Assembly (NCBI RefSeq): GCF_030718935.1
Contig: NZ_CP132194.1
Location: 1,798,001-1,862,000 of the forward strand
DNA length: 64,000 nt
Origin: Psychrobacter sp. M13
Lineage (GTDB): Bacteria; Pseudomonadota; Gammaproteobacteria; Pseudomonadales; Moraxellaceae
Direction of reading: 5' to 3'
Shown: positions 1-64,000 of the stretch, in pieces
Layout: each line of letters starts with the position of its first letter
Numbering within the stretch: position 1 is the stretch's first letter
Translations under genes and position numbers: made by a program
Notes under the pieces: model-generated
What the model saw: only the letters and a program-made list of their open reading frames with translations
What the model was told of the DNA's origin: nothing
Database searches by the model: none

Positions 1-2722
1 TGTAGTTTTCAGTGTTGCCTAGCTTCTTGCCATTACTGCTGCTAGAGGTGCTGGTTTTATTACTACTGGTATTGCTACTCGTACTGCTGCTAGATGATGA
101 ACCACCGCTACCATTAGCAGGAATAGTCAAGCTGCGCCCTAATATTAAGTTTGAGTTAGTGCTTAGATTATTAGCTGCTGCCAAGTCACTTACGCCAATC
201 TTGTAACGATTGGCCACCCCAATTAAGGTATCACCTGATTGAATCTTGTAGCTGACAGGCTTGTCATTGAGCTTGATATCTACTTGAGCTTTAGACGCTG
301 GCACTTTTATCGTTTGACCGCGTTGCAGACGTGCGTTGGCATCAAAGCTACTATTAACCGCCGCTACTTGCTCAGCACTCACCCCAATGCTATTGGCAAT
401 ACCTATCAAAGTTTCGCCTGATTTTACTTTGTAAGAGCTCGTCGCCACTGAGCTGGCACTGCTTGAACTACTGCTGCTTGAGTTACTACTTGTCACACTC
501 GTATCAGCATTAGCAGGGACTTTTAGAGTCTGGCCTACATATAGGGAATCTCTAGCACCGATACCGTTAAGACCCGCTAGTGCTTGGGTCGAAATACCGA
601 ACTGTTTTGCTAAGGCAATAAGTCCATCACCTGAGCGCACTTTGTAGTTCTTGGTTGCTATGTTTGGCTTACTTGGAGCGGCAGCTGGCGTGCTAACAGG
701 GGCTTTTACTTTGCCCGGAATCAACCATAACTTTTGCCCTCTGAGTAAATCAGCACGGCTGCTTATATTGTTATAGCTGGCCAACTGAGTGACCGATAGA
801 CCAAAGCGATTGGCGGTACCGATAAGCGTATCACCACCTTGTACGACGTAACTCTCAGGCTGGCTGGCTGTTGTAGCGCTAGTACTGCTTATAGGCTCAA
901 TGGTTTTGGCATTATATAAATACAGCGTACTACCTGATAATAAATTGGCATTGGCGTCAATCTGATTCCACTCTGCAATATCACGCCAGCTCACGCCAGC
1001 TCGGGTAGCAATATTAGATAAGGTATCACCGCGCTTTACCGTATAAGTAGAGCGTTCACCTTGCGGTTTTGGCTTATCGGTAGCTTTATTTGAAAAGGTT
1101 ATTTTTTTCTCTTTACCACTAGCCTCTAAGATAGACTGCTGGGTTTGGATTGCTGAGAGCTTAATATTACCGTCGACGGCGCTAACGATATCGCGCTGCT
1201 CAGGCGTTTGCCGTTGAATCTGTTGAGCAATAAAGTCACGCTCAGCTGCACTTAGTGGTGGCTCTTGGGTAATAGTATTATTACGGGTTATCTGTGCTGA
1301 GGTCGTCGGCAAGCTATTGCTGCTCTTAAGTTCAGCATTGATTTTATTGGTTTCACTGCTAGTGATCGGCGGCTCACTACTGACTGACGCATTACTGCTA
1401 TACACTGAACTGCTGGTCGGCGCTTGAGTCGGTGAGATATAACTCGTCGTTTGCTGCGGGACGCTGGCGCTCGAAGCATACTCCGCTAGTCCACCACCAG
1501 TAGAAGGCAGTGAGGAGCTAGTATAAGGCTGATTGTTATAGCTTGGTGTATTATTTGAGGCGCTGCCAGGTGTCGTTGAGGCAATCACATTACTACTACC
1601 ATTACCTCTTAGGCTGCTCAACTTTGCATCGACATTGAGATCAACGTCATTAGGAATAATCACCCGCTGCGGACCTGACGAGTCAACACGAGAAGAGGTC
1701 AATGCGGTATTAAGCCTTTCTAGCTCATCATAACTGACACCCGTCACCTGTGATACCTCAGCTAAGCTGACGCCATAATTAGCAGGCACACTGCGAAAAT
1801 GTTGACGGTTGGCGATAGCTGGCAGGTAAACCCCAAATTGCTGTGGATCAGCGACGATTTCAGCTACTGCCAAAAAGCGCGGCACATAATTCATCGTCTC
1901 TGTTGGTAATCTGAGTGACCAATAGTCGGTCGGTAAGCCTTGCGCTGCATTGGCGTCTATTGCTTTTTGGACACGACCAGGGCCTGCATTATAAGCCGCT
2001 AATGCCAGCTCCCATGAGCCAAACTGATTATGCAGAGCGGTCAAAAAGTCATAAGCGGCTCGTGTTGACTCAATGACATCTCGACGACCATCATAGGTAC
2101 TGCTCTGATTAAGACCATAGATGCGACCCGTACTGGGAATAAACTGCCATAATCCTGCCGCAGCTGCGCTACTAGTTCCACTGGGGTCATAGGAGCTTTC
2201 AATGACAGGCAATAGCGCCAACTCAGTTGGAATATTACGACGTTCAGCCTCACGTACTGTATGATAAAGATAACGACTTGCTCGGGCAGTAAGGCGATTT
2301 AGATAGTCTTGTCTGCTAGTAAACCAGCCCTTTTGACCTTCGATACGTTGATTATAGGTAGCTTGACCGCCATTCATACGATAGCCTGCACGCAGACGAC
2401 TCCATAAATCACCGTACTGTTGAATGGCAAGCTTATTGCCCTCAACCATCGTCATGTCACTGGCTTCAAGCAAATCCGCCAGCTCATCTAGGCTATCAGC
2501 ATCCAGATAGGCTGTTGAATAATCGGTGCCTGTATTGGCGGTAGGCTGAGTCACCACTGGTGGTTGACCAACAGGGCGCTTGGTCACTACTGGTGCCTGT
2601 TTGGAGATCGTACCTTGTCTGACAGTCGAGGTATTGCTACAGGCGCTAATGAGTAGCGTTGAAATAACTAGCGTCAAAGGTAATGCGACGAATGAGCGAG
2701 ATTTGGAGGACACAGTAGACAT
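1..2722 (-). CDS. mltD: MltD-like membrane-bound lytic murein transglycosylase with multiple LysM domains (3' end outside window)
   Basis: Periplasmic lipoprotein that would cleave peptidoglycan glycan strands non-hydrolytically. The start ATG at 2722 is followed by a lipoprotein signal ending LLISAC with the lipidated Cys at about residue 28. The SLT fold follows, with the catalytic Glu of VIESSYDPS at about residue 175, then GLWQFIPSTGRIYGL and AAYNAGPGRV. A LysM-like segment (ANYGVSLAEVSQVTGVSYDEL) comes next, then a long Ser/Asn-rich stretch. At least five clear LysM repeats (YxVxxGDTL...) begin near 1050, 850, 648, 435 and 252 and are separated by poly-Ser linkers. The reading frame is open to base 1, where another LysM seems to begin, so at least 907 residues are present. 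E. coli MltD is about half this length. Confidence 0.93.
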   Translation of the reverse strand, partial: MSTVSSKSRSFVALPLTLVISTLLISACSNTSTVRQGTISKQAPVVTKRPVGQPPVVTQPTANTGTDYSTAYLDADSLDELADLLEASDMTMVEGNKLAIQQYGDLWSRLRAGYRMNGGQATYNQRIEGQKGWFTSRQDYLNRLTARASRYLYHTVREAERRNIPTELALLPVIESSYDPSGTSSAAAAGLWQFIPSTGRIYGLNQSSTYDGRRDVIESTRAAYDFLTALHNQFGSWELALAAYNAGPGRVQKAIDANAAQGLPTDYWSLRLPTETMNYVPRFLAVAEIVADPQQFGVYLPAIANRQHFRSVPANYGVSLAEVSQVTGVSYDELERLNTALTSSRVDSSGPQRVIIPNDVDLNVDAKLSSLRGNGSSNVIASTTPGSASNNTPSYNNQPYTSSSLPSTGGGLAEYASSASVPQQTTSYISPTQAPTSSSVYSSNASVSSEPPITSSETNKINAELKSSNSLPTTSAQITRNNTITQEPPLSAAERDFIAQQIQRQTPEQRDIVSAVDGNIKLSAIQTQQSILEASGKEKKITFSNKATDKPKPQGERSTYTVKRGDTLSNIATRAGVSWRDIAEWNQIDANANLLSGSTLYLYNAKTIEPISSTSATTASQPESYVVQGGDTLIGTANRFGLSVTQLASYNNISSRADLLRGQKLWLIPGKVKAPVSTPAAAPSKPNIATKNYKVRSGDGLIALAKQFGISTQALAGLNGIGARDSLYVGQTLKVPANADTSVTSSNSSSSSSSSASSVATSSYKVKSGETLIGIANSIGVSAEQVAAVNSSFDANARLQRGQTIKVPASKAQVDIKLNDKPVSYKIQSGDTLIGVANRYKIGVSDLAAANNLSTNSNLILGRSLTIPANGSGGSSSSSSTSSNTSSNKTSTSSSSNGKKLGNTENY

Positions 2723-2979
2723 AATTATTGATATTTCCTAGCAGCGAGTACGGTTAACTTGTATAAGAAACTAAACGGCTTATCTAATAGCACTTTTTAA
2801 TGAGTAGCTTAATCAGTAGTATAGTATGCAATGCTAGCTAAAAACCATAACTAGCTAAAGATATTGAATTAAATTTTAATTTAGTAATGAGTAAGATGAT
2901 TATCCCGACATCAATTGTCACAGGCTATCATATCTACTCTAATGACAACTGCTTTGAGTTGCCTTTAATCAATCGATAA

Positions 2980-3474
2980 TTAATCAATGGTCACTTGTGA
3001 TACTGCTCTAAGTAATACCGCATTGCCGGTGGCTACCGTTAAGGTGACTCGTGAATTAGTAACAAACGAGACATCTTGACCATCTTTGACCCAGCTTTCG
3101 GTCGTAGTCACATTGGCTTTTGCCTGTTCACCAGTCGTCACGATATTATTAATGCTAATCTCATAACGATAATTGGACGTTTGATTCCAGCCTGTTTGTA
3201 GCAGTTTTAGGTAGGCGTCTTTGTCTAAACTAGTCGATTTGCCTTTTCTAGATAAAGAAATCAGCGCGTCATCAGACACCAAACGTGCCACTTGATTAAT
3301 ATTTTTGCTGTTGGCAGCCGATTTCATGGCAGATGAGTAATTCTGAACTAAGCTATCTGTCATAGTCGCCGCTTGCGCGCTGATAGCAAAAGTGCTGGCG
3401 ACCGCTGCTAGGGCAACGATACTGGTACTTTTAATGAGTAAAGCGAATAGACCTTTTTCCCATAGTTTTTTCAT
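2980..3474 (-). CDS. Small exported protein, NTF2/SnoaL-like fold suspected
   Basis: Unrecognised protein of 164 residues. The start ATG at 3474 follows AAGGA with good spacing; an in-frame TTG 15 bases upstream is less likely. The N-terminus (MKKLWEKGLFALLIKSTS...) is a Sec signal peptide, probably cut after AISAQA. The mature part has the pattern of a helical start (SLVQNYSSAMKSAANSKNINQVARLVSDDALI) followed by alternating strands ending VLLRAVSQVTID. This pattern resembles NTF2-like/DUF4440 proteins, but I see no catalytic residues, so the fold is only inferred. It is transcribed alone, between the transglycosylase and the CNNM gene. Confidence 0.75.
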   Translation of the reverse strand: MKKLWEKGLFALLIKSTSIVALAAVASTFAISAQAATMTDSLVQNYSSAMKSAANSKNINQVARLVSDDALISLSRKGKSTSLDKDAYLKLLQTGWNQTSNYRYEISINNIVTTGEQAKANVTTTESWVKDGQDVSFVTNSRVTLTVATGNAVLLRAVSQVTID

Positions 3475-3767
3475 TATAATCCTTAGCAATAATAGTGGTT
3501 AAGCATGCAGCATTAAATATTTATATTTCAAGATTTAACTGACCTTAGGTTATAGTTATTCCTAAATCTTAATACAAATTATTTAGCCGTTTTTTTAGCC
3601 TAGCTTTAGCGTATCATTAATTTATCACAACCATGTAACACCCTGTGTGAGTATTGATATAACACGCTTATGCCTTTCTTATAATAACTTATAATAAAGT
3701 TTATACATCTATAATAGTCTTATCATAAAATAAAATGAAAGTTGCCTTTAGGCTCTAAAAGTCAAAA

Positions 3768-4946
3768 CTACATTCTAGCCTCATTATTTTGTTTTTCATG
3801 CTCTTCATCATCACTAAGTTTCATACCCAAGCGCTCAACTCGTCTATCCATCATCTGCCGTGCGAGCGCCTGCATATCTTCAACTCGATCAATCTCGTCA
3901 ACGATCTCAAGCCCTAATAAAGTCTCGAACACATCTTCTAAAGTAACGAGTCCTTTGACCTCACCATACTCACCGACGGTGATAGCGATATGAATGCGGT
4001 TTTTTAGCATTAGCTCTAGTAGATCAAACAGCTTCATCTTCGAGAATACAAAGCTAATTTCCCGCTCAAACTGGGTCAAGGGCTTATGCATCGCATGGTT
4101 TACTTTGGCGAGTAGCATGTCCGTCTTGAGCACAAATCCTGTAATGTTATCCAAATCGCCATCATAAATAGGTAGCCGCGAAAAGGTTAGTTTAGGTCGA
4201 TCAACCATCACCTCAGCGACTGTCTTAGTCTGCTCAAACGCCAGCATTACCGAGCGCGGCGTCATAATATCTTCGACTTTTATCGCACCAAAAGCTAATA
4301 AATTACGAATAATACGCGCCTCAAGCGGATCAATTTGACCCGCCTCTTCACCAATATTCGTTAACGCTGCAAACTCACGGCGACTAAACACATTAGTATC
4401 TTTACCACCGACCAGCAGCTTAGTTAAGCGCTCAGACAGCCAAATAAGCGGATATAAGACAATAATAATCCCGCGCACAAAGTATGCGACAGGTCCACTT
4501 AACTGACGCCAGTAGACTGTGCCTAAAGTTTTGGGGATAATTTCAGAAAAGGTAAGAATCGCTAAGGTCATTAACGCTGAAAACAGCCCGAACCAAGCAC
4601 TACCGAAAACGATAGTCGCTTGCGCACCAGCGCCAATAGAGCCTAAAGTATTGGCGATAGTATTAAGCGTTAAGATAGCGGCCAAAGACTGATCGACGCT
4701 GTCTTGTTTTAGGCGCTTAAGCATTTTTGCTTTTTTGGGATTACTCTCTTGCACATCAGCAATATACGATGGCGTCATACTCAGCAATACAGACTCTGCC
4801 ATGGAACAGACAAAAGATAGACCAATAGCCATACTGACAAAACCAATGAGCAATAATACATTGGCAGTGGTCGGTTCAGTTAAAGTCTCAGCAGCAAAAG
4901 CAGGATAAGGTAGTATCAAGAATATCAATAGTAAAGCATAAGACAT
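3768..4946 (-). CDS. CNNM/DUF21 transmembrane protein with paired CBS domains (HlyC/CorC-like)
   Basis: Inner-membrane protein of the CNNM (DUF21) family, linked to Mg2+/Co2+ handling. A signal-like segment MSYALLLIFLILPYPAFA is followed by the DUF21 core: three or four hydrophobic helices with TLNTIANTLGSIGAGAQA and the conserved EIIPKTLG. A cytosolic CBS pair follows (IMTPRSVMLAF..., LEDVFETLLGLEIVDEIDR). The chain stops soon after the CBS pair and lacks the C-terminal CorC_HlyC domain of longer relatives. The start at 4946 is chosen because the signal-like segment begins there. The frame is open to 5087, with ATGs at 5006 and 5072 and weak ribosome sites, so up to 42 more residues are possible. 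Confidence 0.85.
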   Translation of the reverse strand: MSYALLLIFLILPYPAFAAETLTEPTTANVLLLIGFVSMAIGLSFVCSMAESVLLSMTPSYIADVQESNPKKAKMLKRLKQDSVDQSLAAILTLNTIANTLGSIGAGAQATIVFGSAWFGLFSALMTLAILTFSEIIPKTLGTVYWRQLSGPVAYFVRGIIIVLYPLIWLSERLTKLLVGGKDTNVFSRREFAALTNIGEEAGQIDPLEARIIRNLLAFGAIKVEDIMTPRSVMLAFEQTKTVAEVMVDRPKLTFSRLPIYDGDLDNITGFVLKTDMLLAKVNHAMHKPLTQFEREISFVFSKMKLFDLLELMLKNRIHIAITVGEYGEVKGLVTLEDVFETLLGLEIVDEIDRVEDMQALARQMMDRRVERLGMKLSDDEEHEKQNNEARM

Positions 4947-5475
4947 AAGCCTTGCAGATTTACTATGAAAATAATCGGATAAATAAAGATGGCAGGCAAA
5001 CCTCATCGGCGGAGGTTCTGCAGGCGCTTCTTGTTCAGAGGCGCACGAATGAGATAAGCAAGGTGTAAACATAGGATTGGGGAGCAAGGGTAAGTAACCT
5101 AAAGATTATGAGAAGAATAAAAGGTAATTTAGAAAAAACATCAAACACAAAATATTAAATACGGGGTATCAAACATAAGGTTTTTAATGATTCGATAGTA
5201 GCATTGATAAAGCTGTTTAACAATAATTTGTATGGGCAACTACTGTTTATTTTCGTAGATTTTTGCCATTATACTTTAGTTTTTAAATCGCCATATTAAA
5301 TCATTCATGACAGCGATAGCGCTTATCGAACTTGCAAGATATCTGCCTAGCTCAAAAACAACAGCGCCAATCGCAAAAATATACCTATGCGCTAGTATTA
5401 ACTAATGCTAAGCCTAAGAAATTTTGTTACTATGCGTCTAATTTTATTATTATCTACGACTTACTGAGAGAATTT
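4947..5475. other. Intergenic region between the divergent CNNM gene and yajC
   Basis: No convincing gene. It should hold both divergent promoters. A TATACT box at 5270-5275 is the best -10 candidate for yajC, but no good -35 lies at the right distance. The ORF that extends yajC upstream to 5332 has no ribosome site and reads like non-coding sequence. Confidence 0.5.
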
Positions 5476-5805
5476 ATGAGCTTTTTTATCCAATCTGCCC
5501 ATGCCGCTGAGGCTGCTGGCGGCGGCGCTTCGTTATTTGGTCAAATCTTACTACCTGTAGCTTTTTTTGCTATTTTTTACTTTTTAGTCATTCGTCCACA
5601 GTCTAAACGCACCAAAGAGCATCGTGCTATGGTCAGCGCTTTGACTGTAGGTAGCGAAATTATCTTTGCGGGTGGTCTTATGGGCCGCATCAAATCTTTA
5701 GAAGGCGACTACGCCATTGTAAGCCTGAATAATAATACTGATGTCAAAGTACAACGTGCATCAGTGATTTCAGTACTGCCTAAAGGTACTATTGAAAGCG
5801 TTTAG
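5476..5805 (+). CDS. yajC: Preprotein translocase subunit YajC
   Basis: Accessory subunit of the SecDF-YajC complex in the inner membrane. The 109-residue protein begins MSFFIQSAHAAEAAGGG and has one membrane helix (ILLPVAFFAIFYFLVIRPQ). The hallmark IRPQSKRTKEH follows, then a small cytosolic beta domain. The ATG at 5476 is preceded by GAGAG and gives the usual family length; longer in-frame readings add only unrelated sequence. It is followed by secD after 123 bases containing a strong hairpin, so read-through into secD is probably limited or secD has its own promoter. Confidence 0.95.
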   Translation: MSFFIQSAHAAEAAGGGASLFGQILLPVAFFAIFYFLVIRPQSKRTKEHRAMVSALTVGSEIIFAGGLMGRIKSLEGDYAIVSLNNNTDVKVQRASVISVLPKGTIESV

Positions 5806-5844
5806 ATTGTCAAGACAATCTAGCGTATCAATATAAAAATTTAT

Positions 5845-5875
5845 AAAATGACCGTTAAAGATTTACGGTCATTTT
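5845..5875 (+). terminator. Hairpin terminator or attenuator between yajC and secD
   Basis: A perfect 11-bp inverted repeat, AAAATGACCGT (5845-5855) and ACGGTCATTTT (5865-5875), with a 9-base loop. The right arm ends in TTTT followed by C. It is in the right place to end yajC transcripts, or to lower transcription of secDF relative to yajC. Confidence 0.7.
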
Positions 5876-5928
5876 CTGCTTACTTGTGGCCTGCATCGCC
5901 AGTATTTTATTAACATAAAGAAGTGATT

Positions 5929-7809
5929 ATGCAATATCCCGCTTGGAAATACTTCGTTATCGTCATCGTGCTCATAGTAGCTGGTCTCTATGCAGCGCCC
6001 AACCTCTATCCTGATGAGCCCGCTGTACAGATCACTAGTGCTGCGGCTGGCACTCAGCTGTCTGAGGGGGTGTTGACTCAGTCGCAAAGCCTGCTCGATG
6101 ATGCTGGCGTGAGTTATATAGACGGTAGTTTTGAGGGCAATAGCGCTCTGCTACGTCTAAATAATTCAGTTACTCAGCTCAAAGCTCGAGAGGTGCTGAT
6201 ACAGAACTTAGGCGATGATTACGTAGTCGCGCTCAATTCAGCGCAAACGACTCCGCAGTGGCTACGTGATATCGGTGCCAAACCGATGAAACTAGGACTT
6301 GATTTGCGCGGTGGCGTACGTTTTGTCTTAGAAGTAGATATGGATGAGGCCATAGAGCAGCGTTTGAATAATGCAAGCCGTGAAGCGCGTAGTAGTTTGC
6401 GTGCTGAGCGTGTCGCTGTCAAAGGGATTAAGACTGAAGGGCAAACTATCGCTCTGCATTTCGCTGATACGGATACCCGTAATCGCGCGCAAAATATTTT
6501 GCAAGGCGCTATGGGTAATGATTTTAGCTTACAGTCATCAATCGATGAGCAAGGCCCTGCCCTTATCATGGCATATAACGATGCCAAATTAGATGAGATC
6601 AATAGCTACGCGGTCAATCAAAACTTAAATACTTTGCGCAATCGTATTAGTGAGCTTGGGGTTGCTGAGGCGCTCGTACAGTCACAAGGTGCTAGCCGTA
6701 TCGTTGTTGAGCTACCAGGGATTCAAGATCCTGCTGAAGCCAAGCGGGTATTGGGCCGTACTGCCAATCTCGAGTTTAGAATGGTTGCCAAGGATGCTGA
6801 GAACTTTACAGGGGGTATTCCGCCTGCAGGTACTGAGGCGTTCCCCTTTGAGACTCTTGATGGGCCGCCCGTGCTGCTTGAGCGCCAAGCTATTGTTACC
6901 GGTGAGAAAGTCACTGATGCGCAGACCAATGTTGATCCAGAAAGTGGTCAGCCTGAGGTTAGCATTACTTTAGATAGTGCCGGTGGTAAGCTGATGCAAA
7001 ACGCGACTCGTACGCGTGTTGGCGATCAGATGGCGGTATTGTTTATTGAAAATAAGCAAAAAATTACTTATGAAGAAGATCCAACTACAGGTGAAATCAC
7101 GGAGATACGTACGCCGTATTCTGAGACTAAAGTCATTAACCGCGCTAATATTCAGGCGGTATTAGGCTCTTCCTTCCGTATTACAGGTCTAGATAGTAGT
7201 GCCGAAGCTGCTGAGCTTGCCCTGCTCCTACGCTCAGGCGCACTCGCTGCTCCGATGTATTTTGTTGAAGAGCGCACCATTGGCCCATCACTTGGACAAG
7301 AGAATATCGATAAAGGCTTATTCTCAACTCAAGTAGGTTACCTGTTAGTCTTTGCCTTTATGATTATTTTTTATCGGGTGTTTGGCGTCATTGCCAATAT
7401 CGCCTTGGCAGTCAACGTTATTATCATAATCTCCATTATGTCTATCTTAGGCTCATCACTCACCTTACCTGGTATCGCAGGTATTGTACTGACTATCGGT
7501 ATGGCGGTCGATGCTAACGTGCTGATCTTTGAGCGCATACGTGAAGAGCTGGCAAATGGTATCAAACCAAAGAATGCGATCAGCGCAGGGTTTGATCGCG
7601 CCTTTAGTAGTATCTTTGATGCCAACATCACCACTTTGCTAGTCGCCTTTATTCTATTTGCCATTGGTACGGGACCGATCAAAGGCTTCGCAATTACATT
7701 AGCTATTGGTATTGTCAGCTCGCTATTTACCGCTATTTTGGTCACTCGAGCGCTAGTACAAATTGCTTATGGTAAGCGCAAATCAATCAAACGTCTGAGC
7801 ATCGGTTAG
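5929..7809 (+). CDS. secD: Protein translocase subunit SecD
   Basis: RND-type partner of SecYEG that uses the proton gradient to pull exported proteins into the periplasm. The 626-residue protein starts MQYPAWKYFVIVIVL (helix 1). The large periplasmic P1 domain follows, with PMKLGLDLRGGVRFVLEVDM. The C-terminal five-helix bundle contains IAGIVLTIGMAVDANVLIFE, with the conserved Asp in helix 4, then RIREE. ATG 5929 follows AAAGAAG at good spacing; a GTG two codons earlier is less likely. secF starts 9 bases after the stop, so the two are co-transcribed. Confidence 0.97.
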   Translation: MQYPAWKYFVIVIVLIVAGLYAAPNLYPDEPAVQITSAAAGTQLSEGVLTQSQSLLDDAGVSYIDGSFEGNSALLRLNNSVTQLKAREVLIQNLGDDYVVALNSAQTTPQWLRDIGAKPMKLGLDLRGGVRFVLEVDMDEAIEQRLNNASREARSSLRAERVAVKGIKTEGQTIALHFADTDTRNRAQNILQGAMGNDFSLQSSIDEQGPALIMAYNDAKLDEINSYAVNQNLNTLRNRISELGVAEALVQSQGASRIVVELPGIQDPAEAKRVLGRTANLEFRMVAKDAENFTGGIPPAGTEAFPFETLDGPPVLLERQAIVTGEKVTDAQTNVDPESGQPEVSITLDSAGGKLMQNATRTRVGDQMAVLFIENKQKITYEEDPTTGEITEIRTPYSETKVINRANIQAVLGSSFRITGLDSSAEAAELALLLRSGALAAPMYFVEERTIGPSLGQENIDKGLFSTQVGYLLVFAFMIIFYRVFGVIANIALAVNVIIIISIMSILGSSLTLPGIAGIVLTIGMAVDANVLIFERIREELANGIKPKNAISAGFDRAFSSIFDANITTLLVAFILFAIGTGPIKGFAITLAIGIVSSLFTAILVTRALVQIAYGKRKSIKRLSIG

Positions 7810-7818
7810 GAGAATATT

Positions 7819-9096
7819 ATGGCGATCGAACAAAAAGGCCCTACCAATAAGGACAACACACCGACTTCTAATAGCTCAGGTGGTGGTTCCAATAGTGGCA
7901 ATGAGGCGGCACAAGAAAAAGCACGCCGCCGCCGTAATAAGCCACGCCGCGATGGCAAAGGCAGTAACACTCAGACTAATAAGTCTAGTGTCAAGGCTGA
8001 CACTACTAAAAGCAAAAAGCGCGGTGAAAAAACATCCCATAGCTTAGCAGTACAGCCACCGGCAGCAACGCATGAGCCTATCGATAGCATGGATAGTATG
8101 GAGGAGAGCGCAGCGGCACAAGCTGAGGGCGGTATCAAAGCGATTGGTAATCAGCGTATTATCCCGTTTATGAGTATAGAGAAGCCGATGGGTATTCTAT
8201 CTATCATCTTGGTGATTGGTAGTATCATCGCTATTGCAGTTAACGGTCTTAACTTCGGTCTGGACTTTACGGGCGGTGTCTCAGCTGATGTAGCATACGA
8301 GCAGCCTGTTGAGCAAGTTGCTGTCGTGCAAGCGCTTGCAGATAATGGCTTTGATGATGCGGTCGTACAGTACTTAGGGACGCGAGATGAGCTGCTTATT
8401 CGCCTGCCACCACAAGCGGATGATATCAGTGGCTTAAATACCAATCTTGAAAACGCCTTAGCGTTACCTAATAATCAAGTCGAAATCACCAACGTTAATA
8501 TTATCGGCAGTCAGGTCGGTAATGAGGTTTATCTCAACTCATTAATGGCGCTAGCTTTAGCGCTGGTCAGTATGCTCGGCTACGTCGCGCTACGCTTCCA
8601 GTTCAAACTAGCATTAGGTGCTGTGTTATCGCTATTCCATGACGCTATCGTGACTATCGGGGTTTTTGCGCTGTTTGGTTTCCCCTTCGATTTGACCGTA
8701 CTAGCGGCTATCTTAGCGCTGATTGGTTATTCATTGAATGATACCATCGTCGTCTACGACCGTATCCGCGAGAACTTCCGCCGTGTACGAGGCATCACCC
8801 CGCGTCAAACCCTTGATCTCTCATTGACCGAGACTTTGCGTCGTACTATTATGACCATCTCGACGGTACTATTAGTCGTGCTGGCTATGATGTTCTTAGG
8901 CGGTGACGGCTTGTATTGGTTCTCAGTGGCGCTATTTATTGGTCTGCTTGCGGGTACTTATTCTTCAACTTATATTGCCAGCTCTATTCCATTGGCAATG
9001 GGTCTATCGCGTGATGACTTTGTTGTAAAAGTAAAACCTGAGTTTGAAGAAGAAATCGTCACTTTCAATGACCCAAAAATGTTTGAGCAAGAGTAG
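7819..9096 (+). CDS. secF: Protein translocase subunit SecF with a long charged N-terminal extension
   Basis: Second half of the SecDF channel. The 425-residue chain is longer than the typical 300-320. Residues 1 to about 110 form a Gly/Ser/Asn- then Arg/Lys-rich, probably disordered cytosolic tail (KARRRRNKPRRDGKGSN). Then come helix 1 (MGILSIILVIGSIIAIAVNG), GLDFTGGVSADVAYE and a short P1 domain. The helix bundle follows with VLAAILALIGYSLNDTIVVY, where SLNDT carries the conserved Asp, and RIRENFR. The start is supported by AGGAGA upstream. A strong terminator follows. Confidence 0.96.
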   Translation: MAIEQKGPTNKDNTPTSNSSGGGSNSGNEAAQEKARRRRNKPRRDGKGSNTQTNKSSVKADTTKSKKRGEKTSHSLAVQPPAATHEPIDSMDSMEESAAAQAEGGIKAIGNQRIIPFMSIEKPMGILSIILVIGSIIAIAVNGLNFGLDFTGGVSADVAYEQPVEQVAVVQALADNGFDDAVVQYLGTRDELLIRLPPQADDISGLNTNLENALALPNNQVEITNVNIIGSQVGNEVYLNSLMALALALVSMLGYVALRFQFKLALGAVLSLFHDAIVTIGVFALFGFPFDLTVLAAILALIGYSLNDTIVVYDRIRENFRRVRGITPRQTLDLSLTETLRRTIMTISTVLLVVLAMMFLGGDGLYWFSVALFIGLLAGTYSSTYIASSIPLAMGLSRDDFVVKVKPEFEEEIVTFNDPKMFEQE

Positions 9097-9151
9097 TTAT
9101 AATAATCCAGTAAAACGTTGCTAATGTTTGCAGCGTCTTATAAACACTCTA

Positions 9152-9180
9152 TAAAAGCACCTATTCGTTAGGTGCTTTTA
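9152..9180 (+). terminator. Rho-independent terminator after secF
   Basis: A perfect 12-bp stem, TAAAAGCACCTA (9152-9163) and TAGGTGCTTTTA (9169-9180), with a five-base loop TTCGT. TCTTTTTG follows. This ends the yajC-secDF unit. Confidence 0.85.
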
Positions 9181-9249
9181 TCTTTTTGCTGTTTTGTGCA
9201 TACTGCTTTTGTATGCCGCTCTTCGTATACTAGTACAAGCGATTCTTTC

Positions 9250-10674
9250 ATGACTCCAGTTGCCCCACCTAACACTCTTACTCCTATTGATACTCGCTAT
9301 AAGCGTATCATTGCTATTGCTGTGCCTGTGATGTTGGCTAATTTGGCAGTGCCCCTGCAAAGTGTGATTGATACGGCTATCGTTGGTAATATGAATGACG
9401 CAGCGAAGCTGGCTGGCATGGGTTTGGCTATTCAGTTACTGTCGCTATTACTGGTCAGCTTTAACTTTTTGCAATATGCTTCTTCGGGATTATCTGCGCA
9501 GGCACTCGGACAACTGGCGAACAGCAATTATGAAAACGATAATAAGAATAATGTAGAAAACTCTATAAAATCGCAATCTCCCCTATTACCTATTTTGCAG
9601 CGAGCGCTACTACTGGCTTTTGTTATTGGCATGGTATTGCTGCTGGCAAAGCCTTGGCTAATTGATTATGGCTTGCAAGCTTTATCAGCCAATCCTGCCA
9701 GTGGTCTGGCTGCCAAGACTTATTTAGATGTGCGTTTTTGGGGCGTCATCGCTGAATTAATGAACTTTGCCTTTATTGGCTGGTTTGCAGGGCAAGGCAA
9801 GACCCGCTATATGCTCTATCAACAAGGCTTTATCGCCTTTGCTAATATTACTTTGACCTTGTTTTTTGTTTATGGTCTACAGATGGACTTGGTCGGTGTG
9901 GCATTAGGCACCACTATTGCGTTTTGGCTGGGTGTCGTATTAGCGTTATGGCTCAGTCGCCAACATTTAAGCATCAATTGGCAAGCCTTGTTCTCTATTG
10001 ATCCAAAGCAGTTTACTCGCTTTAAAATGCTTAGGCTATTTATGCTGAATAAAGATATCTTTATTCGTACGCTGATCTTAACATTGAGCTTCGCTTGGAT
10101 GACTCGCCTGTCAGCGCAGAGTGGTGATTTAGTGCTGGCGGCGAATGCTATTTTATTACAGATACTGAGTATCTCAGCTTTTGCATTAGACGGCGTAGCG
10201 GTATCTGCTGAAACCTTGACCGGTCAAGCAGCAGGTCGCCGTGATTGGAAGCGTTTTGCTATCATCGTCAAACGCACAGGTATCGTCAGCTATGGACTTG
10301 CTCTAGTGCTCAGCTTGATTTGGTGGGCTGCAGCACCTAGTTATTTGACAATGATGACTAATATTAGTGAGGTCTTTGATTTGGCGAACACCTATAAAAA
10401 TTACGCTATTTTATTACCGCTGATAGGCGTTGGCGCATATTGGATGGATGGGATATTTTTTGGTTTGACCGCAGGCAGTGTCATTCGCAATGCGGCTATC
10501 ATATGGGCGGCTATCTTTTTTCCGATTAGCTGGCTGCTTTATCAGCGTTATGATATGACCGGTATTTGGCTCAGTGTCTGGTGTATTTTGATCTTGCGCA
10601 TGCTAGTGCTTGGGGTATATCTATATCGAGCACAGCGCACAGGCAGCTATGAGATTTTGCAGCCTGACCAATAA
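9250..10674 (+). CDS. MATE family efflux transporter (DinF-like)
   Basis: Inner-membrane cation-coupled multidrug exporter of 474 residues and about 12 helices. The first MATE repeat begins at RYKRIIAIAVPVMLANLAVPLQSVIDTAIVG, a strong family signature. The second half carries ALDGVAVSAETLTGQAAGRRD, typical of the DinF branch. The ATG at 9250 is chosen because the longer frame from 9172 starts inside the secF terminator and adds an unrelated Cys/Phe-rich stretch. An Asn-rich insert (NYENDNKNNVENS) lies in a cytoplasmic loop. The substrate cannot be read from the sequence. Confidence 0.9.
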   Translation: MTPVAPPNTLTPIDTRYKRIIAIAVPVMLANLAVPLQSVIDTAIVGNMNDAAKLAGMGLAIQLLSLLLVSFNFLQYASSGLSAQALGQLANSNYENDNKNNVENSIKSQSPLLPILQRALLLAFVIGMVLLLAKPWLIDYGLQALSANPASGLAAKTYLDVRFWGVIAELMNFAFIGWFAGQGKTRYMLYQQGFIAFANITLTLFFVYGLQMDLVGVALGTTIAFWLGVVLALWLSRQHLSINWQALFSIDPKQFTRFKMLRLFMLNKDIFIRTLILTLSFAWMTRLSAQSGDLVLAANAILLQILSISAFALDGVAVSAETLTGQAAGRRDWKRFAIIVKRTGIVSYGLALVLSLIWWAAAPSYLTMMTNISEVFDLANTYKNYAILLPLIGVGAYWMDGIFFGLTAGSVIRNAAIIWAAIFFPISWLLYQRYDMTGIWLSVWCILILRMLVLGVYLYRAQRTGSYEILQPDQ

Positions 10675-10794
10675 TGGCTGTGCCATTCCTCATAAAAATT
10701 GAGAGTAAAGCTAAGCAAAGATGTCATGAAAATAGCAAATTTTCGGCTTAGATAAAATAATAAGTATATAGAACGCTAAAACCTAGGATATCAA

Positions 10795-11514
10795 GTGGAA
10801 ACCTATTCGCAAGTACAATTACAGACGACTCAATGGGCACAAGGCTTCAAAAAAAGCATTCCTGTCGCCATGGGATACCTACCAGCTGGCATCGCATTTG
10901 GCGTGTTGGCGCAAGTGGCAGGCGTGCCTATATGGGCGACGATTATGCTTAGCATAGTTTTGTATGCAGGAGCCGCGCAATATGCTTGTTTGCCGATGCT
11001 GAGTGCGGGCTTACCTGTGGGAAGTATGGCGACTAATATTGCTGCTATTAATCTGCGTCATGTGTTCTATGCCGTGCCTTTATTACAAACCATGCCGACG
11101 CAAAAGCTCGCTAAGACTTACTGCTTATTTGCTCTCACCGATGAGACCTTTTCGGTGATGACCAGCTTGCCTGTCAACGAGCGCCGAGCGCTTATGTTGC
11201 CGATTAGTCTATTTAATCAAAGCTGGTGGGTACTGGCAAGTGCAATTGGGGTAATGATAGGTAGCGCATTGAATGATCTAGTGCCGAATTTGGACTTTGC
11301 TTTAGTATGTCTATTTGCCATTTTGGCTTATGAGCAATTTAAAATGATTAAACGATATTTCCCAATTATCATAGCCGTTATTAGCTTAGCTATCGCCTCC
11401 CTATTTACCAGTGATTGGTTATTACTCGTGGCGATTGCTATCTGTATGGTAATGATTTTAGCACGTGGATTTTGGTTAAAAAAAGTGGCTAAAAAAGCGA
11501 GGACTAGCAAATGA
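10795..11514 (+). CDS. azlC: AzlC family branched-chain amino acid exporter, large subunit
   Basis: Large subunit of the two-component AzlCD exporter for branched-chain amino acids and analogues. The 239-residue protein has the family opening KKSIPVAMGYLPAGIAFGVLAQVAGVP, then MLSIVLYAGAAQYACL and NLRHVFYAVPLL, over several membrane helices. It starts with GTG at 10795 behind AGGA. Its last codons overlap azlD by four bases (ATGA), which shows translational coupling. Confidence 0.92.
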   Translation: METYSQVQLQTTQWAQGFKKSIPVAMGYLPAGIAFGVLAQVAGVPIWATIMLSIVLYAGAAQYACLPMLSAGLPVGSMATNIAAINLRHVFYAVPLLQTMPTQKLAKTYCLFALTDETFSVMTSLPVNERRALMLPISLFNQSWWVLASAIGVMIGSALNDLVPNLDFALVCLFAILAYEQFKMIKRYFPIIIAVISLAIASLFTSDWLLLVAIAICMVMILARGFWLKKVAKKARTSK

Positions 11515-11873
11515 CAAGTAGTTATTTAATCTTGGCAACTTTTGCGATGGCAGCTGTGACGTTTATTACTCGTGCAATACCTGCGCTGATACCTCAGAAG
11601 TTACTCGACAAGCCTTGGCTACATCGTCTTAACGAGAGCTTACCGTTATCGGTGATGGTCTTACTGATTCTAACCAGTATGAGTTATCTGGATTTAAATA
11701 TAACCACTCGCATTGATAGTCCAGAGTTACATTTATTATTATCACAAATAGGCGCTTTGGGATTGGTATTACTCGTCTATCATGTCAGCCGTCAGCTACT
11801 GGTCAGCATGGTCGTTGGTATCGCTGCATTAAATGGTTTGCTTTGGGTGTTTGAGCGGTTTTTGGGTAGCTGA
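11511..11873 (+). CDS. azlD: AzlD family branched-chain amino acid exporter, small subunit
   Basis: Small membrane partner of AzlC. The 120-residue protein has four predicted helices, with the family pattern FITRAIPALIPQKLLDKPWLHRLNESLPLSVMVLLIL near the N-terminus. The start overlaps the azlC stop. No clear terminator is visible immediately after the gene. Confidence 0.92.
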   Translation: MTSSYLILATFAMAAVTFITRAIPALIPQKLLDKPWLHRLNESLPLSVMVLLILTSMSYLDLNITTRIDSPELHLLLSQIGALGLVLLVYHVSRQLLVSMVVGIAALNGLLWVFERFLGS

Positions 11874-12233
11874 ACCATAAATAGCTTGAGATGTTGTATC
11901 AACCTTTTAATAAAGTATATTGAACGTATCCCGCTCTTCAACGCTACTTATATTTATAAGTGCTTCGGTAATGAGTTAGATTGATTCTATATTTGTATTT
12001 TCATCAATGCGTTGCTAATAGATTAGTTTATATAGATCAAAATATTAATTTAGCTATAAAATGAACGTAGCTATTATTAGTTAGCTGTTGGTAGCTTCAT
12101 CTAGCCTACGATCTAAACATAAAAATAGCAAAGCTTTAGAATTGCTAAAGGTTTGGGCTTCTATATTTCAATAAAACTCTTTTGAGTTAATAGTTTTAAA
12201 TAAATAACAATATTTGGAGTAGTGCAAATACTA
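11874..12233. other. AT-rich intergenic region
   Basis: No gene found. A short inverted repeat, CTTTAG-AATTG-CTAAAG, lies near 12135-12151 without a T tract. The sequence becomes markedly AT-rich toward the next gene. Confidence 0.4.
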
Positions 12234-12842
12234 ATGTCTATTTTGACTGAAAAAGTAATCGAAGACCTATGGTTAAATGAGAAATCTATCGCATATCTCG
12301 TTTGCAACGATATAAGTTATTGGATCTTAGATTGTAAATATCATTATCAACTAGACGAAGAGATTGAAGCAAAAGCTTTACTTGATAAAGGTTACATCAC
12401 CTTGGAACTCTTTAATAACGGTTTAAAAAACTCAAGAGGTGGTATATCCAAGTTAAATAAGAAAAATTTCAATCAGTATTTGGCATTAGAAGAAACAATA
12501 ATTTTAGAAAAATCCGATTTAAATGAAATTATTCGTCATGACTTTTCTTCAAAGAATCTAAATTATATTTATTCTAAGCTTGAATATGGTTTATCTTATA
12601 ATAACGTGATTGAAGACGATCTTTTCCATGACATTAATAAAATAAAATCACGACTTCCAAGATACTATATCAATTTTGATCGTCAAATATATTTACATAC
12701 GGACTATGATTTGAGTCCTGAAAGTTCGGTTTCTTACGATAATTGGTTAGCAACAAATGGAGACTTTAGCTATTACATTTCAGATAGAGATGTCTACTGG
12801 ATTTTAGATAAACAAAACTTTTGGAAGGCTATGTACTTATAA
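12234..12842 (+). CDS. AT-rich orphan protein of unknown function with a repeated YWILD motif
   Basis: Not recognised. It is about 202 residues from ATG 12234; a GTG at 12222 is possible, but TTTGGAG sits very close to it. The protein is acidic and rich in Tyr, Asn, Asp and Ile, with no signal peptide or membrane helix. The motif YWILD occurs near the N-terminus (DISYWILDCKYHY) and again near the C-terminus (DVYWILDKQNFW), with an aromatic residue following in both. The coding sequence is visibly more AT-rich than its neighbours and lies beside a REP-like repeat and an insertion sequence, so acquisition by transfer is plausible. An immunity or antitoxin-like role is only a guess from size and context. 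Confidence 0.7.
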   Translation: MSILTEKVIEDLWLNEKSIAYLVCNDISYWILDCKYHYQLDEEIEAKALLDKGYITLELFNNGLKNSRGGISKLNKKNFNQYLALEETIILEKSDLNEIIRHDFSSKNLNYIYSKLEYGLSYNNVIEDDLFHDINKIKSRLPRYYINFDRQIYLHTDYDLSPESSVSYDNWLATNGDFSYYISDRDVYWILDKQNFWKAMYL

Positions 12843-12920
12843 CTTATTTAATCAATTTAATAAAATATTATTTACAACAGTAAGCATAAAATATTTTGTC
12901 AAATTCTCGCAGACAAGACG

Positions 12921-12982
12921 TAACCCACTGTTGAATGTTTGAATTATAGATTTGGTGGGTTAAGCTATCGCTAACCCACCCT
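12921..12982. repeat. REP-like palindrome cluster, target of the IS110 insertion
   Basis: Three related arms are present: TAACCCAC (12921-12928), GGTGGGTTA (12954-12962) and TAACCCACC (12972-12980). The middle arm can pair with either neighbour. The second and third form a 9-bp stem with a 9-base loop. The original right continuation after CC is CT-ACG, now found at 14177-14181 beyond the insertion sequence. The pre-insertion repeat therefore read TAACCCACCCTACG, as in widespread REP-like elements. It may also act as the 3' stem-loop of the orphan gene. Confidence 0.75.
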
Positions 12983-12984
12983 TG

Positions 12985-12990
12985 TATGAT
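12985..12990 (+). promoter_or_regulatory. -10 half of a circle-junction promoter at the IS left end
   Basis: TATGAT lies a few bases inside the left end, about 7 bases before the predicted start of the bridge RNA. In the integrated state the bases 17 bp upstream (12962-12967) do not resemble a -35 box. In an excised circle the right end would supply TTGCTT at a spacing of 17 bp. Confidence 0.6.
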
Positions 12991-12994
12991 AAAA

Positions 12995-13165
12995 AGTGCC
13001 ACTATTAGCGTACACTAATGGAGGCACTGTCGGCATAGAGTTGAACCCAGCCTTAGGTTTAAAACCTGTAACGTAGATAAAGCCTATGCCGACAATCCAT
13101 AACACACATCTCGAATGGTATCCTAGGCACACAGTCGTGTAGCCCGAATCTACAAGGTTTAAGAG
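12995..13165 (+). ncRNA. IS110 bridge RNA (target- and donor-binding loops readable)
   Basis: The order of parts matches bridge RNAs. First is a 5' hairpin, AGTGCC (12995-13000) with GGCACT (13023-13028), with an inner ATTAG/CTAAT. Next is a target-binding loop closed by a perfect 11-bp stem (13028-13038 with 13084-13094). It contains a left guide AACCCAGCCT (13044-13053) and a right guide CGTAG (13072-13076). Then comes a donor-binding region with ATGGTATC (13115-13122), a hairpin GGCACAC/GTGT-A-GCC (13126-13144) and TACAAGG (13151-13157). The left target guide matches the left flank in 9 of 10 bases, and the right guide complements the right flank CTACG. Exact RNA ends are estimated. The family mechanism is established; this assignment is by eye. 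Confidence 0.85.
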
Positions 13166-13169
13166 TACT

Positions 13170-14147
13170 ATGGATCATACTTATTATATTGGCATTGACA
13201 TCTCATGCAAGAGCTTTGATGCCGCTTTATACATCGACAACACCCACTATCAACATTTAAGCTTTGATAACACTGCCCAAGGCTTTGATTCGCTACTATC
13301 GTGGCTCGACAAAGCGCCCTCAGATTTGCGCTTTCTGATGGAAGCGACTAACGTTTATTGGGAACCACTGGCATATTACCTAAACGCTAAAGGTATTACC
13401 GTTAGTGTGATCAACCCTAAATGCATTAAAGGCTATGCGAGCAGTCTTAACATTCGTAGCAAGAGTGACATCGTTGATGCTAAGCTTATTGCTCGCTATT
13501 GTGCCAAAGAGCAGCCACAAGCGTGGCTACCCCCTAAAGAAGCAGAGCGAGGCTTGCTGCTAAAGCTACGTCAGCTTGAGCATTTAAAGTGCCAGCATCA
13601 ATCTGAACAGGTGCGTAAAACTATGCTTAGAGACTGTGATGCTATAGCATCCTGTCAGCGAACACTTGACTTTCTAGCATCTGAAATCACTTTGATTCAA
13701 GCGACTATAGATGAGCTTATTGCCTCTGATGAGACGCTCAAACGTAATGCCAAGCTTCTAGCCTCTATACCCGCTGTTGGCAGGCTCACTGTGCCTTGGC
13801 TACTTGCCTATCTAGGCGATGGGTCTAAGTTCAAAAAGGCAAAACAAGCGACAAGCTTTGCAGGTCTCACTCCTATGATTCATCAGTCAGGAACCTCTGT
13901 TGAAAAGAAGCCTCGTATCTCTAAGATTGGTCATTCCGAAATTAGAAAGGTGCTGTATATGCCTGCTATGGGGTTCGCATTTGGCAAGTATAAAAATGGT
14001 GCTTATCAAAGCTTTGTCACTCGCTTAAACAGTCATGGCAAACCTAAGATGGTGGTGATCGTCGCTTTGATGCGAAAGATTCTATCCATCGCTCAAGCGG
14101 TTCTCAAAAACCAACAGCCTTTTAATGCTGCTTTACATAAAAATTGA
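13170..14147 (+). CDS. IS110-family transposase (RuvC-like DEDD plus serine domain)
   Basis: Bridge-RNA-guided recombinase of 325 residues. The N-terminal RuvC-like DEDD_Tnp domain has D10 (YYIGIDIS), E58 (RFLMEATNVYW), and D100 and D103 (SKSDIVDAKLIARY). A coiled-coil linker runs from about 125 to 195. The C-terminal Transposase_20 domain has LASIPAVG, FAGLTPMIHQSGTS with the likely nucleophile S240, and RISKIGHSEIRKVLYMPAM. These positions are close to those I recall for IS621. There are no frameshifts or stops, so the enzyme looks functional. The right donor guide of the bridge RNA ends 12 bases before the start codon and overlaps the weak ribosome site. Confidence 0.96.
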   Translation: MDHTYYIGIDISCKSFDAALYIDNTHYQHLSFDNTAQGFDSLLSWLDKAPSDLRFLMEATNVYWEPLAYYLNAKGITVSVINPKCIKGYASSLNIRSKSDIVDAKLIARYCAKEQPQAWLPPKEAERGLLLKLRQLEHLKCQHQSEQVRKTMLRDCDAIASCQRTLDFLASEITLIQATIDELIASDETLKRNAKLLASIPAVGRLTVPWLLAYLGDGSKFKKAKQATSFAGLTPMIHQSGTSVEKKPRISKIGHSEIRKVLYMPAMGFAFGKYKNGAYQSFVTRLNSHGKPKMVVIVALMRKILSIAQAVLKNQQPFNAALHKN

Positions 14148-14157
14148 GCTTTTAAGC

Positions 14158-14163
14158 TTGCTT
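14158..14163 (+). promoter_or_regulatory. -35 half of a circle-junction promoter at the IS right end
   Basis: TTGCTT lies 15 bases before the right boundary. Adding the first two bases of the left end (TG) gives a 17-base spacer to TATGAT. It is oriented outward across the junction, so it would be active only when the ends are joined or when a suitable -10 lies in the flank. This is inference from spacing. Confidence 0.55.
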
Positions 14164-14195
14164 TTTCTCATGGTATCTACGCTTTACTCAAGGAC

Positions 14196-14275
14196 TAAGC
14201 TGAATTTGCCGAGGGTGAGCGAGGAAACAACGAAGCACAGCTTTTGCCGAGGGACGAGGCGTGAAGCTAAATATT
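14196..14275. repeat. Imperfect direct repeat downstream of the insertion sequence
   Basis: TTTGCCGAGGG occurs at 14205-14215 and 14243-14253. Each copy is preceded by AGCT and followed by a GAGCGAG- or ACGAGG-like stretch ending in GAAGC. It lies outside the element boundary at 14178, so it belongs to the chromosome next to the REP-like site. No function is evident. Confidence 0.5.
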
Positions 14276-14352
14276 AAAGAACGATAACCCAAGCCCCGCA
14301 TATTTCACGACTATTAAAGAACTCAAATCTAGAGGCCATTCTTTTAAAACAC

Positions 14353-14387
14353 AAAAAAGCTGGACTCACATAGAATCCAGCTTTTTT
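14353..14387. terminator. Bidirectional terminator between the IS region and purF
   Basis: A perfect 12-bp stem, AAAAAAGCTGGA (14353-14364) and TCCAGCTTTTTT (14376-14387), with an 11-base loop and T tracts in both directions. It lies just past the purF stop and should end the pyrD-cvpA-purF transcript as well as rightward transcription from the element. Confidence 0.9.
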
Positions 14388-14415
14388 TATTATCAAAACT
14401 TTTATATCTAAACGC

Positions 14416-15951
14416 TTAGATCTCTTCAACACCCATCATATCGACTGGGGTGTCCGCGACTATTTGCATGCCCTTCTTGCCTGTTTTAGCCGTTTCACTA
14501 CGCTGCTCTTGCAAATGATCAAGGTACGCTTCGTTGATCTGACCTGTGATATAACAGCCATTAAATACGGCACAATCAAAGCCTTCAACACGGCTATGCT
14601 TGGTATCTTTTACCGCATCGATCAAGTCATCTAAATCCTGAAAGATTAAGCGATCAGCACCGATAATTTTACGGACTTCCTCGACGCTATGACCTGAAGC
14701 AATCAGCTCACTACGTACAGGCATATCAATACCGTAGACGTTAGGATATTTAACAGGTGGCGCGGCACTAGCGAAGAATACCTTTCGCGCGCCCGCGTCA
14801 CGGGCCATCTGAATAATCTCATAACAAGTCGTGCCACGGACGATTGAATCATCGACTAGCAAGACGTTTTTACCTTTGAACTCTAATGGCACAGCACTCA
14901 GCTTTTGACGCACTGACTTTTTGCGCTGCTGCTGACCTGGCATGATAAAGGTACGTCCGATATAGCGGTTTTTCATAAAGCCTTCGCGGTACTTAATATT
15001 CATCTGTAGCGCCAGCTCCATCGCTGAGGTGCGCGAGGTATCAGGAATAGGAATGACCACATCGATATCGTGATCCTCGCCCCACTCTTTCATGATCTTT
15101 TGTCCTAGTTTTTCACCCATGCGCAGACGTGATTTATAGACAGAGATATTATCCATGATCGAGTCTGGACGAGCAAAATACACATATTCAAAGATACACG
15201 GTGTGTACTCTTGCTGCTCAACACACTGATGGGTATGCAGCTGATGATTTAGATCAATGAAGATTGCCTCACCTGGCTTGACGTCACGGATGATAGTATA
15301 GCCACAACCTGTCAGGGCTACCGACTCAGAGGCGACCATATATTCTGTACCACCATTCGCGGCTAAGCGCTCACCAAAGATTAGCGGACGAATACCATTA
15401 GGATCACGAAACGCTAATAAACCATGACCCGTAATGAGGGCTACTACCCCATAAGCGCCTTCGATACGGCTATAGACAGCGGTCACTGCTGAAAAAATAT
15501 CCACAGCGGTTGGATGAGTTTTATCTAAATTTTGCATCTCATGAGCCAAGACATTCAATAAAACTTCAGAGTCTGAATCGGTATTAAGATGACGACGGTC
15601 TTCTACATATAGTGATTTGGCAAGGCTCTCAGCATTAGTTAAGTTGCCATTGTGCGCCAAAGTGATACCGTATGGAGAATTAACATAGAACGGCTGCGCC
15701 TCGGCGCTGCTAGAGGTACCCGCAGTAGGATAGCGGACATGACCGATGCCAAATTTACCGACTAGCTTGATCATATGATGGTTCATAAACACATCGCGAA
15801 CCATGCCATTTTCTTTACGTAAATACAAGCGGCCATCTTGCAGCGTCACAATACCTGCTGCATCTTGCCCACGGTGCTGTAGCATCGTGAGGGCATCATA
15901 AAGAACTTGGTTAACGGGTTCATGAGCGGCAACGCCGACAACTCCACACAT
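14416..15951 (-). CDS. purF: Amidophosphoribosyltransferase
   Basis: First committed enzyme of purine synthesis: PRPP plus glutamine gives 5-phosphoribosylamine. The 511-residue protein begins [13 protein letters not shown], so Cys2 becomes the N-terminal nucleophile of the glutaminase domain after Met removal. [21 protein letters not shown] and [10 protein letters not shown] follow. The C-terminal phosphoribosyltransferase domain has the PRPP loop [13 protein letters not shown]. It is the last gene of pyrD-cvpA-purF. cvpA directly upstream is the same arrangement as in enterobacteria. Confidence 0.97.
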
Positions 15952-16068
15952 AGGTATATCCTGTTTTAAGCAAATAGTGATAATGAGATAAAGCTAATCT
16001 AACACGGTTGAAGCGTAATAATAATGACTAACGTAATAATAGTAACTGGCAGTGTTTTAAAACGCTGT

Positions 16069-16566
16069 TTATGACTGATTGATCTGACCCCAAGCGGCAC
16101 CTAGCATATCTTTAGCCAGCTCTTTGCCCATCGGTGCATAGGGCAATAATTCAGGAGCAATCACTGAAGCTTGCCACTGCGGCATTTGTACTAATAGTGG
16201 CGCGCTGATACTGAGAATGACAAGGATAACTAGTACATTTTTGGCAGCGCCTAATACGCCGCCCGCCATCTTATCTACTACCCCTAAACGCAAAGTTTTG
16301 AGCGCACTTGAGAATACAAAGGCGAGCAGATGCATGATGGCTAATATAGAAATCACTACGACTAAAAAAGCTAGAGCGGTTTGTAATACGGGGTTTTCAA
16401 CGATAGCGGATAGCTGCGGGGCAATATAGCTTGCCAGACGAGTCGCCGCAATCAAAGCAATAAACCAGCCCGCTAGACCAACGGCTGTCTTAATCAAACC
16501 GACTTGAAAGCCGCGCCATAAGCCAATTAACACCACTACGGCAATGACAATATCTATGCCACTCAT
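16069..16566 (-). CDS. cvpA: CvpA family inner-membrane protein
   Basis: Membrane protein of 165 residues with four helices. It begins MSGIDIVIAVVVLIGLWRGFQVGLIKTAVGLAGWFIALIAA, the family signature; the Gly/Trp-Arg-Gly-Phe turn is conserved. E. coli CvpA was named for colicin V production and is linked to envelope stress tolerance; the molecular function is not settled. It sits between pyrD (30-base gap) and purF (117-base gap), so it is likely co-transcribed with nucleotide synthesis genes. Confidence 0.93.
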   Translation of the reverse strand: MSGIDIVIAVVVLIGLWRGFQVGLIKTAVGLAGWFIALIAATRLASYIAPQLSAIVENPVLQTALAFLVVVISILAIMHLLAFVFSSALKTLRLGVVDKMAGGVLGAAKNVLVILVILSISAPLLVQMPQWQASVIAPELLPYAPMGKELAKDMLGAAWGQINQS

Positions 16567-16596
16567 AAACAGCGTCCTATTATTTTGACTACTTCA

Positions 16597-17706
16597 TTAC
16601 TGTTCATTTGGTTTCATGTCCACTGCATCACTATCTATCATATTACCGGCTTTTTTGTCATCATCTATTGCATCGCTATCCATCGCATCGTAATAGCCAC
16701 CGATAGCCTGAATACAGGATTGCACTAGACCTGGACCTCGATAGATAAGCCCCGTATAAAGCTGTACTAATTCTGCGCCCGCTTTTATTTTTTTAACCGC
16801 TTTGTCGCCACTATCAATACCACCAACCCCAATTAGTGCAACTTTATCACCCAACTGATCGGAGAACTGTTGCAATATTTGGGTACTAGTATGACTGACA
16901 GGACGCCCTGATAGACCGCCCATTTGATCACCGTCGCGCAGATCTTCCACCCCTATACGGCTCAAAGTGGTATTAGTGGCTATAAGTCCATCAATCTCAA
17001 AGTCTAATAGCTGCTGGGAGATATAATCAACTTGTTCAGGCTCTAGATCAGGTGCGACTTTTAGCACCAGCGGCACATAAAAGCCGTACTCAGTTGCCAG
17101 CTGACTATGGCGGTTTTTGATATTGTCTAATAGATGAGTAAGTGCCTCTCCGCTTTGTAGATCGCGTAGATTCTCAGTATTAGGTGAGGAGATATTGACG
17201 GTAATATAGGAGGCGTGGGGATAGACGCGCTCTAAACAATACACGTAATCATCAGCCGCTTGCTCAACAGGCGTGCTCGCGTTTTTGCCAATGTTAATAC
17301 CTATATTGCCTTTATATTTGCAGTGTTTAACGTTTTCGATCAGATGCTCAACGCCATGATTATTAAAGCCCATACGGTTAATAATAGCATCGGCTTGCTT
17401 GAGTCGAAACAGGCGCGGCTTATCATTACCTAATTGCGGCTTTGGGGTGACTGTACCGACCTCAATAAAACCAAATCCTAACTCGGCAAGCGCATCAATA
17501 TAGTCACCATTTTTATCTAGCCCTGCTGCTAAGCCTACTGGATTATTAAACTGCAGACCCATACAAGTGGTCGGCTGCATGTGCTGACCATAAGCCAAGC
17601 CCAAAGCACGCGCTTTATGAGCTTTTTCAAGCAAAGCCAGCGTCATATCATGAGCGTTTTCAGGATCCATCTTAAATAATAACGGACGCAGTAAGGCGTA
17701 AGACAT
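16597..17706 (-). CDS. pyrD: Dihydroorotate dehydrogenase (quinone), class 2
   Basis: Oxidises dihydroorotate to orotate in pyrimidine synthesis and passes electrons to the quinone pool. The N-terminal membrane-associated helices ([30 protein letters not shown]) mark class 2. [39 protein letters not shown] and [11 protein letters not shown] carry FMN and catalytic residues. [35 protein letters not shown] closes the barrel. ATG 17706 is preferred over a TTG four codons upstream. The C-terminus has an extra acidic tail of about 29 residues ([14 protein letters not shown]...) beyond the family norm. Confidence 0.97.
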
Positions 17707-17829
17707 AGCAAAAATCAATCCAAATTAATGGTGAGTAATAGGACAATACAAGTAAAATTAACCTATAAAGGCAATCGCTGCGATTATATCAGCTTAATAG
17801 AGATAACACTAAAGTTTCATGTTGAGCAG

Positions 17830-18399
17830 TTAAGGCACTGGACGATTATCAGTCAAAGCAATCCAGCCTCTAACAATACGGTACAAGTGCCAAATAACGG
17901 TAATACCAATAATGAATACTCCAAAGCCGCCCAATGCCATCGAGCCATAAGTCATGCCACTACTGTTGGCTAGCGTGCCTATACCTAGTACACCAAAAGC
18001 GGATAACAACATGACAGTACCAATGACAAAACCGACAATACTGTACCAAAAGGTCTTAATCTGCCAATCAAAATGAGTTGCCAGCCAAGTATTATCCGCA
18101 TCGTGACGCTTGATGTAATTCATCACAATAGGCACGACCCATAATAACCCAGCGGTAAAATAGCTCAGTACATATAACAAGTAAGTAATATGATTATAAG
18201 CAGTCAGCGTGCGCTGTTGACTATCACTCATGCTATTACTTTGCCGTTGCTGTGCTAAATCATAACTCGATTGCGACTGTATATCAGAGTCAGCAAAGAA
18301 TCGAGGCGGCTCAGTGATTTGCGTTTGGTGGCGCTGACTATTGTTAGTATCGTCATTGTTATCAGCTTTATTATTTAAAGGGTCGTTCATAGTAAGCAT
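17830..18399 (-). CDS. DUF4870-like small membrane protein
   Basis: Probable inner-membrane protein of 186-189 residues. The first 65 residues are polar and Asn/Gln/Ser-rich. Then come three helices (TYLLYVLSYFTAGLLWVVPIVMNYI, FWYSIVGFVIGTVMLLSAFGVLGIG, GGFGVFIIGITVIWHLYRIVRGW). The segment WLATHFDWQIKTFWYS between helices 1 and 2 is typical of the DUF4870/YccF-like group (H-x-x-W/F-Q-I-R-T-F-W). Two ATGs, at 18399 and 18390, are both possible starts. Function unknown. It follows gspM on the same strand. Confidence 0.8.
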   Translation of the reverse strand: MLTMNDPLNNKADNNDDTNNSQRHQTQITEPPRFFADSDIQSQSSYDLAQQRQSNSMSDSQQRTLTAYNHITYLLYVLSYFTAGLLWVVPIVMNYIKRHDADNTWLATHFDWQIKTFWYSIVGFVIGTVMLLSAFGVLGIGTLANSSGMTYGSMALGGFGVFIIGITVIWHLYRIVRGWIALTDNRPVP

Positions 18400-18538
18400 C
18401 CATAATAGGCGGCAACCACTCAGCGTTTTTGCTCAAAAGCTTTAAGACACGCCTAATAAAGTATTTTGAACCTTATCATTGTTTTATTGTGGCATTATTG
18501 AGCGTTTTCAAGATAAACCACTTCAATGCTCATTAGCA

Positions 18539-19078
18539 TTAGTTAATAATAGTAGCTTGTACTTGGATCTGTTTAGTCGCTATATCTTGTTGCATCGTCA
18601 ATTGATCAAACTGCCAGCCTTGCTGCTCAAGCTGACCGAGCGCATTACTGACCACGCTTTGACTACTATTGGCAAAACTTAATTGCACTGACTCGCCAGC
18701 CGCGACGACTTGCGCATCATTGATACCTGACCCATTGAGTAGAGCACTAACTCGACTAGCCGCAGGCTGCGCTGTACCCTCATTATTGTTATTATTGATC
18801 GCACTGCTATCGATATTACCCGCTTGCGAGCGTAACCAAAAATAGTCGGTGACTTGCTGCTGGTACTCAGTTTTGCTGTCTTTGGCGGATTGATACAGTG
18901 TATAGCCACCAAACCCACCAATGAATAATAGTAAAAATACTAATAAGACACTCAGAGCCAGCTGATCGCGCGCGGACAGGGCTTGCCAGCGTGACCATAG
19001 CAAATCTTGATAGCCACTGGTACGAGCAGTTGCAGAGCTTGCAGATGCATTATTGTTGCGACGCTTTAATATACTCAT
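18539..19078 (-). CDS. gspM: Type II secretion system protein GspM
   Basis: Inner-membrane assembly-platform protein of the type II secretion system; it partners GspL. The 179-residue protein has a short basic cytosolic N-terminus and QDLLWSRWQALSARDQLALSVLLVFLLLFIGGFGGYTLYQSA, the characteristic start with one membrane helix. A periplasmic ferredoxin-like domain follows, with the sequence VSALLNGSGINDAQV and QLSFANSSQSVVSNALGQLEQQGWQFDQLTM. It directly follows gspL (30-base gap). Confidence 0.9.
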   Translation of the reverse strand: MSILKRRNNNASASSATARTSGYQDLLWSRWQALSARDQLALSVLLVFLLLFIGGFGGYTLYQSAKDSKTEYQQQVTDYFWLRSQAGNIDSSAINNNNNEGTAQPAASRVSALLNGSGINDAQVVAAGESVQLSFANSSQSVVSNALGQLEQQGWQFDQLTMQQDIATKQIQVQATIIN

Positions 19079-19108
19079 CCTGTAGCCTTGTTCAAATCTT
19101 ATCTTAAT

Positions 19109-20440
19109 TTAAGAATCTGCGCTGAGCCTAGCAGCAGGCTGATTATTTGCGGCCTCATTTACTGCGTTGTCTGCGATATTAACCGTAATCTGACCACTAA
19201 ATTGCCCCTGCTCGCTACTATTGACCCGCTGTAGGCTGGCACTTAACCCTTGCTCGTTCAAAGTATTGGCGAATTTATCTAAACTATCGCGATCGGGCGC
19301 TATGATAGTAAAGCTCAAGCTCGTTGGTTGTATAGTCAGCGCTTGTGCTTGCAAGGAGGACTGTTTTATCAAGGGAGAAATACGCGCTAAAGCTGCCATA
19401 GAAGGCGAGGTTTGAGCACCAGTACGCAGCTTGTCACGCATCTGCGCCTCAAGCCCTGTCCGTGGATTTAAGCGCTCATCAACGAACCAAGACTGATACT
19501 GCGTTGCAATCGCTTGTTCAGTAGCGCTGGCGGCCGCATCGTAACGATACCACTGCAAGCCATCTGCCGCCATTTGTAATACTAGTGCTGATAAGGCGAC
19601 CATTAGAGTTATGCGTAGATAAGGGGATAGCTTAGTGTCTGAGGTCTTGACAAAAAAGTTAAGCGTATGACGTTCAGGATAGGCAATAGGTTGAGGGCTA
19701 ATGGCTAATGGTGTCAATAGCAGCTGCTGATCGCTAATAAGGGTGGCTGTCTCAGCGGTGACATTATTAATGTAGTTACTGTCAATATAGTTGCTGTCAA
19801 TATAGTTACTATCTGATGTCTCGCCACTTATGTCGTGAGTAGTATCGCTAATAGCTGGCAAGCTACACACTTCGCTTAGCTGTGGCAGGCGCTCAAATAG
19901 TAACGGTAGATAACTAACTGCAAGCCCTTGATACTCCGCCTGACGCACTAAGGTAGTATCTGCATCTTGATAGAGGGCAACTTGCTGCCCTGCCCCCTCT
20001 TTAGGGGTCGGTAATAACAGAAAATCAGGAAGCAAAGCACTGACTTTTAGCCCCGCTAAAGCTGCACCCTGTTGCCAAGTTTCGATATCGTTTTGTGCTA
20101 AGGCATACAGATAAGAGGCATTGGTCTGATTAATCTGCTTTACGCTCAACTGCTCAATCGGCGTCAGTGACGTCTCCTCGAACAGATATTGTCTGCCTGT
20201 ACTCCCTAGCTGCTTAAGCTGCGCGCTAGTCAATTGAGTGTCAACTTGCAACATATGGCTAGTGGGAAAATACAGACACAACGCCTTATTGCTATTGGCT
20301 CTATGGCTAGAATGGATACCATTAGAATTAACATAAGTATCATGCAGCTGTTGCCAGCCATCGACAATATGCCATTGTCCTGTCTCTACTTGCCAGACAG
20401 CCAGCGAGCTGTGCTGCGCTCTCAACCATACCTGTAACAC
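19109..20440 (-). CDS. gspL: Type II secretion system protein GspL
   Basis: Links the cytosolic secretion ATPase GspE to the membrane platform through GspM. The first ~240 residues form the actin-like cytoplasmic domain (LRAQHSSLAVWQVETGQWHIVDGWQQL..., LKVSALLPDFLLLP). A membrane helix near the middle follows (LRITLMVALSALVLQMAADGLQWYRY), then a periplasmic ferredoxin-like domain. GTG 20440 is chosen because GAGG lies 9 bases upstream; for the ATG at 20449 the same site would abut the codon. An in-frame repeat (SNYID x3) lies just before the membrane helix. No other gsp genes are in the window. Confidence 0.87.
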   Translation of the reverse strand: MLQVWLRAQHSSLAVWQVETGQWHIVDGWQQLHDTYVNSNGIHSSHRANSNKALCLYFPTSHMLQVDTQLTSAQLKQLGSTGRQYLFEETSLTPIEQLSVKQINQTNASYLYALAQNDIETWQQGAALAGLKVSALLPDFLLLPTPKEGAGQQVALYQDADTTLVRQAEYQGLAVSYLPLLFERLPQLSEVCSLPAISDTTHDISGETSDSNYIDSNYIDSNYINNVTAETATLISDQQLLLTPLAISPQPIAYPERHTLNFFVKTSDTKLSPYLRITLMVALSALVLQMAADGLQWYRYDAAASATEQAIATQYQSWFVDERLNPRTGLEAQMRDKLRTGAQTSPSMAALARISPLIKQSSLQAQALTIQPTSLSFTIIAPDRDSLDKFANTLNEQGLSASLQRVNSSEQGQFSGQITVNIADNAVNEAANNQPAARLSADS

Positions 20441-20519
20441 TAAGCACATCCTCAATGAATAAACTAACGAAGTAAAGAGCTCGCAAAAACAGTGACGTTA
20501 AGCTTAGCTATTATTAAGG

Positions 20520-20975
20520 CTAAGGCTGCTCAGGTACAAAGCGATCAATCTCGGTTGCCATACCTGACATGACAAAATCCATCTCAAATACCCGAGCTTC
20601 TGCTAGTGCAAAGCTCTCTGGGCTTATTCCTGTGAGCAAGCTGGCAATATGCGCAATGATCGACATATGACAGACCACTATCAGACACTCAGCTTCGATA
20701 CGGCTAAGCGCCGCCAACGCTGCACGAGCGTCGTCACCTGGAGTAATATTATCTTGTATAGTAACAGGTATTTTTGGTGCAATCGCTTGTAATTGTTTTA
20801 GCGTCTGCTGCGCTCGAACGTAGGGACTGACCACAAAATAATCAGGCTGATAGTTGCCGATAATATAGTCCGCTGTTTGCGCTGCTTGGCTGTGACCAAA
20901 GTCGGTCAATTGACGGGCACTATCAGGGTGAGTATAGTCTCCTGCTTGACCATGACGCATTAATATAATTTTCAT
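20520..20975 (-). CDS. sixA: Phosphohistidine phosphatase SixA
   Basis: Histidine phosphatase superfamily enzyme of 151 residues, expected to remove phosphate from phosphohistidine carriers (in E. coli, ArcB and the nitrogen PTS). The RHG motif is at residues 7-9 (MKIILMRHGQAG). RQLTDFGHSQA and SPYVRAQQTLKQL follow, and the second catalytic His is in LIVVCHMSIIAHIASLLTG. It has the normal length for SixA. It lies between gpsA and gspL on the same strand, with a 48-base gap to gpsA. Confidence 0.93.
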   Translation of the reverse strand: MKIILMRHGQAGDYTHPDSARQLTDFGHSQAAQTADYIIGNYQPDYFVVSPYVRAQQTLKQLQAIAPKIPVTIQDNITPGDDARAALAALSRIEAECLIVVCHMSIIAHIASLLTGISPESFALAEARVFEMDFVMSGMATEIDRFVPEQP

Positions 20976-21023
20976 CGCTGTCTTTTTCCTACTTCTACTA
21001 TTTGACTTTATTAATTATTAGCT

Positions 21024-22346
21024 TTACTTATTGTCAGCGCTATCGTCACTGGTATCTCTATCATCACTACTATCGTCATCTTTTTGCGCCGCTGCCTGCA
21101 TCTGCGCGGTTAATGCAGCGTTACTATGATCGTGCGGCATCACAAACTCGACATCACTACGGAATCCTGCTTCCATTAGATGTAGAGCCACGCCTAATGC
21201 CGCTTTATCTTCATAGATCACTGCATATAAAGCATGGGTGATTGGCATATAGATGCCCTGTCTGGTCGCTTTTTCATGTACCTGCTGAATGGTATTGACC
21301 CCTTCAGCGGTCTGACCCAGCTTTTTGACCGCCGCATCAATACTCATACCGCGACCGAGCATATTACCGATTCGATAATTACGACTGAGCTCAGAGCTAC
21401 AAGTAGCATACAGATCACCTACCCCTGATAAGCCTAAAAAGGTCAATGGGTTGGCACCTTCCTCAAGCCCAAAACGACTCATCTCGGCAAGTGAGCGAGT
21501 CAATAGCATTGCTTTGGTATTCTCGCCTACGTCATACGCCGCCGCCATACCCATCGCGATAGCATAGATATTTTTGAGAGCACCGCCAAGCTCAACACCA
21601 CGGATATCATCGCTGGCAAAGACACGGAAAAACGCACTGTGTAGCGCGGCTTGTACTGCATGACGTAGTGGCTCAGATTGACTGGCAATCACTGTCGCTG
21701 ATGGCATATTTTTCATGATTTCAATAGCCAAATTCGGCCCTGACATCACCCCAAAGTTCACCTCTGGCAACTCATCTTTGATGATATCACTCATCATAGC
21801 AAAAGTATCTTTTTCCATACCTTTAGTGAGTGACACTATCGACTGCCCAGTGATGTAAGGGGCTATGTTTTTAAGGGTTTGACGAAAGGCTGAACTAGGT
21901 ACTGCCAAAAAGATAATATCTTTATCTTTAACCGCTGATTCCAAGTCATGGCTAAATTTGAGTCGATCATCGAGCTTAAATCCAGGCAGATACTTCTTGT
22001 TCATGCGTAGCTTCGTCATTGACTTAACCGTCCGCTTATCGCGCACCCAAAGCGTGGTATCACAGCCATTGCGTGCGGCTAAGTTTGCCATTGCCGTACC
22101 AAAGCTGCCACCGCCCAAAAACGCCAAGCGCAGTTTGGTTGGCGACTTATGAATATCATCCATATTATTGGCTACAGCAGATTCTATACTACTAGGATTA
22201 AGCTTTTTACGCACAAGTCCTGACTTGTTAGCGCGCTCAATAATAGTTGCCAGCAAGCCGCCTTGCTTTTCATTGTTAGGGTTATTAGCATCAGAATCAT
22301 TGTGATTATCTATATCACTGTTAGGCGTTTTATTATCTTTAGTCAT
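21024..22346 (-). CDS. gpsA: NAD(P)-dependent glycerol-3-phosphate dehydrogenase with extended termini
   Basis: Makes sn-glycerol 3-phosphate for phospholipid synthesis from dihydroxyacetone phosphate. At 440 residues it exceeds the usual ~335. An Asn/Asp-rich N-terminal tail of about 70 residues precedes the Rossmann motif RLAFLGGGSFGTAMANLAARNG. SGPNLAIEIMKNMPSATVIAS, GALKNIYAIAMGMAAAYDVGENTKA and LSGVGDLYATCSSELSRNYRIG are all intact. The C-terminus has an acidic tail ending in DSSDDRDTSDDSADN. It is likely co-transcribed with sixA. Confidence 0.96.
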   Translation of the reverse strand: MTKDNKTPNSDIDNHNDSDANNPNNEKQGGLLATIIERANKSGLVRKKLNPSSIESAVANNMDDIHKSPTKLRLAFLGGGSFGTAMANLAARNGCDTTLWVRDKRTVKSMTKLRMNKKYLPGFKLDDRLKFSHDLESAVKDKDIIFLAVPSSAFRQTLKNIAPYITGQSIVSLTKGMEKDTFAMMSDIIKDELPEVNFGVMSGPNLAIEIMKNMPSATVIASQSEPLRHAVQAALHSAFFRVFASDDIRGVELGGALKNIYAIAMGMAAAYDVGENTKAMLLTRSLAEMSRFGLEEGANPLTFLGLSGVGDLYATCSSELSRNYRIGNMLGRGMSIDAAVKKLGQTAEGVNTIQQVHEKATRQGIYMPITHALYAVIYEDKAALGVALHLMEAGFRSDVEFVMPHDHSNAALTAQMQAAAQKDDDSSDDRDTSDDSADNK

Positions 22347-22454
22347 ATCTATTATCCAATCCTCTGATATTATTTTGGTTGCTTGTAGGCTTGACGCCTA
22401 AAGATATAGCTTTATTTTACAGCAATCTCAGTTTGCTTTAAGTTTATATTAGTT

Positions 22455-23093
22455 CTAAGACTCAAAGCGCAACAAAGTCTCGATATCGATAGGCTTACGT
22501 GAGGTTTTTTCCACAGGACTTGTACCTGTATAGACAAAAGCGGTGACATAGTCATCCTCGCCAATACCAAAGTAAGCTTTTACAGCGGGCTCATTACATA
22601 ATAATCCTGTCCGCCATACTGTGCTAAAGCCTTGTGCTTTTAATGCTAATATCAGATTCTGTACCGCAGAGCCTGCGCTTAACATCTGTTCGAAGGGTGG
22701 CACTTTTTTATTTTCTTGCATTTGAGTGACTACAGTAATAATGACGGGCGCGCGCAGGGGTAAGTTCGCAGTCTTATGCACAGTTTTCTCAGATAACTCT
22801 TCATCATCAATAGCTGCTTTAGCTTGAGCGGCAGCGACCAGTGCTTGACCTAATTGATGTCGAGCTTCACCTTCGGTAACAATAAAACGCCATGGTCGCA
22901 GCTTTTTATGATCAGGGGCGGTTGCTGCGCAGCCAATAGCCGAGCGAATTTGCTCATGATTTGGTGCAGGCTCATTTAGAGTACCTATGCTACGTCTAGA
23001 GTTAATCCAACCAATCAGCTGCTCAGCGCTCATTTGATCGTCAGTATTATCATTAGTTACATCGTCATCATCGATATGATTATCTATACTCAT
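22455..23093 (-). CDS. Nitroreductase family protein (YdjA-like)
   Basis: FMN-dependent oxidoreductase of 212 residues. The opening INSRRSIGTLNEPAPNHEQIRSAIGCAATAPDHKKLRPWRFIV matches the small single-domain YdjA group: the SRRS FMN-binding arginines, then A-P-D-H-K-xx-R-P-W-R. EQMLSAGSAVQNLILALKAQGFSTVWRTG is the dimer and FMN-binding helix. The N-terminal ~25 residues are an Asp/Asn-rich tail. Substrate unknown. It lies 108 bases upstream of gpsA on the same strand. Confidence 0.88.
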   Translation of the reverse strand: MSIDNHIDDDDVTNDNTDDQMSAEQLIGWINSRRSIGTLNEPAPNHEQIRSAIGCAATAPDHKKLRPWRFIVTEGEARHQLGQALVAAAQAKAAIDDEELSEKTVHKTANLPLRAPVIITVVTQMQENKKVPPFEQMLSAGSAVQNLILALKAQGFSTVWRTGLLCNEPAVKAYFGIGEDDYVTAFVYTGTSPVEKTSRKPIDIETLLRFES

Positions 23094-23181
23094 TATCTAT
23101 CCTTAATTTTTAATTATTTTCAGTGTTGAATGCTTTCGATAGTTAATCCTAGTTTGATTCTATCAAGCGCTTTAAAGTATA

Positions 23182-23211
23182 AAGCCATACAAAGCTATTT
23201 TTGTATGGCTT
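23182..23211 (-). terminator. Hairpin downstream of zapE
   Basis: A perfect 12-bp stem, AAGCCATACAAA (23182-23193) and TTTGTATGGCTT (23200-23211), with a 6-base loop. On the minus strand it is followed by TATACTTT, a weak U tract. It lies between zapE and the nitroreductase gene and probably ends zapE transcripts. Confidence 0.6.
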
Positions 23212-23303
23212 ATGCTGAGCATTCTTACGAGCTCACTGTAATAAGTTTGGATACAGTGTAATAAGCAATGTATAACAAAATCCATCTTACCTAATAAAAA
23301 GGC

Positions 23304-24419
23304 TTACGCTATATCATCAAGGCGATGCTTCATCTTCAAATAATCCTCTGACTGCATCTCAAGCAATCGTGAGCGCGTACGCTCAATCTCAAAGGCTAAC
23401 TTTTCGCCTTGATATAAGTCTAAAATAGACTGCTCAGCTCGAATTAACAGTTTGACCCGTCGATCGTAGAACTCATCAACCATATAAATAAAACGCCGAG
23501 TCGGATCACGCAGATCGTCGTCTAAGGCAGGTACGGCATTGACCAGTACCATACTATAACGATTGGCTATTTCAATAAAGTCTGACGCTGAGCGCGGCTG
23601 CATGCACAAGTGCCGAAAATCACAAAAAAGCATGGTTTCAGTACGGGCGTTGATTTTGACCTCACGACCATTGACTTCGATAGGCTCGCTGCTAATCTTA
23701 ATATTAGTAGATAAACTGGCAAAACGGTTCGCCAGCCAATTATGATTATCTCGCGTCATTGGTGACTTATAAAGCTCAGCTTGTTGCAATAGCCGCAATC
23801 GATAATCCACCCCTGCATCGATATTCATCACCGTAGTATGAGTCTCAACCTCAGCTATCGCAGGTAAAAATCGATCCCGATGCAGACCATCTTTATACAA
23901 GCCAGAGGGTTCGATGTTGGAGGTGGCAACTAAAGTCACCCCACGATTAAACAACATAGTAAATAAGTCGCCCAAAATCATCGCATCTGAGACATTAGAG
24001 ACAAAAAACTCATCGAAGCAGATAACAACGGCTTCGTTATAGATAATATCAGCCACTTTTTCTAGGGGATCTGCTTGACCCTGAATCTGATTAAGCTCTT
24101 TATGTACTCGCTGCATGAAATGATGAAAGTGCTGACGCATCTTGCGATCGATAGTTAGTGAATCATAGAACATATCCATCATCCACGTCTTACCACGACC
24201 GACTCCGCCCCACATATACAAGCCCTTTGGCGCGGCAGGTTTTGATTTTAAAAAACTAAACATGCTCTTTTTTTGATTCGCACTTTCATTCAGCTGATGG
24301 TAGAGATGATCAAGATAGCTCATAGCTTGATGCTGTTGCTCATCTTTATTAAAGCCTTCTTGCTCAATGGCTTGCTCGTAGCGCTGCAATGGAGATAAAC
24401 TCATAATGCGACTCATCAT
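23304..24419 (-). CDS. zapE: Cell division protein ZapE (AFG1-like ATPase)
   Basis: P-loop ATPase that associates with the Z ring in E. coli. The 371-residue protein has Walker A GLYMWGGVGRGKTWMMDMFYD, then KMRQHFHHFMQRVHKEL, Walker B AVVICFDEFFVSNVSDAMILG and the sensor region GVTLVATSNIEPSGLYKDGLHRDRFLPAI. All are hallmarks of the AFG1/ZapE family. Two adjacent ATGs (24419, 24416) and a third at 24404 are possible starts; none has a strong ribosome site. It is flanked by hairpins and probably transcribed alone. Confidence 0.93.
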   Translation of the reverse strand: MMSRIMSLSPLQRYEQAIEQEGFNKDEQQHQAMSYLDHLYHQLNESANQKKSMFSFLKSKPAAPKGLYMWGGVGRGKTWMMDMFYDSLTIDRKMRQHFHHFMQRVHKELNQIQGQADPLEKVADIIYNEAVVICFDEFFVSNVSDAMILGDLFTMLFNRGVTLVATSNIEPSGLYKDGLHRDRFLPAIAEVETHTTVMNIDAGVDYRLRLLQQAELYKSPMTRDNHNWLANRFASLSTNIKISSEPIEVNGREVKINARTETMLFCDFRHLCMQPRSASDFIEIANRYSMVLVNAVPALDDDLRDPTRRFIYMVDEFYDRRVKLLIRAEQSILDLYQGEKLAFEIERTRSRLLEMQSEDYLKMKHRLDDIA

Positions 24420-24702
24420 TTGACAAAATAAATAAAAGTATTACTATCAACAATGGCTACTAACTTATGTCTTTAACACTGAGTATAGTGACCATTGTAC
24501 TACCAGAACAATCTTCAAACAGCATCTAAAAACTAGGCTTATAAACCATTATCAAAGATGAACTAGCTTAAGCTTGCCGCTTAATATAGGCTTTAGAATA
24601 CAAGCTTTAGACTATAAACTCTATAGCATAGGTTATAAAACATCGTCTTTATGACTTAAAATTTATAACCTAAACCTTAGCACTTGGCCTTCAAACATCA
24701 CT

Positions 24703-25353
24703 TTACTCTGCGCTATGCTGCGCCAATAGTTTTTTGAGCTCTGACAAGCGTCCATGAAAAAAGTGCCCTGCGCCATCAACGACACTGACCTCAATGCCCA
24801 AACGCTCAGCAAAAGCTTGCATATTGGCAGGCTCAATCACTTCATCAGCATTGCCATAGATCTCAAAAGTTTTTTCTATAGGCAAGCTGATATCATCGCT
24901 AGCGTTTTTCTCTATTGACGGCGAGATTAGCGCTACCTTGTCAATCTCAAAGTCACTCAAGCCCCATATATGAGGTGATATTAGCATCTGTTCAGCCACT
25001 CGGGCGGTCACATAACCCCCAAAAGAGAAGCCGCCAAGCCATATTTTTCGGGCATTAGTTTGGGTCGCCAGCCATTGTAGCACGGTCATAGCATCGAGTA
25101 ATTCACCATCCGCGTAATCATGCTCGCCTGTCGATTGACCAACGCCGCGAAAATTAAAGCGTACCACATGCATGCCATTGTCACGGGCAAATCGGTACAT
25201 AGTAGTGACGACTTTATTATTCATCGTGCCTTCAAATAGAGGGTTAGGATGGCTTAATAGCGCTACAGTATCGGTACTAGCATCGTTAGGATTGTCTTGT
25301 TGCCAAAGCGCGTCAACTTCCAACACGCCAGCAGGAGCAGGAATTAAGGGCAT
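24703..25353 (-). CDS. Alpha/beta hydrolase (COG2945 type)
   Basis: Cytosolic serine hydrolase of 216 residues. The pattern LLSHPNPLFEGTMNNKVVTTMYRFARDNGMHVVRFNFRGVGQSTG is typical of COG2945. The nucleophile elbow is WLGGFSFGGYVTAR (GFSFGG). The acid lies in EIYGNADEVIEP, and the catalytic His is near VDGAGHFFHG. The gene is monocistronic, with more than 260 bases free on each side. The physiological substrate is not known for this group. Confidence 0.87.
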   Translation of the reverse strand: MPLIPAPAGVLEVDALWQQDNPNDASTDTVALLSHPNPLFEGTMNNKVVTTMYRFARDNGMHVVRFNFRGVGQSTGEHDYADGELLDAMTVLQWLATQTNARKIWLGGFSFGGYVTARVAEQMLISPHIWGLSDFEIDKVALISPSIEKNASDDISLPIEKTFEIYGNADEVIEPANMQAFAERLGIEVSVVDGAGHFFHGRLSELKKLLAQHSAE

Positions 25354-25618
25354 AATGATAACTACAGGTTAAGAATATAGACCAATTATCCTAGATACAG
25401 CTTATATTTCAAGTTATTTGCTGCTTATCGAACAAAATAGCTCTAATTAAAGCAATGTTGCTATCGAAGCATCTGTTTTTTATTCTACTCATATTGTCTT
25501 TGGGCAACATAGAGGTAATATCGTACACACTAACCCTATATACGCTACCGCTATTAATCAGGTAGATTCACATGGTTCGTTAGAAGACTAATTTTGCATG
25601 ACTTAAAGGATATAACTC

Positions 25619-25999
25619 ATGATAAATAACCAAGCTACTTTGAATAAAACTTTAGCGCTCAGTGCAACTATTGCAGCGGCTTTAGCCCTTAGCGCTTGCC
25701 AAAGCACGCCCTCATCCCCAGTCATTCAGCGGGCTGACGCCACTTTCGAGACCACAGGTTTAGGCGAGTCAAAAGTAAAAGCGCAGCAGAACGCTATCGA
25801 TAGTGCCAATAAAACCTGTCGCAGTAAACAAGTGATCATCGTCAATGACGAAGTGAAATATAATGGGCTATTAGATGAGCGTGCTGGACGCATGATTGGA
25901 CAAGTAGGTGCGGTGGTTGGCTCAGTGCTGGGTAATAAGTCACCAGACTTTTCGCGTGATGATGATTATGAATACACCATTAACTTTCGCTGCCAGTAA
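25619..25999 (+). CDS. Small lipoprotein with a glycine-zipper-like segment
   Basis: Lipoprotein of 126 residues with signal LALSATIAAALALSACQS and lipidated Cys at about 27. The mature part has FETTGLGESKVKAQQNAIDSANKTCRSKQVIIVND, then LDERAGRMIGQVGAVVGSVLGNKSPDFSRDDDYEYTINFRCQ. The G-x-x-x-G spacing suggests a membrane-associated zipper. Two Cys besides the lipidated one could form a disulfide. Similar small lipoproteins occur in Acinetobacter; no function is known to me. It is transcribed alone and ended by an unusual repeated terminator. Confidence 0.85.
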   Translation: MINNQATLNKTLALSATIAAALALSACQSTPSSPVIQRADATFETTGLGESKVKAQQNAIDSANKTCRSKQVIIVNDEVKYNGLLDERAGRMIGQVGAVVGSVLGNKSPDFSRDDDYEYTINFRCQ

Positions 26000-26026
26000 T
26001 TTAAAACCTCAATGGTAAAGTGTCAA

Positions 26027-26094
26027 AATTTTAGCCAATAACAATTTTAGCCAATAACTAGGATAATAATTTTATGGTCGTTATTGGCTTTTTT
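26027..26094 (+). terminator. Terminator with a duplicated left arm
   Basis: The 16-base unit AATTTTAGCCAATAAC is present twice in tandem (26027-26042 and 26043-26058). Each copy contains AGCCAATAAC, which pairs perfectly with GTTATTGGCT at 26080-26089; TTTTT follows. Either copy can form the terminator stem, with a loop of 21 or 37 bases. Confidence 0.8.
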
Positions 26095-26186
26095 ATGAAT
26101 AGACTTTTTGTTAGCTTACTTTTAGGCTAAGCTAGCGCTTTGACATTTTATTATAGACATATCATCGATAGCTATCTGGTCTTATT

Positions 26187-27746
26187 ATGCGTAAACCTAA
26201 TCTTAATGCTGTATCAGTAAGCAAAAAATCAGCCGCCGAAAATAACGCTAAAGTAATAACCCCTGCCAAGGATTTAGAAACTCTAGAGGCTGAGCTGGCC
26301 GAGGTTGAGGCTAGTTTAGAGACCAATCTTGAGGATACCGTACTGCGCCTGAGCGATTATCTCGCAGCAGTAGATATGGTCATCAAGCAAACCTTTGCGC
26401 ATCGGGTTTGGGTCAAAGCTGAGATTCGCAACTTATCCAGTAAAGGCGGACATTATTATTTTGAGCTGGCTGAAAAGGACGATGATGGCAAAGTGGTTGC
26501 CAGCTGTCGTGGTAATCTTTGGCGCTTCAAAGCCACGCGTGTATTAGCCAAGTTTGAGCGCGCGACGGGCATGCCACTGGCACGCGATCTAACAGTGCTG
26601 CTCAAAGTCTCCGCCAGCTTCCATGCGCAGTATGGTTTTGCCTTAACGATTGAAGATATTGATCCTAGCTATACTTTAGGTGATTTAGCGCGCCAATATG
26701 CGCAGATGGTCGATCGTCTGACGGGTGAAGGGCTACTCCATCTGAATCAGCAGCTACCCAAGCCCTTTGATATCGAGCACGTTATCGTCATCGCCCCTGA
26801 AAAGGCAGCAGGACTCGGCGACTTTCAAGCCGATGCCGATCGACTTGCCAGCACAGGCGCTTGCCAGTTTCACTATTATAATGCTACCTTTCAGGGCAAT
26901 CATGCGCCAGGCGAGATACGCCAAGCGATTGTCAGCGCGCAGCAGCAGTTTTATGATAATTATCATCGGCTGCCTGATTTATTAGTCATTATTCGTGGTG
27001 GCGGTGCGGTTGGCGATTTGGCTTATCTCAATGATTATGAGCTGGCGGCCCTCATAGCTGAGCAGCCTGTCCCTGTTTGGGTAGGTATCGGTCATGAGCG
27101 TGATAAAGTCATCTTAGATGAAGTGGCGCATACTAGCTTTGATACGCCCTCCAAAGTTATCGCGGCTATTAGCGCGCATTTGGCTAACTTAGTTGCGCAA
27201 ACGGTGCAGTATCGGGCGCAAATCACACAAGCCGCCCAGCGACAGCTTAAAAGCGCTGAACAACAAGCTATTCGTCAGCTTAGTCAGTTGCAATCACAAA
27301 CTATAGGTCAGCTAACCGCGCTGCAAAAAGATAGCGACTATGCTTGGCGCAGTATTCAACAAAGTGCTCAGCGCCAAGTCAAGCAAACGACTAGATTAAC
27401 TATCGATTATCAAAGTCAAATAGAACAAGCCGCCCAGCAAATTATAACGACGGCTAGTATAGAATCTAGCAACCAACGAAAGACAATTATGCACAGCGCT
27501 GAACAGCAGCTAACAAAAGCGCAACGAGAAAGCGCTTATCTGCGCGACATTGTGCTATTACATCGACCTGAGCGAGTACTGAATCAAGGCTATACCCTGC
27601 TAACGACTACATCAGGAAAACATACCTTGACCAGTAGCAAGCAGCTTTACCCTGAGCAAATAATAAGCATTGTGTTAAAAGATGGAAACGCTGTTGCACA
27701 AATCTTAAAGGTTGAAAACTCGAATGTGGAAAGCTTAGAGACTTAA
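26187..27746 (+). CDS. xseA: Exodeoxyribonuclease VII large subunit
   Basis: Catalytic subunit of the ssDNA exonuclease ExoVII. The 519-residue chain has a non-conserved N-terminal tail of about 45 residues, then the OB fold (LRLSDYLAAVDMVIKQTFAHRVWVKAEIRNLSSKGGHYYFELAE). The catalytic core has PDLLVIIRGGGAVGDLAYLNDYELAALIAEQPVPVWVGIGHERDKVILDEVAHTSFDTPSKV. A Gln-rich coiled coil (about 340-470) precedes the C-terminal segment HRPERVLNQGYTLLTTTSGK. The small subunit gene follows 71 bases later on the same strand. Confidence 0.96.
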   Translation: MRKPNLNAVSVSKKSAAENNAKVITPAKDLETLEAELAEVEASLETNLEDTVLRLSDYLAAVDMVIKQTFAHRVWVKAEIRNLSSKGGHYYFELAEKDDDGKVVASCRGNLWRFKATRVLAKFERATGMPLARDLTVLLKVSASFHAQYGFALTIEDIDPSYTLGDLARQYAQMVDRLTGEGLLHLNQQLPKPFDIEHVIVIAPEKAAGLGDFQADADRLASTGACQFHYYNATFQGNHAPGEIRQAIVSAQQQFYDNYHRLPDLLVIIRGGGAVGDLAYLNDYELAALIAEQPVPVWVGIGHERDKVILDEVAHTSFDTPSKVIAAISAHLANLVAQTVQYRAQITQAAQRQLKSAEQQAIRQLSQLQSQTIGQLTALQKDSDYAWRSIQQSAQRQVKQTTRLTIDYQSQIEQAAQQIITTASIESSNQRKTIMHSAEQQLTKAQRESAYLRDIVLLHRPERVLNQGYTLLTTTSGKHTLTSSKQLYPEQIISIVLKDGNAVAQILKVENSNVESLET

Positions 27747-27817
27747 AATTTTAATTTAGCAAAAACAATGTCTTAAAATATGAAATTTTTTAAAATCATG
27801 AACATTAAGGAAAAATT

Positions 27818-28063
27818 ATGACGACTACCACTACCCGTAAACGCAAAAAAGCCACCCCAAAAACTTTTAAGGCAGCTTATGATATTCTAAAAACCAATGC
27901 CGCTGATTTGCAAGCGCAAGATGAGCCAGATATTGATAACTTGATGACGACCGTTGAAGAATCTATTGCCGCCTATCGCGTTTGTGAGACTCGTATCAAT
28001 GCGGTGCAACAAGCATTAGACGCAGCGTTTGCTGATGAAGAAGTGGTTGATGGTGATGAATAA
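27818..28063 (+). CDS. xseB: Exodeoxyribonuclease VII small subunit
   Basis: Small helical partner of XseA, 81 residues and the usual size. The basic N-terminus TTTTRKRKKATPKTF is followed by two helices, with IDNLMTTVEESIAAYRVCETRINAVQQALDAAF matching the family's second helix. It starts after TAAGGAAAAATT. The stop lies only 13 bases from the end of the convergent pncB gene, with no visible terminator between them. Confidence 0.93.
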   Translation: MTTTTTRKRKKATPKTFKAAYDILKTNAADLQAQDEPDIDNLMTTVEESIAAYRVCETRINAVQQALDAAFADEEVVDGDE

Positions 28064-28076
28064 CTATTAATAAAAA

Positions 28077-29339
28077 TCAGTCCAACGCATCAACCTCAAA
28101 TACTTGGCGCAAATAAGCCAGATAAGTATCGTTATTAATCATAGTTTTGCCAGGACTATCAGACAGCTTAGCGACAGGCTGACCATTACACTCAACTAGC
28201 TTTAGGACAATATTTAATTGCGTTAAGCCCATATCATTGGTCAAATTGGTGCCAATACCAAAGCTGGTCTTAATACGATCTTTGAAATACTGATGTAGCT
28301 CCCAAGCCTTATCAAGATTAAGCCCATCGCTAAAGGTTAATACTTTAGTTTTTGGATCTATTTTTAACTTATGATAATGAGCAATCGCTTTATCACCCCA
28401 TGCGTAGGGGTCGCCACTGTCATGGCGCAGACCATCAAATAACTTGGCAAAGTATAAATCAAAATCACGTAAGAACGCATCCATACCTACTACATCCGTC
28501 AAGGCAATACCCAGATCACCACGATATTCATGCACCCAAGCCTCAAGCGCCGCTTTTTGTGAATCACGCAGACGTACATCGAGCGCTTGAAAGGCTTGCA
28601 TAAACTCATGCGCCATCGTGCCTATCGGCGTCATTTCTAGGTTTTTTGCCAGCAACACATTTGAGGTGCCACTCACGATATCGGGCTCAGCTTTATGCAG
28701 TGTCTCGACCACATGCGCCTGCCAGCTTTTGCTAAAACGGCGACGCGTGCCAAAGTCTGCCACAATAAACGGTGGTATCTTTTCCTGCTTGTGGTCAGCT
28801 TGATTATTATCAGCAGACTGGCGCTTTGCATAATCATGCAACAGTTCTACTTTTTCATCCAGTCGACGCTGACCTTCTTTAATCACACTAGGATCGGATA
28901 GAGCATTGAAATACAGCTCATTGACGATAGCTAACACGAAGACTTCAAAAAACATCGCTTGAATCATTGGTCCTTCGATATCAACAATCAATCGACCTTT
29001 GCTATCGGTACTCACCGTAATGAAGCGACGTTTAAGCTGAAACAGCTCCAAGTAATCAACAAAGTCTGAGCGCATAAAACGTAGACTACGTAGATACTCA
29101 AGCTCATCAGGTAAAAAGCGCAATTGACATAAGCTATCTAATTGCTGCTCTAGCGCCTCTTTGATAGTGCCAAGCGGATAATCAGTATCTTGGTTATTGC
29201 GACAACGGAACCGATAAACACCATGCGTCTGTGGAAACTGATGTAACATTGCTTGCAGCATGGTAAATTTATATAAGTCATTATCAAGTAAGGATGTGAT
29301 AATAGGAGGATAAACTATAGGGTTGGATGTAGCTGTCAT
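28077..29339 (-). CDS. pncB: Nicotinate phosphoribosyltransferase
   Basis: NAD salvage enzyme: nicotinate plus PRPP (with ATP) gives nicotinate mononucleotide. The 420-residue protein has [21 protein letters not shown] at the N-terminus and [24 protein letters not shown]. The segment [30 protein letters not shown] contains the autophosphorylated His of the family. [21 protein letters not shown] and [11 protein letters not shown] form the PRPP site. It is convergent with xseB and appears monocistronic. Confidence 0.96.
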
Positions 29340-29665
29340 GCTGAAACCTTAAAATAATAAAAGCAAAAATGAGAAAATTGGTAAAAAAAACAGAGGTAGT
29401 ATTTATAATTTTAAAATCAATAAAGCGCCATTAGCATTAGTGAACGCCCAGTATAAGCAAATAGTATAACCAAATTCGCGCTTCGTTGTTGCTTTCACTA
29501 CTTATTACAAACACTTTCTATTGTGATACTAGCGCTCATATCAATAGCAGTAGACAATGACGTCTATAGTAAAATTTGCTAAAATATAATGTCTTTTTAC
29601 GATATTTATTAATTATTTATTTAAAAGTCACTTATTTAGAACCTACTTATTTTGAGAATTAAATT
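29340..29665. other. Divergent intergenic region pncB / DUF2058 gene
   Basis: No gene found. TATAAT at 29585-29590 (plus strand) is the best -10 candidate for the DUF2058 gene, without a good -35 at 17 bp. The remainder is AT-rich with no clear repeat. Confidence 0.4.
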
Positions 29666-30223
29666 ATGGCAAAAAATGCCCTGCAAGCGCAGCTGTTAAA
29701 AGCTGGATTAGTCGATAGTAAAAAAGCGAACAAGATAAGCAAACAATCTCAACATGCTAAGCGCACAGGGGATGCCTCCAACATTGAGGCCAAAAAAGCA
29801 TTAGCCGAGGCGCAGGCAAAAAAGGTCGCTAAGGATCAGCAACTTAATCATGAAAAGCAGCAGCTTCTGGAGCAAAAAACCTTACATGCTAATATTATTC
29901 AAATGATAAAACAGCATCAGCTCACAAACACTCAGGGCGAGGTCAGTTATCAGTTTGTCGATAATAGCAAAATCAAAAAGCTCTATGTCACCCAGAAGCT
30001 CTATGAGCAAATAGTTGCAGGTCATGTGGTTATTGCGCGCTTAGAAGATAATAGCAGCTTAGACAACCCTCTGAATTATGCCCTACTACCGCGGCCACTA
30101 GCCGATCGTATTGAGTCCAAATTGACAGGATTCATAGTAGTGTCGAATGATAAGTCAGATATCGAGCTGGAGGAAGATGATCCTTATGCCGCTTATGTGA
30201 TTCCAGATGATTTGATGTGGTAG
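29666..30223 (+). CDS. DUF2058 family protein (YaiL-like)
   Basis: Cytosolic protein of 185 residues. It starts MAKNALQAQLLKAGLVDSKKANKISKQSQHAKR, the DUF2058 signature, and continues with a charged Lys/Gln/Glu coiled coil to about residue 85. The C-terminal part has GEVSYQFVDNSKIKKLYVTQKLYEQIVAGHVVIARLE and an acidic end (DDPYAAYVIPDDLMW). The function is not established; nucleoprotein or polysome association has been suggested for such proteins, but I cannot support it here. It ends 26 bases from the convergent ABC transporter gene. Confidence 0.9.
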   Translation: MAKNALQAQLLKAGLVDSKKANKISKQSQHAKRTGDASNIEAKKALAEAQAKKVAKDQQLNHEKQQLLEQKTLHANIIQMIKQHQLTNTQGEVSYQFVDNSKIKKLYVTQKLYEQIVAGHVVIARLEDNSSLDNPLNYALLPRPLADRIESKLTGFIVVSNDKSDIELEEDDPYAAYVIPDDLMW

Positions 30224-30249
30224 TTTTCCTAATCGAATGAGCATGTACG

Positions 30250-31140
30250 CTAATGCTTAGCACTCATAAACTGCGCAACGTAATCATCCGCAGGCGTGTC
30301 ACGTAATTGCGCAGGGGTACCCGTCTGTACTAAGCGCCCGCCATTCAAGATACTAATACGCTGACCGACTTTGACTGCTTCGTCGATATCATGAGTGATA
30401 AAAACAATGGTTTTATGCAGGCGCTCTTGCAGCTCTAATAGCTGATCTTGCAATTGATTGCGAATAAGGGGATCCAGCGCGGAAAACGCCTCATCCATTA
30501 GCAGTATAGGGGTATCTGTAGCCAAAGCACGCGCCAGCCCTACCCGCTGCTGCATCCCACCTGATAACTCATCGGGATAGCTTTGCTCTAGATTTGGCAA
30601 GCCAACTTCGTTTAGCCAATGCCGAGCAATCTCATGACGCTCGCTGACACTCATTTTGCGCACTCGTAGACCGTAAGCGACATTCTGAATAACGGTCAGA
30701 TGCGGCATTAAGCCAAAATGCTGAAATACCATACTGATGGTTTGCTGGCGATATTGCTGCAAGCCTTTATCATCTAATTCTAAAATATTAATAGCAGAAT
30801 CTGTCACGCTGTTACTGGTACGCTTTACTTCAAAATCACTCTTATCAGTAGTAGTTGAATTAATACTAGTATCTACTAATATCTTGCCGCTAGTCGGATC
30901 TATCAGACGATTGAGATGGCGTATCAGCGTTGATTTACCCGAACCTGACAGCCCCATAATGCAATGCAGCTCACCTGCTTTTATCGCCAGATTGACATCA
31001 TATAGTCCTACCGAATACCCTGTTTGCGCTTTTAGCGTAGCGCTATCCATGCCCTCAGCCAATAGCTTCAATGCTGACTCTGCTTGCTTGCCTTTAGCAT
31101 TATATATCTTACTGATATTTTCAAGTTGAATATGATTCAT
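30250..31140 (-). CDS. proV: Glycine betaine/proline-type ABC transporter ATPase (ProV/OpuAA-like)
   Basis: Cytosolic ATPase of an osmoprotectant importer, 296 residues. Walker A is IMGLSGSGKSTLIRHLNRLIDPTSG, followed by the Q-loop SMVFQHFGLMPHLTV, signature LSGGMQQRVGLARAL, Walker B PILLMDEAFSALDP and H-loop FITHDIDEA. The N-terminal region (SALKLLAEGMDSATLKAQTG) is typical of ProV. About 35 extra residues lie between Walker A and the Q-loop (NSTTTDKSDFEVKRTSNSVT). The protein ends right after the ATPase domain, without the C-terminal CBS pair of E. coli ProV. It starts at ATG 31140, 80 bases after the permease gene. Confidence 0.92.
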   Translation of the reverse strand: MNHIQLENISKIYNAKGKQAESALKLLAEGMDSATLKAQTGYSVGLYDVNLAIKAGELHCIMGLSGSGKSTLIRHLNRLIDPTSGKILVDTSINSTTTDKSDFEVKRTSNSVTDSAINILELDDKGLQQYRQQTISMVFQHFGLMPHLTVIQNVAYGLRVRKMSVSERHEIARHWLNEVGLPNLEQSYPDELSGGMQQRVGLARALATDTPILLMDEAFSALDPLIRNQLQDQLLELQERLHKTIVFITHDIDEAVKVGQRISILNGGRLVQTGTPAQLRDTPADDYVAQFMSAKH

Positions 31141-31220
31141 TATTATTCTCAATTTGCTAATTTTTAATATGGATTCAAAAAGCTACTGTTTATAAACTCA
31201 AGTCATAAGTTTAAAAAACT

Positions 31221-33185
31221 TTAGCCAGCATGGCGCTTGGCTGCGGCAATAGTCTTTTGACGGGCGCGTTTACCTTGACCAAAAGCTTGAGTAATACGAT
31301 CAATAATGATCGCTACTATGACAATAGCTGTCCCTGCTTGCAAGCCTTGCCCAATATTGAGGGTCTGGATAGATTGCAACACATCTTCACCAAGTCCTGG
31401 TGCACCAATCATAGAGGCCAATACCACCATGGCTAGCGACATCATAACCGCCTGATTGATACCTGCCATGATGCTGGGTAAGGCTTGTGGTAGCTTAATC
31501 CAAATCAATAATTGCCAATGCGTGCTACCAAATGAGCGCCCCGCTTCTATCATTTCATGATTAACCTGCTTAATACCGAGCGTCGTTAAGCGAATAAGTG
31601 GTGGCAACGCATAAATAATCGTCGCAAATAGCGCAGGTACTTTGCCAATACCAAACAGCATAAGCACAGGTATCAAGTAGACAAAGCTTGGCATCGTCTG
31701 CATCACATCTAGGATAGGCGTGACTATCTTACGTAATATAGTACTCCCCGACATCGCAATTCCGATAGGAATACCGATAATAACCGTGACTAATACTGAG
31801 ACAATAAGCAAAGCAAAAGTATCGATCAGCGCAACCCAGAGACCAAAAGAGCCAATCAAAAACAGCCCAAAGCCGCAAGCTAAGGCAAACCAGACTTTGC
31901 GCACGCCAAACCAAGCTAATATCGTGACTAGAGCGATAATCAGCCAAGGCGGAACGATAGTTAACAGACGCTCGATGGGCAGTAGTAAATAAGTCAACGC
32001 GACATGGCTAATACCGCGAAACACATCGCCATAGTTTTTGACTAGCGCTGACAAAGATCGGTTCAAGGGGTCTTCGAGCGACCATGAAGGGAAATATGAG
32101 GATAAAGCTAGTATAGAGCTAGTGCTGTCAACGCTATTAAGCGGGCTATCCATATCTGTATTACCAGCACCGCCTACCTTATTGTCAATACCGAGGGCTG
32201 TCGCAAGATTGTTTGCAGCCTCTGGTGTCAGCCAAGATTGCCAAACTTGCGGATTCTCTCGTAAGAATACGAGCGCTTGCTCATCACCGCTGCGCTTATT
32301 CTCACTCATAGCCAAGATTGCGCCATTGAGCTGATCGGCGGTGAGCTGCACTTTTTTATAAGCTTGAGTAAGCTCTGGATGACTGGCGATAAAAGGCGTT
32401 GAGGCCGCAATTGCTAATGGCGATACAGGCGCGCCTGAGACACAGTTAGAAGTACCATCAGCTAACAATAAGTCCTGCCAGCAAGCATCATCATGTGGCG
32501 GAAACTCTATCTTGGCAAAGTCATATTTGGCGATTAACCCTGTTGGCTGCCAATAATAAAACAGCAGCGGTTTGCGCTGCTCAAACGCTGAGGCAATCTC
32601 AGCATCCAATGCTGCGCCCGTACCAGGATGCGCATTGTTAAAGGTGCTATCAAGCCCTGTGTTTTCAAGCAGGCGCGTATTGAAAACTTCACACGCCCAG
32701 CCCGAAGGACAGTTCATAAAACGCGCTTTACTGGGGTCTTCAGGATCGGTAAATAGCTCGCTGTAATTGGGCAAATCTTGATAGCGACGCAAGCCTGGAT
32801 TATCATCCATCACATATTGCGGAACATACCAGCCTTGGGTGGCACCGCCTTTGAGCGTATCACCAATCACCGCGACTTTATTATCGCTAATAGCTTGCTC
32901 CATGATCGGCGAGCGCCCCACCCACTGCTCGCCAATGATTTGGATATCATCTTGCGACAATGCAGTCTCAAGCGCAGGCCCAGCCCCTGGTACTTCCTCG
33001 ATGGCGCAGCCGTAACCACTCTCAGTAATATATTTTAGAATACCTGTAGTGAACTGCCCGCTCTCCCATGTCAGTGCCCCAAATTTGATCGGCGTATCAC
33101 AGTTTGTGGCTGAAGCTGCCAATACCGTTGATGACAAGAACAAAGAGCTTATTAATAATAAACTTATCGCAATCCATTGGCGCAT
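31221..33185 (-). CDS. Fused glycine betaine-type binding protein and permease (ProX-ProW)
   Basis: Single 654-residue membrane protein joining two parts usually made separately. After a signal peptide (residues 1-23, ending VLAAS) comes an OpuAC-type substrate-binding domain of about 300 residues (IKFGALTWESGQFTTGILKYI, GATQGWYVPQYVMDD, PLLFYYWQPTGLIAKYDFAKIEFPP). A linker (about 330-395) follows, then an OpuAB/ProW permease with about six helices. The permease signature is LPQALPSIMAGINQAVMMSLAMVVLASMIGAPGLG. Aromatic residues in the binding part fit a quaternary-amine cage; which ligand is used cannot be read. It forms an operon with the ATPase downstream. Confidence 0.9.
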   Translation of the reverse strand: MRQWIAISLLLISSLFLSSTVLAASATNCDTPIKFGALTWESGQFTTGILKYITESGYGCAIEEVPGAGPALETALSQDDIQIIGEQWVGRSPIMEQAISDNKVAVIGDTLKGGATQGWYVPQYVMDDNPGLRRYQDLPNYSELFTDPEDPSKARFMNCPSGWACEVFNTRLLENTGLDSTFNNAHPGTGAALDAEIASAFEQRKPLLFYYWQPTGLIAKYDFAKIEFPPHDDACWQDLLLADGTSNCVSGAPVSPLAIAASTPFIASHPELTQAYKKVQLTADQLNGAILAMSENKRSGDEQALVFLRENPQVWQSWLTPEAANNLATALGIDNKVGGAGNTDMDSPLNSVDSTSSILALSSYFPSWSLEDPLNRSLSALVKNYGDVFRGISHVALTYLLLPIERLLTIVPPWLIIALVTILAWFGVRKVWFALACGFGLFLIGSFGLWVALIDTFALLIVSVLVTVIIGIPIGIAMSGSTILRKIVTPILDVMQTMPSFVYLIPVLMLFGIGKVPALFATIIYALPPLIRLTTLGIKQVNHEMIEAGRSFGSTHWQLLIWIKLPQALPSIMAGINQAVMMSLAMVVLASMIGAPGLGEDVLQSIQTLNIGQGLQAGTAIVIVAIIIDRITQAFGQGKRARQKTIAAAKRHAG

Positions 33186-33321
33186 AAAATGTCCTAATTA
33201 TTAAAATTTTTATTATTAACAAGTTTTAAAAGTGTAGCTGCTTATCCTATCTATAACCAATAGCTATTTGGTAACGGTTTTAAAACGAATTATAAAAAAC
33301 AAGTTATAAAAGATAGGCATA

Positions 33322-33351
33322 AAAAAGCGCTTATCGTGATAAGCGCTTTTT
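33322..33351. terminator. Strong bidirectional hairpin between the aldehyde dehydrogenase and ABC operon
   Basis: A 14-bp perfect inverted repeat (33322-33335 with 33338-33351; core AAGCGCTTATC) with a two-base centre and A/T runs on both sides. On the minus strand it lies just after the aldehyde dehydrogenase stop and before the transporter operon. Confidence 0.85.
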
Positions 33352-33379
33352 ATTAAAATAAATATTTAAAACAAGCAGG

Positions 33380-34873
33380 CTACTTTAAGAACATACCCAT
33401 AGCTCGTTTGAATAACTTGTCATATGGTGGCAAGAATAAATTCAGACCGTTCAGTTTAGACTGTACAAATACAGGCTTCATATGGCTTAAGCGCTCAAAG
33501 CCTGCTTTGCCATGATAAGAGCCCATTCCTGAATGACCGACACCACCGAATGGTAGATCATGCTGCGCCACATGAATAATGACTTCGTTAATACAAACGC
33601 CACCTGAAACGGTATGAGTTCGTATCTGCTCAATGCTGCGATCATCATTGCCGAATACATAGAGCGCCAAAGGACGTGGACGATCATTGATAAAATCAAT
33701 CGCATCATCAAGGGTGTCATAATGCATCAAAGGCAGTACAGGGGCAAAGATCTCATTCTGCATAACGTCGCTATCAAGCGCAGGCTCCGTGACGATAACA
33801 GGTGGCATTAAGCGTGTCTCAATATTGGCATCGACATCAGTCGTCTTATGAACGCTATCGGCAGGCAAGCTCTCAACATAGCCTTGTACACGATCAAACT
33901 GCTGCTGATTAATGATATAACTATAGTCTTCGTTATTAGCGATATCTGGATAATGCGCTTGCATCCACTCTTTGGCTAACTCAATAAAGCGCTGATGCAG
34001 CGGACGTTGAATCAACACATAATCAGGCGCGATACAAGTCTGACCTGCATTAATCGTTTTGCCCATCATCACTCGATTAACCGCTGATTCAAGATTGGCA
34101 TCGTCAAGCACGATCACCGGCGACTTACCGCCCAGCTCTAGAGTCACAGGCGTCAAGTTTGGCGCGGCGGCAGCCATTACTTTTTTGCCGACCTCAGTTG
34201 AGCCTGTATAAAGCAGATGATCAAACGGTAATTTACTAAACTCTGTCGCTATATCGACCTCTCCTAACACGACGCTGACCATGTCGGAGGAAAAATACTG
34301 CGCAATTGCCTCAGCAAAGGCTTGCGCAAATTTAGGCGCCGCTTCACTCATTTTTATCATGATGCGGTTACCAGCGGTCAGCGCATCTATCATCGGCCCT
34401 ATCGCTAGATACAGCGGATAGTTCCACGGTACCATAATACCGATAAGACCTAATGGCTGTGGCTGAATCTCGTTATGAGCGGGCAAGTATAAAGCGGAGA
34501 TAGCCACGCGGCGGGTTTTCATCCAAGATTTGCCGTTCTTTTTGGCATGTGTGATGCCCGTAAAGCTTGGGAATAGCTCAGCAAATTGAGTCTCAGAGGT
34601 GCTGCGATAGCCGAAATCGCTACTTATAGATTGGGCTAGCGTATCTTGATTGTCTCGAAGTAGCGCATCTAGCTTATCCAGTAGCTCGGCGCGCGTGTCC
34701 CAATCTAGGATAGGCTGAGTACGGCTAAGCTCTTGCATATGCGTAAACTGAGCTTTTAGCTTATCTATAGTCGTGATGATGCTAGGTTTAGCAGTAGACT
34801 GAGTGTTAGCATTTAAGCTGTCAAGATGACGCTCATCAAGCTTTTGATCAAAAGTGTTCTGTATAGTATCCAT
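33380..34873 (-). CDS. Aldehyde dehydrogenase, coniferyl aldehyde dehydrogenase-like
   Basis: NAD(P)-dependent aldehyde dehydrogenase of 497 residues. GLIGIMVPWNYPLYLAIGPMIDALTAGNRIMIKMSE is the cofactor-binding entry. LLYTGSTEVGKKVMAAAAPNLTPVTLELGGKSPVIVLDDA carries the general-base Glu. NAGQTCIAPDYVLI has the catalytic Cys. NEVIIHVAQHDLPFGGVGHSGMGSYHGKAGFERLSH and the C-terminal hydrophobic LFLPPYDKLFKRAMGMFLK resemble the coniferyl/fatty aldehyde branch, so long-chain or aromatic aldehydes are likely substrates. A partnership with the Acr1-like reductase at 41 kb is possible but speculative. Confidence 0.9.
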   Translation of the reverse strand: MDTIQNTFDQKLDERHLDSLNANTQSTAKPSIITTIDKLKAQFTHMQELSRTQPILDWDTRAELLDKLDALLRDNQDTLAQSISSDFGYRSTSETQFAELFPSFTGITHAKKNGKSWMKTRRVAISALYLPAHNEIQPQPLGLIGIMVPWNYPLYLAIGPMIDALTAGNRIMIKMSEAAPKFAQAFAEAIAQYFSSDMVSVVLGEVDIATEFSKLPFDHLLYTGSTEVGKKVMAAAAPNLTPVTLELGGKSPVIVLDDANLESAVNRVMMGKTINAGQTCIAPDYVLIQRPLHQRFIELAKEWMQAHYPDIANNEDYSYIINQQQFDRVQGYVESLPADSVHKTTDVDANIETRLMPPVIVTEPALDSDVMQNEIFAPVLPLMHYDTLDDAIDFINDRPRPLALYVFGNDDRSIEQIRTHTVSGGVCINEVIIHVAQHDLPFGGVGHSGMGSYHGKAGFERLSHMKPVFVQSKLNGLNLFLPPYDKLFKRAMGMFLK

Positions 34874-35216
34874 TATCGGTCATCCCTTTAGTCATAAGTG
34901 TTAGAATAAATGCATTCTAGGCTAGTCATCAATTGATTTATTCAATAGAAGGCCTTGAGCTAATAACTTATTTTATTTAATTGCTATGTAATGTAACTTA
35001 TTGACTAGACAATGAAAAGTTTATTTATAACACTGATAGGTGCGAAATAGGTTACAAATCAGCTATAAAATCTTAATAATGAGTCAAGATTGAATAATGA
35101 CTCTCACTGGAGTTTAAACGCTTTTATCAAAATACTGCTAAACTCTAGCTATTAATCTACAATACTACTGTGCTCGTTTAGAATCCTTATGCTAAAACTA
35201 TAAGACGGTAACGCTT
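34874..35216. other. Divergent intergenic region aldehyde dehydrogenase / lipB
   Basis: No gene found. Plus strand: TTGACT near 35000 is followed 17-19 bp later by TTTATA/TATAAC, a possible promoter far upstream of lipB. An inverted repeat GAGTCA (35081-35086) and TGACTC (35098-35103) with an 11-base spacer could be an operator; nothing further supports this. Confidence 0.4.
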
Positions 35217-36104
35217 ATGACCTCTGTAACGCCTATTGCTCCTACCAATGCCAGTAATCTTGATAATGATATCAACGCTCTCAATGATATTAATCAGGCT
35301 GCTGACTTAGCTATTAATAAGACTGTTATTAGCGATATGCTTATCAGTCAATCGTTAAGCACTGCTGATTATAATCCCACTCATGAAGCGATGCTGGCGC
35401 GTACCCTTGAGCGTATTGCGCTCAAAAAACAGCAGGGGTTGCGCACCCCTGATGAGCTATGGATCGTCGATCATAATGATGTCTACACCCTTGGGCAGGC
35501 GGGCAAAGAGGAACATATCTTAGCGCATACCACTACCCCTATTATCAAGACGGATCGCGGCGGACAAGTCACTTGGCACGGCCATGGACAGCTAGTGATT
35601 TATTGGCTATTTGATCTGCATAGTTTAGGCTGGAGTGTGCGCAACTTAGTCTCACATGCTGAGCAGGCGATTGAAGATGTCATAAACGAATGTCTGCATG
35701 GGCAAAATAATATCTATGCTAAGGCACGTAGTGATGCGCCTGGCGTCTATCTATATAGCAAAATAGATGCTAATGCTAACAAAGGCATTGAAAATAACAA
35801 TGACCCTATTATGCTCGGCAAAATGGCTTCATTGGGCTTTAAGATCAAGCACGGCTTTAGCTATCATGGTATTGCGCTCAATATTGATTGCGACCTAATA
35901 GCCTTTAATGCGATTAATCCTTGCGGCTACGCGGGTATGCAGATGTTACGCTTGAGCGATTTTATCGCTATGAGTGATGCTAATGCGATGAGTGGTGCTG
36001 ACACTGATTCATTAAGTTATAGCGAGGTCACCCAAAAGCTTATTGATAATATTGCTCAGCGTCATGCTGGAATCCTTGAGCTGCGTCCTATCGCTGCTAA
36101 ATGA
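35217..36104 (+). CDS. lipB: Octanoyltransferase LipB
   Basis: Transfers octanoyl from acyl carrier protein to lipoyl domains. The 295-residue chain is longer than the usual ~215. The first ~45 residues are an Asn/Asp/Ala-rich tail. Family motifs are DELWIVDHNDVYTLGQAG, TDRGGQVTWHGHGQLVIYWLFDL, GKMASLGFKIKHGFSYHGIALNI with the active-site Lys, and FNAINPCGYAGMQMLRL with the active-site Cys. An Asn-rich insert (KIDANANKGIENNNDPIM) lies between the strand GVYLYS and LGKMASLG. The ribosome site is weak. Confidence 0.95.
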   Translation: MTSVTPIAPTNASNLDNDINALNDINQAADLAINKTVISDMLISQSLSTADYNPTHEAMLARTLERIALKKQQGLRTPDELWIVDHNDVYTLGQAGKEEHILAHTTTPIIKTDRGGQVTWHGHGQLVIYWLFDLHSLGWSVRNLVSHAEQAIEDVINECLHGQNNIYAKARSDAPGVYLYSKIDANANKGIENNNDPIMLGKMASLGFKIKHGFSYHGIALNIDCDLIAFNAINPCGYAGMQMLRLSDFIAMSDANAMSGADTDSLSYSEVTQKLIDNIAQRHAGILELRPIAAK

Positions 36105-36340
36105 CTAACTGACCCAAAATAAAATATATTGAGTCTTTTTTTGCATAATATCGTGCCAGCTTTGACTTAAGCATAATCACAAAAACGCGGTCAAACTTGC
36201 TATACTCGCTCTCGATATAATTTATGCAGGGTTACGACTTATTGCACTGTCGATAAAGTGTGTAGCCCGCGATAAAAACAGTGCATTACCCTTCCCCTTT
36301 TAATCACTTTTTATTTTTAACAAAAAGCACAGGAGTAGTT

Positions 36341-36871
36341 ATGGCAGATTTTAATAAAATTTTGGACGCAGGTGATGTTGATGGCGGTATTATCAATGTA
36401 GTCGTTGAGATTCCAGCAAATAGCAGTCATAAGATAGAATGGAACCGCGAGTTAGCCGTTTTTGAGCTGGATCGTATTGATCCGCAAATCTTTGCTAAGC
36501 CTTGCAACTATGGTTTTATCCCGCAAACTTTAGACGAAGATGGCGATGAGCTAGATGCGTTAATTATCACCGAACAGCCGCTACCTACTGGCATATTCTT
36601 AAAAGCTAAAGTGATTGGCGTGATGAAATTCGTCGATGATGGCGAAGTCGATGACAAAATCGTCGTTGTACCTGCTGATGATCGTGATACAGGCAACGCT
36701 TATAACAGCTTAGAAGATCTGCCAAAACAGCTTATCAATCAGCTAAACTTCCATTTTAGTCATTATAAAGACCTGAAAAAAGCAGGCACAACGGTGGTTG
36801 AGTCTTGGGGTGATGTGAACGAGGCCAAAGAAGTTATCAAAGAGTCTATTCAGCGCTGGAAAGATTTATAA
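36341..36871 (+). CDS. ppa: Inorganic pyrophosphatase (family I)
   Basis: Hydrolyses pyrophosphate to drive biosynthesis. The 176-residue protein has VVEIPANSSHKIEWNRE, YGFIPQTLDEDGDELDALII (the Asp-rich metal site DEDGDELD), VIGVMKFVDDGEVDDKIVVVPADD and FHFSHYKDLKKAGTTVVESWG. It starts at ATG 36341 behind AGGAG; a longer frame from 36281 has no ribosome site. A terminator follows. Confidence 0.97.
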   Translation: MADFNKILDAGDVDGGIINVVVEIPANSSHKIEWNRELAVFELDRIDPQIFAKPCNYGFIPQTLDEDGDELDALIITEQPLPTGIFLKAKVIGVMKFVDDGEVDDKIVVVPADDRDTGNAYNSLEDLPKQLINQLNFHFSHYKDLKKAGTTVVESWGDVNEAKEVIKESIQRWKDL

Positions 36872-36918
36872 TTTTAGAAAAATTGTAAGTCATAAAACTA
36901 TAAATTTTAAAAATCTCA

Positions 36919-36954
36919 AAAATACCGCTATCCTCTTGATTGCGGTATTTTTTT
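36919..36954 (+). terminator. Terminator after ppa
   Basis: AAAATACCGC pairs with GCGGTATTTT (about 36919-36928 with 36942-36951), with a 13-base loop and a run of T. Confidence 0.85.
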
Positions 36955-37070
36955 GGATAACGATTCGATTATAGAAATCAGTAATAGAGTTGCTATACTG
37001 GTTGCTTAAGCTGTTTAGGTTATTAAACAGTTGCTAGACATCGTTTTAACTTTTTCCCATAAGGATCTTT

Positions 37071-37535
37071 ATGTTTAATCCAGACGCCAGCGCCCAATCA
37101 ATCCGTAAAAAGCTGCCAAAATCGGTTGTGATCATGGTCGAAAAAGGCAATTTGGTTATGGCAATTAAAACCTTAGCAGCGGATGAAAGTATCACTATGG
37201 AGGCGGCCAAAGCTCGTATTGATGAGTATGAAGACGCTATCAAAGCCAAACAGCAGCAAAAGCTGACAACTATCGCCAATAAACAAGGCATCCCTAATAG
37301 CGCTATTAGCTTTGATGAAGCGCCTATCGAAGAAGAATTTGGCACGCTATCAAAGGATAAAGTTAAGACCACACCAACAGAACAAGGTTTTAAGAGTCTG
37401 CAAGCTGGGGTCAATAGTCAGCTCAATGACTTAGGTTATAAAAAGCCATTCGTGCCTTTTTGGGGTAAGCGTCTGCTCATTATCGCAATCATTATGCTCG
37501 GCGTATTTTGGATATTATGGCGTGTTTTTAGTTAA
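37071..37535 (+). CDS. Small tail-anchored membrane protein with an L7/L12-like N-terminal helix pattern
   Basis: Unrecognised protein of 154 residues, preceded by AAGGATCTTT. Residues ~16-55 (SVVIMVEKGNLVMAIKTLAADESITMEAAKARIDEYEDAI) recall the ribosomal L7/L12 C-terminal fold: KVxAIKxLRxxTGxxLKEAKxxVD. A polar linker follows, then a single C-terminal helix (RLLIIAIIMLGVFWILWRVF), so the N-terminal part should face the cytosol with the tail in the membrane. It is transcribed alone after ppa. Fold similarity is inference from pattern only. Confidence 0.72.
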   Translation: MFNPDASAQSIRKKLPKSVVIMVEKGNLVMAIKTLAADESITMEAAKARIDEYEDAIKAKQQQKLTTIANKQGIPNSAISFDEAPIEEEFGTLSKDKVKTTPTEQGFKSLQAGVNSQLNDLGYKKPFVPFWGKRLLIIAIIMLGVFWILWRVFS

Positions 37536-37788
37536 ATAGTCTGTTGTAAGTGGTTTCATTATAGTGGTCTGTTTTAAGTAGTCTATTTATTGATTATCAG
37601 GACTGTTTTGGTAGTTTCGTAGGGGTGTACTCTATTGGAAGCAATCTGTAGTACTGAATCGTTAAGATTGTCAGGGATTCAGCATTCTGAGATAATATAA
37701 AGCGGCATACCCTAACTAAAAGCAAAGCGCTATTTGCATATGCATTAAATTCTTAGTCCATTTATTAGAATAAACGAGAAGCCCTACA

Positions 37789-38964
37789 ATGAAAAGATTC
37801 GTTCAAACTCTGTTAAATCAAGTAGGACTTATCGCTTTAGTGACAGTAGCATTGCTATCTGCAACGGCACAGGCAGCTGACAGTGATGATCTTCTGAAAA
37901 ATGCCGTTGATCAGCAAGCCAGATCGTTAATGAACGAACATGATATTTCAGGGATGGCTTTTGGCATTATTATTGATGGTAAATCACACTTCTATCATTA
38001 TGGTTTGGCTGATAAGAAAGCCAAAATACCTGTCTCAGAAAACACTATTTTTGAGCTAGGCTCAATCAGTAAAACGTTTGCGGCTACTTTAGCCAGTTAT
38101 TCAGAATTAAATGGCACACTTAAGTTAGAATATACCGCTGACAAATATATTCCCTATCTAAAAAACAGCCCCATTGGCAATACTAAGCTTATAAACCTAG
38201 CCACCTATTCCGCTGGTGGTCTGCCGCTACAAGTCCCTGATGACGTTAAAAATAATGAACAGTTACTTCGTTATTATAAATCTTGGCAGCCAGTCTTTCC
38301 CGTCAACTCAACGCGTTTATATTCCAATGCCAGCATAGGATTGTTTGGTTACATATCGGCATTGAGCATGGATGCTGATTACACACAATTGATGGAAAAT
38401 AAAATATTACCGTCACTCAATATGCCCAACACCTTTATCAATGTGCCTAATGACAAAATGGCGGATTATGCGTTTGGTTATAACGCTGCTGGCGATGCTA
38501 TCCGAGTCAATCCTGGCATGTTAGACGCTGAAGCTTACGGCATTAAATCCACTATTAAAGATATGACGCATTTTATGGCGGCTAATATGGGTCTTGTGCC
38601 GCTGGACAAAGATATTCAGCAAGCGTTAGACAATAATAGAAAGGGTTACTATCAAGCGAGCACTTTTACCCAAGGGTTAGGATGGGAGATGTACCCTTAT
38701 CCTACTCAGCTAGATACCTTACTCGAAGGTAACTCAATGAACGTGGTGCTAAAGCCTCAAGCCATTAAAACAGATAATCATCCAACGCCTATTTTAAACA
38801 ACGTCTGGGTCAACAAAACAGGCGCTACTAATGGGTTCGGTGGCTATATCGCTTATATCCCTGCCAAAAAATCAGGCATTGTCATTCTGGCAAATAAAAA
38901 CTATCCAAACGCAGATAGGGTCAAAGCAGCCTATACGATTTTAGAGAGTGCGATAACTCATTGA
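37789..38964 (+). CDS. ampC: Class C beta-lactamase (AmpC family)
   Basis: Periplasmic serine beta-lactamase of 391 residues, the usual length. The signal peptide ends TAQAA. The active-site motif SISK is at residues 92-95 (FELGSISKTFAA). The Tyr motif is in TRLYSNASIGLFGYI, and the KTG triad is in VNKTGATNGFGGYIAYIP, all as in class C enzymes. LATYSAGGLPLQVPDDV is also family-typical. No ampR regulator gene lies divergently next to it, so expression is probably constitutive or regulated elsewhere. Substrate range cannot be read from the sequence. Confidence 0.94.
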   Translation: MKRFVQTLLNQVGLIALVTVALLSATAQAADSDDLLKNAVDQQARSLMNEHDISGMAFGIIIDGKSHFYHYGLADKKAKIPVSENTIFELGSISKTFAATLASYSELNGTLKLEYTADKYIPYLKNSPIGNTKLINLATYSAGGLPLQVPDDVKNNEQLLRYYKSWQPVFPVNSTRLYSNASIGLFGYISALSMDADYTQLMENKILPSLNMPNTFINVPNDKMADYAFGYNAAGDAIRVNPGMLDAEAYGIKSTIKDMTHFMAANMGLVPLDKDIQQALDNNRKGYYQASTFTQGLGWEMYPYPTQLDTLLEGNSMNVVLKPQAIKTDNHPTPILNNVWVNKTGATNGFGGYIAYIPAKKSGIVILANKNYPNADRVKAAYTILESAITH

Positions 38965-39011
38965 TTGAACATGAATCACAAAGCAACCTTATAAAGATAG
39001 CCTTTCACTAA

Positions 39012-39034
39012 TAACCCAGCTAGATGCTGGGTTA
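39012..39034. terminator. Hairpin between convergent ampC and lipoprotein genes
   Basis: A perfect 9-bp stem, TAACCCAGC (39012-39020) and GCTGGGTTA (39026-39034), loop TAGAT. The T tract is poor on both strands, so termination may be weak. It lies 48 bases past ampC and 14 bases past the end of the minus-strand lipoprotein gene. Confidence 0.6.
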
Positions 39035-39047
39035 CTACGTTCAACTT

Positions 39048-39914
39048 TTAAGAGCAGCCTTCCACCAAATAAATCGCTTCTGGTATACCAATATCGATGC
39101 TTTCTACCTCACCTTTTAATAGATTTTTATGGTCTACTGTCCACTCAGTAGCCTTAATCGTAGAATCACTTAGCTTTTGACCGCCTTTGATATGATATTC
39201 AATTTGTAGCGGCAACTTATCCTGTTTATTATTAAGCCTAATATTGTCGTCTTTTAAGAATTCTCCAAGTGGGCTTTCTTGTATCGCCTTAAAATTGACA
39301 TTAGCAATCAGGTTATAGTAATCACCATCAACTGCATATTTATCGACCTCGTAGCTAAGCTCGTCATTATGTGCTTTCATAACGTCTGTAGCTAAATTTC
39401 CAACGTTGATGTCTTTATAAAACGCTATGCTTGAATCCTGAATACTGATCAGAGCAACTTTACCATCTATGATTTGATATAGCACAGAAGCACGTTCACC
39501 GTAATCTTTATCGATATAGCTCAATTCTGGATTACTGACGTAATAGCATTGTTCGTTATCGCTCTTGGCTTTGGTCATTCTCAGGCTATTTAGCAATTCG
39601 GGGGTAATAACCTGACCGAAGCTTAGTTTTTGATACCCTGACGGGCTGACGATTTGCTCATCAGCTATATCTTCTGCTTCGTTAGTTTGGGCTTTATCCA
39701 TAGCACTCGTATCTGTAGGCGCTGGATTGACAGACATCTTATCATCCTTAGCCACATTTTTATCTGTATTATTCGTTTGTGCAGTGCTGTCATTACTTGA
39801 AGGTGAAGGCTGTGAGTTACAGCCTGTCATCAGTTGTACAGTACCGATTAGTAAAGCAGAAGCCATTGCCGTTTTGAATATAGGCAATGATGATTTTAAA
39901 TGAAAAAATAACAT
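39048..39914 (-). CDS. Putative lipoprotein of unknown function
   Basis: Protein of 288 residues with a lipoprotein signal (MASALLIGTVQLMTGCNSQ; Cys at about 32), followed by a low-complexity Ser/Asn/Asp/Thr linker to about residue 80. The folded part begins YQKLSFGQVITPELLNSLRMTKAKSDNEQCYYVSNPELSYIDKDYGERASVLYQIIDGKVALISIQDSS, and a second Cys at the very end (YLVEGCS) could pair with Cys in NEQCYY. I do not recognise the family. The start at 39914 follows CAGGAA. Confidence 0.75.
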   Translation of the reverse strand: MLFFHLKSSLPIFKTAMASALLIGTVQLMTGCNSQPSPSSNDSTAQTNNTDKNVAKDDKMSVNPAPTDTSAMDKAQTNEAEDIADEQIVSPSGYQKLSFGQVITPELLNSLRMTKAKSDNEQCYYVSNPELSYIDKDYGERASVLYQIIDGKVALISIQDSSIAFYKDINVGNLATDVMKAHNDELSYEVDKYAVDGDYYNLIANVNFKAIQESPLGEFLKDDNIRLNNKQDKLPLQIEYHIKGGQKLSDSTIKATEWTVDHKNLLKGEVESIDIGIPEAIYLVEGCS

Positions 39915-40001
39915 GACTTAATTCCTGAATTTGGATCATTGGTATTAATATATACCTTAACGGACCCTATATAAACTGTCTTTCTTATGCTCAATAGATT
40001 C

Positions 40002-40062
40002 GAGTCCTCACTAGGGAACCTGACCCTTACCTCATAATGTCAATGACATAAAAAAGGATACC
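40002..40062. repeat. Intergenic repeat copy A, downstream of the BASS-type gene
   Basis: About 61 bases, alignable by eye with 41228-41287 at roughly 70% identity with one gap. Both end in six A's plus GGATACC. In copy B this end forms a terminator; in copy A the hairpin is degraded. The two copies are in direct orientation and flank the transporter gene. Confidence 0.4.
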
Positions 40063-40109
40063 TCAGCCCGTAGATACCATGAGCTGAAACCTGACCTTAA
40101 ATCTATACT

Positions 40110-41024
40110 TCAAGGTGTATGGCGTTTTGCCATATATTTGCCCAGTAAGGGTAAGCAGAATGCTGGTAATTGAAAGGCACCCAGTAACGGTAGAAACACC
40201 GCGCCCATAAAGGGTACCGTTATAGTGTAAGCAAGTAGTACATTGCGTCCGCCACATACCAGCGCAGCGACAATGGCATTTTCATAGCCAAAACGCCGAT
40301 ATATGATATAAGCGCTAAAATAAAACACCAATGCCAATACCGAACTTAGCACTAGTAATAACAATGCTTGCCACGGATCGTGGTCAAAGGTAGTACGAAA
40401 TCCTGCCATCAGTCCCAATGGAAACAACATCAGCAGTAAAATATTAAACTGTCCAATTTTGGGATAATAACGTGACAAAATAGCAGGTGGAACGAACCGA
40501 CGCACCCCTACAGCTAGCACCATTGGCATAACGATATAAACTAACAAGCGTTTGATATAAGTACCAACGTCTATATGCGCATTTCCATCGCCTAATAGCC
40601 ACAATACGCCTAATAAGGTAAATGGCATAACGAGGGTCGCAGCGATAGTTTTTGCCGTTGCCAGTTGTGCATCAAACCCCACTGCATTGACCAACGCACC
40701 ACTACCAAATAATGGAGCAGTGGCACCAAGACCTGCAATGGCCAATAGCCAATCGCCACGTACACCAAGCGCATAAGCAATGACTATCAAAGCTAGACTC
40801 ATGCCCCCGCTTTGTAACAAGGCAAAAACCCAGACATAGCTTGTCGCTATACGCTTTAACAGCGCATATTGATCGATACCCAATAAAGTGAAAAACATCA
40901 AGAAGAACAGTATTTGGGGTAAATATACCAATACTGCATTGGATAAGTTTGGAAAAATAAAGCCCACAATAGCGCAAACTGGCATAATTAATGTGCTATG
41001 ACGCGCAATAAAACGAAGAAGCAT
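40110..41024 (-). CDS. Bile acid:sodium symporter (BASS/SBF) family transporter
   Basis: Inner-membrane protein of 304 residues with about nine or ten helices. It opens MLLRFIARHSTLIMPVCAIVGFIFPNLSNAVLVYLPQILFFLMFFTLLGID. GLGATAPLFGSGALVNAVGFDAQLATAKTIAATLVMPFTLLG and YENAIVAALVCGGRNVLLAYTITVPFMGAVFLPLLGAFQLPAF match BASS proteins in layout: two repeated crossover regions rich in Gly/Asn. The substrate is unknown; bacterial members carry organic anions. It is flanked by the diverged repeats A and B. Confidence 0.8.
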   Translation of the reverse strand: MLLRFIARHSTLIMPVCAIVGFIFPNLSNAVLVYLPQILFFLMFFTLLGIDQYALLKRIATSYVWVFALLQSGGMSLALIVIAYALGVRGDWLLAIAGLGATAPLFGSGALVNAVGFDAQLATAKTIAATLVMPFTLLGVLWLLGDGNAHIDVGTYIKRLLVYIVMPMVLAVGVRRFVPPAILSRYYPKIGQFNILLLMLFPLGLMAGFRTTFDHDPWQALLLLVLSSVLALVFYFSAYIIYRRFGYENAIVAALVCGGRNVLLAYTITVPFMGAVFLPLLGAFQLPAFCLPLLGKYMAKRHTP

Positions 41025-41227
41025 GACCTATCCTAATAAAAATATTCATAAAAAAGCGGGTATTACTACCTCACTTTTTTTGCTATCCGTAATGAAAATA
41101 ATCCCCACATAATACGCTTTTAGTACTTTAATTATCTAGGGTCTGTTGAACAATACACTGCTATATACAATAAGCTGCTACAAACCACTCAAAATCTTAG
41201 TGCCATTGTCCTAAAGCCAAACCTTAA

Positions 41228-41287
41228 AGTCTTCACTGGGAAATCGCGCGTATCCTCGTAAAATCAATTAAACAAAAAAAGGATACC
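41228..41287. repeat. Intergenic repeat copy B, downstream of acr1
   Basis: Direct-orientation partner of copy A at 40002-40062. Shared blocks include TCACT, GGGAA, CCTC, TCAAT and AAAAAAGGATACC. This copy runs into an intact terminator hairpin. Confidence 0.4.
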
Positions 41288-41299
41288 GAAGTATCCTTT
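41278..41299 (-). terminator. Terminator after acr1 (UUCG tetraloop)
   Basis: A 9-bp stem, AAAGGATAC (41278-41286) and GTATCCTTT (41291-41299). The loop reads CGAA on the plus strand, so UUCG in the minus-strand transcript, followed by U's. Located 33 bases past the acr1 stop. Confidence 0.88.
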
Positions 41300-41331
41300 A
41301 ATTCTTAGAGAGTAATATTAAACTATTGGAA

Positions 41332-42216
41332 TTAATGCTCGCCAGGGATCAGCTTTGCAAAGGCACGTTGGGCGATATTAGGTTTAGAGTCCGTGGTTTG
41401 TGCGGCACTTGAGCTTGGGAAGATACGATAGCCCATAGATTGCAGACCGACGTTAAATGCGGGTACCAGTGAAAAAGTAACTGAAGCAAACTTACCCATG
41501 TTACTAGCGATACTGTTTGGCTGCTCTACAATAGCTTTGGCTACCATCATAGCTGCCTCATCAGGCATAAGCGCTGGCATATAACGGTACAGCTTAGTCG
41601 GCGCAATCATAGGCGTGCGCACTAATGGCATAAAGACATTGGTAATAGAGATATCATGGCCTTTTACTTCAGCGGCTAGACAACGGCTAAAGGCATCTAA
41701 TGCCGCTTTTGAGGCGACGTAGGCAGCAAAACGTGGACTATTAGCTAGTACACCAATGGATGAGATATTAATGATCTGACCCGTCTGTCTACTAATCATA
41801 ATCGGCAAAAAGGCCAAAATAGTCTTAACCGCGCCAAAATAGTTGATATTCATTGTCCTCTCAAAATCATGGAAGCGGTTAACCGATTCATGAACCGAGC
41901 GACGAATAGAGCGACCTGCATTGTTCACTAATATATCGATATGATTAAAGTCAGCGATAATCTTATCAGTCGTCTTTTCGATATCGTCCATATCAGTCAG
42001 GTCACAAGCATAATAGCTGGCTTTACCGCCGTTTTTCTCGATTTCGTCCTTGACCATCTTAAGATTTTCTTCCGTACGTGCCAGTAAAATTACATGAGCA
42101 CCACATTCGCTAAGCAAATGCGCAGTGCGCTCACCAATACCACTTGAGGCACCTGTGATAAGAATATTTTTACCCTTAACGGCCTTAGCGATTACTTTTT
42201 TTGATATATTAGCCAT
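41332..42216 (-). CDS. acr1: Acr1-like short-chain dehydrogenase, fatty acyl-CoA reductase
   Basis: SDR protein of 294 residues. The NADP-binding motif is NILITGASSGIGERTAHLL, followed by NNAGRSIRRSVHES, catalytic Ser in INISSIGVLANSPRFA and Tyr-Lys in AYVASKAALDAFSRCLAAEVKGH. The blocks RSIRRSVHESVNRFHDFERTMNINYFGAVK and ITNVFMPLVRTPMIAPTKLYRYMPAL, and the ending LIPGEH, match from memory the Acinetobacter Acr1 that reduces long-chain acyl-CoA to fatty aldehyde for wax esters. That fits this genus group. A generic SDR role cannot be excluded without alignment. The ribosome site AAGGA lies upstream. Confidence 0.88.
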   Translation of the reverse strand: MANISKKVIAKAVKGKNILITGASSGIGERTAHLLSECGAHVILLARTEENLKMVKDEIEKNGGKASYYACDLTDMDDIEKTTDKIIADFNHIDILVNNAGRSIRRSVHESVNRFHDFERTMNINYFGAVKTILAFLPIMISRQTGQIINISSIGVLANSPRFAAYVASKAALDAFSRCLAAEVKGHDISITNVFMPLVRTPMIAPTKLYRYMPALMPDEAAMMVAKAIVEQPNSIASNMGKFASVTFSLVPAFNVGLQSMGYRIFPSSSAAQTTDSKPNIAQRAFAKLIPGEH

Positions 42217-42578
42217 AAAACGTCCTTGTTGTTTAATGTGGTCCAGCCACTATCCAGTTTTAGCATAGCAAAAACTAATTACTCTTAGTTAAAGAGATGC
42301 GCATAAAGCCTTATAATGCAGCGATTATCACCATTAAGCAAATATTTGTAAAGGTATTAGTAGTCATAGTAATCTATCAGTTATATAGTACCGTTTAGCT
42401 TATTACTATTGACAAACATTATTTAGCAAGTATCAAAGCATTATTAATCAGTAACTATTTAGCAGTAGCTTTCATTTTTCACTAATTTATTTTATGCAGT
42501 AACTTAGTTATATAAAGCAGCTCGCAAGTCTTAAAAAACAATCTATTAGAGGCTTTAAAATCGATATTTTAAATCACT
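42217..42578. other. Intergenic region between dusB and acr1
   Basis: AT-rich, no gene found. It should contain the acr1 promoter on the minus strand; TATGCT near 42265-42270 (minus) is the best -10 candidate. A plus-strand TTGACA at about 42410 has no gene to serve. Confidence 0.4.
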
Positions 42579-43646
42579 TTATTCATGCGCTTGTAGGAAA
42601 CTCTCCACCACTTTGAATTGTCCAGCGGTGCTCTCCTCCCCATACATCGCTTGGCGAAAGGCATTAGAATTAGGAATACCTGTGGTATACCAAGCAATAT
42701 GCTTACGAGCGATACGACAGCCAGAGTATTCACCGTAAAAGCCATACAACTCTTGCAAATGTGTCAACACTATCTCCTTAATCTCACTAACCGTTGGCGC
42801 ATCTAGTACCTGACCTGTGCGCAGATAATGCTCGATATCACGAAACAGCCATGGCTGACCTTGAGCGGCGCGACCGATCATCACCGCATCACAGCCCGTT
42901 AGCTCGTAAACCTGCTGAGCTTTTTGGGCGCTATCAATATCACCATTGGCAATGACAGGGATGCTAATACTCTCTTTGACCTCACGTATCAGCTCATAAC
43001 GTGCCTCGCCTGTATACATATCCTCGCGAGTACGACCATGAATAGCAATCGCCGCAATGCCCGCTTGCTCGGCCATCTTGGCGACGCGCAAAATATTCTC
43101 ACGACCATTCTCAAAGCCTAAGCGCGTCTTTAGCGTTACTGGTGCGTCGACCGCGTTTACTGCTGCATCAAGTAATCTTGCGACTAGATCCTCATCTTGT
43201 AGCAGCGCTGACCCTGCCAGCTTACGGCAGACCTTTTTGGCAGGACAGCCCATATTGATATCGATAATCTGTGCACCATTATCGATCTGATAGCGTGCCG
43301 CTTCGGCGAGTTTATCGGGCTCAGCCCCTGCAATTTGTGCAGAGATAGGCGCAATTTCATTATCGAAGTTAGCACGATAAAGCGACTTTCTACGCGCATA
43401 AAGCGCCGTATCAGCGATGATCATTTCGCTGACTGCGTGACCTGCGCCAAAGGATTTGCACAATCTGCGAAAAGGATTATCTGTGACGCCAGCCATTGGC
43501 GCGACCATTAAGCGGTTCTCTATCGTCAAGCCGCCAATCACTAATGGCTGTAATAGCGGATGAGCACTATCAGACCTCGCTGCTGCGGCAGTATTGGGAC
43601 TGAGTTCTAGACTTGATTTTGGACGGATGAGCGTATCTATAGACAT
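42579..43646 (-). CDS. dusB: tRNA-dihydrouridine synthase B
   Basis: FMN enzyme reducing uridines in the tRNA D loop. The 355-residue protein has IGGLTIENRLMVAPMAGVTDNPFRRLCKSFGAGHAVSEMI, DINMGCPAKKVCRKLAGSALLQ (catalytic Cys in the CPAKK motif), AIAIHGRTREDMYTGEARYE, VIANGDIDSAQKA and DAVMIGRAAQGQPWLFRDIEHYL. The first 25 residues are a non-conserved tail. The ATG directly abuts the T run of the betT terminator and has no Shine-Dalgarno sequence. The fis gene, often next in enterobacteria, is absent. Confidence 0.96.
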   Translation of the reverse strand: MSIDTLIRPKSSLELSPNTAAAARSDSAHPLLQPLVIGGLTIENRLMVAPMAGVTDNPFRRLCKSFGAGHAVSEMIIADTALYARRKSLYRANFDNEIAPISAQIAGAEPDKLAEAARYQIDNGAQIIDINMGCPAKKVCRKLAGSALLQDEDLVARLLDAAVNAVDAPVTLKTRLGFENGRENILRVAKMAEQAGIAAIAIHGRTREDMYTGEARYELIREVKESISIPVIANGDIDSAQKAQQVYELTGCDAVMIGRAAQGQPWLFRDIEHYLRTGQVLDAPTVSEIKEIVLTHLQELYGFYGEYSGCRIARKHIAWYTTGIPNSNAFRQAMYGEESTAGQFKVVESFLQAHE

Positions 43647-43650
43647 AAAA

Positions 43651-43696
43651 AACGGCTTGCCCTTTGATAAAATTAAATCAATAAAAACAAGCCGTT
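43651..43696 (-). terminator. Terminator of betT reaching the dusB start codon
   Basis: AACGGCTTG (43651-43659) pairs with CAAGCCGTT (43688-43696), a 9-bp stem with a long AT-rich loop. On the minus strand the stem is followed by TTTTTT leading straight into the dusB ATG at 43646. Confidence 0.7.
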
Positions 43697-43710
43697 ATTC
43701 TAAGGGTTAT

Positions 43711-43739
43711 TATAGGTTTTGCAAGGTTTAAAACCTATA
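43711..43739 (-). terminator. Second hairpin directly after the betT stop
   Basis: A perfect 10-bp stem, TATAGGTTTT (43711-43720) and AAAACCTATA (43730-43739), 9-base loop. It begins at the betT stop codon and lacks a clear U tract. It could protect the mRNA end rather than terminate. Confidence 0.5.
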
Positions 43740-45788
43740 CTATTTATCAAACACACTACCCTGCTCAAGGGTAAGGTCTTCATCATGCTCTTGCATACGC
43801 CATGGCAAACTATTAGGCGACTCATTTAAGAAGTGCAAGTACTTTTCAAACTGATCAATGATGTCGTTGATGACAGACTCTGATTGATAGCCATATAGAT
43901 CATAGGTTTGGGCACCGCGGCGTAAGTACACTTGCGCTCGATGATAGTGATCTTGCGATAGCCCATTTTTTGAGTCATCTGAGTAATAATCAGGCGTATC
44001 ATAATGTGATAAGCGCACTTCATACCAAAACTCGACATCGTCACCACGTTGTAATTCCAATACTGCTCGATTATTAGTATCATCGTAGTTAACTTCAGGA
44101 ATCCAACCTGTCTCTTTAAATTTCTCTGCCACCTCAGTCATAGACGACATAACCGTACCTTTGATATAGTCCAGTACTTCCTCACGACTTGGTTGTTCGG
44201 TAATATAGTCAATACGGTCGCGCCATGATTCAAGTTTGAGCAGGTGCGGTGGTATATGATTGTCATTGGCCAAACTTTGATTACGATGACCCTCAATGCG
44301 TAGGGCACGCCACATGCCAAAGATAGAGATTAAAATAATAATGGCAAAAGGTAGAGCACTGACGATAGCCGCCGTTTGCAACGCTGTCAAACCACCTGCA
44401 ATTAACAGAACAGCAGCAACTGCGCCCTCTGTTACTACCCAAAATGAGCGCTGCCACCATGGTGTATCACTACGGCCACCAGCTGCTAGTGAGTCAATCA
44501 CTAGTGACCCTGAATCCGATGAAGTCACAAAAAAAGTGATAATTAACAATACCGTGATAGAAGATATTATCTGAGTAAAAGGCAGATTCTCTAATAATTT
44601 GAATAACGCAATCGCTTGGTTATTCTGCACGTCAGTGATTAAAGAGTCATACCCTTGAACCATAATCATATTAAGCGCAGTATCACCGAATACTGAAAAC
44701 CAAAAAAAGGTGAAAATAGTTGGCACCAGCATGACACCCGCGATGAACTCACGGATAGTACGGCCACGGCTGATTTTAGCGATAAACAAACCAACAAAAG
44801 GCGCCCAGGCAATCGTCCATGCAAAGATAAACAGTGTCCAACTACCAATCCAATCACTAGACTTGTAAGCTTGCAAACTAAAACTACGCTCAACGATATT
44901 ACCTAAATAACTGCCCGTGTTTTCCATAAAAGCGTTTAGAATAAATATCGTTGGACCCACAACGAATACAAAAATCATTAATGAAGTTGCCAGCACCATA
45001 TTCAAGATAGATAAGCGCTTGACCCCTTTGTCCATACCTGCCAACACTGATATCAGCGCCAAACCCGTCACCACTGCAATCGTAATCACTTGTACCGTTG
45101 TATTAACGGGGACTAAGTTAGGTAATAGATAATTTAAACCCGCATTAATTTGTGCGACAGATAGCCCTAAACTAGTGGCAATACCAAACATCGTCCCTAA
45201 AATTGCAAAGACATCAACCGTATGACCAATAGGACCATAGATTTTATCACCGATAAGTGGATAAAGAGTGGAACGTATAGACAAAGGCAAACCATGTCGA
45301 AAGGCGAAATAGGCCAGAGATAAACCAACAACCCCATAGATCGCCCAAATATGAAAGCCCCAATGAAAATAGGCGATCTGCATGGCTTCTTTAGCGGCAG
45401 CAATAGTTTCAGGCTGTGATAGTGGCGGACTCGCAAAATGTATTACTGGCTCGGCTACACCATAAAATAGTAGTGCAATACCGTAACCTGCTGAAAACAG
45501 CATCGCAAACCATTCGAGAAACTTATATTCCGCTTCGCCATGATCAGGACCGAGCTTGATACTGCCATAAGATGAAAACGCTAGCATAATGATAAAAATC
45601 AAAAATATAGCGACCGCTAGCATATAAAACCAGCCGAAAGTGTCGGTAATAAAATTGAGCACATTGCTGAATACTGCACCAGCAGCTTCTGGATTAATAG
45701 ACGTACCAATAACTAACAAAATCATAATGATAGCTGCTGGTATAAATACAGGCAGCAAGATGGTAGAACGAGAGGATCTATTTTCCAT
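43740..45788 (-). CDS. betT: BCCT family transporter, BetT-like (choline)
   Basis: Inner-membrane sodium- or proton-coupled importer of quaternary amines, 682 residues. It has twelve helices over residues 10-510, with the BCCT block LEWFAMLFSAGYGIALLFYGVAEPVIHFASPP. The family signature is LFIFAWTIAWAPFVGLFIAKISRGRTIREFI. A long cytosolic C-terminal tail of about 170 residues (VEFWYEVRLSHYDTPDY..., YLRRGAQTYDLYGYQSESVINDIIDQFEKYLHFLNE) is characteristic of BetT, where it governs osmotic response. Choline is the likely substrate, though no bet oxidation genes are in the window. Confidence 0.92.
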   Translation of the reverse strand: MENRSSRSTILLPVFIPAAIIMILLVIGTSINPEAAGAVFSNVLNFITDTFGWFYMLAVAIFLIFIIMLAFSSYGSIKLGPDHGEAEYKFLEWFAMLFSAGYGIALLFYGVAEPVIHFASPPLSQPETIAAAKEAMQIAYFHWGFHIWAIYGVVGLSLAYFAFRHGLPLSIRSTLYPLIGDKIYGPIGHTVDVFAILGTMFGIATSLGLSVAQINAGLNYLLPNLVPVNTTVQVITIAVVTGLALISVLAGMDKGVKRLSILNMVLATSLMIFVFVVGPTIFILNAFMENTGSYLGNIVERSFSLQAYKSSDWIGSWTLFIFAWTIAWAPFVGLFIAKISRGRTIREFIAGVMLVPTIFTFFWFSVFGDTALNMIMVQGYDSLITDVQNNQAIALFKLLENLPFTQIISSITVLLIITFFVTSSDSGSLVIDSLAAGGRSDTPWWQRSFWVVTEGAVAAVLLIAGGLTALQTAAIVSALPFAIIILISIFGMWRALRIEGHRNQSLANDNHIPPHLLKLESWRDRIDYITEQPSREEVLDYIKGTVMSSMTEVAEKFKETGWIPEVNYDDTNNRAVLELQRGDDVEFWYEVRLSHYDTPDYYSDDSKNGLSQDHYHRAQVYLRRGAQTYDLYGYQSESVINDIIDQFEKYLHFLNESPNSLPWRMQEHDEDLTLEQGSVFDK

Positions 45789-46016
45789 AAACGTGGTCTC
45801 TTATTATTATGGTAACAAGGTTCTATTAAAAGTTCTGTTACTAGCCTTAAGCATTGAGCACTTACAGCCACTGAATCCATATAACGATGCTATGCAGGTC
45901 ATAAAAAAGGTTGTAGGCGACAATAATTAACACAATCATTAGAAAAACCCCAGAAAACGACCTAACATATAACAATACATTAACATTTGTTACTAGACTG
46001 TTACCCAAAATTAAAA

Positions 46017-46038
46017 AAGGCAACTTGTCAGCTGCCTT
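46017..46038 (-). terminator. Terminator after hinT
   Basis: AAGGCA (46017-46022) pairs with TGCCTT (46033-46038), with further pairing inside. On the minus strand a run of T follows. It lies 38 bases past the hinT stop. Confidence 0.75.
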
Positions 46039-46075
46039 CTTCATAGTTAGATCATAAGTGCGTAGTCAAGATAGC

Positions 46076-46516
46076 TTACTCAATTATTTTTCCAGCAAGT
46101 TGCTGAGCTAATTTGGCCAGCTCTGCATTATCCGCTTGTGTGACCGCATGACGACCTAGCTCATGAATGCTGCTAGGGATAAGATGAATATGATAATGAA
46201 ACACCGTCTGTCCTGCCTCGCTACCATTAAGCTGCATTTGAACAATGCCTTCACGCGCAAATACTTGCCGCTGGGCTGCCATGACTTTTTTGGCAGTCAT
46301 AAGTATCGCCGACGCATATTCAGGCTCAAGGTCGGCCAAATCAACCGCTTTTTGTTTAGGGATCACGAGTACGTGACCCTTCGCTTGCGGCATTATATCC
46401 ATAAAGGCGAGCGTTTTATCATCTTCATAAACTTTGTGGTAAGGAATATCACCATCAAGCATTTTGGCAAAGATATTATTATCGTCATAAGTCGCTATTG
46501 ATTGAGTCTGGCTCAT
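46076..46516 (-). CDS. hinT: HIT family protein (HinT-like purine nucleoside phosphoramidase)
   Basis: Cytosolic hydrolase of nucleoside phosphoramidates and related nucleotidyl adducts, 146 residues. FAKMLDGDIPYHKVYEDDKTLAFMDIMPQAKGHVLVIPKQKAVDLADLEPEYA is typical of the HinT/Hit branch. The histidine triad is QTVFHYHIHLIPSS (HxHxH). Length is normal. Alone on its strand after a terminator-bounded gap. Confidence 0.93.
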   Translation of the reverse strand: MSQTQSIATYDDNNIFAKMLDGDIPYHKVYEDDKTLAFMDIMPQAKGHVLVIPKQKAVDLADLEPEYASAILMTAKKVMAAQRQVFAREGIVQMQLNGSEAGQTVFHYHIHLIPSSIHELGRHAVTQADNAELAKLAQQLAGKIIE

Positions 46517-46672
46517 GGTTAATCCTTTAGTTGTTAATAATGATATCTACGATATAGTGGACGAATTTTTATGCTAGTTCAAGTGTTGTCTCATCCAAAA
46601 AACTCTAAATTGATGGCGAGATAATCCATAAAAAATGTTATATTAGTAGGCTATTTTTATAACCTTGAGCTT

Positions 46673-47425
46673 ATGAATTTGACTGTTTCGCAGACTGAAC
46701 CCATTGACATTACAGATACTCATATCGAGTCCTATGAGGATATGCCGCATAATAATGTGATAGATAATGTTGATACCGATAACAAGCAATCCATCGACCC
46801 CAACGCTATTATTTTGACCGAGGTGTTGACCGATAGCGCTATTGCTTGGCGTATTCATAACTGTAAAGTTAGCAAAAAGACCGTAACGCAAAACTTACCA
46901 CTGCAGTTTTTGTATCATTACGATAGTCTAGATAACGTGATTAAACAGGCGAATCCATTAACACCCAAACTATTAGCGCAGTTTAATACGCCGATGACGG
47001 CAACTGAGGCTGCGCAACTTATTGGCATTGATGCGGCATTAATCTCTAGCCCTTGGCATGTCAAAGTAACAGGATCATTAGTGGTGTTTAGTGAAGCGCT
47101 ACAATTAGCAGTACGGCTGCATTGGACCAATACGGGTAAAGCGACCGAGCAGCTTTACACCAAAGATGCCGCTGATGCGCTAGTAGCCGCCTTTAAAGAG
47201 TGGCAGTTCTTTGGTCGTATTGATGTGCTATACAAAAGTGCGAAGCAGGCTTTGATCAGTGTAGACGAAAGCGCTATAGATAACGCACAAGTACTCACTA
47301 TCGAGGCAAGCACTGACTATCAGTACTTACCAGCGCCTCACGCCCTACTCGTTATTGCCAAATTAGAAGCGGATAAAGAACAACTACCTTGGTTTGAATC
47401 GGCTATCTTAGAGCGTCTTGAATAG
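46673..47425 (+). CDS. Conserved-looking protein of unknown function
   Basis: Protein of 250 residues that I do not recognise. Residues 1-45 are acidic and low complexity (HIESYEDMPHNNVIDNVDTDNKQ). The rest looks folded: ILTEVLTDSAIAWRIHNCKVSKKTVTQNLPLQFLYHYDSLDNVIKQANPLTPKLLAQFNTPMTATEAAQLIGIDAAL, then mixed strands and helices ending LVIAKLEADKEQLPWFESAILERLE. There is no signal peptide, membrane helix or metal motif. Codon use looks like the neighbours, so it is probably a native core or genus-specific gene. It lies upstream of ilvD with a 213-base gap. Confidence 0.8.
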   Translation: MNLTVSQTEPIDITDTHIESYEDMPHNNVIDNVDTDNKQSIDPNAIILTEVLTDSAIAWRIHNCKVSKKTVTQNLPLQFLYHYDSLDNVIKQANPLTPKLLAQFNTPMTATEAAQLIGIDAALISSPWHVKVTGSLVVFSEALQLAVRLHWTNTGKATEQLYTKDAADALVAAFKEWQFFGRIDVLYKSAKQALISVDESAIDNAQVLTIEASTDYQYLPAPHALLVIAKLEADKEQLPWFESAILERLE

Positions 47426-47638
47426 TGTTAACCGAAATACCTATGTGCGCTTCAACGATCTTAAAACTATCCGCTGATTGTTTTGACTTACTGATAGCTG
47501 ATGGTAAGGTAGCCACTTAGTATTATTCACTTGTCCTCACTGTTTATAAAAAGCACAATAATCATAAAAGTCACAACAACTTTATTATATTTGTAGGTGA
47601 AAACTTAAGTCACCTCGACTAATCGCAAGGAATCTCAC

Positions 47639-49525
47639 ATGGATTATCGCTCAAAGACCTCAACTGGCGGTCGTAATATGGCGGGTGCTCGTGCACTATG
47701 GCGCGCCACTGGCATGACTGATAGCGACTTTGGCAAACCTATTATCGCCATTTCAAACTCTTTTACCCAGTTTGTACCAGGGCATGTACACCTAAAAGAC
47801 TTAGGTCAGCTGGTCGCGCGTGAAATTGAAAAAGCAGGCGGTGTGGCAAAAGAGTTCAATACTATCGCGGTCGATGATGGTATTGCCATGGGTCACAGTG
47901 GCATGCTGTACTCTCTACCGAGCCGTGACTTAATTGCAGACTCTGTCGAATATATGGTCAATGCCCACTGCGCCGATGCATTAGTGTGTATCTCTAACTG
48001 CGATAAAATCACTCCCGGTATGTTGATGGCAGCCATGCGTCTCAATATTCCAGTGGTATTTATATCTGGTGGCCCGATGGAGGCTGGCAAGATTGTCGCC
48101 AGTACCGTCGGTAAAAGCCATAATAATGAAGACAGCAATGACAGTGCCATTCGTAAGCTTGATCTCGTCGATGCGATGATGGATGCGGCTGACGATAGCA
48201 TTAGTGATGAGGATGTTGCTGCTATCGAAGCTTCAGCTTGTCCTACTTGTGGCTCATGCTCGGGCATGTTTACCGCCAACTCAATGAACTGTTTGACCGA
48301 AGCATTAGGATTGGCACTACCGGGTAATGGCTCGCTACTTGCCACCCACTCACTACGTCGTGAGCTATTTTTAGAAGCAGGTCGTACTATTGTATCTCTT
48401 GCCAAGCGTCGCTATGAGCAAGATGATGATTCAGTACTACCACGCTCTATCGCGAGCAAAGCGGCGTTTGAGAATGCAATGACGTTAGATATCGCTATGG
48501 GCGGCTCGACGAATACTATTTTGCATCTGCTAGCCGCTGCTAATGAAGCAGAAGTCGACTTTAAGATGCATGATATTGACCGTTTGAGTCGCGGTGTACC
48601 TTGTCTGGCAAAAGTAGCGCCAGCTTCACAAAAATATCATATGGAAGATGTGCATCGTGCTGGTGGTGTCTTTGCGCTGTTAGCAGAGCTGGATCGGGCA
48701 GGATTATTAAAAACGGATTTACCTACTATTCATAGCGCTACGATGAAAGAGGCGATTGATAAGTGGGATATTATGAATCCTGATAATAGCGAGGCACGAG
48801 CACGCTATATTGCTGCTCCTGGTGGTGTGCGTACCACGCAGGCCTTCTCACAATCTCAGGAATGGTCAAACCTCGACGTCAATCGTGAGTCAGGCTGTAT
48901 CCGTAGTGCTCAGCATGCTTATTCATCAGATGGTGGCTTGGCAGTGCTTTATGGCAATATCGCTGAACGTGGCTGTGTGGTCAAGACCGCAGGCGTTGAT
49001 GACAGTATCTTAGTATTTACAGGTCGTGCACGACTTTTTGAATCTCAAGATGATGCGGTAGCTGCAGTACTTGACGACCAAATCGTCGCTGGTGACGTAG
49101 TAATCATTCGTTATGAAGGTCCAAAAGGTGGCCCTGGTATGCAGGAAATGCTCTATCCGACTACCTATCTTAAATCTAAAGGATTAGGTAAAGAGTGTGC
49201 CCTACTTACCGATGGAAGATTTTCAGGTGGTACCTCAGGACTATCGATTGGTCATGCCAGCCCTGAAGCTGCTGAAGGTGGCGCTATTGGTTTAGTTGCT
49301 GAGGGCGATACTATTCATATTGATATCCCGAACCGTACCATTAATATGCTGGTTGACGATGCTGAATTGGTCGCGCGCCGTGAGGAAATGGAAAGCCGTG
49401 GTAGTCAGGCATGGAAACCTGTCAGTCGCGTACGTCATGTGACTCCTGCACTTCGAGCCTATGCCGCGATGACGACTAGTGCTGATACTGGCGCTGTGCG
49501 TGATGTCAGTCAAGTTGAGCGTTAG
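47639..49525 (+). CDS. ilvD: Dihydroxy-acid dehydratase
   Basis: Iron-sulfur enzyme for the penultimate step of valine and isoleucine synthesis. The 628-residue protein starts [26 protein letters not shown]. Cluster and metal ligands lie in [35 protein letters not shown] and [52 protein letters not shown] and [25 protein letters not shown] complete the family pattern. ATG 47639 follows AAGGAATCTCAC. A strong terminator lies 41 bases past the stop. No leader-peptide attenuator was seen upstream. Confidence 0.97.
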
Positions 49526-49566
49526 GATCTATTTATAGTTTTACTTAAAGAGTATCATTCAATATT

Positions 49567-49592
49567 AAGCCAGCGCTATGCTGGCTTTTTTT
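49567..49592 (+). terminator. Terminator after ilvD
   Basis: AAGCCAGC (49567-49574) pairs with GCTGGCTT (49580-49587), a 5-base loop followed by a run of T. Confidence 0.9.
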
Positions 49593-49738
49593 GTGGCTCA
49601 TTATTTATATAGCTGACTATTTGTATAGCTATTGATGGGCAACTACCAAAAACCAACGTAATCTAAGCTCTGATAACGTTTTTTTGCTTAATATTTTTAT
49701 TTTTTGCGTCATTATAAATAACTTTTTATCATTAGGGC

Positions 49739-51004
49739 GTGCCTGCAAAGCTGATGCTTGAAAATTATAATTTACTCTTATTAATTGGTGGTTTTGCGTT
49801 TTTACTTGGCGCTCTGTTTCCTATTATCTTTAGACGCACCCCTATCTCCTTGCCTATTTTACAAGTTCTATTCGGTATGACGATAGGGTATTGGTGGACG
49901 GGTCTAACGTTTTTAGACCCTATTGATAATGGCTTAGCGATTGAAAAAATCACTGAGATTGTGGTACTAGTCTCGCTGGTTGGCGCGGGTATCAAGATTG
50001 ATACTGATCTGACCTGGCAGCTATGGCGGCCTACTATGCGCTTGCTGCTTATTACAATGCCCATTTGTATTTTTACCATGGCGGTACTCGGCTATTATAC
50101 TTTTGGCCTGAGTATTGGTGCCGCTATTTTACTTGGTGCGGTACTAGCGCCTACCGACCCAGTATTAGCCGCTAGCATCCAAGTTGGACCCCCTAATACA
50201 GGCGGTGAAGATACGACGCGCTTTACCTTGACCTCTGAGGCTGGACTCAATGATGGTCTGGCGTTCCCTTTTGTCTATTTAGCCATCAAAGTAGCCGAAG
50301 CTTTTAGCGAGGGCAAGCGCTTCACCAGTGAGATGCTATGGTCATGGTTCACCCAAGACGTACTATGGCAAATCGGCGCAGGCGTCATTGTTGGCATAGT
50401 CGTGGGTAAAGTATTAGCAAAAATAGTATTTTCAAAACATACCAAAGATACAGCGCTCTCACAAGGCTATGTGGTGATCGCGCTGACGCTGCTCGCTTAT
50501 GGCTTGGCTGAGTATATACATAGCTATGGCTTTATTGCTGTATTTGTCGCCGCTTTTGCCTTTCGGCGCTCAGAGTGTGAGCATGAGTATCATGAAAAAC
50601 TCCATGACTTTGCTGAACAGTCCGAGGGTTTACTCATGTCACTAGTACTTGTAGGCTTTGGGATATTAATCGGTCAAGGCTTACAATCTGGTATTGAGCT
50701 GACTTGGAAAGTATATGCAGTCAGCTTAGCATTTTTAGTATTTATACGTCCTTTAGGTGGGATTATTGCTCTATCAGGCTTAGATATGCACCGAACCGAA
50801 AAATATGCTATATCAGCATTAGGTATCCGTGGTATCGGTACCTTATATTACTTATCTTATGCCTTAAATCAAGGTTACTTCGCTGATGATGATGCACTTA
50901 AATTATGGATTGTTTGCTCTATTGTTATCTTAGCCTCAATCTTCGTTCATGGATTAAGTGCGCCAAGTTTATTGAAAATGACGCCAAAAAATCCTCATAA
51001 TTAA
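49739..51004 (+). CDS. NhaP-type cation/proton antiporter (CPA1)
   Basis: Inner-membrane sodium- or potassium-proton antiporter of about 416-421 residues with 12-13 helices. The CPA1 motifs are ILLGAVLAPTDPVLAASIQVG and TLTSEAGLNDGLAFPFVYLAIKVAE, the latter with the ND pair of the ion site. ALGIRGIGTLYYLSYALNQG near the C-terminus is also typical. The start is GTG 49739 or ATG 49754; AGGG upstream is too close to the first and far from the second. No regulatory C-terminal domain is present. It may contribute to salt or pH tolerance together with the betaine transporters. Confidence 0.88.
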   Translation: MPAKLMLENYNLLLLIGGFAFLLGALFPIIFRRTPISLPILQVLFGMTIGYWWTGLTFLDPIDNGLAIEKITEIVVLVSLVGAGIKIDTDLTWQLWRPTMRLLLITMPICIFTMAVLGYYTFGLSIGAAILLGAVLAPTDPVLAASIQVGPPNTGGEDTTRFTLTSEAGLNDGLAFPFVYLAIKVAEAFSEGKRFTSEMLWSWFTQDVLWQIGAGVIVGIVVGKVLAKIVFSKHTKDTALSQGYVVIALTLLAYGLAEYIHSYGFIAVFVAAFAFRRSECEHEYHEKLHDFAEQSEGLLMSLVLVGFGILIGQGLQSGIELTWKVYAVSLAFLVFIRPLGGIIALSGLDMHRTEKYAISALGIRGIGTLYYLSYALNQGYFADDDALKLWIVCSIVILASIFVHGLSAPSLLKMTPKNPHN

Positions 51005-51050
51005 TGGCTTTTTTATACTTAATATTAGGGCGTTGTTGCATTCAATAATT

Positions 51051-52427
51051 TTATTCATTAGTTTTATCAACTAAAGCTAATATTGCTTCTGTCAATGCAA
51101 ATTGACGAATATCGTTTAGCATAGTGACATCAAAATTATGGACAAAAGCAAACGATAATTGGCGCGTCGGCTCACACCACGCTACCGAACCGTTATAGCC
51201 CATATGTCCAAAGCCCTGCTCAGCGTTATTATTGCAGATACTAAATAGTCGGTGATAACCTAGACGCCAGCTCATTTCTGCTGGCATGACTGCATCCATG
51301 CCCGTCACTTGCAGCGCTGATAATTGCTCAAAGGTGCGGCTATCAATCAAGGTTTTACCTTGCCATACGCCGCCATTCGCCAGCATAGCGTAAATCGTTG
51401 CTAATGCCTGAGCTGAGACAACACCATTTGCTGCTGGAATGACCGCTTGCATCACTTGCTCATCATAGTAGTCAATAGGCTGTTTACTCGCAGGAACTAA
51501 CGCCGCTCGGTAGTTATTAGCATTGATACTGCCATGACTAAAATATAAGCGATTAATTTGCACAGCATTGAGCTTATCGTCAGCTAAGTTGAGCTGTTTA
51601 TCGGTGGCTTGCTGTAGCCAACATGGATAACTCGCTAGCTGCTGATAGGTTTGCATAGTAGCTTCAGAGTCCACTTTTAGAGTCGGCTTATGGCGTTTTT
51701 TGCCCAGTTGTGAGTTATTACCTTTGTCTGCGGTAAAGTCTTTGGTCAGCTTGGCTACTTCACCAACACGCTCAGTTGGCACACCAAAGTAACAACTGTC
51801 CGCAATGCCCAAAGGAGTCGTTAAATAATGCTTTAGTGCTTTAGCCAAGCTCATCTCGCTAACAATCTCTATCAAACCACCCAATATCCAACCATAAACC
51901 AAAGCGCTGTAGGCAGAGTGATAAGCTGCTGACGACTTTTCATCTTGACTAGGTGTCGTCAACGGCATAGCCGCCACTAGATCAACCATCTTATCCCAGT
52001 CGAGCAGTGTTTCGTTATCGACGTCAATAGTACTGATTGCAAACAGATCAGCTTGATGCGACATCAGCATCCGCAGCGTTATATCAGCTTTACCATTGGC
52101 GGCAAATGCAGGCCAGTACTCAGCAATTGGCGTATCGTACGCAAGCCGTTGCTGCGAGACCAATACGTGAGCCAAAGTTGCCAATACACCTTTACCTGTC
52201 GAGAAATTCAGTGATAAAGTATCAGCTTGCCAAGGCATGTCTATTTGCGCCATACCGACACTGGCTTGTGCGATGCATTGACCCGCTTGATAAACCATTA
52301 AAGACCCGCCAGCTGGCGCATCATCTAGCTGCAAATCAATTAGCAGTTGTTGTAAGTGTTGCTGCAACTCAGTGTTACTAAAAACGATGTTCTCATTATG
52401 GGTCATAGCTGTCTCATTGCAGTTCAT
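51051..52427 (-). CDS. Beta-lactamase-fold serine hydrolase (esterase-like)
   Basis: Cytosolic member of the penicillin-binding/beta-lactamase superfamily, 458 residues and without a signal peptide. The nucleophile motif is FSTGKGVLAT (SxxK). The general-base Tyr is in AAYHSAYSALVYGWILGGLIEIVS, and TLRMLMSHQADLF is typical of EstB-like esterases. The third motif region is GHMGYNGSVAWCEP, with HxG in place of KTG. This suggests an esterase or similar rather than an antibiotic-hydrolysing enzyme. ATG 52427 or the in-frame ATG 52406 (preceded by TGAGA) is the start. Confidence 0.83.
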   Translation of the reverse strand: MNCNETAMTHNENIVFSNTELQQHLQQLLIDLQLDDAPAGGSLMVYQAGQCIAQASVGMAQIDMPWQADTLSLNFSTGKGVLATLAHVLVSQQRLAYDTPIAEYWPAFAANGKADITLRMLMSHQADLFAISTIDVDNETLLDWDKMVDLVAAMPLTTPSQDEKSSAAYHSAYSALVYGWILGGLIEIVSEMSLAKALKHYLTTPLGIADSCYFGVPTERVGEVAKLTKDFTADKGNNSQLGKKRHKPTLKVDSEATMQTYQQLASYPCWLQQATDKQLNLADDKLNAVQINRLYFSHGSINANNYRAALVPASKQPIDYYDEQVMQAVIPAANGVVSAQALATIYAMLANGGVWQGKTLIDSRTFEQLSALQVTGMDAVMPAEMSWRLGYHRLFSICNNNAEQGFGHMGYNGSVAWCEPTRQLSFAFVHNFDVTMLNDIRQFALTEAILALVDKTNE

Positions 52428-52532
52428 CTATAGATGGATCAGTAGCGAATAGTAAAACAGGCCACTTAATAGTTGCCTGTTTTATGAAATAAAATTTTAT
52501 AAAGAAGCTTATAAATTCAGAAGCTTTTAAGC

Positions 52533-53150
52533 TTAGCGCGGTACAAGCAAACGGTTATGCGCCTCTTCCTCTAAGCTTGTCAGCCCATGATCATAGCCAT
52601 GCTTCATTGCCGTATCCATTTTGCGACCACGCAACCAACCAGAACGCAGCGTCATTGCAGCGCCTACTCTATTGCCAGAGCCACAATGCATCGCTATTTT
52701 TTTGCCATGATACTGACGTAATAGCTTGTCAAACGCTAATATCTTAAGCTGCTTTAGATCCTCTGCGCCACTGATAGGCAGGTGCTCATAGGCCATACCC
52801 GCTTGTTGCACAGCAGCGGCTTCATCAAAGTCTAGCTCAGTATCAGGCTGTAGGTTAATCACTAGCTCAACGCCAGCATCTGCTAGCGCTTGCACTTTTT
52901 TATCATCCAATGCTCCGCAAACGATAGTCTGCTCATTTGGGCGATAATAAGGACTCAACGTCGCAGATAGATTGACAGTGTTATCAGCATCAAGATAGAT
53001 CACACCCTCTTCGCTATTATCGACCTTTTCACTATTATCTATCTCTTTGCCATTGAAAGTATCGTTAGCCGCCATTTGGTCTTGGCTATTTCCAACTTGA
53101 TTACTTTGAGCTTGATTGCTCTTATCTTGATTACTTTGCGTCATAGTCAT
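52533..53150 (-). CDS. DUF442/BLH-type phosphatase-like protein
   Basis: Dual-specificity-phosphatase-like protein of 205 residues. After an Asn/Gln/Ser-rich tail of about 65 residues comes TLSPYYRPNEQTIVCGALDDKKVQALADAGVELVINLQPD. YEHLPISGAEDL is next, then the P-loop MHCGSGNRVGAAM (Cys-x5-Arg, with Arg in NRVGA). This matches the 'beta-lactamase hydrolase-like' DUF442 family, whose members are linked to sulfide metabolism or act as phosphatases; the role here is unknown. It lies 47 bases downstream of the MaoC gene, possibly in one operon. Confidence 0.85.
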   Translation of the reverse strand: MTMTQSNQDKSNQAQSNQVGNSQDQMAANDTFNGKEIDNSEKVDNSEEGVIYLDADNTVNLSATLSPYYRPNEQTIVCGALDDKKVQALADAGVELVINLQPDTELDFDEAAAVQQAGMAYEHLPISGAEDLKQLKILAFDKLLRQYHGKKIAMHCGSGNRVGAAMTLRSGWLRGRKMDTAMKHGYDHGLTSLEEEAHNRLLVPR

Positions 53151-53197
53151 AGTTCTATAAAGTTGCGATCGCTTGTTAGTTGTTAATGGTTATAAGA

Positions 53198-54121
53198 TTA
53201 GGCCTTTTCTTTATTAACTAAATTTAGGTGACCTGTTAGATGCGGCTTATCATTTTTGGCACTATATAAACCGAATACACAGTTGTCCTCAGCACTCTTA
53301 AGCTTAGCAACGGGCTCAGCGATCAGCTCAACCTCGGATGGCAAGAAGATCGGTAGCTTAAATGCCACGACAGCGCTACAAGCCTCTGGTAGCTCGCCCA
53401 TCATCGCTAGACACTTAGCTTTAGACCACATGCCATGGGCGATAGCTTTAGGAAAACCAAAAGCTTTGGCTGATAAAGGATGCAGGTGAATCAAATTAAA
53501 ATCACCCGAAACAAATGCATAACGACGACCCATATCTTCAGGGACTTCAAATATCTTATGGACGCCCGCCTCATCAATCATTGGCTTGACGGTCACAGGA
53601 CGCGGCGCACTTTTCTTGATGGCAGCGCTATCGCCTTTTTTGTTACTACGCGCCAAGTAAGTTGACGACCCTTGCCAAATAATATCCTCTTGCGACTTAA
53701 CAATGGTCACAAAGTCAAACTGCTGCCCCTGCGCATGATCGCGTAGGTTTGCAAAACTGACTGACATACTGACAGTCTCGCGCTCTCCAATGGGGCGATA
53801 CTGCGTCACAGTATTATCGACATGTACTAGCCCTAATAGCGCAAAAGGGAACGGCTCTTTAACCATCATGTTCATCTGCAGCGCTTGTGATAATACTGAA
53901 AAATAAGTAATCGGCACTTTACCATTATCCAAAAACCCACAAATCTTGCGATAATCATCGAGATTATCTTGATCAATATGCATATCATCGACGCTATAAG
54001 TGGCTTGTGGCAGCTGATCCTTGCTAACTTTGCCACTATTACCGATAGGCAGTAAGCTCTTGATGATATTAGCGTAAGTGGTATGCGCTTTAGGAAGAGC
54101 ATCAAAATTTTTATCTGACAT
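53198..54121 (-). CDS. MaoC-family (R)-enoyl hydratase/dehydratase
   Basis: Hot-dog-fold hydratase of 307 residues acting on enoyl thioesters. The N-terminal half is a degenerate hot-dog. The C-terminal MaoC domain has RYAFVSGDFNLIHLHPLSAKAFGFPKAIAHGMWSKAKCLAMMGEL, with the catalytic Asp-x4-His pattern (GDFNLIHLHP). The two-domain layout and its place beside a long FabG and a divergent thiolase resemble HtdX of mycobacteria. A terminator-like hairpin separates it from fabG upstream, so it may have its own promoter. Confidence 0.88.
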   Translation of the reverse strand: MSDKNFDALPKAHTTYANIIKSLLPIGNSGKVSKDQLPQATYSVDDMHIDQDNLDDYRKICGFLDNGKVPITYFSVLSQALQMNMMVKEPFPFALLGLVHVDNTVTQYRPIGERETVSMSVSFANLRDHAQGQQFDFVTIVKSQEDIIWQGSSTYLARSNKKGDSAAIKKSAPRPVTVKPMIDEAGVHKIFEVPEDMGRRYAFVSGDFNLIHLHPLSAKAFGFPKAIAHGMWSKAKCLAMMGELPEACSAVVAFKLPIFLPSEVELIAEPVAKLKSAEDNCVFGLYSAKNDKPHLTGHLNLVNKEKA

Positions 54122-54438
54122 AAGTGAGTCCTAGATATTTTTTATTAAGAAGTGATTATATGAAGCGTTTTAAAATAGTTGAGCGTTAGATTTATTTTAC
54201 AGTATTTCTAGGAACAATTCATAGCATAACAACTTGAATGAGTACTAAATAAATAATATAAAAAAAGCCACCCGTAGGCAGCTTTATCGATCTTCATCGG
54301 CGTATTTTTGGTAAGCAATTATTACTTTCAACATAGTTTAAAAGTAGCCTTAAAAAGTAATCATTAAGCTAACTCCACTTGTAACTATAGTCAAAAGCAA
54401 TAGTATTAGAGATCAATAATGTTAAAGAGCCACAGCTT
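54122..54438. other. Intergenic region between fabG and the MaoC gene
   Basis: It contains the hairpin listed at 54266-54283. The remainder is AT-rich and should hold a minus-strand promoter for the MaoC gene, not identified. Confidence 0.4.
54266..54283 (-). terminator. Terminator after the long fabG
   Basis: On the minus strand AGCTGCC-TACG-GGTGGCT forms a 7-bp stem including two G-U pairs, followed by seven T. Confidence 0.75.
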
Positions 54439-55839
54439 TTATGCGCCTAGCAGACTTTGACCACAGACGCGGACGGTATTGCCGTTCAGGCCGCCCGAGG
54501 CAGGAGACGCAAGCCAAGCGATCGTTTCTGCGACATCTACTGGCAAACCACCTTGACTCATAGAGTTCATGCGACGACCTGCTTCACGAATAGCAAAAGG
54601 AATCGCTTCGGTCATTTGAGTTTCGATGAATCCTGGCGCTACAGCGTTAATAGTCATGCCTTTATCGTTGCGGCTTAATTGCTTGGCAGTCGCATCGACT
54701 AAACCAATAACCCCTGCTTTTGAAGTGGCGTAGTTAGTCTGACCTAGGTTACCTGCGATACCTGATATTGATGAGACACAGACGATACGAGCATCGTCTT
54801 TGAGTACGTCATTATCGAGCAAATAGCGATCTAGCTTGGCGATACTGGCCAGATTAATATTGATCACCATATCCCACTTTTGCTCATCCATATTGGCTAA
54901 AGTTTTATCACGAGTGACGCCAGCGTTATGAATAATAGCATCAAGACCACCACGTTTTTCGGCAGCGTCGGCAACCTGCGCGCCAGCATCGTCGCTTGTA
55001 ATATCAACTAATAATGTCGAGCCGCTAATCTCACTAGCGACTTTTTGTAGATCTGCTTGCTGCTGTGGCACATCCAAGCAGATAACATGAGCGCCTTCAC
55101 GAGCTAGTACGCGCGCGATTGACTCACCGATGCCGCGACTAGCGCCAGTTACTAGCATGGTTTTGCCACCTAGCGGCTGCGCCCAATCAATATCAATGGC
55201 ATTGGCTTTATCGACACGGATAACTTGACCTGAGACATAAGCTGAACGCGCTGAGGTAAAGAATCTCAGGGTTGAATCTAGGTTTTGCTCAGCATCTTCA
55301 GCGACATAGATCAATTGAGCGGTAATACCACGTTTGAACTCTTTACCGACGGACTTGATAAAACCTTCAAGCGCGCGCTGAGCCAAAGCGAATTCGATAT
55401 CATCGCATTCCTCTGGTGGACGACCGATAATAACCACACGACCTGAGCGCTCAACACGGCGAGCGACGGCATGAAAGAATTCATAAACTTGTTTGAGCTC
55501 ACTGGCATTACTGATATTACTAGCATCAAACAGTAAAACTTTGAATTTGTTATCATCAGCCGTATTAGCTTTGGCCTCAACACCCGCATCAGCCAGCGCG
55601 CCTTTGACATAGTCATTATTATTAACAAAAATTTCGGCATGTAGCTCTGAGAAGATACGGGCAATAGCTTGGCTGACACGGTTGTCTTCACCAGTCGCAG
55701 CACCGACTAGTACGCTACCGCGTATTAAGCGTTGACCACTCTCAAAACGATCTAAGCCTACTGGCAGTGGCAAGCCTAAGTTTTTGGCGACTTTTTTGCC
55801 GATTGAAGATTGAACGAAATCACCATAACGGTCTGACAT
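54439..55839 (-). CDS. fabG: High-molecular-weight 3-oxoacyl-ACP/CoA reductase (FabG4-like)
   Basis: SDR reductase of 466 residues, about twice the usual FabG. Residues 1-215 form an extra flavodoxin/Rossmann-like domain without a clear catalytic motif (IGKKVAKNLGLPLPVGLDRFESGQRLIRGSVLVGAA). Residues ~220-466 are a complete FabG: GGKTMLVTGASRGIGESIARVLAREGAHVICLDVP, IHNAGVTRDKTLANM, VCVSSISGIAGNLGQTNYATSKAGVIGL (Ser, Tyr, Lys) and TINAVAPGFIETQMT. This layout matches mycobacterial FabG4. The substrate is likely 3-oxoacyl-CoA or ACP. A 14-bp hairpin lies in its leader. Confidence 0.92.
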   Translation of the reverse strand: MSDRYGDFVQSSIGKKVAKNLGLPLPVGLDRFESGQRLIRGSVLVGAATGEDNRVSQAIARIFSELHAEIFVNNNDYVKGALADAGVEAKANTADDNKFKVLLFDASNISNASELKQVYEFFHAVARRVERSGRVVIIGRPPEECDDIEFALAQRALEGFIKSVGKEFKRGITAQLIYVAEDAEQNLDSTLRFFTSARSAYVSGQVIRVDKANAIDIDWAQPLGGKTMLVTGASRGIGESIARVLAREGAHVICLDVPQQQADLQKVASEISGSTLLVDITSDDAGAQVADAAEKRGGLDAIIHNAGVTRDKTLANMDEQKWDMVININLASIAKLDRYLLDNDVLKDDARIVCVSSISGIAGNLGQTNYATSKAGVIGLVDATAKQLSRNDKGMTINAVAPGFIETQMTEAIPFAIREAGRRMNSMSQGGLPVDVAETIAWLASPASGGLNGNTVRVCGQSLLGA

Positions 55840-56426
55840 AATATAATCCTATTATTTATGATTAAAGGTTAACTATTTAAAGATAAAAAGCGTATCTATA
55901 ATAGTAGATACACTTTTTGAGATTGATTATTTAGAGTTCAATAAATGAGGCTTAAGCTGTCCTAACTATACACATCTAGAATGGACAAGTCCAAATGTCT
56001 ATAGTCATTTGTAAACAATCCAGTACACAAGTTGTTCATCGTAACTGACATATATCGTCAAATGCTTATGCTAGAATGGAACTTATAAGTTATAGCTCAT
56101 GCAAATAGCAATAACAATATATTATCAGAAACTTCATACTACTAGGTCAATTATTGATACTGGTCAGTTTATAGATTAGCTTGATACTGCTTATAAGACT
56201 GTTTTTACATTACTTTATTTGCTAAAGACCTACAATAGCGCGATAAAAACCTAATATCATAAGCAACTATATTATTTTATACGTTATCACTTTCTACCTT
56301 GTTTTCTTCTACATCTAAAGTCGTAACCCTAGGGCAAATAAGCCCTCTGTCAATACTTTTATTTTTACGACTTACTTTTTAATCAATTTTTAACTAACTT
56401 TTTTTAACTAACTTAAGGAACCTATT
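55840..56426. other. Long divergent regulatory region between fabG and the thiolase gene
   Basis: 587 bases without a gene. Seen: the hairpin at 55885-55918, and an inverted repeat AGGGC (56331-56335) with GCCCT (56342-56346) about 80 bases before the thiolase start. The bases before the thiolase are AT-rich with repeated TTTTTAACTAACTT-like segments. It should contain both divergent promoters and probably operators, none of which I can assign with confidence. Confidence 0.45.
55885..55918 (-). promoter_or_regulatory. Stem-loop in the fabG leader
   Basis: AAAAAG-C-GTATCTA (55885-55898) pairs with TAGATAC-A-CTTTTT (55905-55918): a 14-position stem with a single mismatch and a 6-base loop. On the minus strand it sits about 46-79 bases upstream of the fabG ATG and has terminator-like A/U ends. 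Confidence 0.55.
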
Positions 56427-58271
56427 ATGAGCAACCAAAAAGACAGCCCAATCGTTGAGAGTACCGTTGTGAAAAAAGGCACTGCTACCACTAATAAAGC
56501 CGCTGAGCCGTCCAAAGCTGAAACCAAAAACAGTAATGAACAGTATGACTCTATCGCTGAGCTCAAAAAAGCCACCGATATCGTTGATGCAGAGGGTAAT
56601 TCGGTGAGCGAGTCAACCACAAGCGATCAAGCTGATAAAAAAGCTAAGTTAAAACAAGAGCTGGTTGATGAAGCCAAAGAGATTAAAGAGGCCAATGACT
56701 TTAATGAATCAGTGTCAGCAGCAGCCACTGCTAATGCCAGCAAAAAAGCACACAGCGATAGTCAAGCTGATGAAAAAGAAGCCCCTAAACCTAGCGCTCA
56801 GAAAAAGACGCCAGCTAGCACCGCTCAGAAAAAAACGCCAGCTAGCACCGCTCAGAAAAAAACGCCAGCTAGCACCACTCAGAAAAAAACGCCAGCTAGC
56901 ACCGCTAGTAAAGCGACTACAGCAGCTAAAAAGCCCGCCGCTAATAGAAGCGTCGCTGCTAAGAAAAAGCCCACCACCAAACCGAGTGCCGGCCAACACC
57001 GCGTAGCTATCTTAGGTGGTAACCGTATCCCGTTTGCCCGCTCTAACGGTGCTTATTCTGATGCTAGCAATACCGACATGCTGACCGCTGCCCTCAATGG
57101 TCTAATTGAGCGTTACAACTTACAAGATGCGCTATTAGGTGAAGTGGTTGCGGGCGCCGTTATTAAGCTTAGCCGTGATATTAACTTAACTCGCGAAGCG
57201 ACCCTAAATACAGCTCTTAATCCACAAACCCCCGCTTATGATATCTCTCAAGCTTGTGCCACTGGCGTGCAAGCAACCTTTGCTTCGGCTAATAAAATCG
57301 CCCTTGGTATTATTGATTCAGCGATCACAGGCGGCGTAGATACTACCTCTGATGCACCCATCGCTATCGGTGATGGTCTGCGTAAAGTGCTGCTCAAGCT
57401 TGGCTCTGCCAAAAATATGAAACAGCGCCTCAAAGCGCTTAAAAAGTTTGATCCTAAAGACTTAATCGACGCCCCACAAAATGGTGAGCCGCGTACAGGT
57501 CTCTCTATGGGTGATCATCAAGCCATCACTACGCTTGAATGGAACATCAGCCGTGAAGCGCAAGACAAATTAGCCTTTGATAGCCACAAAAACCTAGCCC
57601 AAGCTTATGATGAAGGCTTCTTTGATGACCTAATCACCCCGTACAAAGGCTTGACTCGTGACAATAACTTGCGCCCCGATTCTACTATTGAGAAACTGGG
57701 TAAATTAAAGCCCGCCTTTGGCAAAAAGAATGCCAATCCAACGATGACCGCTGCCAACTCTACGCCGCTGACAGATGGCGCCTCTTGTGTGCTACTGGCC
57801 AATGAAGACTGGGCAAAAGAGCGTAACTTAAAGCCATTAGCTTATATTGTGCATCAAGAAACCGCTGCGGTTGACTTCATTGGCAAATCTGGTGACAAAG
57901 AAGGCTTATTAATGGCGCCAGCATATGCTGTGCCGCGTATGCTTGAACGTGCAGGTTTAACGTTACAAGACTTTGATTTTTATGAGATTCATGAAGCCTT
58001 TGCCTCGCAAGTGTTATCTACGCTCGCGGCTTGGGATGATGAGAGCTTCTGCAAAGAGCGCTTAGGGTTAGATGCGCCACTAGGCTCAATCGATCGTAGC
58101 AAGCTCAATGTGAATGGCTCATCACTCGCCGCAGGTCATCCGTTCGCCGCTACTGGTGGTCGTATCTTAGCCACTGCTGCAAAATTACTGGATCAAAAAG
58201 GCTCAGGTCGTGCACTAATCTCTATCTGCGCCGCTGGCGGTCAAGGTGTAACTTGTATCTTAGAGAAATAG
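56427..58271 (+). CDS. fadI: Acetyl-CoA C-acyltransferase (FadI/FadA2-like thiolase) with a repeat-bearing N-terminal tail
   Basis: Thiolase of 614 residues. Residues 1-190 are a Lys/Ala/Ser/Thr-rich tail with four QKKTPASTA repeats. From about 192 a full thiolase follows: RVAILGGNRIPFARSNGAYSDASNTDMLTAALNGLIERY. The acyl-accepting Cys is in AYDISQACATGVQATFASANKIALG. DFYEIHEAFASQVLSTLAAW, LNVNGSSLAAGHPFAATGGR (catalytic His) and ISICAAGGQGVT (second Cys) complete the site. It lies divergent from the long FabG. Direction (beta-oxidation or condensation) is not certain. ATG 56427 follows AAGGAACCTATT. Confidence 0.92.
   Translation: MSNQKDSPIVESTVVKKGTATTNKAAEPSKAETKNSNEQYDSIAELKKATDIVDAEGNSVSESTTSDQADKKAKLKQELVDEAKEIKEANDFNESVSAAATANASKKAHSDSQADEKEAPKPSAQKKTPASTAQKKTPASTAQKKTPASTTQKKTPASTASKATTAAKKPAANRSVAAKKKPTTKPSAGQHRVAILGGNRIPFARSNGAYSDASNTDMLTAALNGLIERYNLQDALLGEVVAGAVIKLSRDINLTREATLNTALNPQTPAYDISQACATGVQATFASANKIALGIIDSAITGGVDTTSDAPIAIGDGLRKVLLKLGSAKNMKQRLKALKKFDPKDLIDAPQNGEPRTGLSMGDHQAITTLEWNISREAQDKLAFDSHKNLAQAYDEGFFDDLITPYKGLTRDNNLRPDSTIEKLGKLKPAFGKKNANPTMTAANSTPLTDGASCVLLANEDWAKERNLKPLAYIVHQETAAVDFIGKSGDKEGLLMAPAYAVPRMLERAGLTLQDFDFYEIHEAFASQVLSTLAAWDDESFCKERLGLDAPLGSIDRSKLNVNGSSLAAGHPFAATGGRILATAAKLLDQKGSGRALISICAAGGQGVTCILEK
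56799..56906 (+). repeat. Four in-frame 27-bp tandem repeats
   Basis: Units start at 56799, 56826, 56853 and 56880 and encode QKKTPASTA (residues 125-160 of the thiolase), with only two or three base differences among copies. Such near-identity suggests recent expansion by slippage or unequal crossing-over. Confidence 0.9.
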
Positions 58272-58380
58272 TCTGCAATAAGATATAAAGACTAATAACG
58301 CACAGCGTAATAATGCACAGCGTAACTATTATCACAATAGCTACTGATTGACCCGTTCAGCCAGTACAGATGCTCTACTA

Positions 58381-58418
58381 AAACGCCCTTTACTACATAA
58401 ATTAAAGGGCGTTTTTTT
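58381..58418 (+). terminator. Terminator after the thiolase gene
   Basis: AAACGCCCTTTA (58381-58392) pairs with TAAAGGGCGTTT (58403-58414), a 10-base loop followed by a T run to 58418. It is about 110 bases past the stop. Confidence 0.88.
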
Positions 58419-58495
58419 ATGCGCTATATTTGTCACAATAAAAAACCTATAATAGATTTACACAATAATTACTCAGCTGATTAGAGGTGGAGTCT

Positions 58496-59575
58496 ATGGG
58501 TACATTACACTCGCTGTTGAATAAACTTAAGCATACTATTCTTGGTCATGAGGAGCTTATCGTGGCAAAACCACTCTTAACGCACCAGCCTCAACCCTTG
58601 AAAGTACAACCGCACGCTGATAAAAAAGTATTAGAGCAAACTGCTATGATTCAACGCATCGATAAAGATGTATTGAATGATGAGCTGCGGCGCAAGATGC
58701 ACCAAGACTTAATTGACACTTATGACGAAGAGCTTGAAAACGAAATTGATGACTACATGCGCGATTTGCGATTCGATGGGCATGTGATGACTGAGCAAGA
58801 AAAACTTGATCGTCGCACTTATTTTCAGGAGCTAGTACGTCTGCAACGCGAATTGATTAAGCTACAAGACTGGGTAGTGGATAGCGGTGAGCGTATCGTG
58901 GTGGTGTTTGAGGGGCGTGATTCTGCAGGTAAAGGCGGTGCGATTAAGCGCATCACTCAGCGGCTAAACCCAAGGGTTTGCCGAGTTGCAGCCCTGCCTG
59001 CGCCGACCGAACGTGAGCAGACGCAGTGGTATTTTCAGCGTTATGTCGCCCATCTACCAGCAGCTGGCGAGATCGTCTTGTTTGATCGCAGCTGGTATAA
59101 CCGCGCTGGTGTTGAGCAGGTAATGGGGTTTTGCAACGGTGGGCAATATGAGGAGTTTTTTCAGTCGGTGCCTGATTTTGAGCGTATGCTAGTACGCTCA
59201 GGCATACGCTTGATTAAGTATTGGTTCTCGATCACTGATGATGAGCAACACTCACGCTTTATGAGCCGTATTCATGATCCACTCAAGCAGTGGAAGCTCT
59301 CACCAATGGATTTACAGTCCCGTAGGCGCTGGGAGGATTATACCAAGGCTAAAGAGACTATGTTTGAGCGTACTCATATTCCAGAAGCCCCGTGGTGGGT
59401 GGTTGAAGGCAATAATAAGAAGCGCGCACGACTCAACTGTATTGCGCATTTATTAGATCAGATACCCTATAATGAAGTGCCGCGTGATGAGGTAGAACTG
59501 CCTGATCGCACGCGTGATAATGAGTATTATCGCGAGCCTATTCCTGATGATATGTATGTACCGCCACGCTATTAA
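58496..59575 (+). CDS. ppk2: Polyphosphate kinase 2
   Basis: Cytosolic PPK2-family kinase of 359 residues that uses polyphosphate to phosphorylate nucleotides. Walker A is VVVFEGRDSAGKGGAIKRITQRLNPRVCRVAALPAPTEREQTQWYFQRYV. Walker B/lid is EIVLFDRSWYNRAGVEQVMGFC, then RSGIRLIKYWFSITDDEQHSRFMSRIHDPLKQWKLSPMD. The single-domain layout points to class I (NDP-phosphorylating), but class assignment by eye is tentative. ATG 58496 is preferred to GTG 58487 because AGGTGGAG sits just before it. Confidence 0.94.
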   Translation: MGTLHSLLNKLKHTILGHEELIVAKPLLTHQPQPLKVQPHADKKVLEQTAMIQRIDKDVLNDELRRKMHQDLIDTYDEELENEIDDYMRDLRFDGHVMTEQEKLDRRTYFQELVRLQRELIKLQDWVVDSGERIVVVFEGRDSAGKGGAIKRITQRLNPRVCRVAALPAPTEREQTQWYFQRYVAHLPAAGEIVLFDRSWYNRAGVEQVMGFCNGGQYEEFFQSVPDFERMLVRSGIRLIKYWFSITDDEQHSRFMSRIHDPLKQWKLSPMDLQSRRRWEDYTKAKETMFERTHIPEAPWWVVEGNNKKRARLNCIAHLLDQIPYNEVPRDEVELPDRTRDNEYYREPIPDDMYVPPRY

Positions 59576-59616
59576 AGCTTTTAGCCATCAAGGCTTTTAC
59601 TAGTAGTAACTTGAAC

Positions 59617-59964
59617 CTACATCGTATAAGTCGCTTGCTGGCTGTCTATTTTGCCCGCTAATAAGCGCTCTACTTCGTTTTTAATACGCTGTCCACTGGC
59701 ATCCTGACCTATTTGTACCGCAAATCCTGCTGGTCGATTGCCTTGAGCTTTTCGATTGATCCAAATCACTTTACCATTCATTGGCAAGCGCTCACTAGAA
59801 TTTGGCAAAGTTATCGCAACAAAGACTTCATCGCCTAAGTTTTGTACGCGATCACTCGGTACAAAAATCGCTCCATTATCAACAAAAGATAAGTAGCTGG
59901 CATACAACGTTGCTATATCTTCGATATGATGAGTAACAATTCCACCGCGACTGGGCATTGCCAT
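59617..59964 (-). CDS. pilZ: PilZ domain protein (type IV pilus biogenesis)
   Basis: Small cytosolic protein of 115 residues needed for type IV pilus assembly in relatives. MAMPSRGGIVTHHIEDIATLYASYLSFVDNGAIFVPSDRVQNLGDEVFVAITLPNSSERLPMNGKVIWINRK matches the short PilZ of Pseudomonas and Acinetobacter. It lacks the RxxxR motif needed to bind c-di-GMP, as is typical of that subgroup. ATG 59964 is set by AAGGAG upstream; the longer frame from 60012 has no site. It lies downstream of holB, as in other gammaproteobacteria. Confidence 0.92.
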   Translation of the reverse strand: MAMPSRGGIVTHHIEDIATLYASYLSFVDNGAIFVPSDRVQNLGDEVFVAITLPNSSERLPMNGKVIWINRKAQGNRPAGFAVQIGQDASGQRIKNEVERLLAGKIDSQQATYTM

Positions 59965-60097
59965 AATAAGCTCCTTATAGAAACAAAAGGTATAAAAGAC
60001 AGTTAAACGCAAAAGCAGTTAAACGCAAAATATATGATAATCATAAAGATAGTTATAGCTTAGATTTGCCGTTTAGAACAGTACTATACGAACAGCG

Positions 60098-61240
60098 TTA
60101 TAGCTGAGTCAGCTGTTGCATTAGCTTATCATAAGCGAACTTCTCTTGAACATTTTGTTGTAGCGATATTTTTATCTGCTGTAGCATCTGCTCTATCATT
60201 GTAAGGGCGTTATCGCTTGTCAAGTTGTCGTTTAGCGAAGAATCATCAAGCAGATGAGGATTTACAGCGGCTAATAAATCGATATCTTTTTGACGGCTTG
60301 GTAGTCCCATATAGACTCGCCGAATATCAACCAGCATCATCTCACTCAGTTTTATAAAATCCGCGATATCCAGCTGTTTTTGCCAATAGTCACTAGCAGC
60401 AATAGCACTACGTTTGCCATTACGTAGCGCTTGCCAAGTCGTTAGCCAAAGCCCACGCTTGCTATACCAATTCGCTTGCGCCAAATCTATAGCAGCAAGT
60501 GGCGCTCCATTGGCTAGTTGCAATAACTGACTGATCTGATCAGGGCCGACCGCCTCTCGATTAACAGTACTGCCTAAGGCTTGGGTGACATAATTAAGCG
60601 CGCCGGCAGACTCTATCTGCTGAAGCGGCAACTGCTGGACTCGACTCTTAATAGTAGGTAATAGCTGAGTTGGGGTATCACTAATAAGGAATAAATGTAC
60701 CTGTGCTTGTGGCTCCTCAAGGGTTTTGAGTAGCGCATTAGCTGCAGCTATAGTCATCTGTTCGGCATAGTCTAAAACACAAATGCGAATACCTTGCCCG
60801 CCTTGGTAAATAAAAGGCTGTAGCGCGCGGATGTCATCTACTTTGATAGTGACTGATGCCTTAGCCGTGGCTTTAACAGATTTTTTACTGTTTTTACTTG
60901 CCAGCTCGCTCGCTTGACTGCTGTTGGCACTTATTGGCATTTGCGCCAGTGGCAGTACTTGCAAGCTGGGATGAGTGCCCGACTTGAGCCATTGGCAACT
61001 AGCGCATTGACCACAGGCACCCTCTGAATGCTGATCTCGCTGCAAGCACAGTAGCCAAGCCACCAAACGCCAGATAAACGCGCGTTTACCCATGCCTTGC
61101 ATCCCTGCTGCTAGTAACGCATGAGGTAGCGATGAGCTTGACGCGCGCGCCGTCAGCTGCACCCATAGACTTTGTTGCCAAGGCAATAGCGGTGCAAAGT
61201 AAATGCTGTCATCGATGTCGTTGATGTTGGCAACTCCCAA
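60098..61240 (-). CDS. holB: DNA polymerase III delta' subunit
   Basis: Clamp-loader subunit of about 380 residues. FAPLLPWQQSLWVQLTARASSSSLPHALLAAGMQGMGKRAFIWRLVAWLLC is the P-loop region, with a degenerate Walker A (GMQGMGKR). The zinc module is CLQRDQHSEGACGQCASCQWLKSGTHPSL. IRICVLDYAEQMTIAAANALLKTLEEPQAQVHLFLISDTPTQLLPTIKSRVQQLPL carries the AAA+ sensor features. No ATG lies in frame before the P-loop; TTG 61240 is the best start, though with no ribosome site. A Ser/Lys-rich insert (NSSQASELASKNSKKSVK) is present. Confidence 0.9.
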   Translation of the reverse strand: MGVANINDIDDSIYFAPLLPWQQSLWVQLTARASSSSLPHALLAAGMQGMGKRAFIWRLVAWLLCLQRDQHSEGACGQCASCQWLKSGTHPSLQVLPLAQMPISANSSQASELASKNSKKSVKATAKASVTIKVDDIRALQPFIYQGGQGIRICVLDYAEQMTIAAANALLKTLEEPQAQVHLFLISDTPTQLLPTIKSRVQQLPLQQIESAGALNYVTQALGSTVNREAVGPDQISQLLQLANGAPLAAIDLAQANWYSKRGLWLTTWQALRNGKRSAIAASDYWQKQLDIADFIKLSEMMLVDIRRVYMGLPSRQKDIDLLAAVNPHLLDDSSLNDNLTSDNALTMIEQMLQQIKISLQQNVQEKFAYDKLMQQLTQL

Positions 61241-61321
61241 TATTTTTATAACTTTTATGGATAACGGATTAAAACTTATTCACAATAAATAGTTTAGTTT
61301 TAAAAAATACTTAGGCTATTT

Positions 61322-62158
61322 TTATGCATACTCGTCGTTTTGAAAGTCTGCTAAGCTCATGTTATTAAGACGCTCTAAATCTTCTACAGTATCGACACCT
61401 GCTGGCAATTTTACTTTGGCCGCTTCGATAGCGATAGCGCCACCATTCTCCATGACCCGCAGTTGCTCTAGACTCTCCAAGGTTTCAAGTGCGGTTGGTA
61501 GCCAGTTGACAAACTGTTTTAGCAAACTGACGCGATAGGCATACAAGCCTAAATGACGTTTGGCAGTGCTAGGTACAGGCAGAGCTGATGTATCTGATAA
61601 ATCAGCATTATTCTCAACTGATAACACCAAATCACGATCACAAGGAATAGGCGCTCGGCTAAAATACAATGCGCGTTGCTTATTGTCATAACTGGCGCTT
61701 ACGACTTTGACCACAGAAGGTCTTATAAAAGTAGCGTAATCTTCGATAGGCTCATATAGCGTCGCCATCACACTTTGACTGTCTTGTACTAGCAGATCTT
61801 TGACTTGCTGCAATAATAAAGGCGGCACTAATGGCTCATCACCTTGCATATTAATGATAATATCTTGCGCGCCCCAGCCCTTTATAGCGGCAACCTCTGC
61901 CAAGCGATCAGTGCCTGAAATATGATCTTGACGCGTCATAACGACCTCAAATCCTGCGTCACGACATATCTTGGCAATACTCTCATCATCCGTTGCAATA
62001 CACATATCATCGGCAAAGGTAGCCGCTTGTGCTTTTCGGGCGACCCAAAGTATCATCGGCATACCATGGATAGCCAATAGTGGTTTCCCTGGCAGACGCG
62101 TGCTGTTAAAGCGAGCAGGAATCACGATATGGGTTTTGACAGGGACAGATGAGGACAT
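61322..62158 (-). CDS. kdsB: 3-deoxy-manno-octulosonate cytidylyltransferase
   Basis: Activates KDO as CMP-KDO for lipopolysaccharide inner core synthesis. The 278-residue protein has [28 protein letters not shown] (CTP-binding loop), [38 protein letters not shown] and [25 protein letters not shown] and [15 protein letters not shown] follow. There is a short insert ([23 protein letters not shown]) before [10 protein letters not shown]. It starts 11 bases after lpxK on the same strand. Confidence 0.97.
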
Positions 62159-62169
62159 AATAGAGCCTT

Positions 62170-63330
62170 CTAATAAGTAGCGTTTTTTATAGCAATACCT
62201 AAACCTTGTAGTTGCCGCTGCAGTTTAGTATAACAGGCGTCTGATAGCTCAGCGCTGACCGGTAATACCCAAAGTCTAGCGACCAGCTCAGCGAGCTCAG
62301 CTTTATTGAAACCATCAAACTCAGTTTGTTTATTTTCATCGTTATTTATAGTATCAAACACTTTTGCTAATAGTGCTCGTATTTTTACCGCATCTTTACT
62401 AGTAATAATAATAGGATAGTGCTGGTATTGCAGTAAATCAGTGAGCTCAAAATCGTAGTGATCAGGATAAGGATGAGCGCTCACTTTGAACCCTAACCCT
62501 TCAAGAGTCGCAAAAAACCGCTGCGGATAGCCAATCCCACTGACCCCGTGTACTTGGCTACCTGCCAAAGGCTTAACACCTGCTGCTTGTGAAGTTACGC
62601 ACAAACTATCGGCATCACTAGACCATAAGCTAGGCCATAAAGCTTGCAGGCTATCAGGTTGCAAATGCATAGTTAAACGCTCAGTGGACTGCGAACTATT
62701 CGCTGTTGAATGGCTATTAATCTTTTCATGATAGATAACCGTCGCCTTATCTAGTCGTGACATCGGCTCGCGCAAAAACCCTGTCGGCAGTAATTGACCA
62801 CTACCAAATCCACGCGCAACATCGACCACTATCCATTCAATATCGCGCTGCAACGCATAGTGCTGTAGCCCATCATCAGCGATAATGAGTTGTAAGTTAG
62901 GATGAGCTTGTATGAGCGTGCTTATGGCTTGCTGCCGATTAGGACATACCGCCATCGGTACCCCTGTCATAGAGACAATCAAGCTTGGCTCATCGCCTAC
63001 GACGCTGGGCAAGCTATCGGTAGTCACTAAAGCTGGCATCTGAGCGCTATCGCCGCCATAACCGCGGCTAATCACCCCTACTGGCACCTTATGCTGCTGC
63101 AAATAGTCGACCAAAGCCATAATAAGCGGTGTTTTACCGCTACCACCAACGGTGATGTTACCGATCACCATAATAGGTATAGGCGCACGATAGCTTTTTG
63201 CTAAGCCAAGCTTATAGGCTTGCTGACGTATTGAAATTATCAGACCATATAACCAGCTAACAGGAAGTAGTAGCCATAACCAAAGGGCTTGTCGTTGCCA
63301 TGCTTGAGTGATTTTAGTTTCAAGACTCAT
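62170..63330 (-). CDS. lpxK: Tetraacyldisaccharide 4'-kinase
   Basis: Membrane-associated kinase that adds the 4' phosphate to lipid A. The 386-residue protein has one N-terminal helix ([24 protein letters not shown]). The P-loop [27 protein letters not shown] follows, then [22 protein letters not shown] and [48 protein letters not shown] and the end [14 protein letters not shown] complete the pattern. It lies between msbA (54 bases) and kdsB (11 bases), the common msbA-lpxK-kdsB order. Confidence 0.97.
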
Positions 63331-63384
63331 AGCTGAATTCTTATTATGCCAGTTAGTTTTTCACCTAGACAATCAATCGCTTCT

Positions 63385-64000
63385 TTATTCAAAGTCACGC
63401 TCATACATTTGGGCATAATAGCTCTTATTGCCTAACAACTCTTTATGAGTACCAATCTCAACAATTCGGCCGCCATCAAGTACCACAATACGATCAGCGG
63501 ACTCAATAGTCGTCAAACGATGGGCTATGACGAGCGTAGTGCGATCCTTCATAACATTATCAAGCGCTTGTTGAATGTAATGCTCAGACTCGTTATCCAA
63601 GGCACTAGTAGCCTCATCTAAGATGAGAATAGGCGCGTCTTTTAATAGAGCACGAGCGATCGATAAGCGCTGACGCTGACCACCTGATAGTTGCAGGCCT
63701 TCGGCACCGATTTCACTTTGATAACCATTAGGCATTTTACTAATAAAGTCATGAGCAAAGGCATCTTTTGCCGCGCGTTCTACTTCAACAGGCGATTTAC
63801 TGGCTAAGCTACCGTAGGCAATGTTATTGAACACCGTGGTATTAAATAACACCACTTGTTGATTGACCATCGCAATCTGCGCGCGCAAGCTATCTAGAGT
63901 AATATCGTCTATATCGAACCCATCCATAGTGATACGCCCTGAGCTGGTGGTCAACGTACGCGTCAATAAATTGACCAGCGACGACTTGCCTGCACCACTA
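63385..64000 (-). CDS. msbA: Lipid A flippase MsbA, C-terminal part (5' end outside window)
   Basis: The ATPase domain of an exporter-type ABC protein; the frame is open to the window edge. The first visible residues are the Walker A (SGAGKSSLVNLLTR). Q-loop IAMVNQQVVLFNTTVFNNIAYG, signature LQLSGGQRQRLSIARALL, Walker B PILILDEATSALDNESE and H-loop TLVIAHRLTTIESADRI follow. The end ELLGNKSYYAQMYERDFE and the adjacent lpxK identify it as MsbA rather than another exporter. Confidence 0.93.
   Translation of the reverse strand, partial: SGAGKSSLVNLLTRTLTTSSGRITMDGFDIDDITLDSLRAQIAMVNQQVVLFNTTVFNNIAYGSLASKSPVEVERAAKDAFAHDFISKMPNGYQSEIGAEGLQLSGGQRQRLSIARALLKDAPILILDEATSALDNESEHYIQQALDNVMKDRTTLVIAHRLTTIESADRIVVLDGGRIVEIGTHKELLGNKSYYAQMYERDFE

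Follow-up and report, generated by a model that had tools for sequence, protein, structure and literature searches.

The window, the whole 64,000-nucleotide stretch analyzed here (G000:C1:1798001-1862000, in a genome of 3.2 Mb), carries what is almost certainly an intact insertion sequence of the IS110 group and of the IS621 type, probably recently active and moving by the bridge-RNA cycle proposed below. Five identical copies, a precise empty site in genome G027, the concordance of guides and targets at fixed columns and a fold with a z-score of -4.6 together indicate more than a chance resemblance. For IS621 the reading of guides has been demonstrated, and for its relatives it was inferred in 2024 from the covariation of 2,201 donor and 5,511 target pairs (PMC11208160). 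Relatives such as IS621 have already revealed this mechanism, of which the element is a clean new example: a compact natural case that lets one read its guides, its two ends and core, an empty site and five different targets. Its lineage, ~38% identical to the IS621 protein, offers another candidate bridge recombinase.

The host is Psychrobacter-like: a plasmid of Psychrobacter sp. P2G3 matches 73% of a 3-kb query taken from the second contig, at 96.7%. The copies are identical over 1196 bp and are found at the window locus, at C1:772152 and at three places within ~6 kb near C1:2734-2740 kb. Every copy starts with CTTGTATGATAAAA, ends with CATGGTAT and is followed by CT. The original prediction had drawn the limits at 12981..14178; the start stands, and the end moves to 14176, since the CT core occurs again at 14177-14178. 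Comparing the element's ends with its open reading frame gives a non-coding left end of 189 bp and a right end of 29 bp. Such a long non-coding left end, together with a short CT core and a precise empty site (at one of five loci, in G027), is characteristic of the IS110 group. The IS1111 group, in contrast, carries its bridge RNA in a long right end, and it has sub-terminal inverted repeats of 7-17 bp according to PMC11208160. The main features of the locus are the following:

12981-14176, + strand: IS110-family element (five identical copies; empty site in G027)
12973-12982, + strand: left target and CT core, AACCCACC-CT, at the foot of a predicted REP-like target hairpin (uninterrupted in G027)
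14177-14181, + strand: second copy of the CT core and right target ACG (G027 empty site; coordinate check)
14170-14176, + strand: left donor, the element's right end ATGGTAT (end calls; donor-guide match)
13170-14147, + strand: DEDD recombinase/transposase of 325 amino acids (PF01548, PF02371; NF033542 above its cut-off; ISCro4 and IS621 structure matches)

G027, the one genome listed as the same species, is without any copy of the element. At the window's locus it matches the left flank up to window position 12982 and the right flank from 14177, with CT as the overlap; the junction had been predicted at the CT core, and G027 reads ...GCTAACCCACC-CT-ACGCTTTACTC... exactly there. The remaining four copies have no clean empty site in G027, where the 772-kb site holds a differing intergenic sequence and the 2732-2743 kb region is mostly absent. 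G027 also contains a short match to the element's right end only, apparently a solo remnant. A same-species genome that lacks the element and holds such a remnant is what one might see if the element were the relic of an ordinary IS110 copy, formerly guided by a bridge RNA and now immobile. Yet its five copies are identical over 1196 bp, with the open reading frame and catalytic residues intact, and while gene conversion could contribute to this identity, we consider an immobile relic unlikely. Right ends of the element or of a close relative, apparently solo, were observed at G027:C1:1538995 (L065), G000:C1:2740556 (L006) and G000:C1:105350 (L007); in L007 two right ends meet tail to tail, forming an imperfect palindrome whose outer ends both carry CTACG.

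The element's single gene contains PF01548 and PF02371 domains and scores above the cut-off of NF033542, and its product has the layout of the IS110 family, with a DEDD RuvC-like N-terminal domain and a Transposase_20 C-terminal domain that includes the catalytic serine. Compared at the protein level, the best match among solved structures is ISCro4 (PDB 9t56, E = 3.2e-60, residues 4-323), with IS621 (8wt6) matching at E = 9.7e-58. The catalytic residues originally named, D10, E58, D100, D103 and S240, are all present, and in the alignment with the IS621 chain they fall within the corresponding motifs. On our reading of that alignment, they would be equivalent to IS621 residues D11, E60, D102, D105 and S241, whose mutation abolished recombination (PMC11208158).

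Identity to IS621-annotated proteins is ~38%. A wider search of genome contigs with the window protein returned nine loci, the best of them 38% identical, and in viral contigs neither the window protein nor Piv, used as query, yielded a confirmed relative. The IS110 elements used from the family genomes (g1, the window's genus, and g2 and g14, by inference Acinetobacter and Moraxella) share the same architecture and have readable guides, with a protein identity of ~32-38% to the window protein. In a tree of 31 recombinases, which includes long branches such as L103 and whose wider placement is weak, the window protein groups with L103, an element from G321 with a broken reading frame (support 99/96), and the Piv group, L098-L101, is the sister of these two (support 94/89, slightly short of the 95/80 mark). 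IS621 is placed elsewhere, and most family-genome elements fall in another clade. The closest relatives are on contigs C7, C13, C21 and C8 of G101 and C233, C111 and C13 of G290, with 67-80% identity over the last 30-43 residues; they lie at contig ends or are fragmentary, which accounts for the full copies missing from these draft assemblies. G101 is the closest of all, and its left end is 86% identical over 122 bases.

The non-coding left end contains four guides and the stems of a predicted bridge RNA:

12985-12990, + strand: TATGAT, possible -10 box of a circle-junction promoter (consensus match only)
12995-13028, + strand: 5' hairpin of the bridge RNA (minimum-energy fold)
13028-13038, + strand: 5' arm of the target-binding-loop stem (13 distinct stems in relatives, 8-11 complementary bases)
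13044-13053, + strand: left target guide, effective part probably 13045-13053 (fixed-column test; mismatch count)
13072-13076, + strand: right target guide (fixed-column test)
13084-13094, + strand: 3' arm of the target-binding-loop stem (relatives' stems; coordinate check)
13095-13101, + strand: 5' arm of the predicted donor-loop outer stem, ATCCATA (window fold)
13115-13122, + strand: left donor guide, ATGGTATC (end match; inside the held-out model match at 13101-13172)
13151-13156, + strand: right donor guide, TACAAG (match to the element's left end)
13169-13175, + strand: 3' arm of the predicted donor-loop outer stem, TATGGAT, overlapping the start codon (window fold)

Three of the guides read just as first quoted. 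The right target guide CGTAG complements the right flank CTACG (14177-14181), the left donor guide equals the right end at 14170-14177, and the right donor guide TACAAG complements the left end CTTGTA (12981-12986), so that the donor-loop guides are complementary to the element's own ends, as in the IS110 group. The left target guide AACCCAGCCT had been proposed to span 13044-13053 and to equal the left flank AACCCACCCT (12973-12982) except at one base; its coordinates and the single mismatch are borne out, but 13044 is probably not a guide base. Among 28 distinct guide/target pairs, this position fails to match in 22, compared with 2-5 mismatches at each of the remaining seven non-core positions (a count that leaves out L104, L107, L124, L137 and L155 and includes the own targets of the four other copies). 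This makes 13045-13053, seven bases and the CT, the probable effective left guide.

The range first suggested for folding, 12990-13169, has a z-score of -3.9 and leaves the donor domain unclosed, its end being too short, whereas 12994-13180 has a z-score of -4.6 and folds into a 5' hairpin, a target loop and a closed donor domain. The 5' hairpin expected before the target loop has its arms at 12995-13000 and 13023-13028. The target stem, described as a perfect 11-bp helix, does have 11 complementary bases, of which 10 pair in the minimum-energy fold while 13028 pairs in the 5' hairpin. All guides had been expected in internal loops: both target guides are indeed unpaired in the internal loop of the target stem, but part of the left donor guide pairs with part of the right donor guide in the minimum-energy fold of the free RNA, and the donor loop is not open there. 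The donor domain is closed by 13095-13101 pairing with 13169-13175, and the 3' arm covers the transposase start codon; the bridge RNA probably runs to ~13175, its donor loop closing over that codon. This outer stem is a prediction from the window fold only, and a longest-complement search for it was powerless, as shuffles were often as long and other bases were picked in the window.

Two stems recur across relatives. Among 45 insertions, the target-loop stems take 13 distinct forms of 8-11 bp (longest complement, G-U allowed), and 0-25 of 500 shuffles are as long. The donor apical stem, which is flanked by the donor guides, has 97% of its cells paired and two-sided changes at four of five pairs; 6 of 500 shuffles reach its two-sided count, none reach its covariation score and 53 match its further pair types, and sliding the partner by one to three columns leaves at most 53% paired. 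A donor-loop model built from 14 other elements, with the window held out, matches window positions 13101-13172 at 23.2 bits (E = 0.001 over 119 kb, roughly calibrated), and the next-best match in the window has 9.0 bits. An Rfam scan of the window found no family at its gathering score, which neither supports nor refutes the structure. RNAalifold on A2 recovered the donor apical stem only; the probable reason is that MAFFT leaves the variable target stems unaligned. Two other leaders upstream of IS110-type transposases look donor-loop-like: L188:393-454 in an inovirus (OR148970.1), which the covariance model R1 matches at 20.0 bits (E = 0.006), and L187 on the Eikenella corrodens plasmid pMU1, which R1 does not find and in which a single contiguous site downstream of the gene seems, by eye, to match the two halves of a guide-like pair.

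We quantified the agreement of guides and targets on 62 loci, 60 of them stretches around some of the listed IS110 matches in the family genomes, together with L046 and L047 from the genome contigs. Guides were read at columns fixed by the original coordinates after left-end alignment, which leaves no freedom of search, and ends were called by simple motifs. The following were removed before counting: six loci that are short and partial (L118-L123), 12 in which the motifs located no ends (L098-L103, L105, L106, L131, L132, L046 and L047), and L133, which had a wrong core call. For L149-L151 and L157, the core was set right manually beforehand. The remaining 43 loci, the window and the IS621 copy L158 make 45 insertions with 17 distinct guide pairs, the window's own site being the sole one of the five own sites in this test.

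Across the 17 guide pairs, own targets match at 8.02 of 11 non-core positions, compared with 3.45 for the targets of others, and none of 20,000 permutations is as good, a figure that overstates the number of independent events because the guide pairs are non-independent lineages. The own target is unbeaten by other target sets for 12 of the 17. Three other target sets outscore the own targets of ACCGCACCCT, and one does so for GAGTGCTGCT; at the fixed columns L104 and L107 fail to match their own targets, L137 needs a shift of one column to match, and the L124 insertion, within the AGTATAACCT pair, has a left match of 3/10. The clearest cases are right guides reading CTGAG, CTCTT, CTTTG and CTCAA, whose right targets are identical to them. 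In G101, position 6 of the left guide is A instead of G and the target has A too; its right guide reads CTACA, and its three right-end flanks are CTACA, CTACG and CTAAG, their pairing with left ends being hidden by contig breaks inside the element. The target-loop guides are complementary to the target and covary with it across relatives, as expected of the IS110 group. If the protein alone set specificity and target preference merely co-evolved with it, some concordance would also appear, as guides and proteins are linked and co-inherited; but complementarity that runs position by position, on opposite strands in the two halves, is unexpected from protein co-evolution, and we give this explanation next to no credence. 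A separate pair of insertions in G006, L125 and L126, has the same left target guide, with differing bases before the right target guide (GTGACGTAG vs GTTTCGTAG) and differing right targets within one genome (CTACTG and CTACGC).

The element's own five targets share the form ACCCANC-CT-AC(G/A) and lie at the feet of short hairpin repeats. Their left sides match the effective guide except at position 6 (the core being 8-9), which is C in the window copy, G in one copy, where the match is perfect, and A in three; four of the five sites have one left-guide mismatch, always at this position. The right target is CTACG at four sites and CTACA at one. Differing only at left-target position 6 and at the last right-target base, the five sites are useful for studying mismatch tolerance. 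Elsewhere in the genome, 16 further ACCCANCCTAC sites are unoccupied, and four of these (ACCCAGCCTACG) match both guides fully, which, set beside the mismatch at four of the occupied sites, weighs against the guide reading; a target preference cannot be inferred from five insertions. A handshake-guide account of the position-6 mismatch was rejected, as pairing at positions 6-7 had no consistent pattern by eye.

All five own targets are predicted to fold as hairpin feet, and three lie near Y1_Tnp genes that we term RAYT-like (a scan covered two of these genes, one of which has the same protein product as the third). These features would also arise if the recombinase recognized the REP-like hairpin itself, through its structure or repeat sequence as RAYT transposases do, with the guide-like segments being coincidental. 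However, the altered guides of relatives go with altered targets (exactly so for the right guides CTGAG, CTCTT and CTTTG), and a common hairpin preference would not yield 0 of 20,000 permutations, which makes direct hairpin recognition very improbable. Under guide-directed insertion, the preferred reading, hairpin-foot targets fit the use of REP sequences by IS110 elements reported in PMC11208160. One region (L068, G000:C1:2731500-2743500) holds three copies of the element in REP-like hairpins near three Y1_Tnp genes, along with two genes that match the CdiA-type PT-VENN pre-toxin; most of it is absent from G027. ISPpu9 and ISPpu10 are REP-targeting insertion sequences as well, and the element has insertion into REP hairpins in common with them, in other hosts and other sequences.

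By analogy with IS621, we infer that the element undergoes excision, transcription, RNA binding and catalysis as follows. The recombinase would act at the CT core and release the element as a circle, and the joined right and left ends would assemble a promoter that directs synthesis of a ~180-nt bridge RNA from the left end. The first loop of this RNA would pair with both target strands (left side ACCCAGC-CT, right side CTACG), and the second loop with the circle junction (ATGGTAT-CT and CT-TGTA). The DEDD/serine recombinase would then join target and circle, leaving the element between two CT dinucleotides. Across the circle junction, TTGCTT (14158-14163) would lie 17 bp upstream of TATGAT, with the same geometry as TTGCAG-17-TATTAT in IS621, though other junction pairs and one pair in the integrated context score equally against the consensus. 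The element resembles IS621 in its left end (CTTGTAT...), CT core, right end (..AGTAT), readable guides and catalytic motifs, in a long non-coding left end with a target stem and a donor apical region, and in its REP targets, as stated for IS621 in PMC11208160. It differs in protein sequence (~38% identity), in its guides and in the sequence of the donor apical stem.

The part of this analysis that would surprise a specialist concerns the neighboring branch of the tree. Because a pilin coding sequence lies next to them, together with inverted sites, we take L098-L101 to be Piv, the pilin invertase of Moraxella. These proteins are 41% identical to the window protein; unlike the element, they are not seen as mobile, they lie beside pilin inversion sites, and no target loop is seen with them. 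In the seekRNA paper, IS621 and IS492 are likewise nearest to Piv (PMC11187229). From 78 bases ahead of the piv start codon (ATG), the leader sequence is TTGGTATCCTGGGAGCAAAACCCGCAAGCTAGG. Its left part, TTGGTATCCT, equals the left side of the pilin inversion site including CT, and its right part, AGCTAG/AGCTAGG, is the reverse complement of the site's right side, CTAGCT/CCTAGCT. Both strands of the inversion site, TTGGTATC-CT-AGCT, are matched by this pair, which occupies the position of a donor loop. The guide-like pair occurs in the leaders of G314, G321 and G311 (L161:2988-3020, L159:3511-3543, also L160, L162 (minus strand)); the three leaders are nearly identical and count once.

The match was noticed first and scored afterwards. 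It has a score of 16 (9 + 7 bases at the best core position, CC; 10 + 6 at CT), which is reached by none of 3,000 two-base block shuffles (maximum 15) and none of 1,742 overlapping tiles (maximum 14; 38 tiles holding the leader or sites were left out). Scored in a like manner, the donor loop of the element in the window obtained only 12, within the shuffle range, and the score is therefore an insensitive detector of true loops. The covariance model R1 did not find the Piv leader, which counts against close RNA homology. Also weighing against a Piv guide, a Neisseria recombinase reportedly inverts Moraxella pilin sequences, to judge from one paper's title. A literature search, with preprints and most subscription papers outside it, found no report of a guide RNA for Piv. 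We hold only tentatively, at slightly less than even confidence, that the element belongs to the mobile lineage closest to Piv among the genomes searched and that Piv is itself RNA-guided, by a reduced bridge RNA with a single loop, located in the leader of the piv mRNA. As the two inversion sites share their sequence, a single loop would be enough. If true, Piv would be the domesticated half of a bridge-RNA system, and, if the leader is a guide, Piv's recognition of its inversion sites would become directly testable. In G314 there are two inversion sites, inverted and 2.2 kb apart. In G321 (C1:223560-233274), six pilin inversion sites lie near piv in alternating orientation, four of them with one mismatch to the pattern, which suggests an expanded invertible region rather than a single switch.
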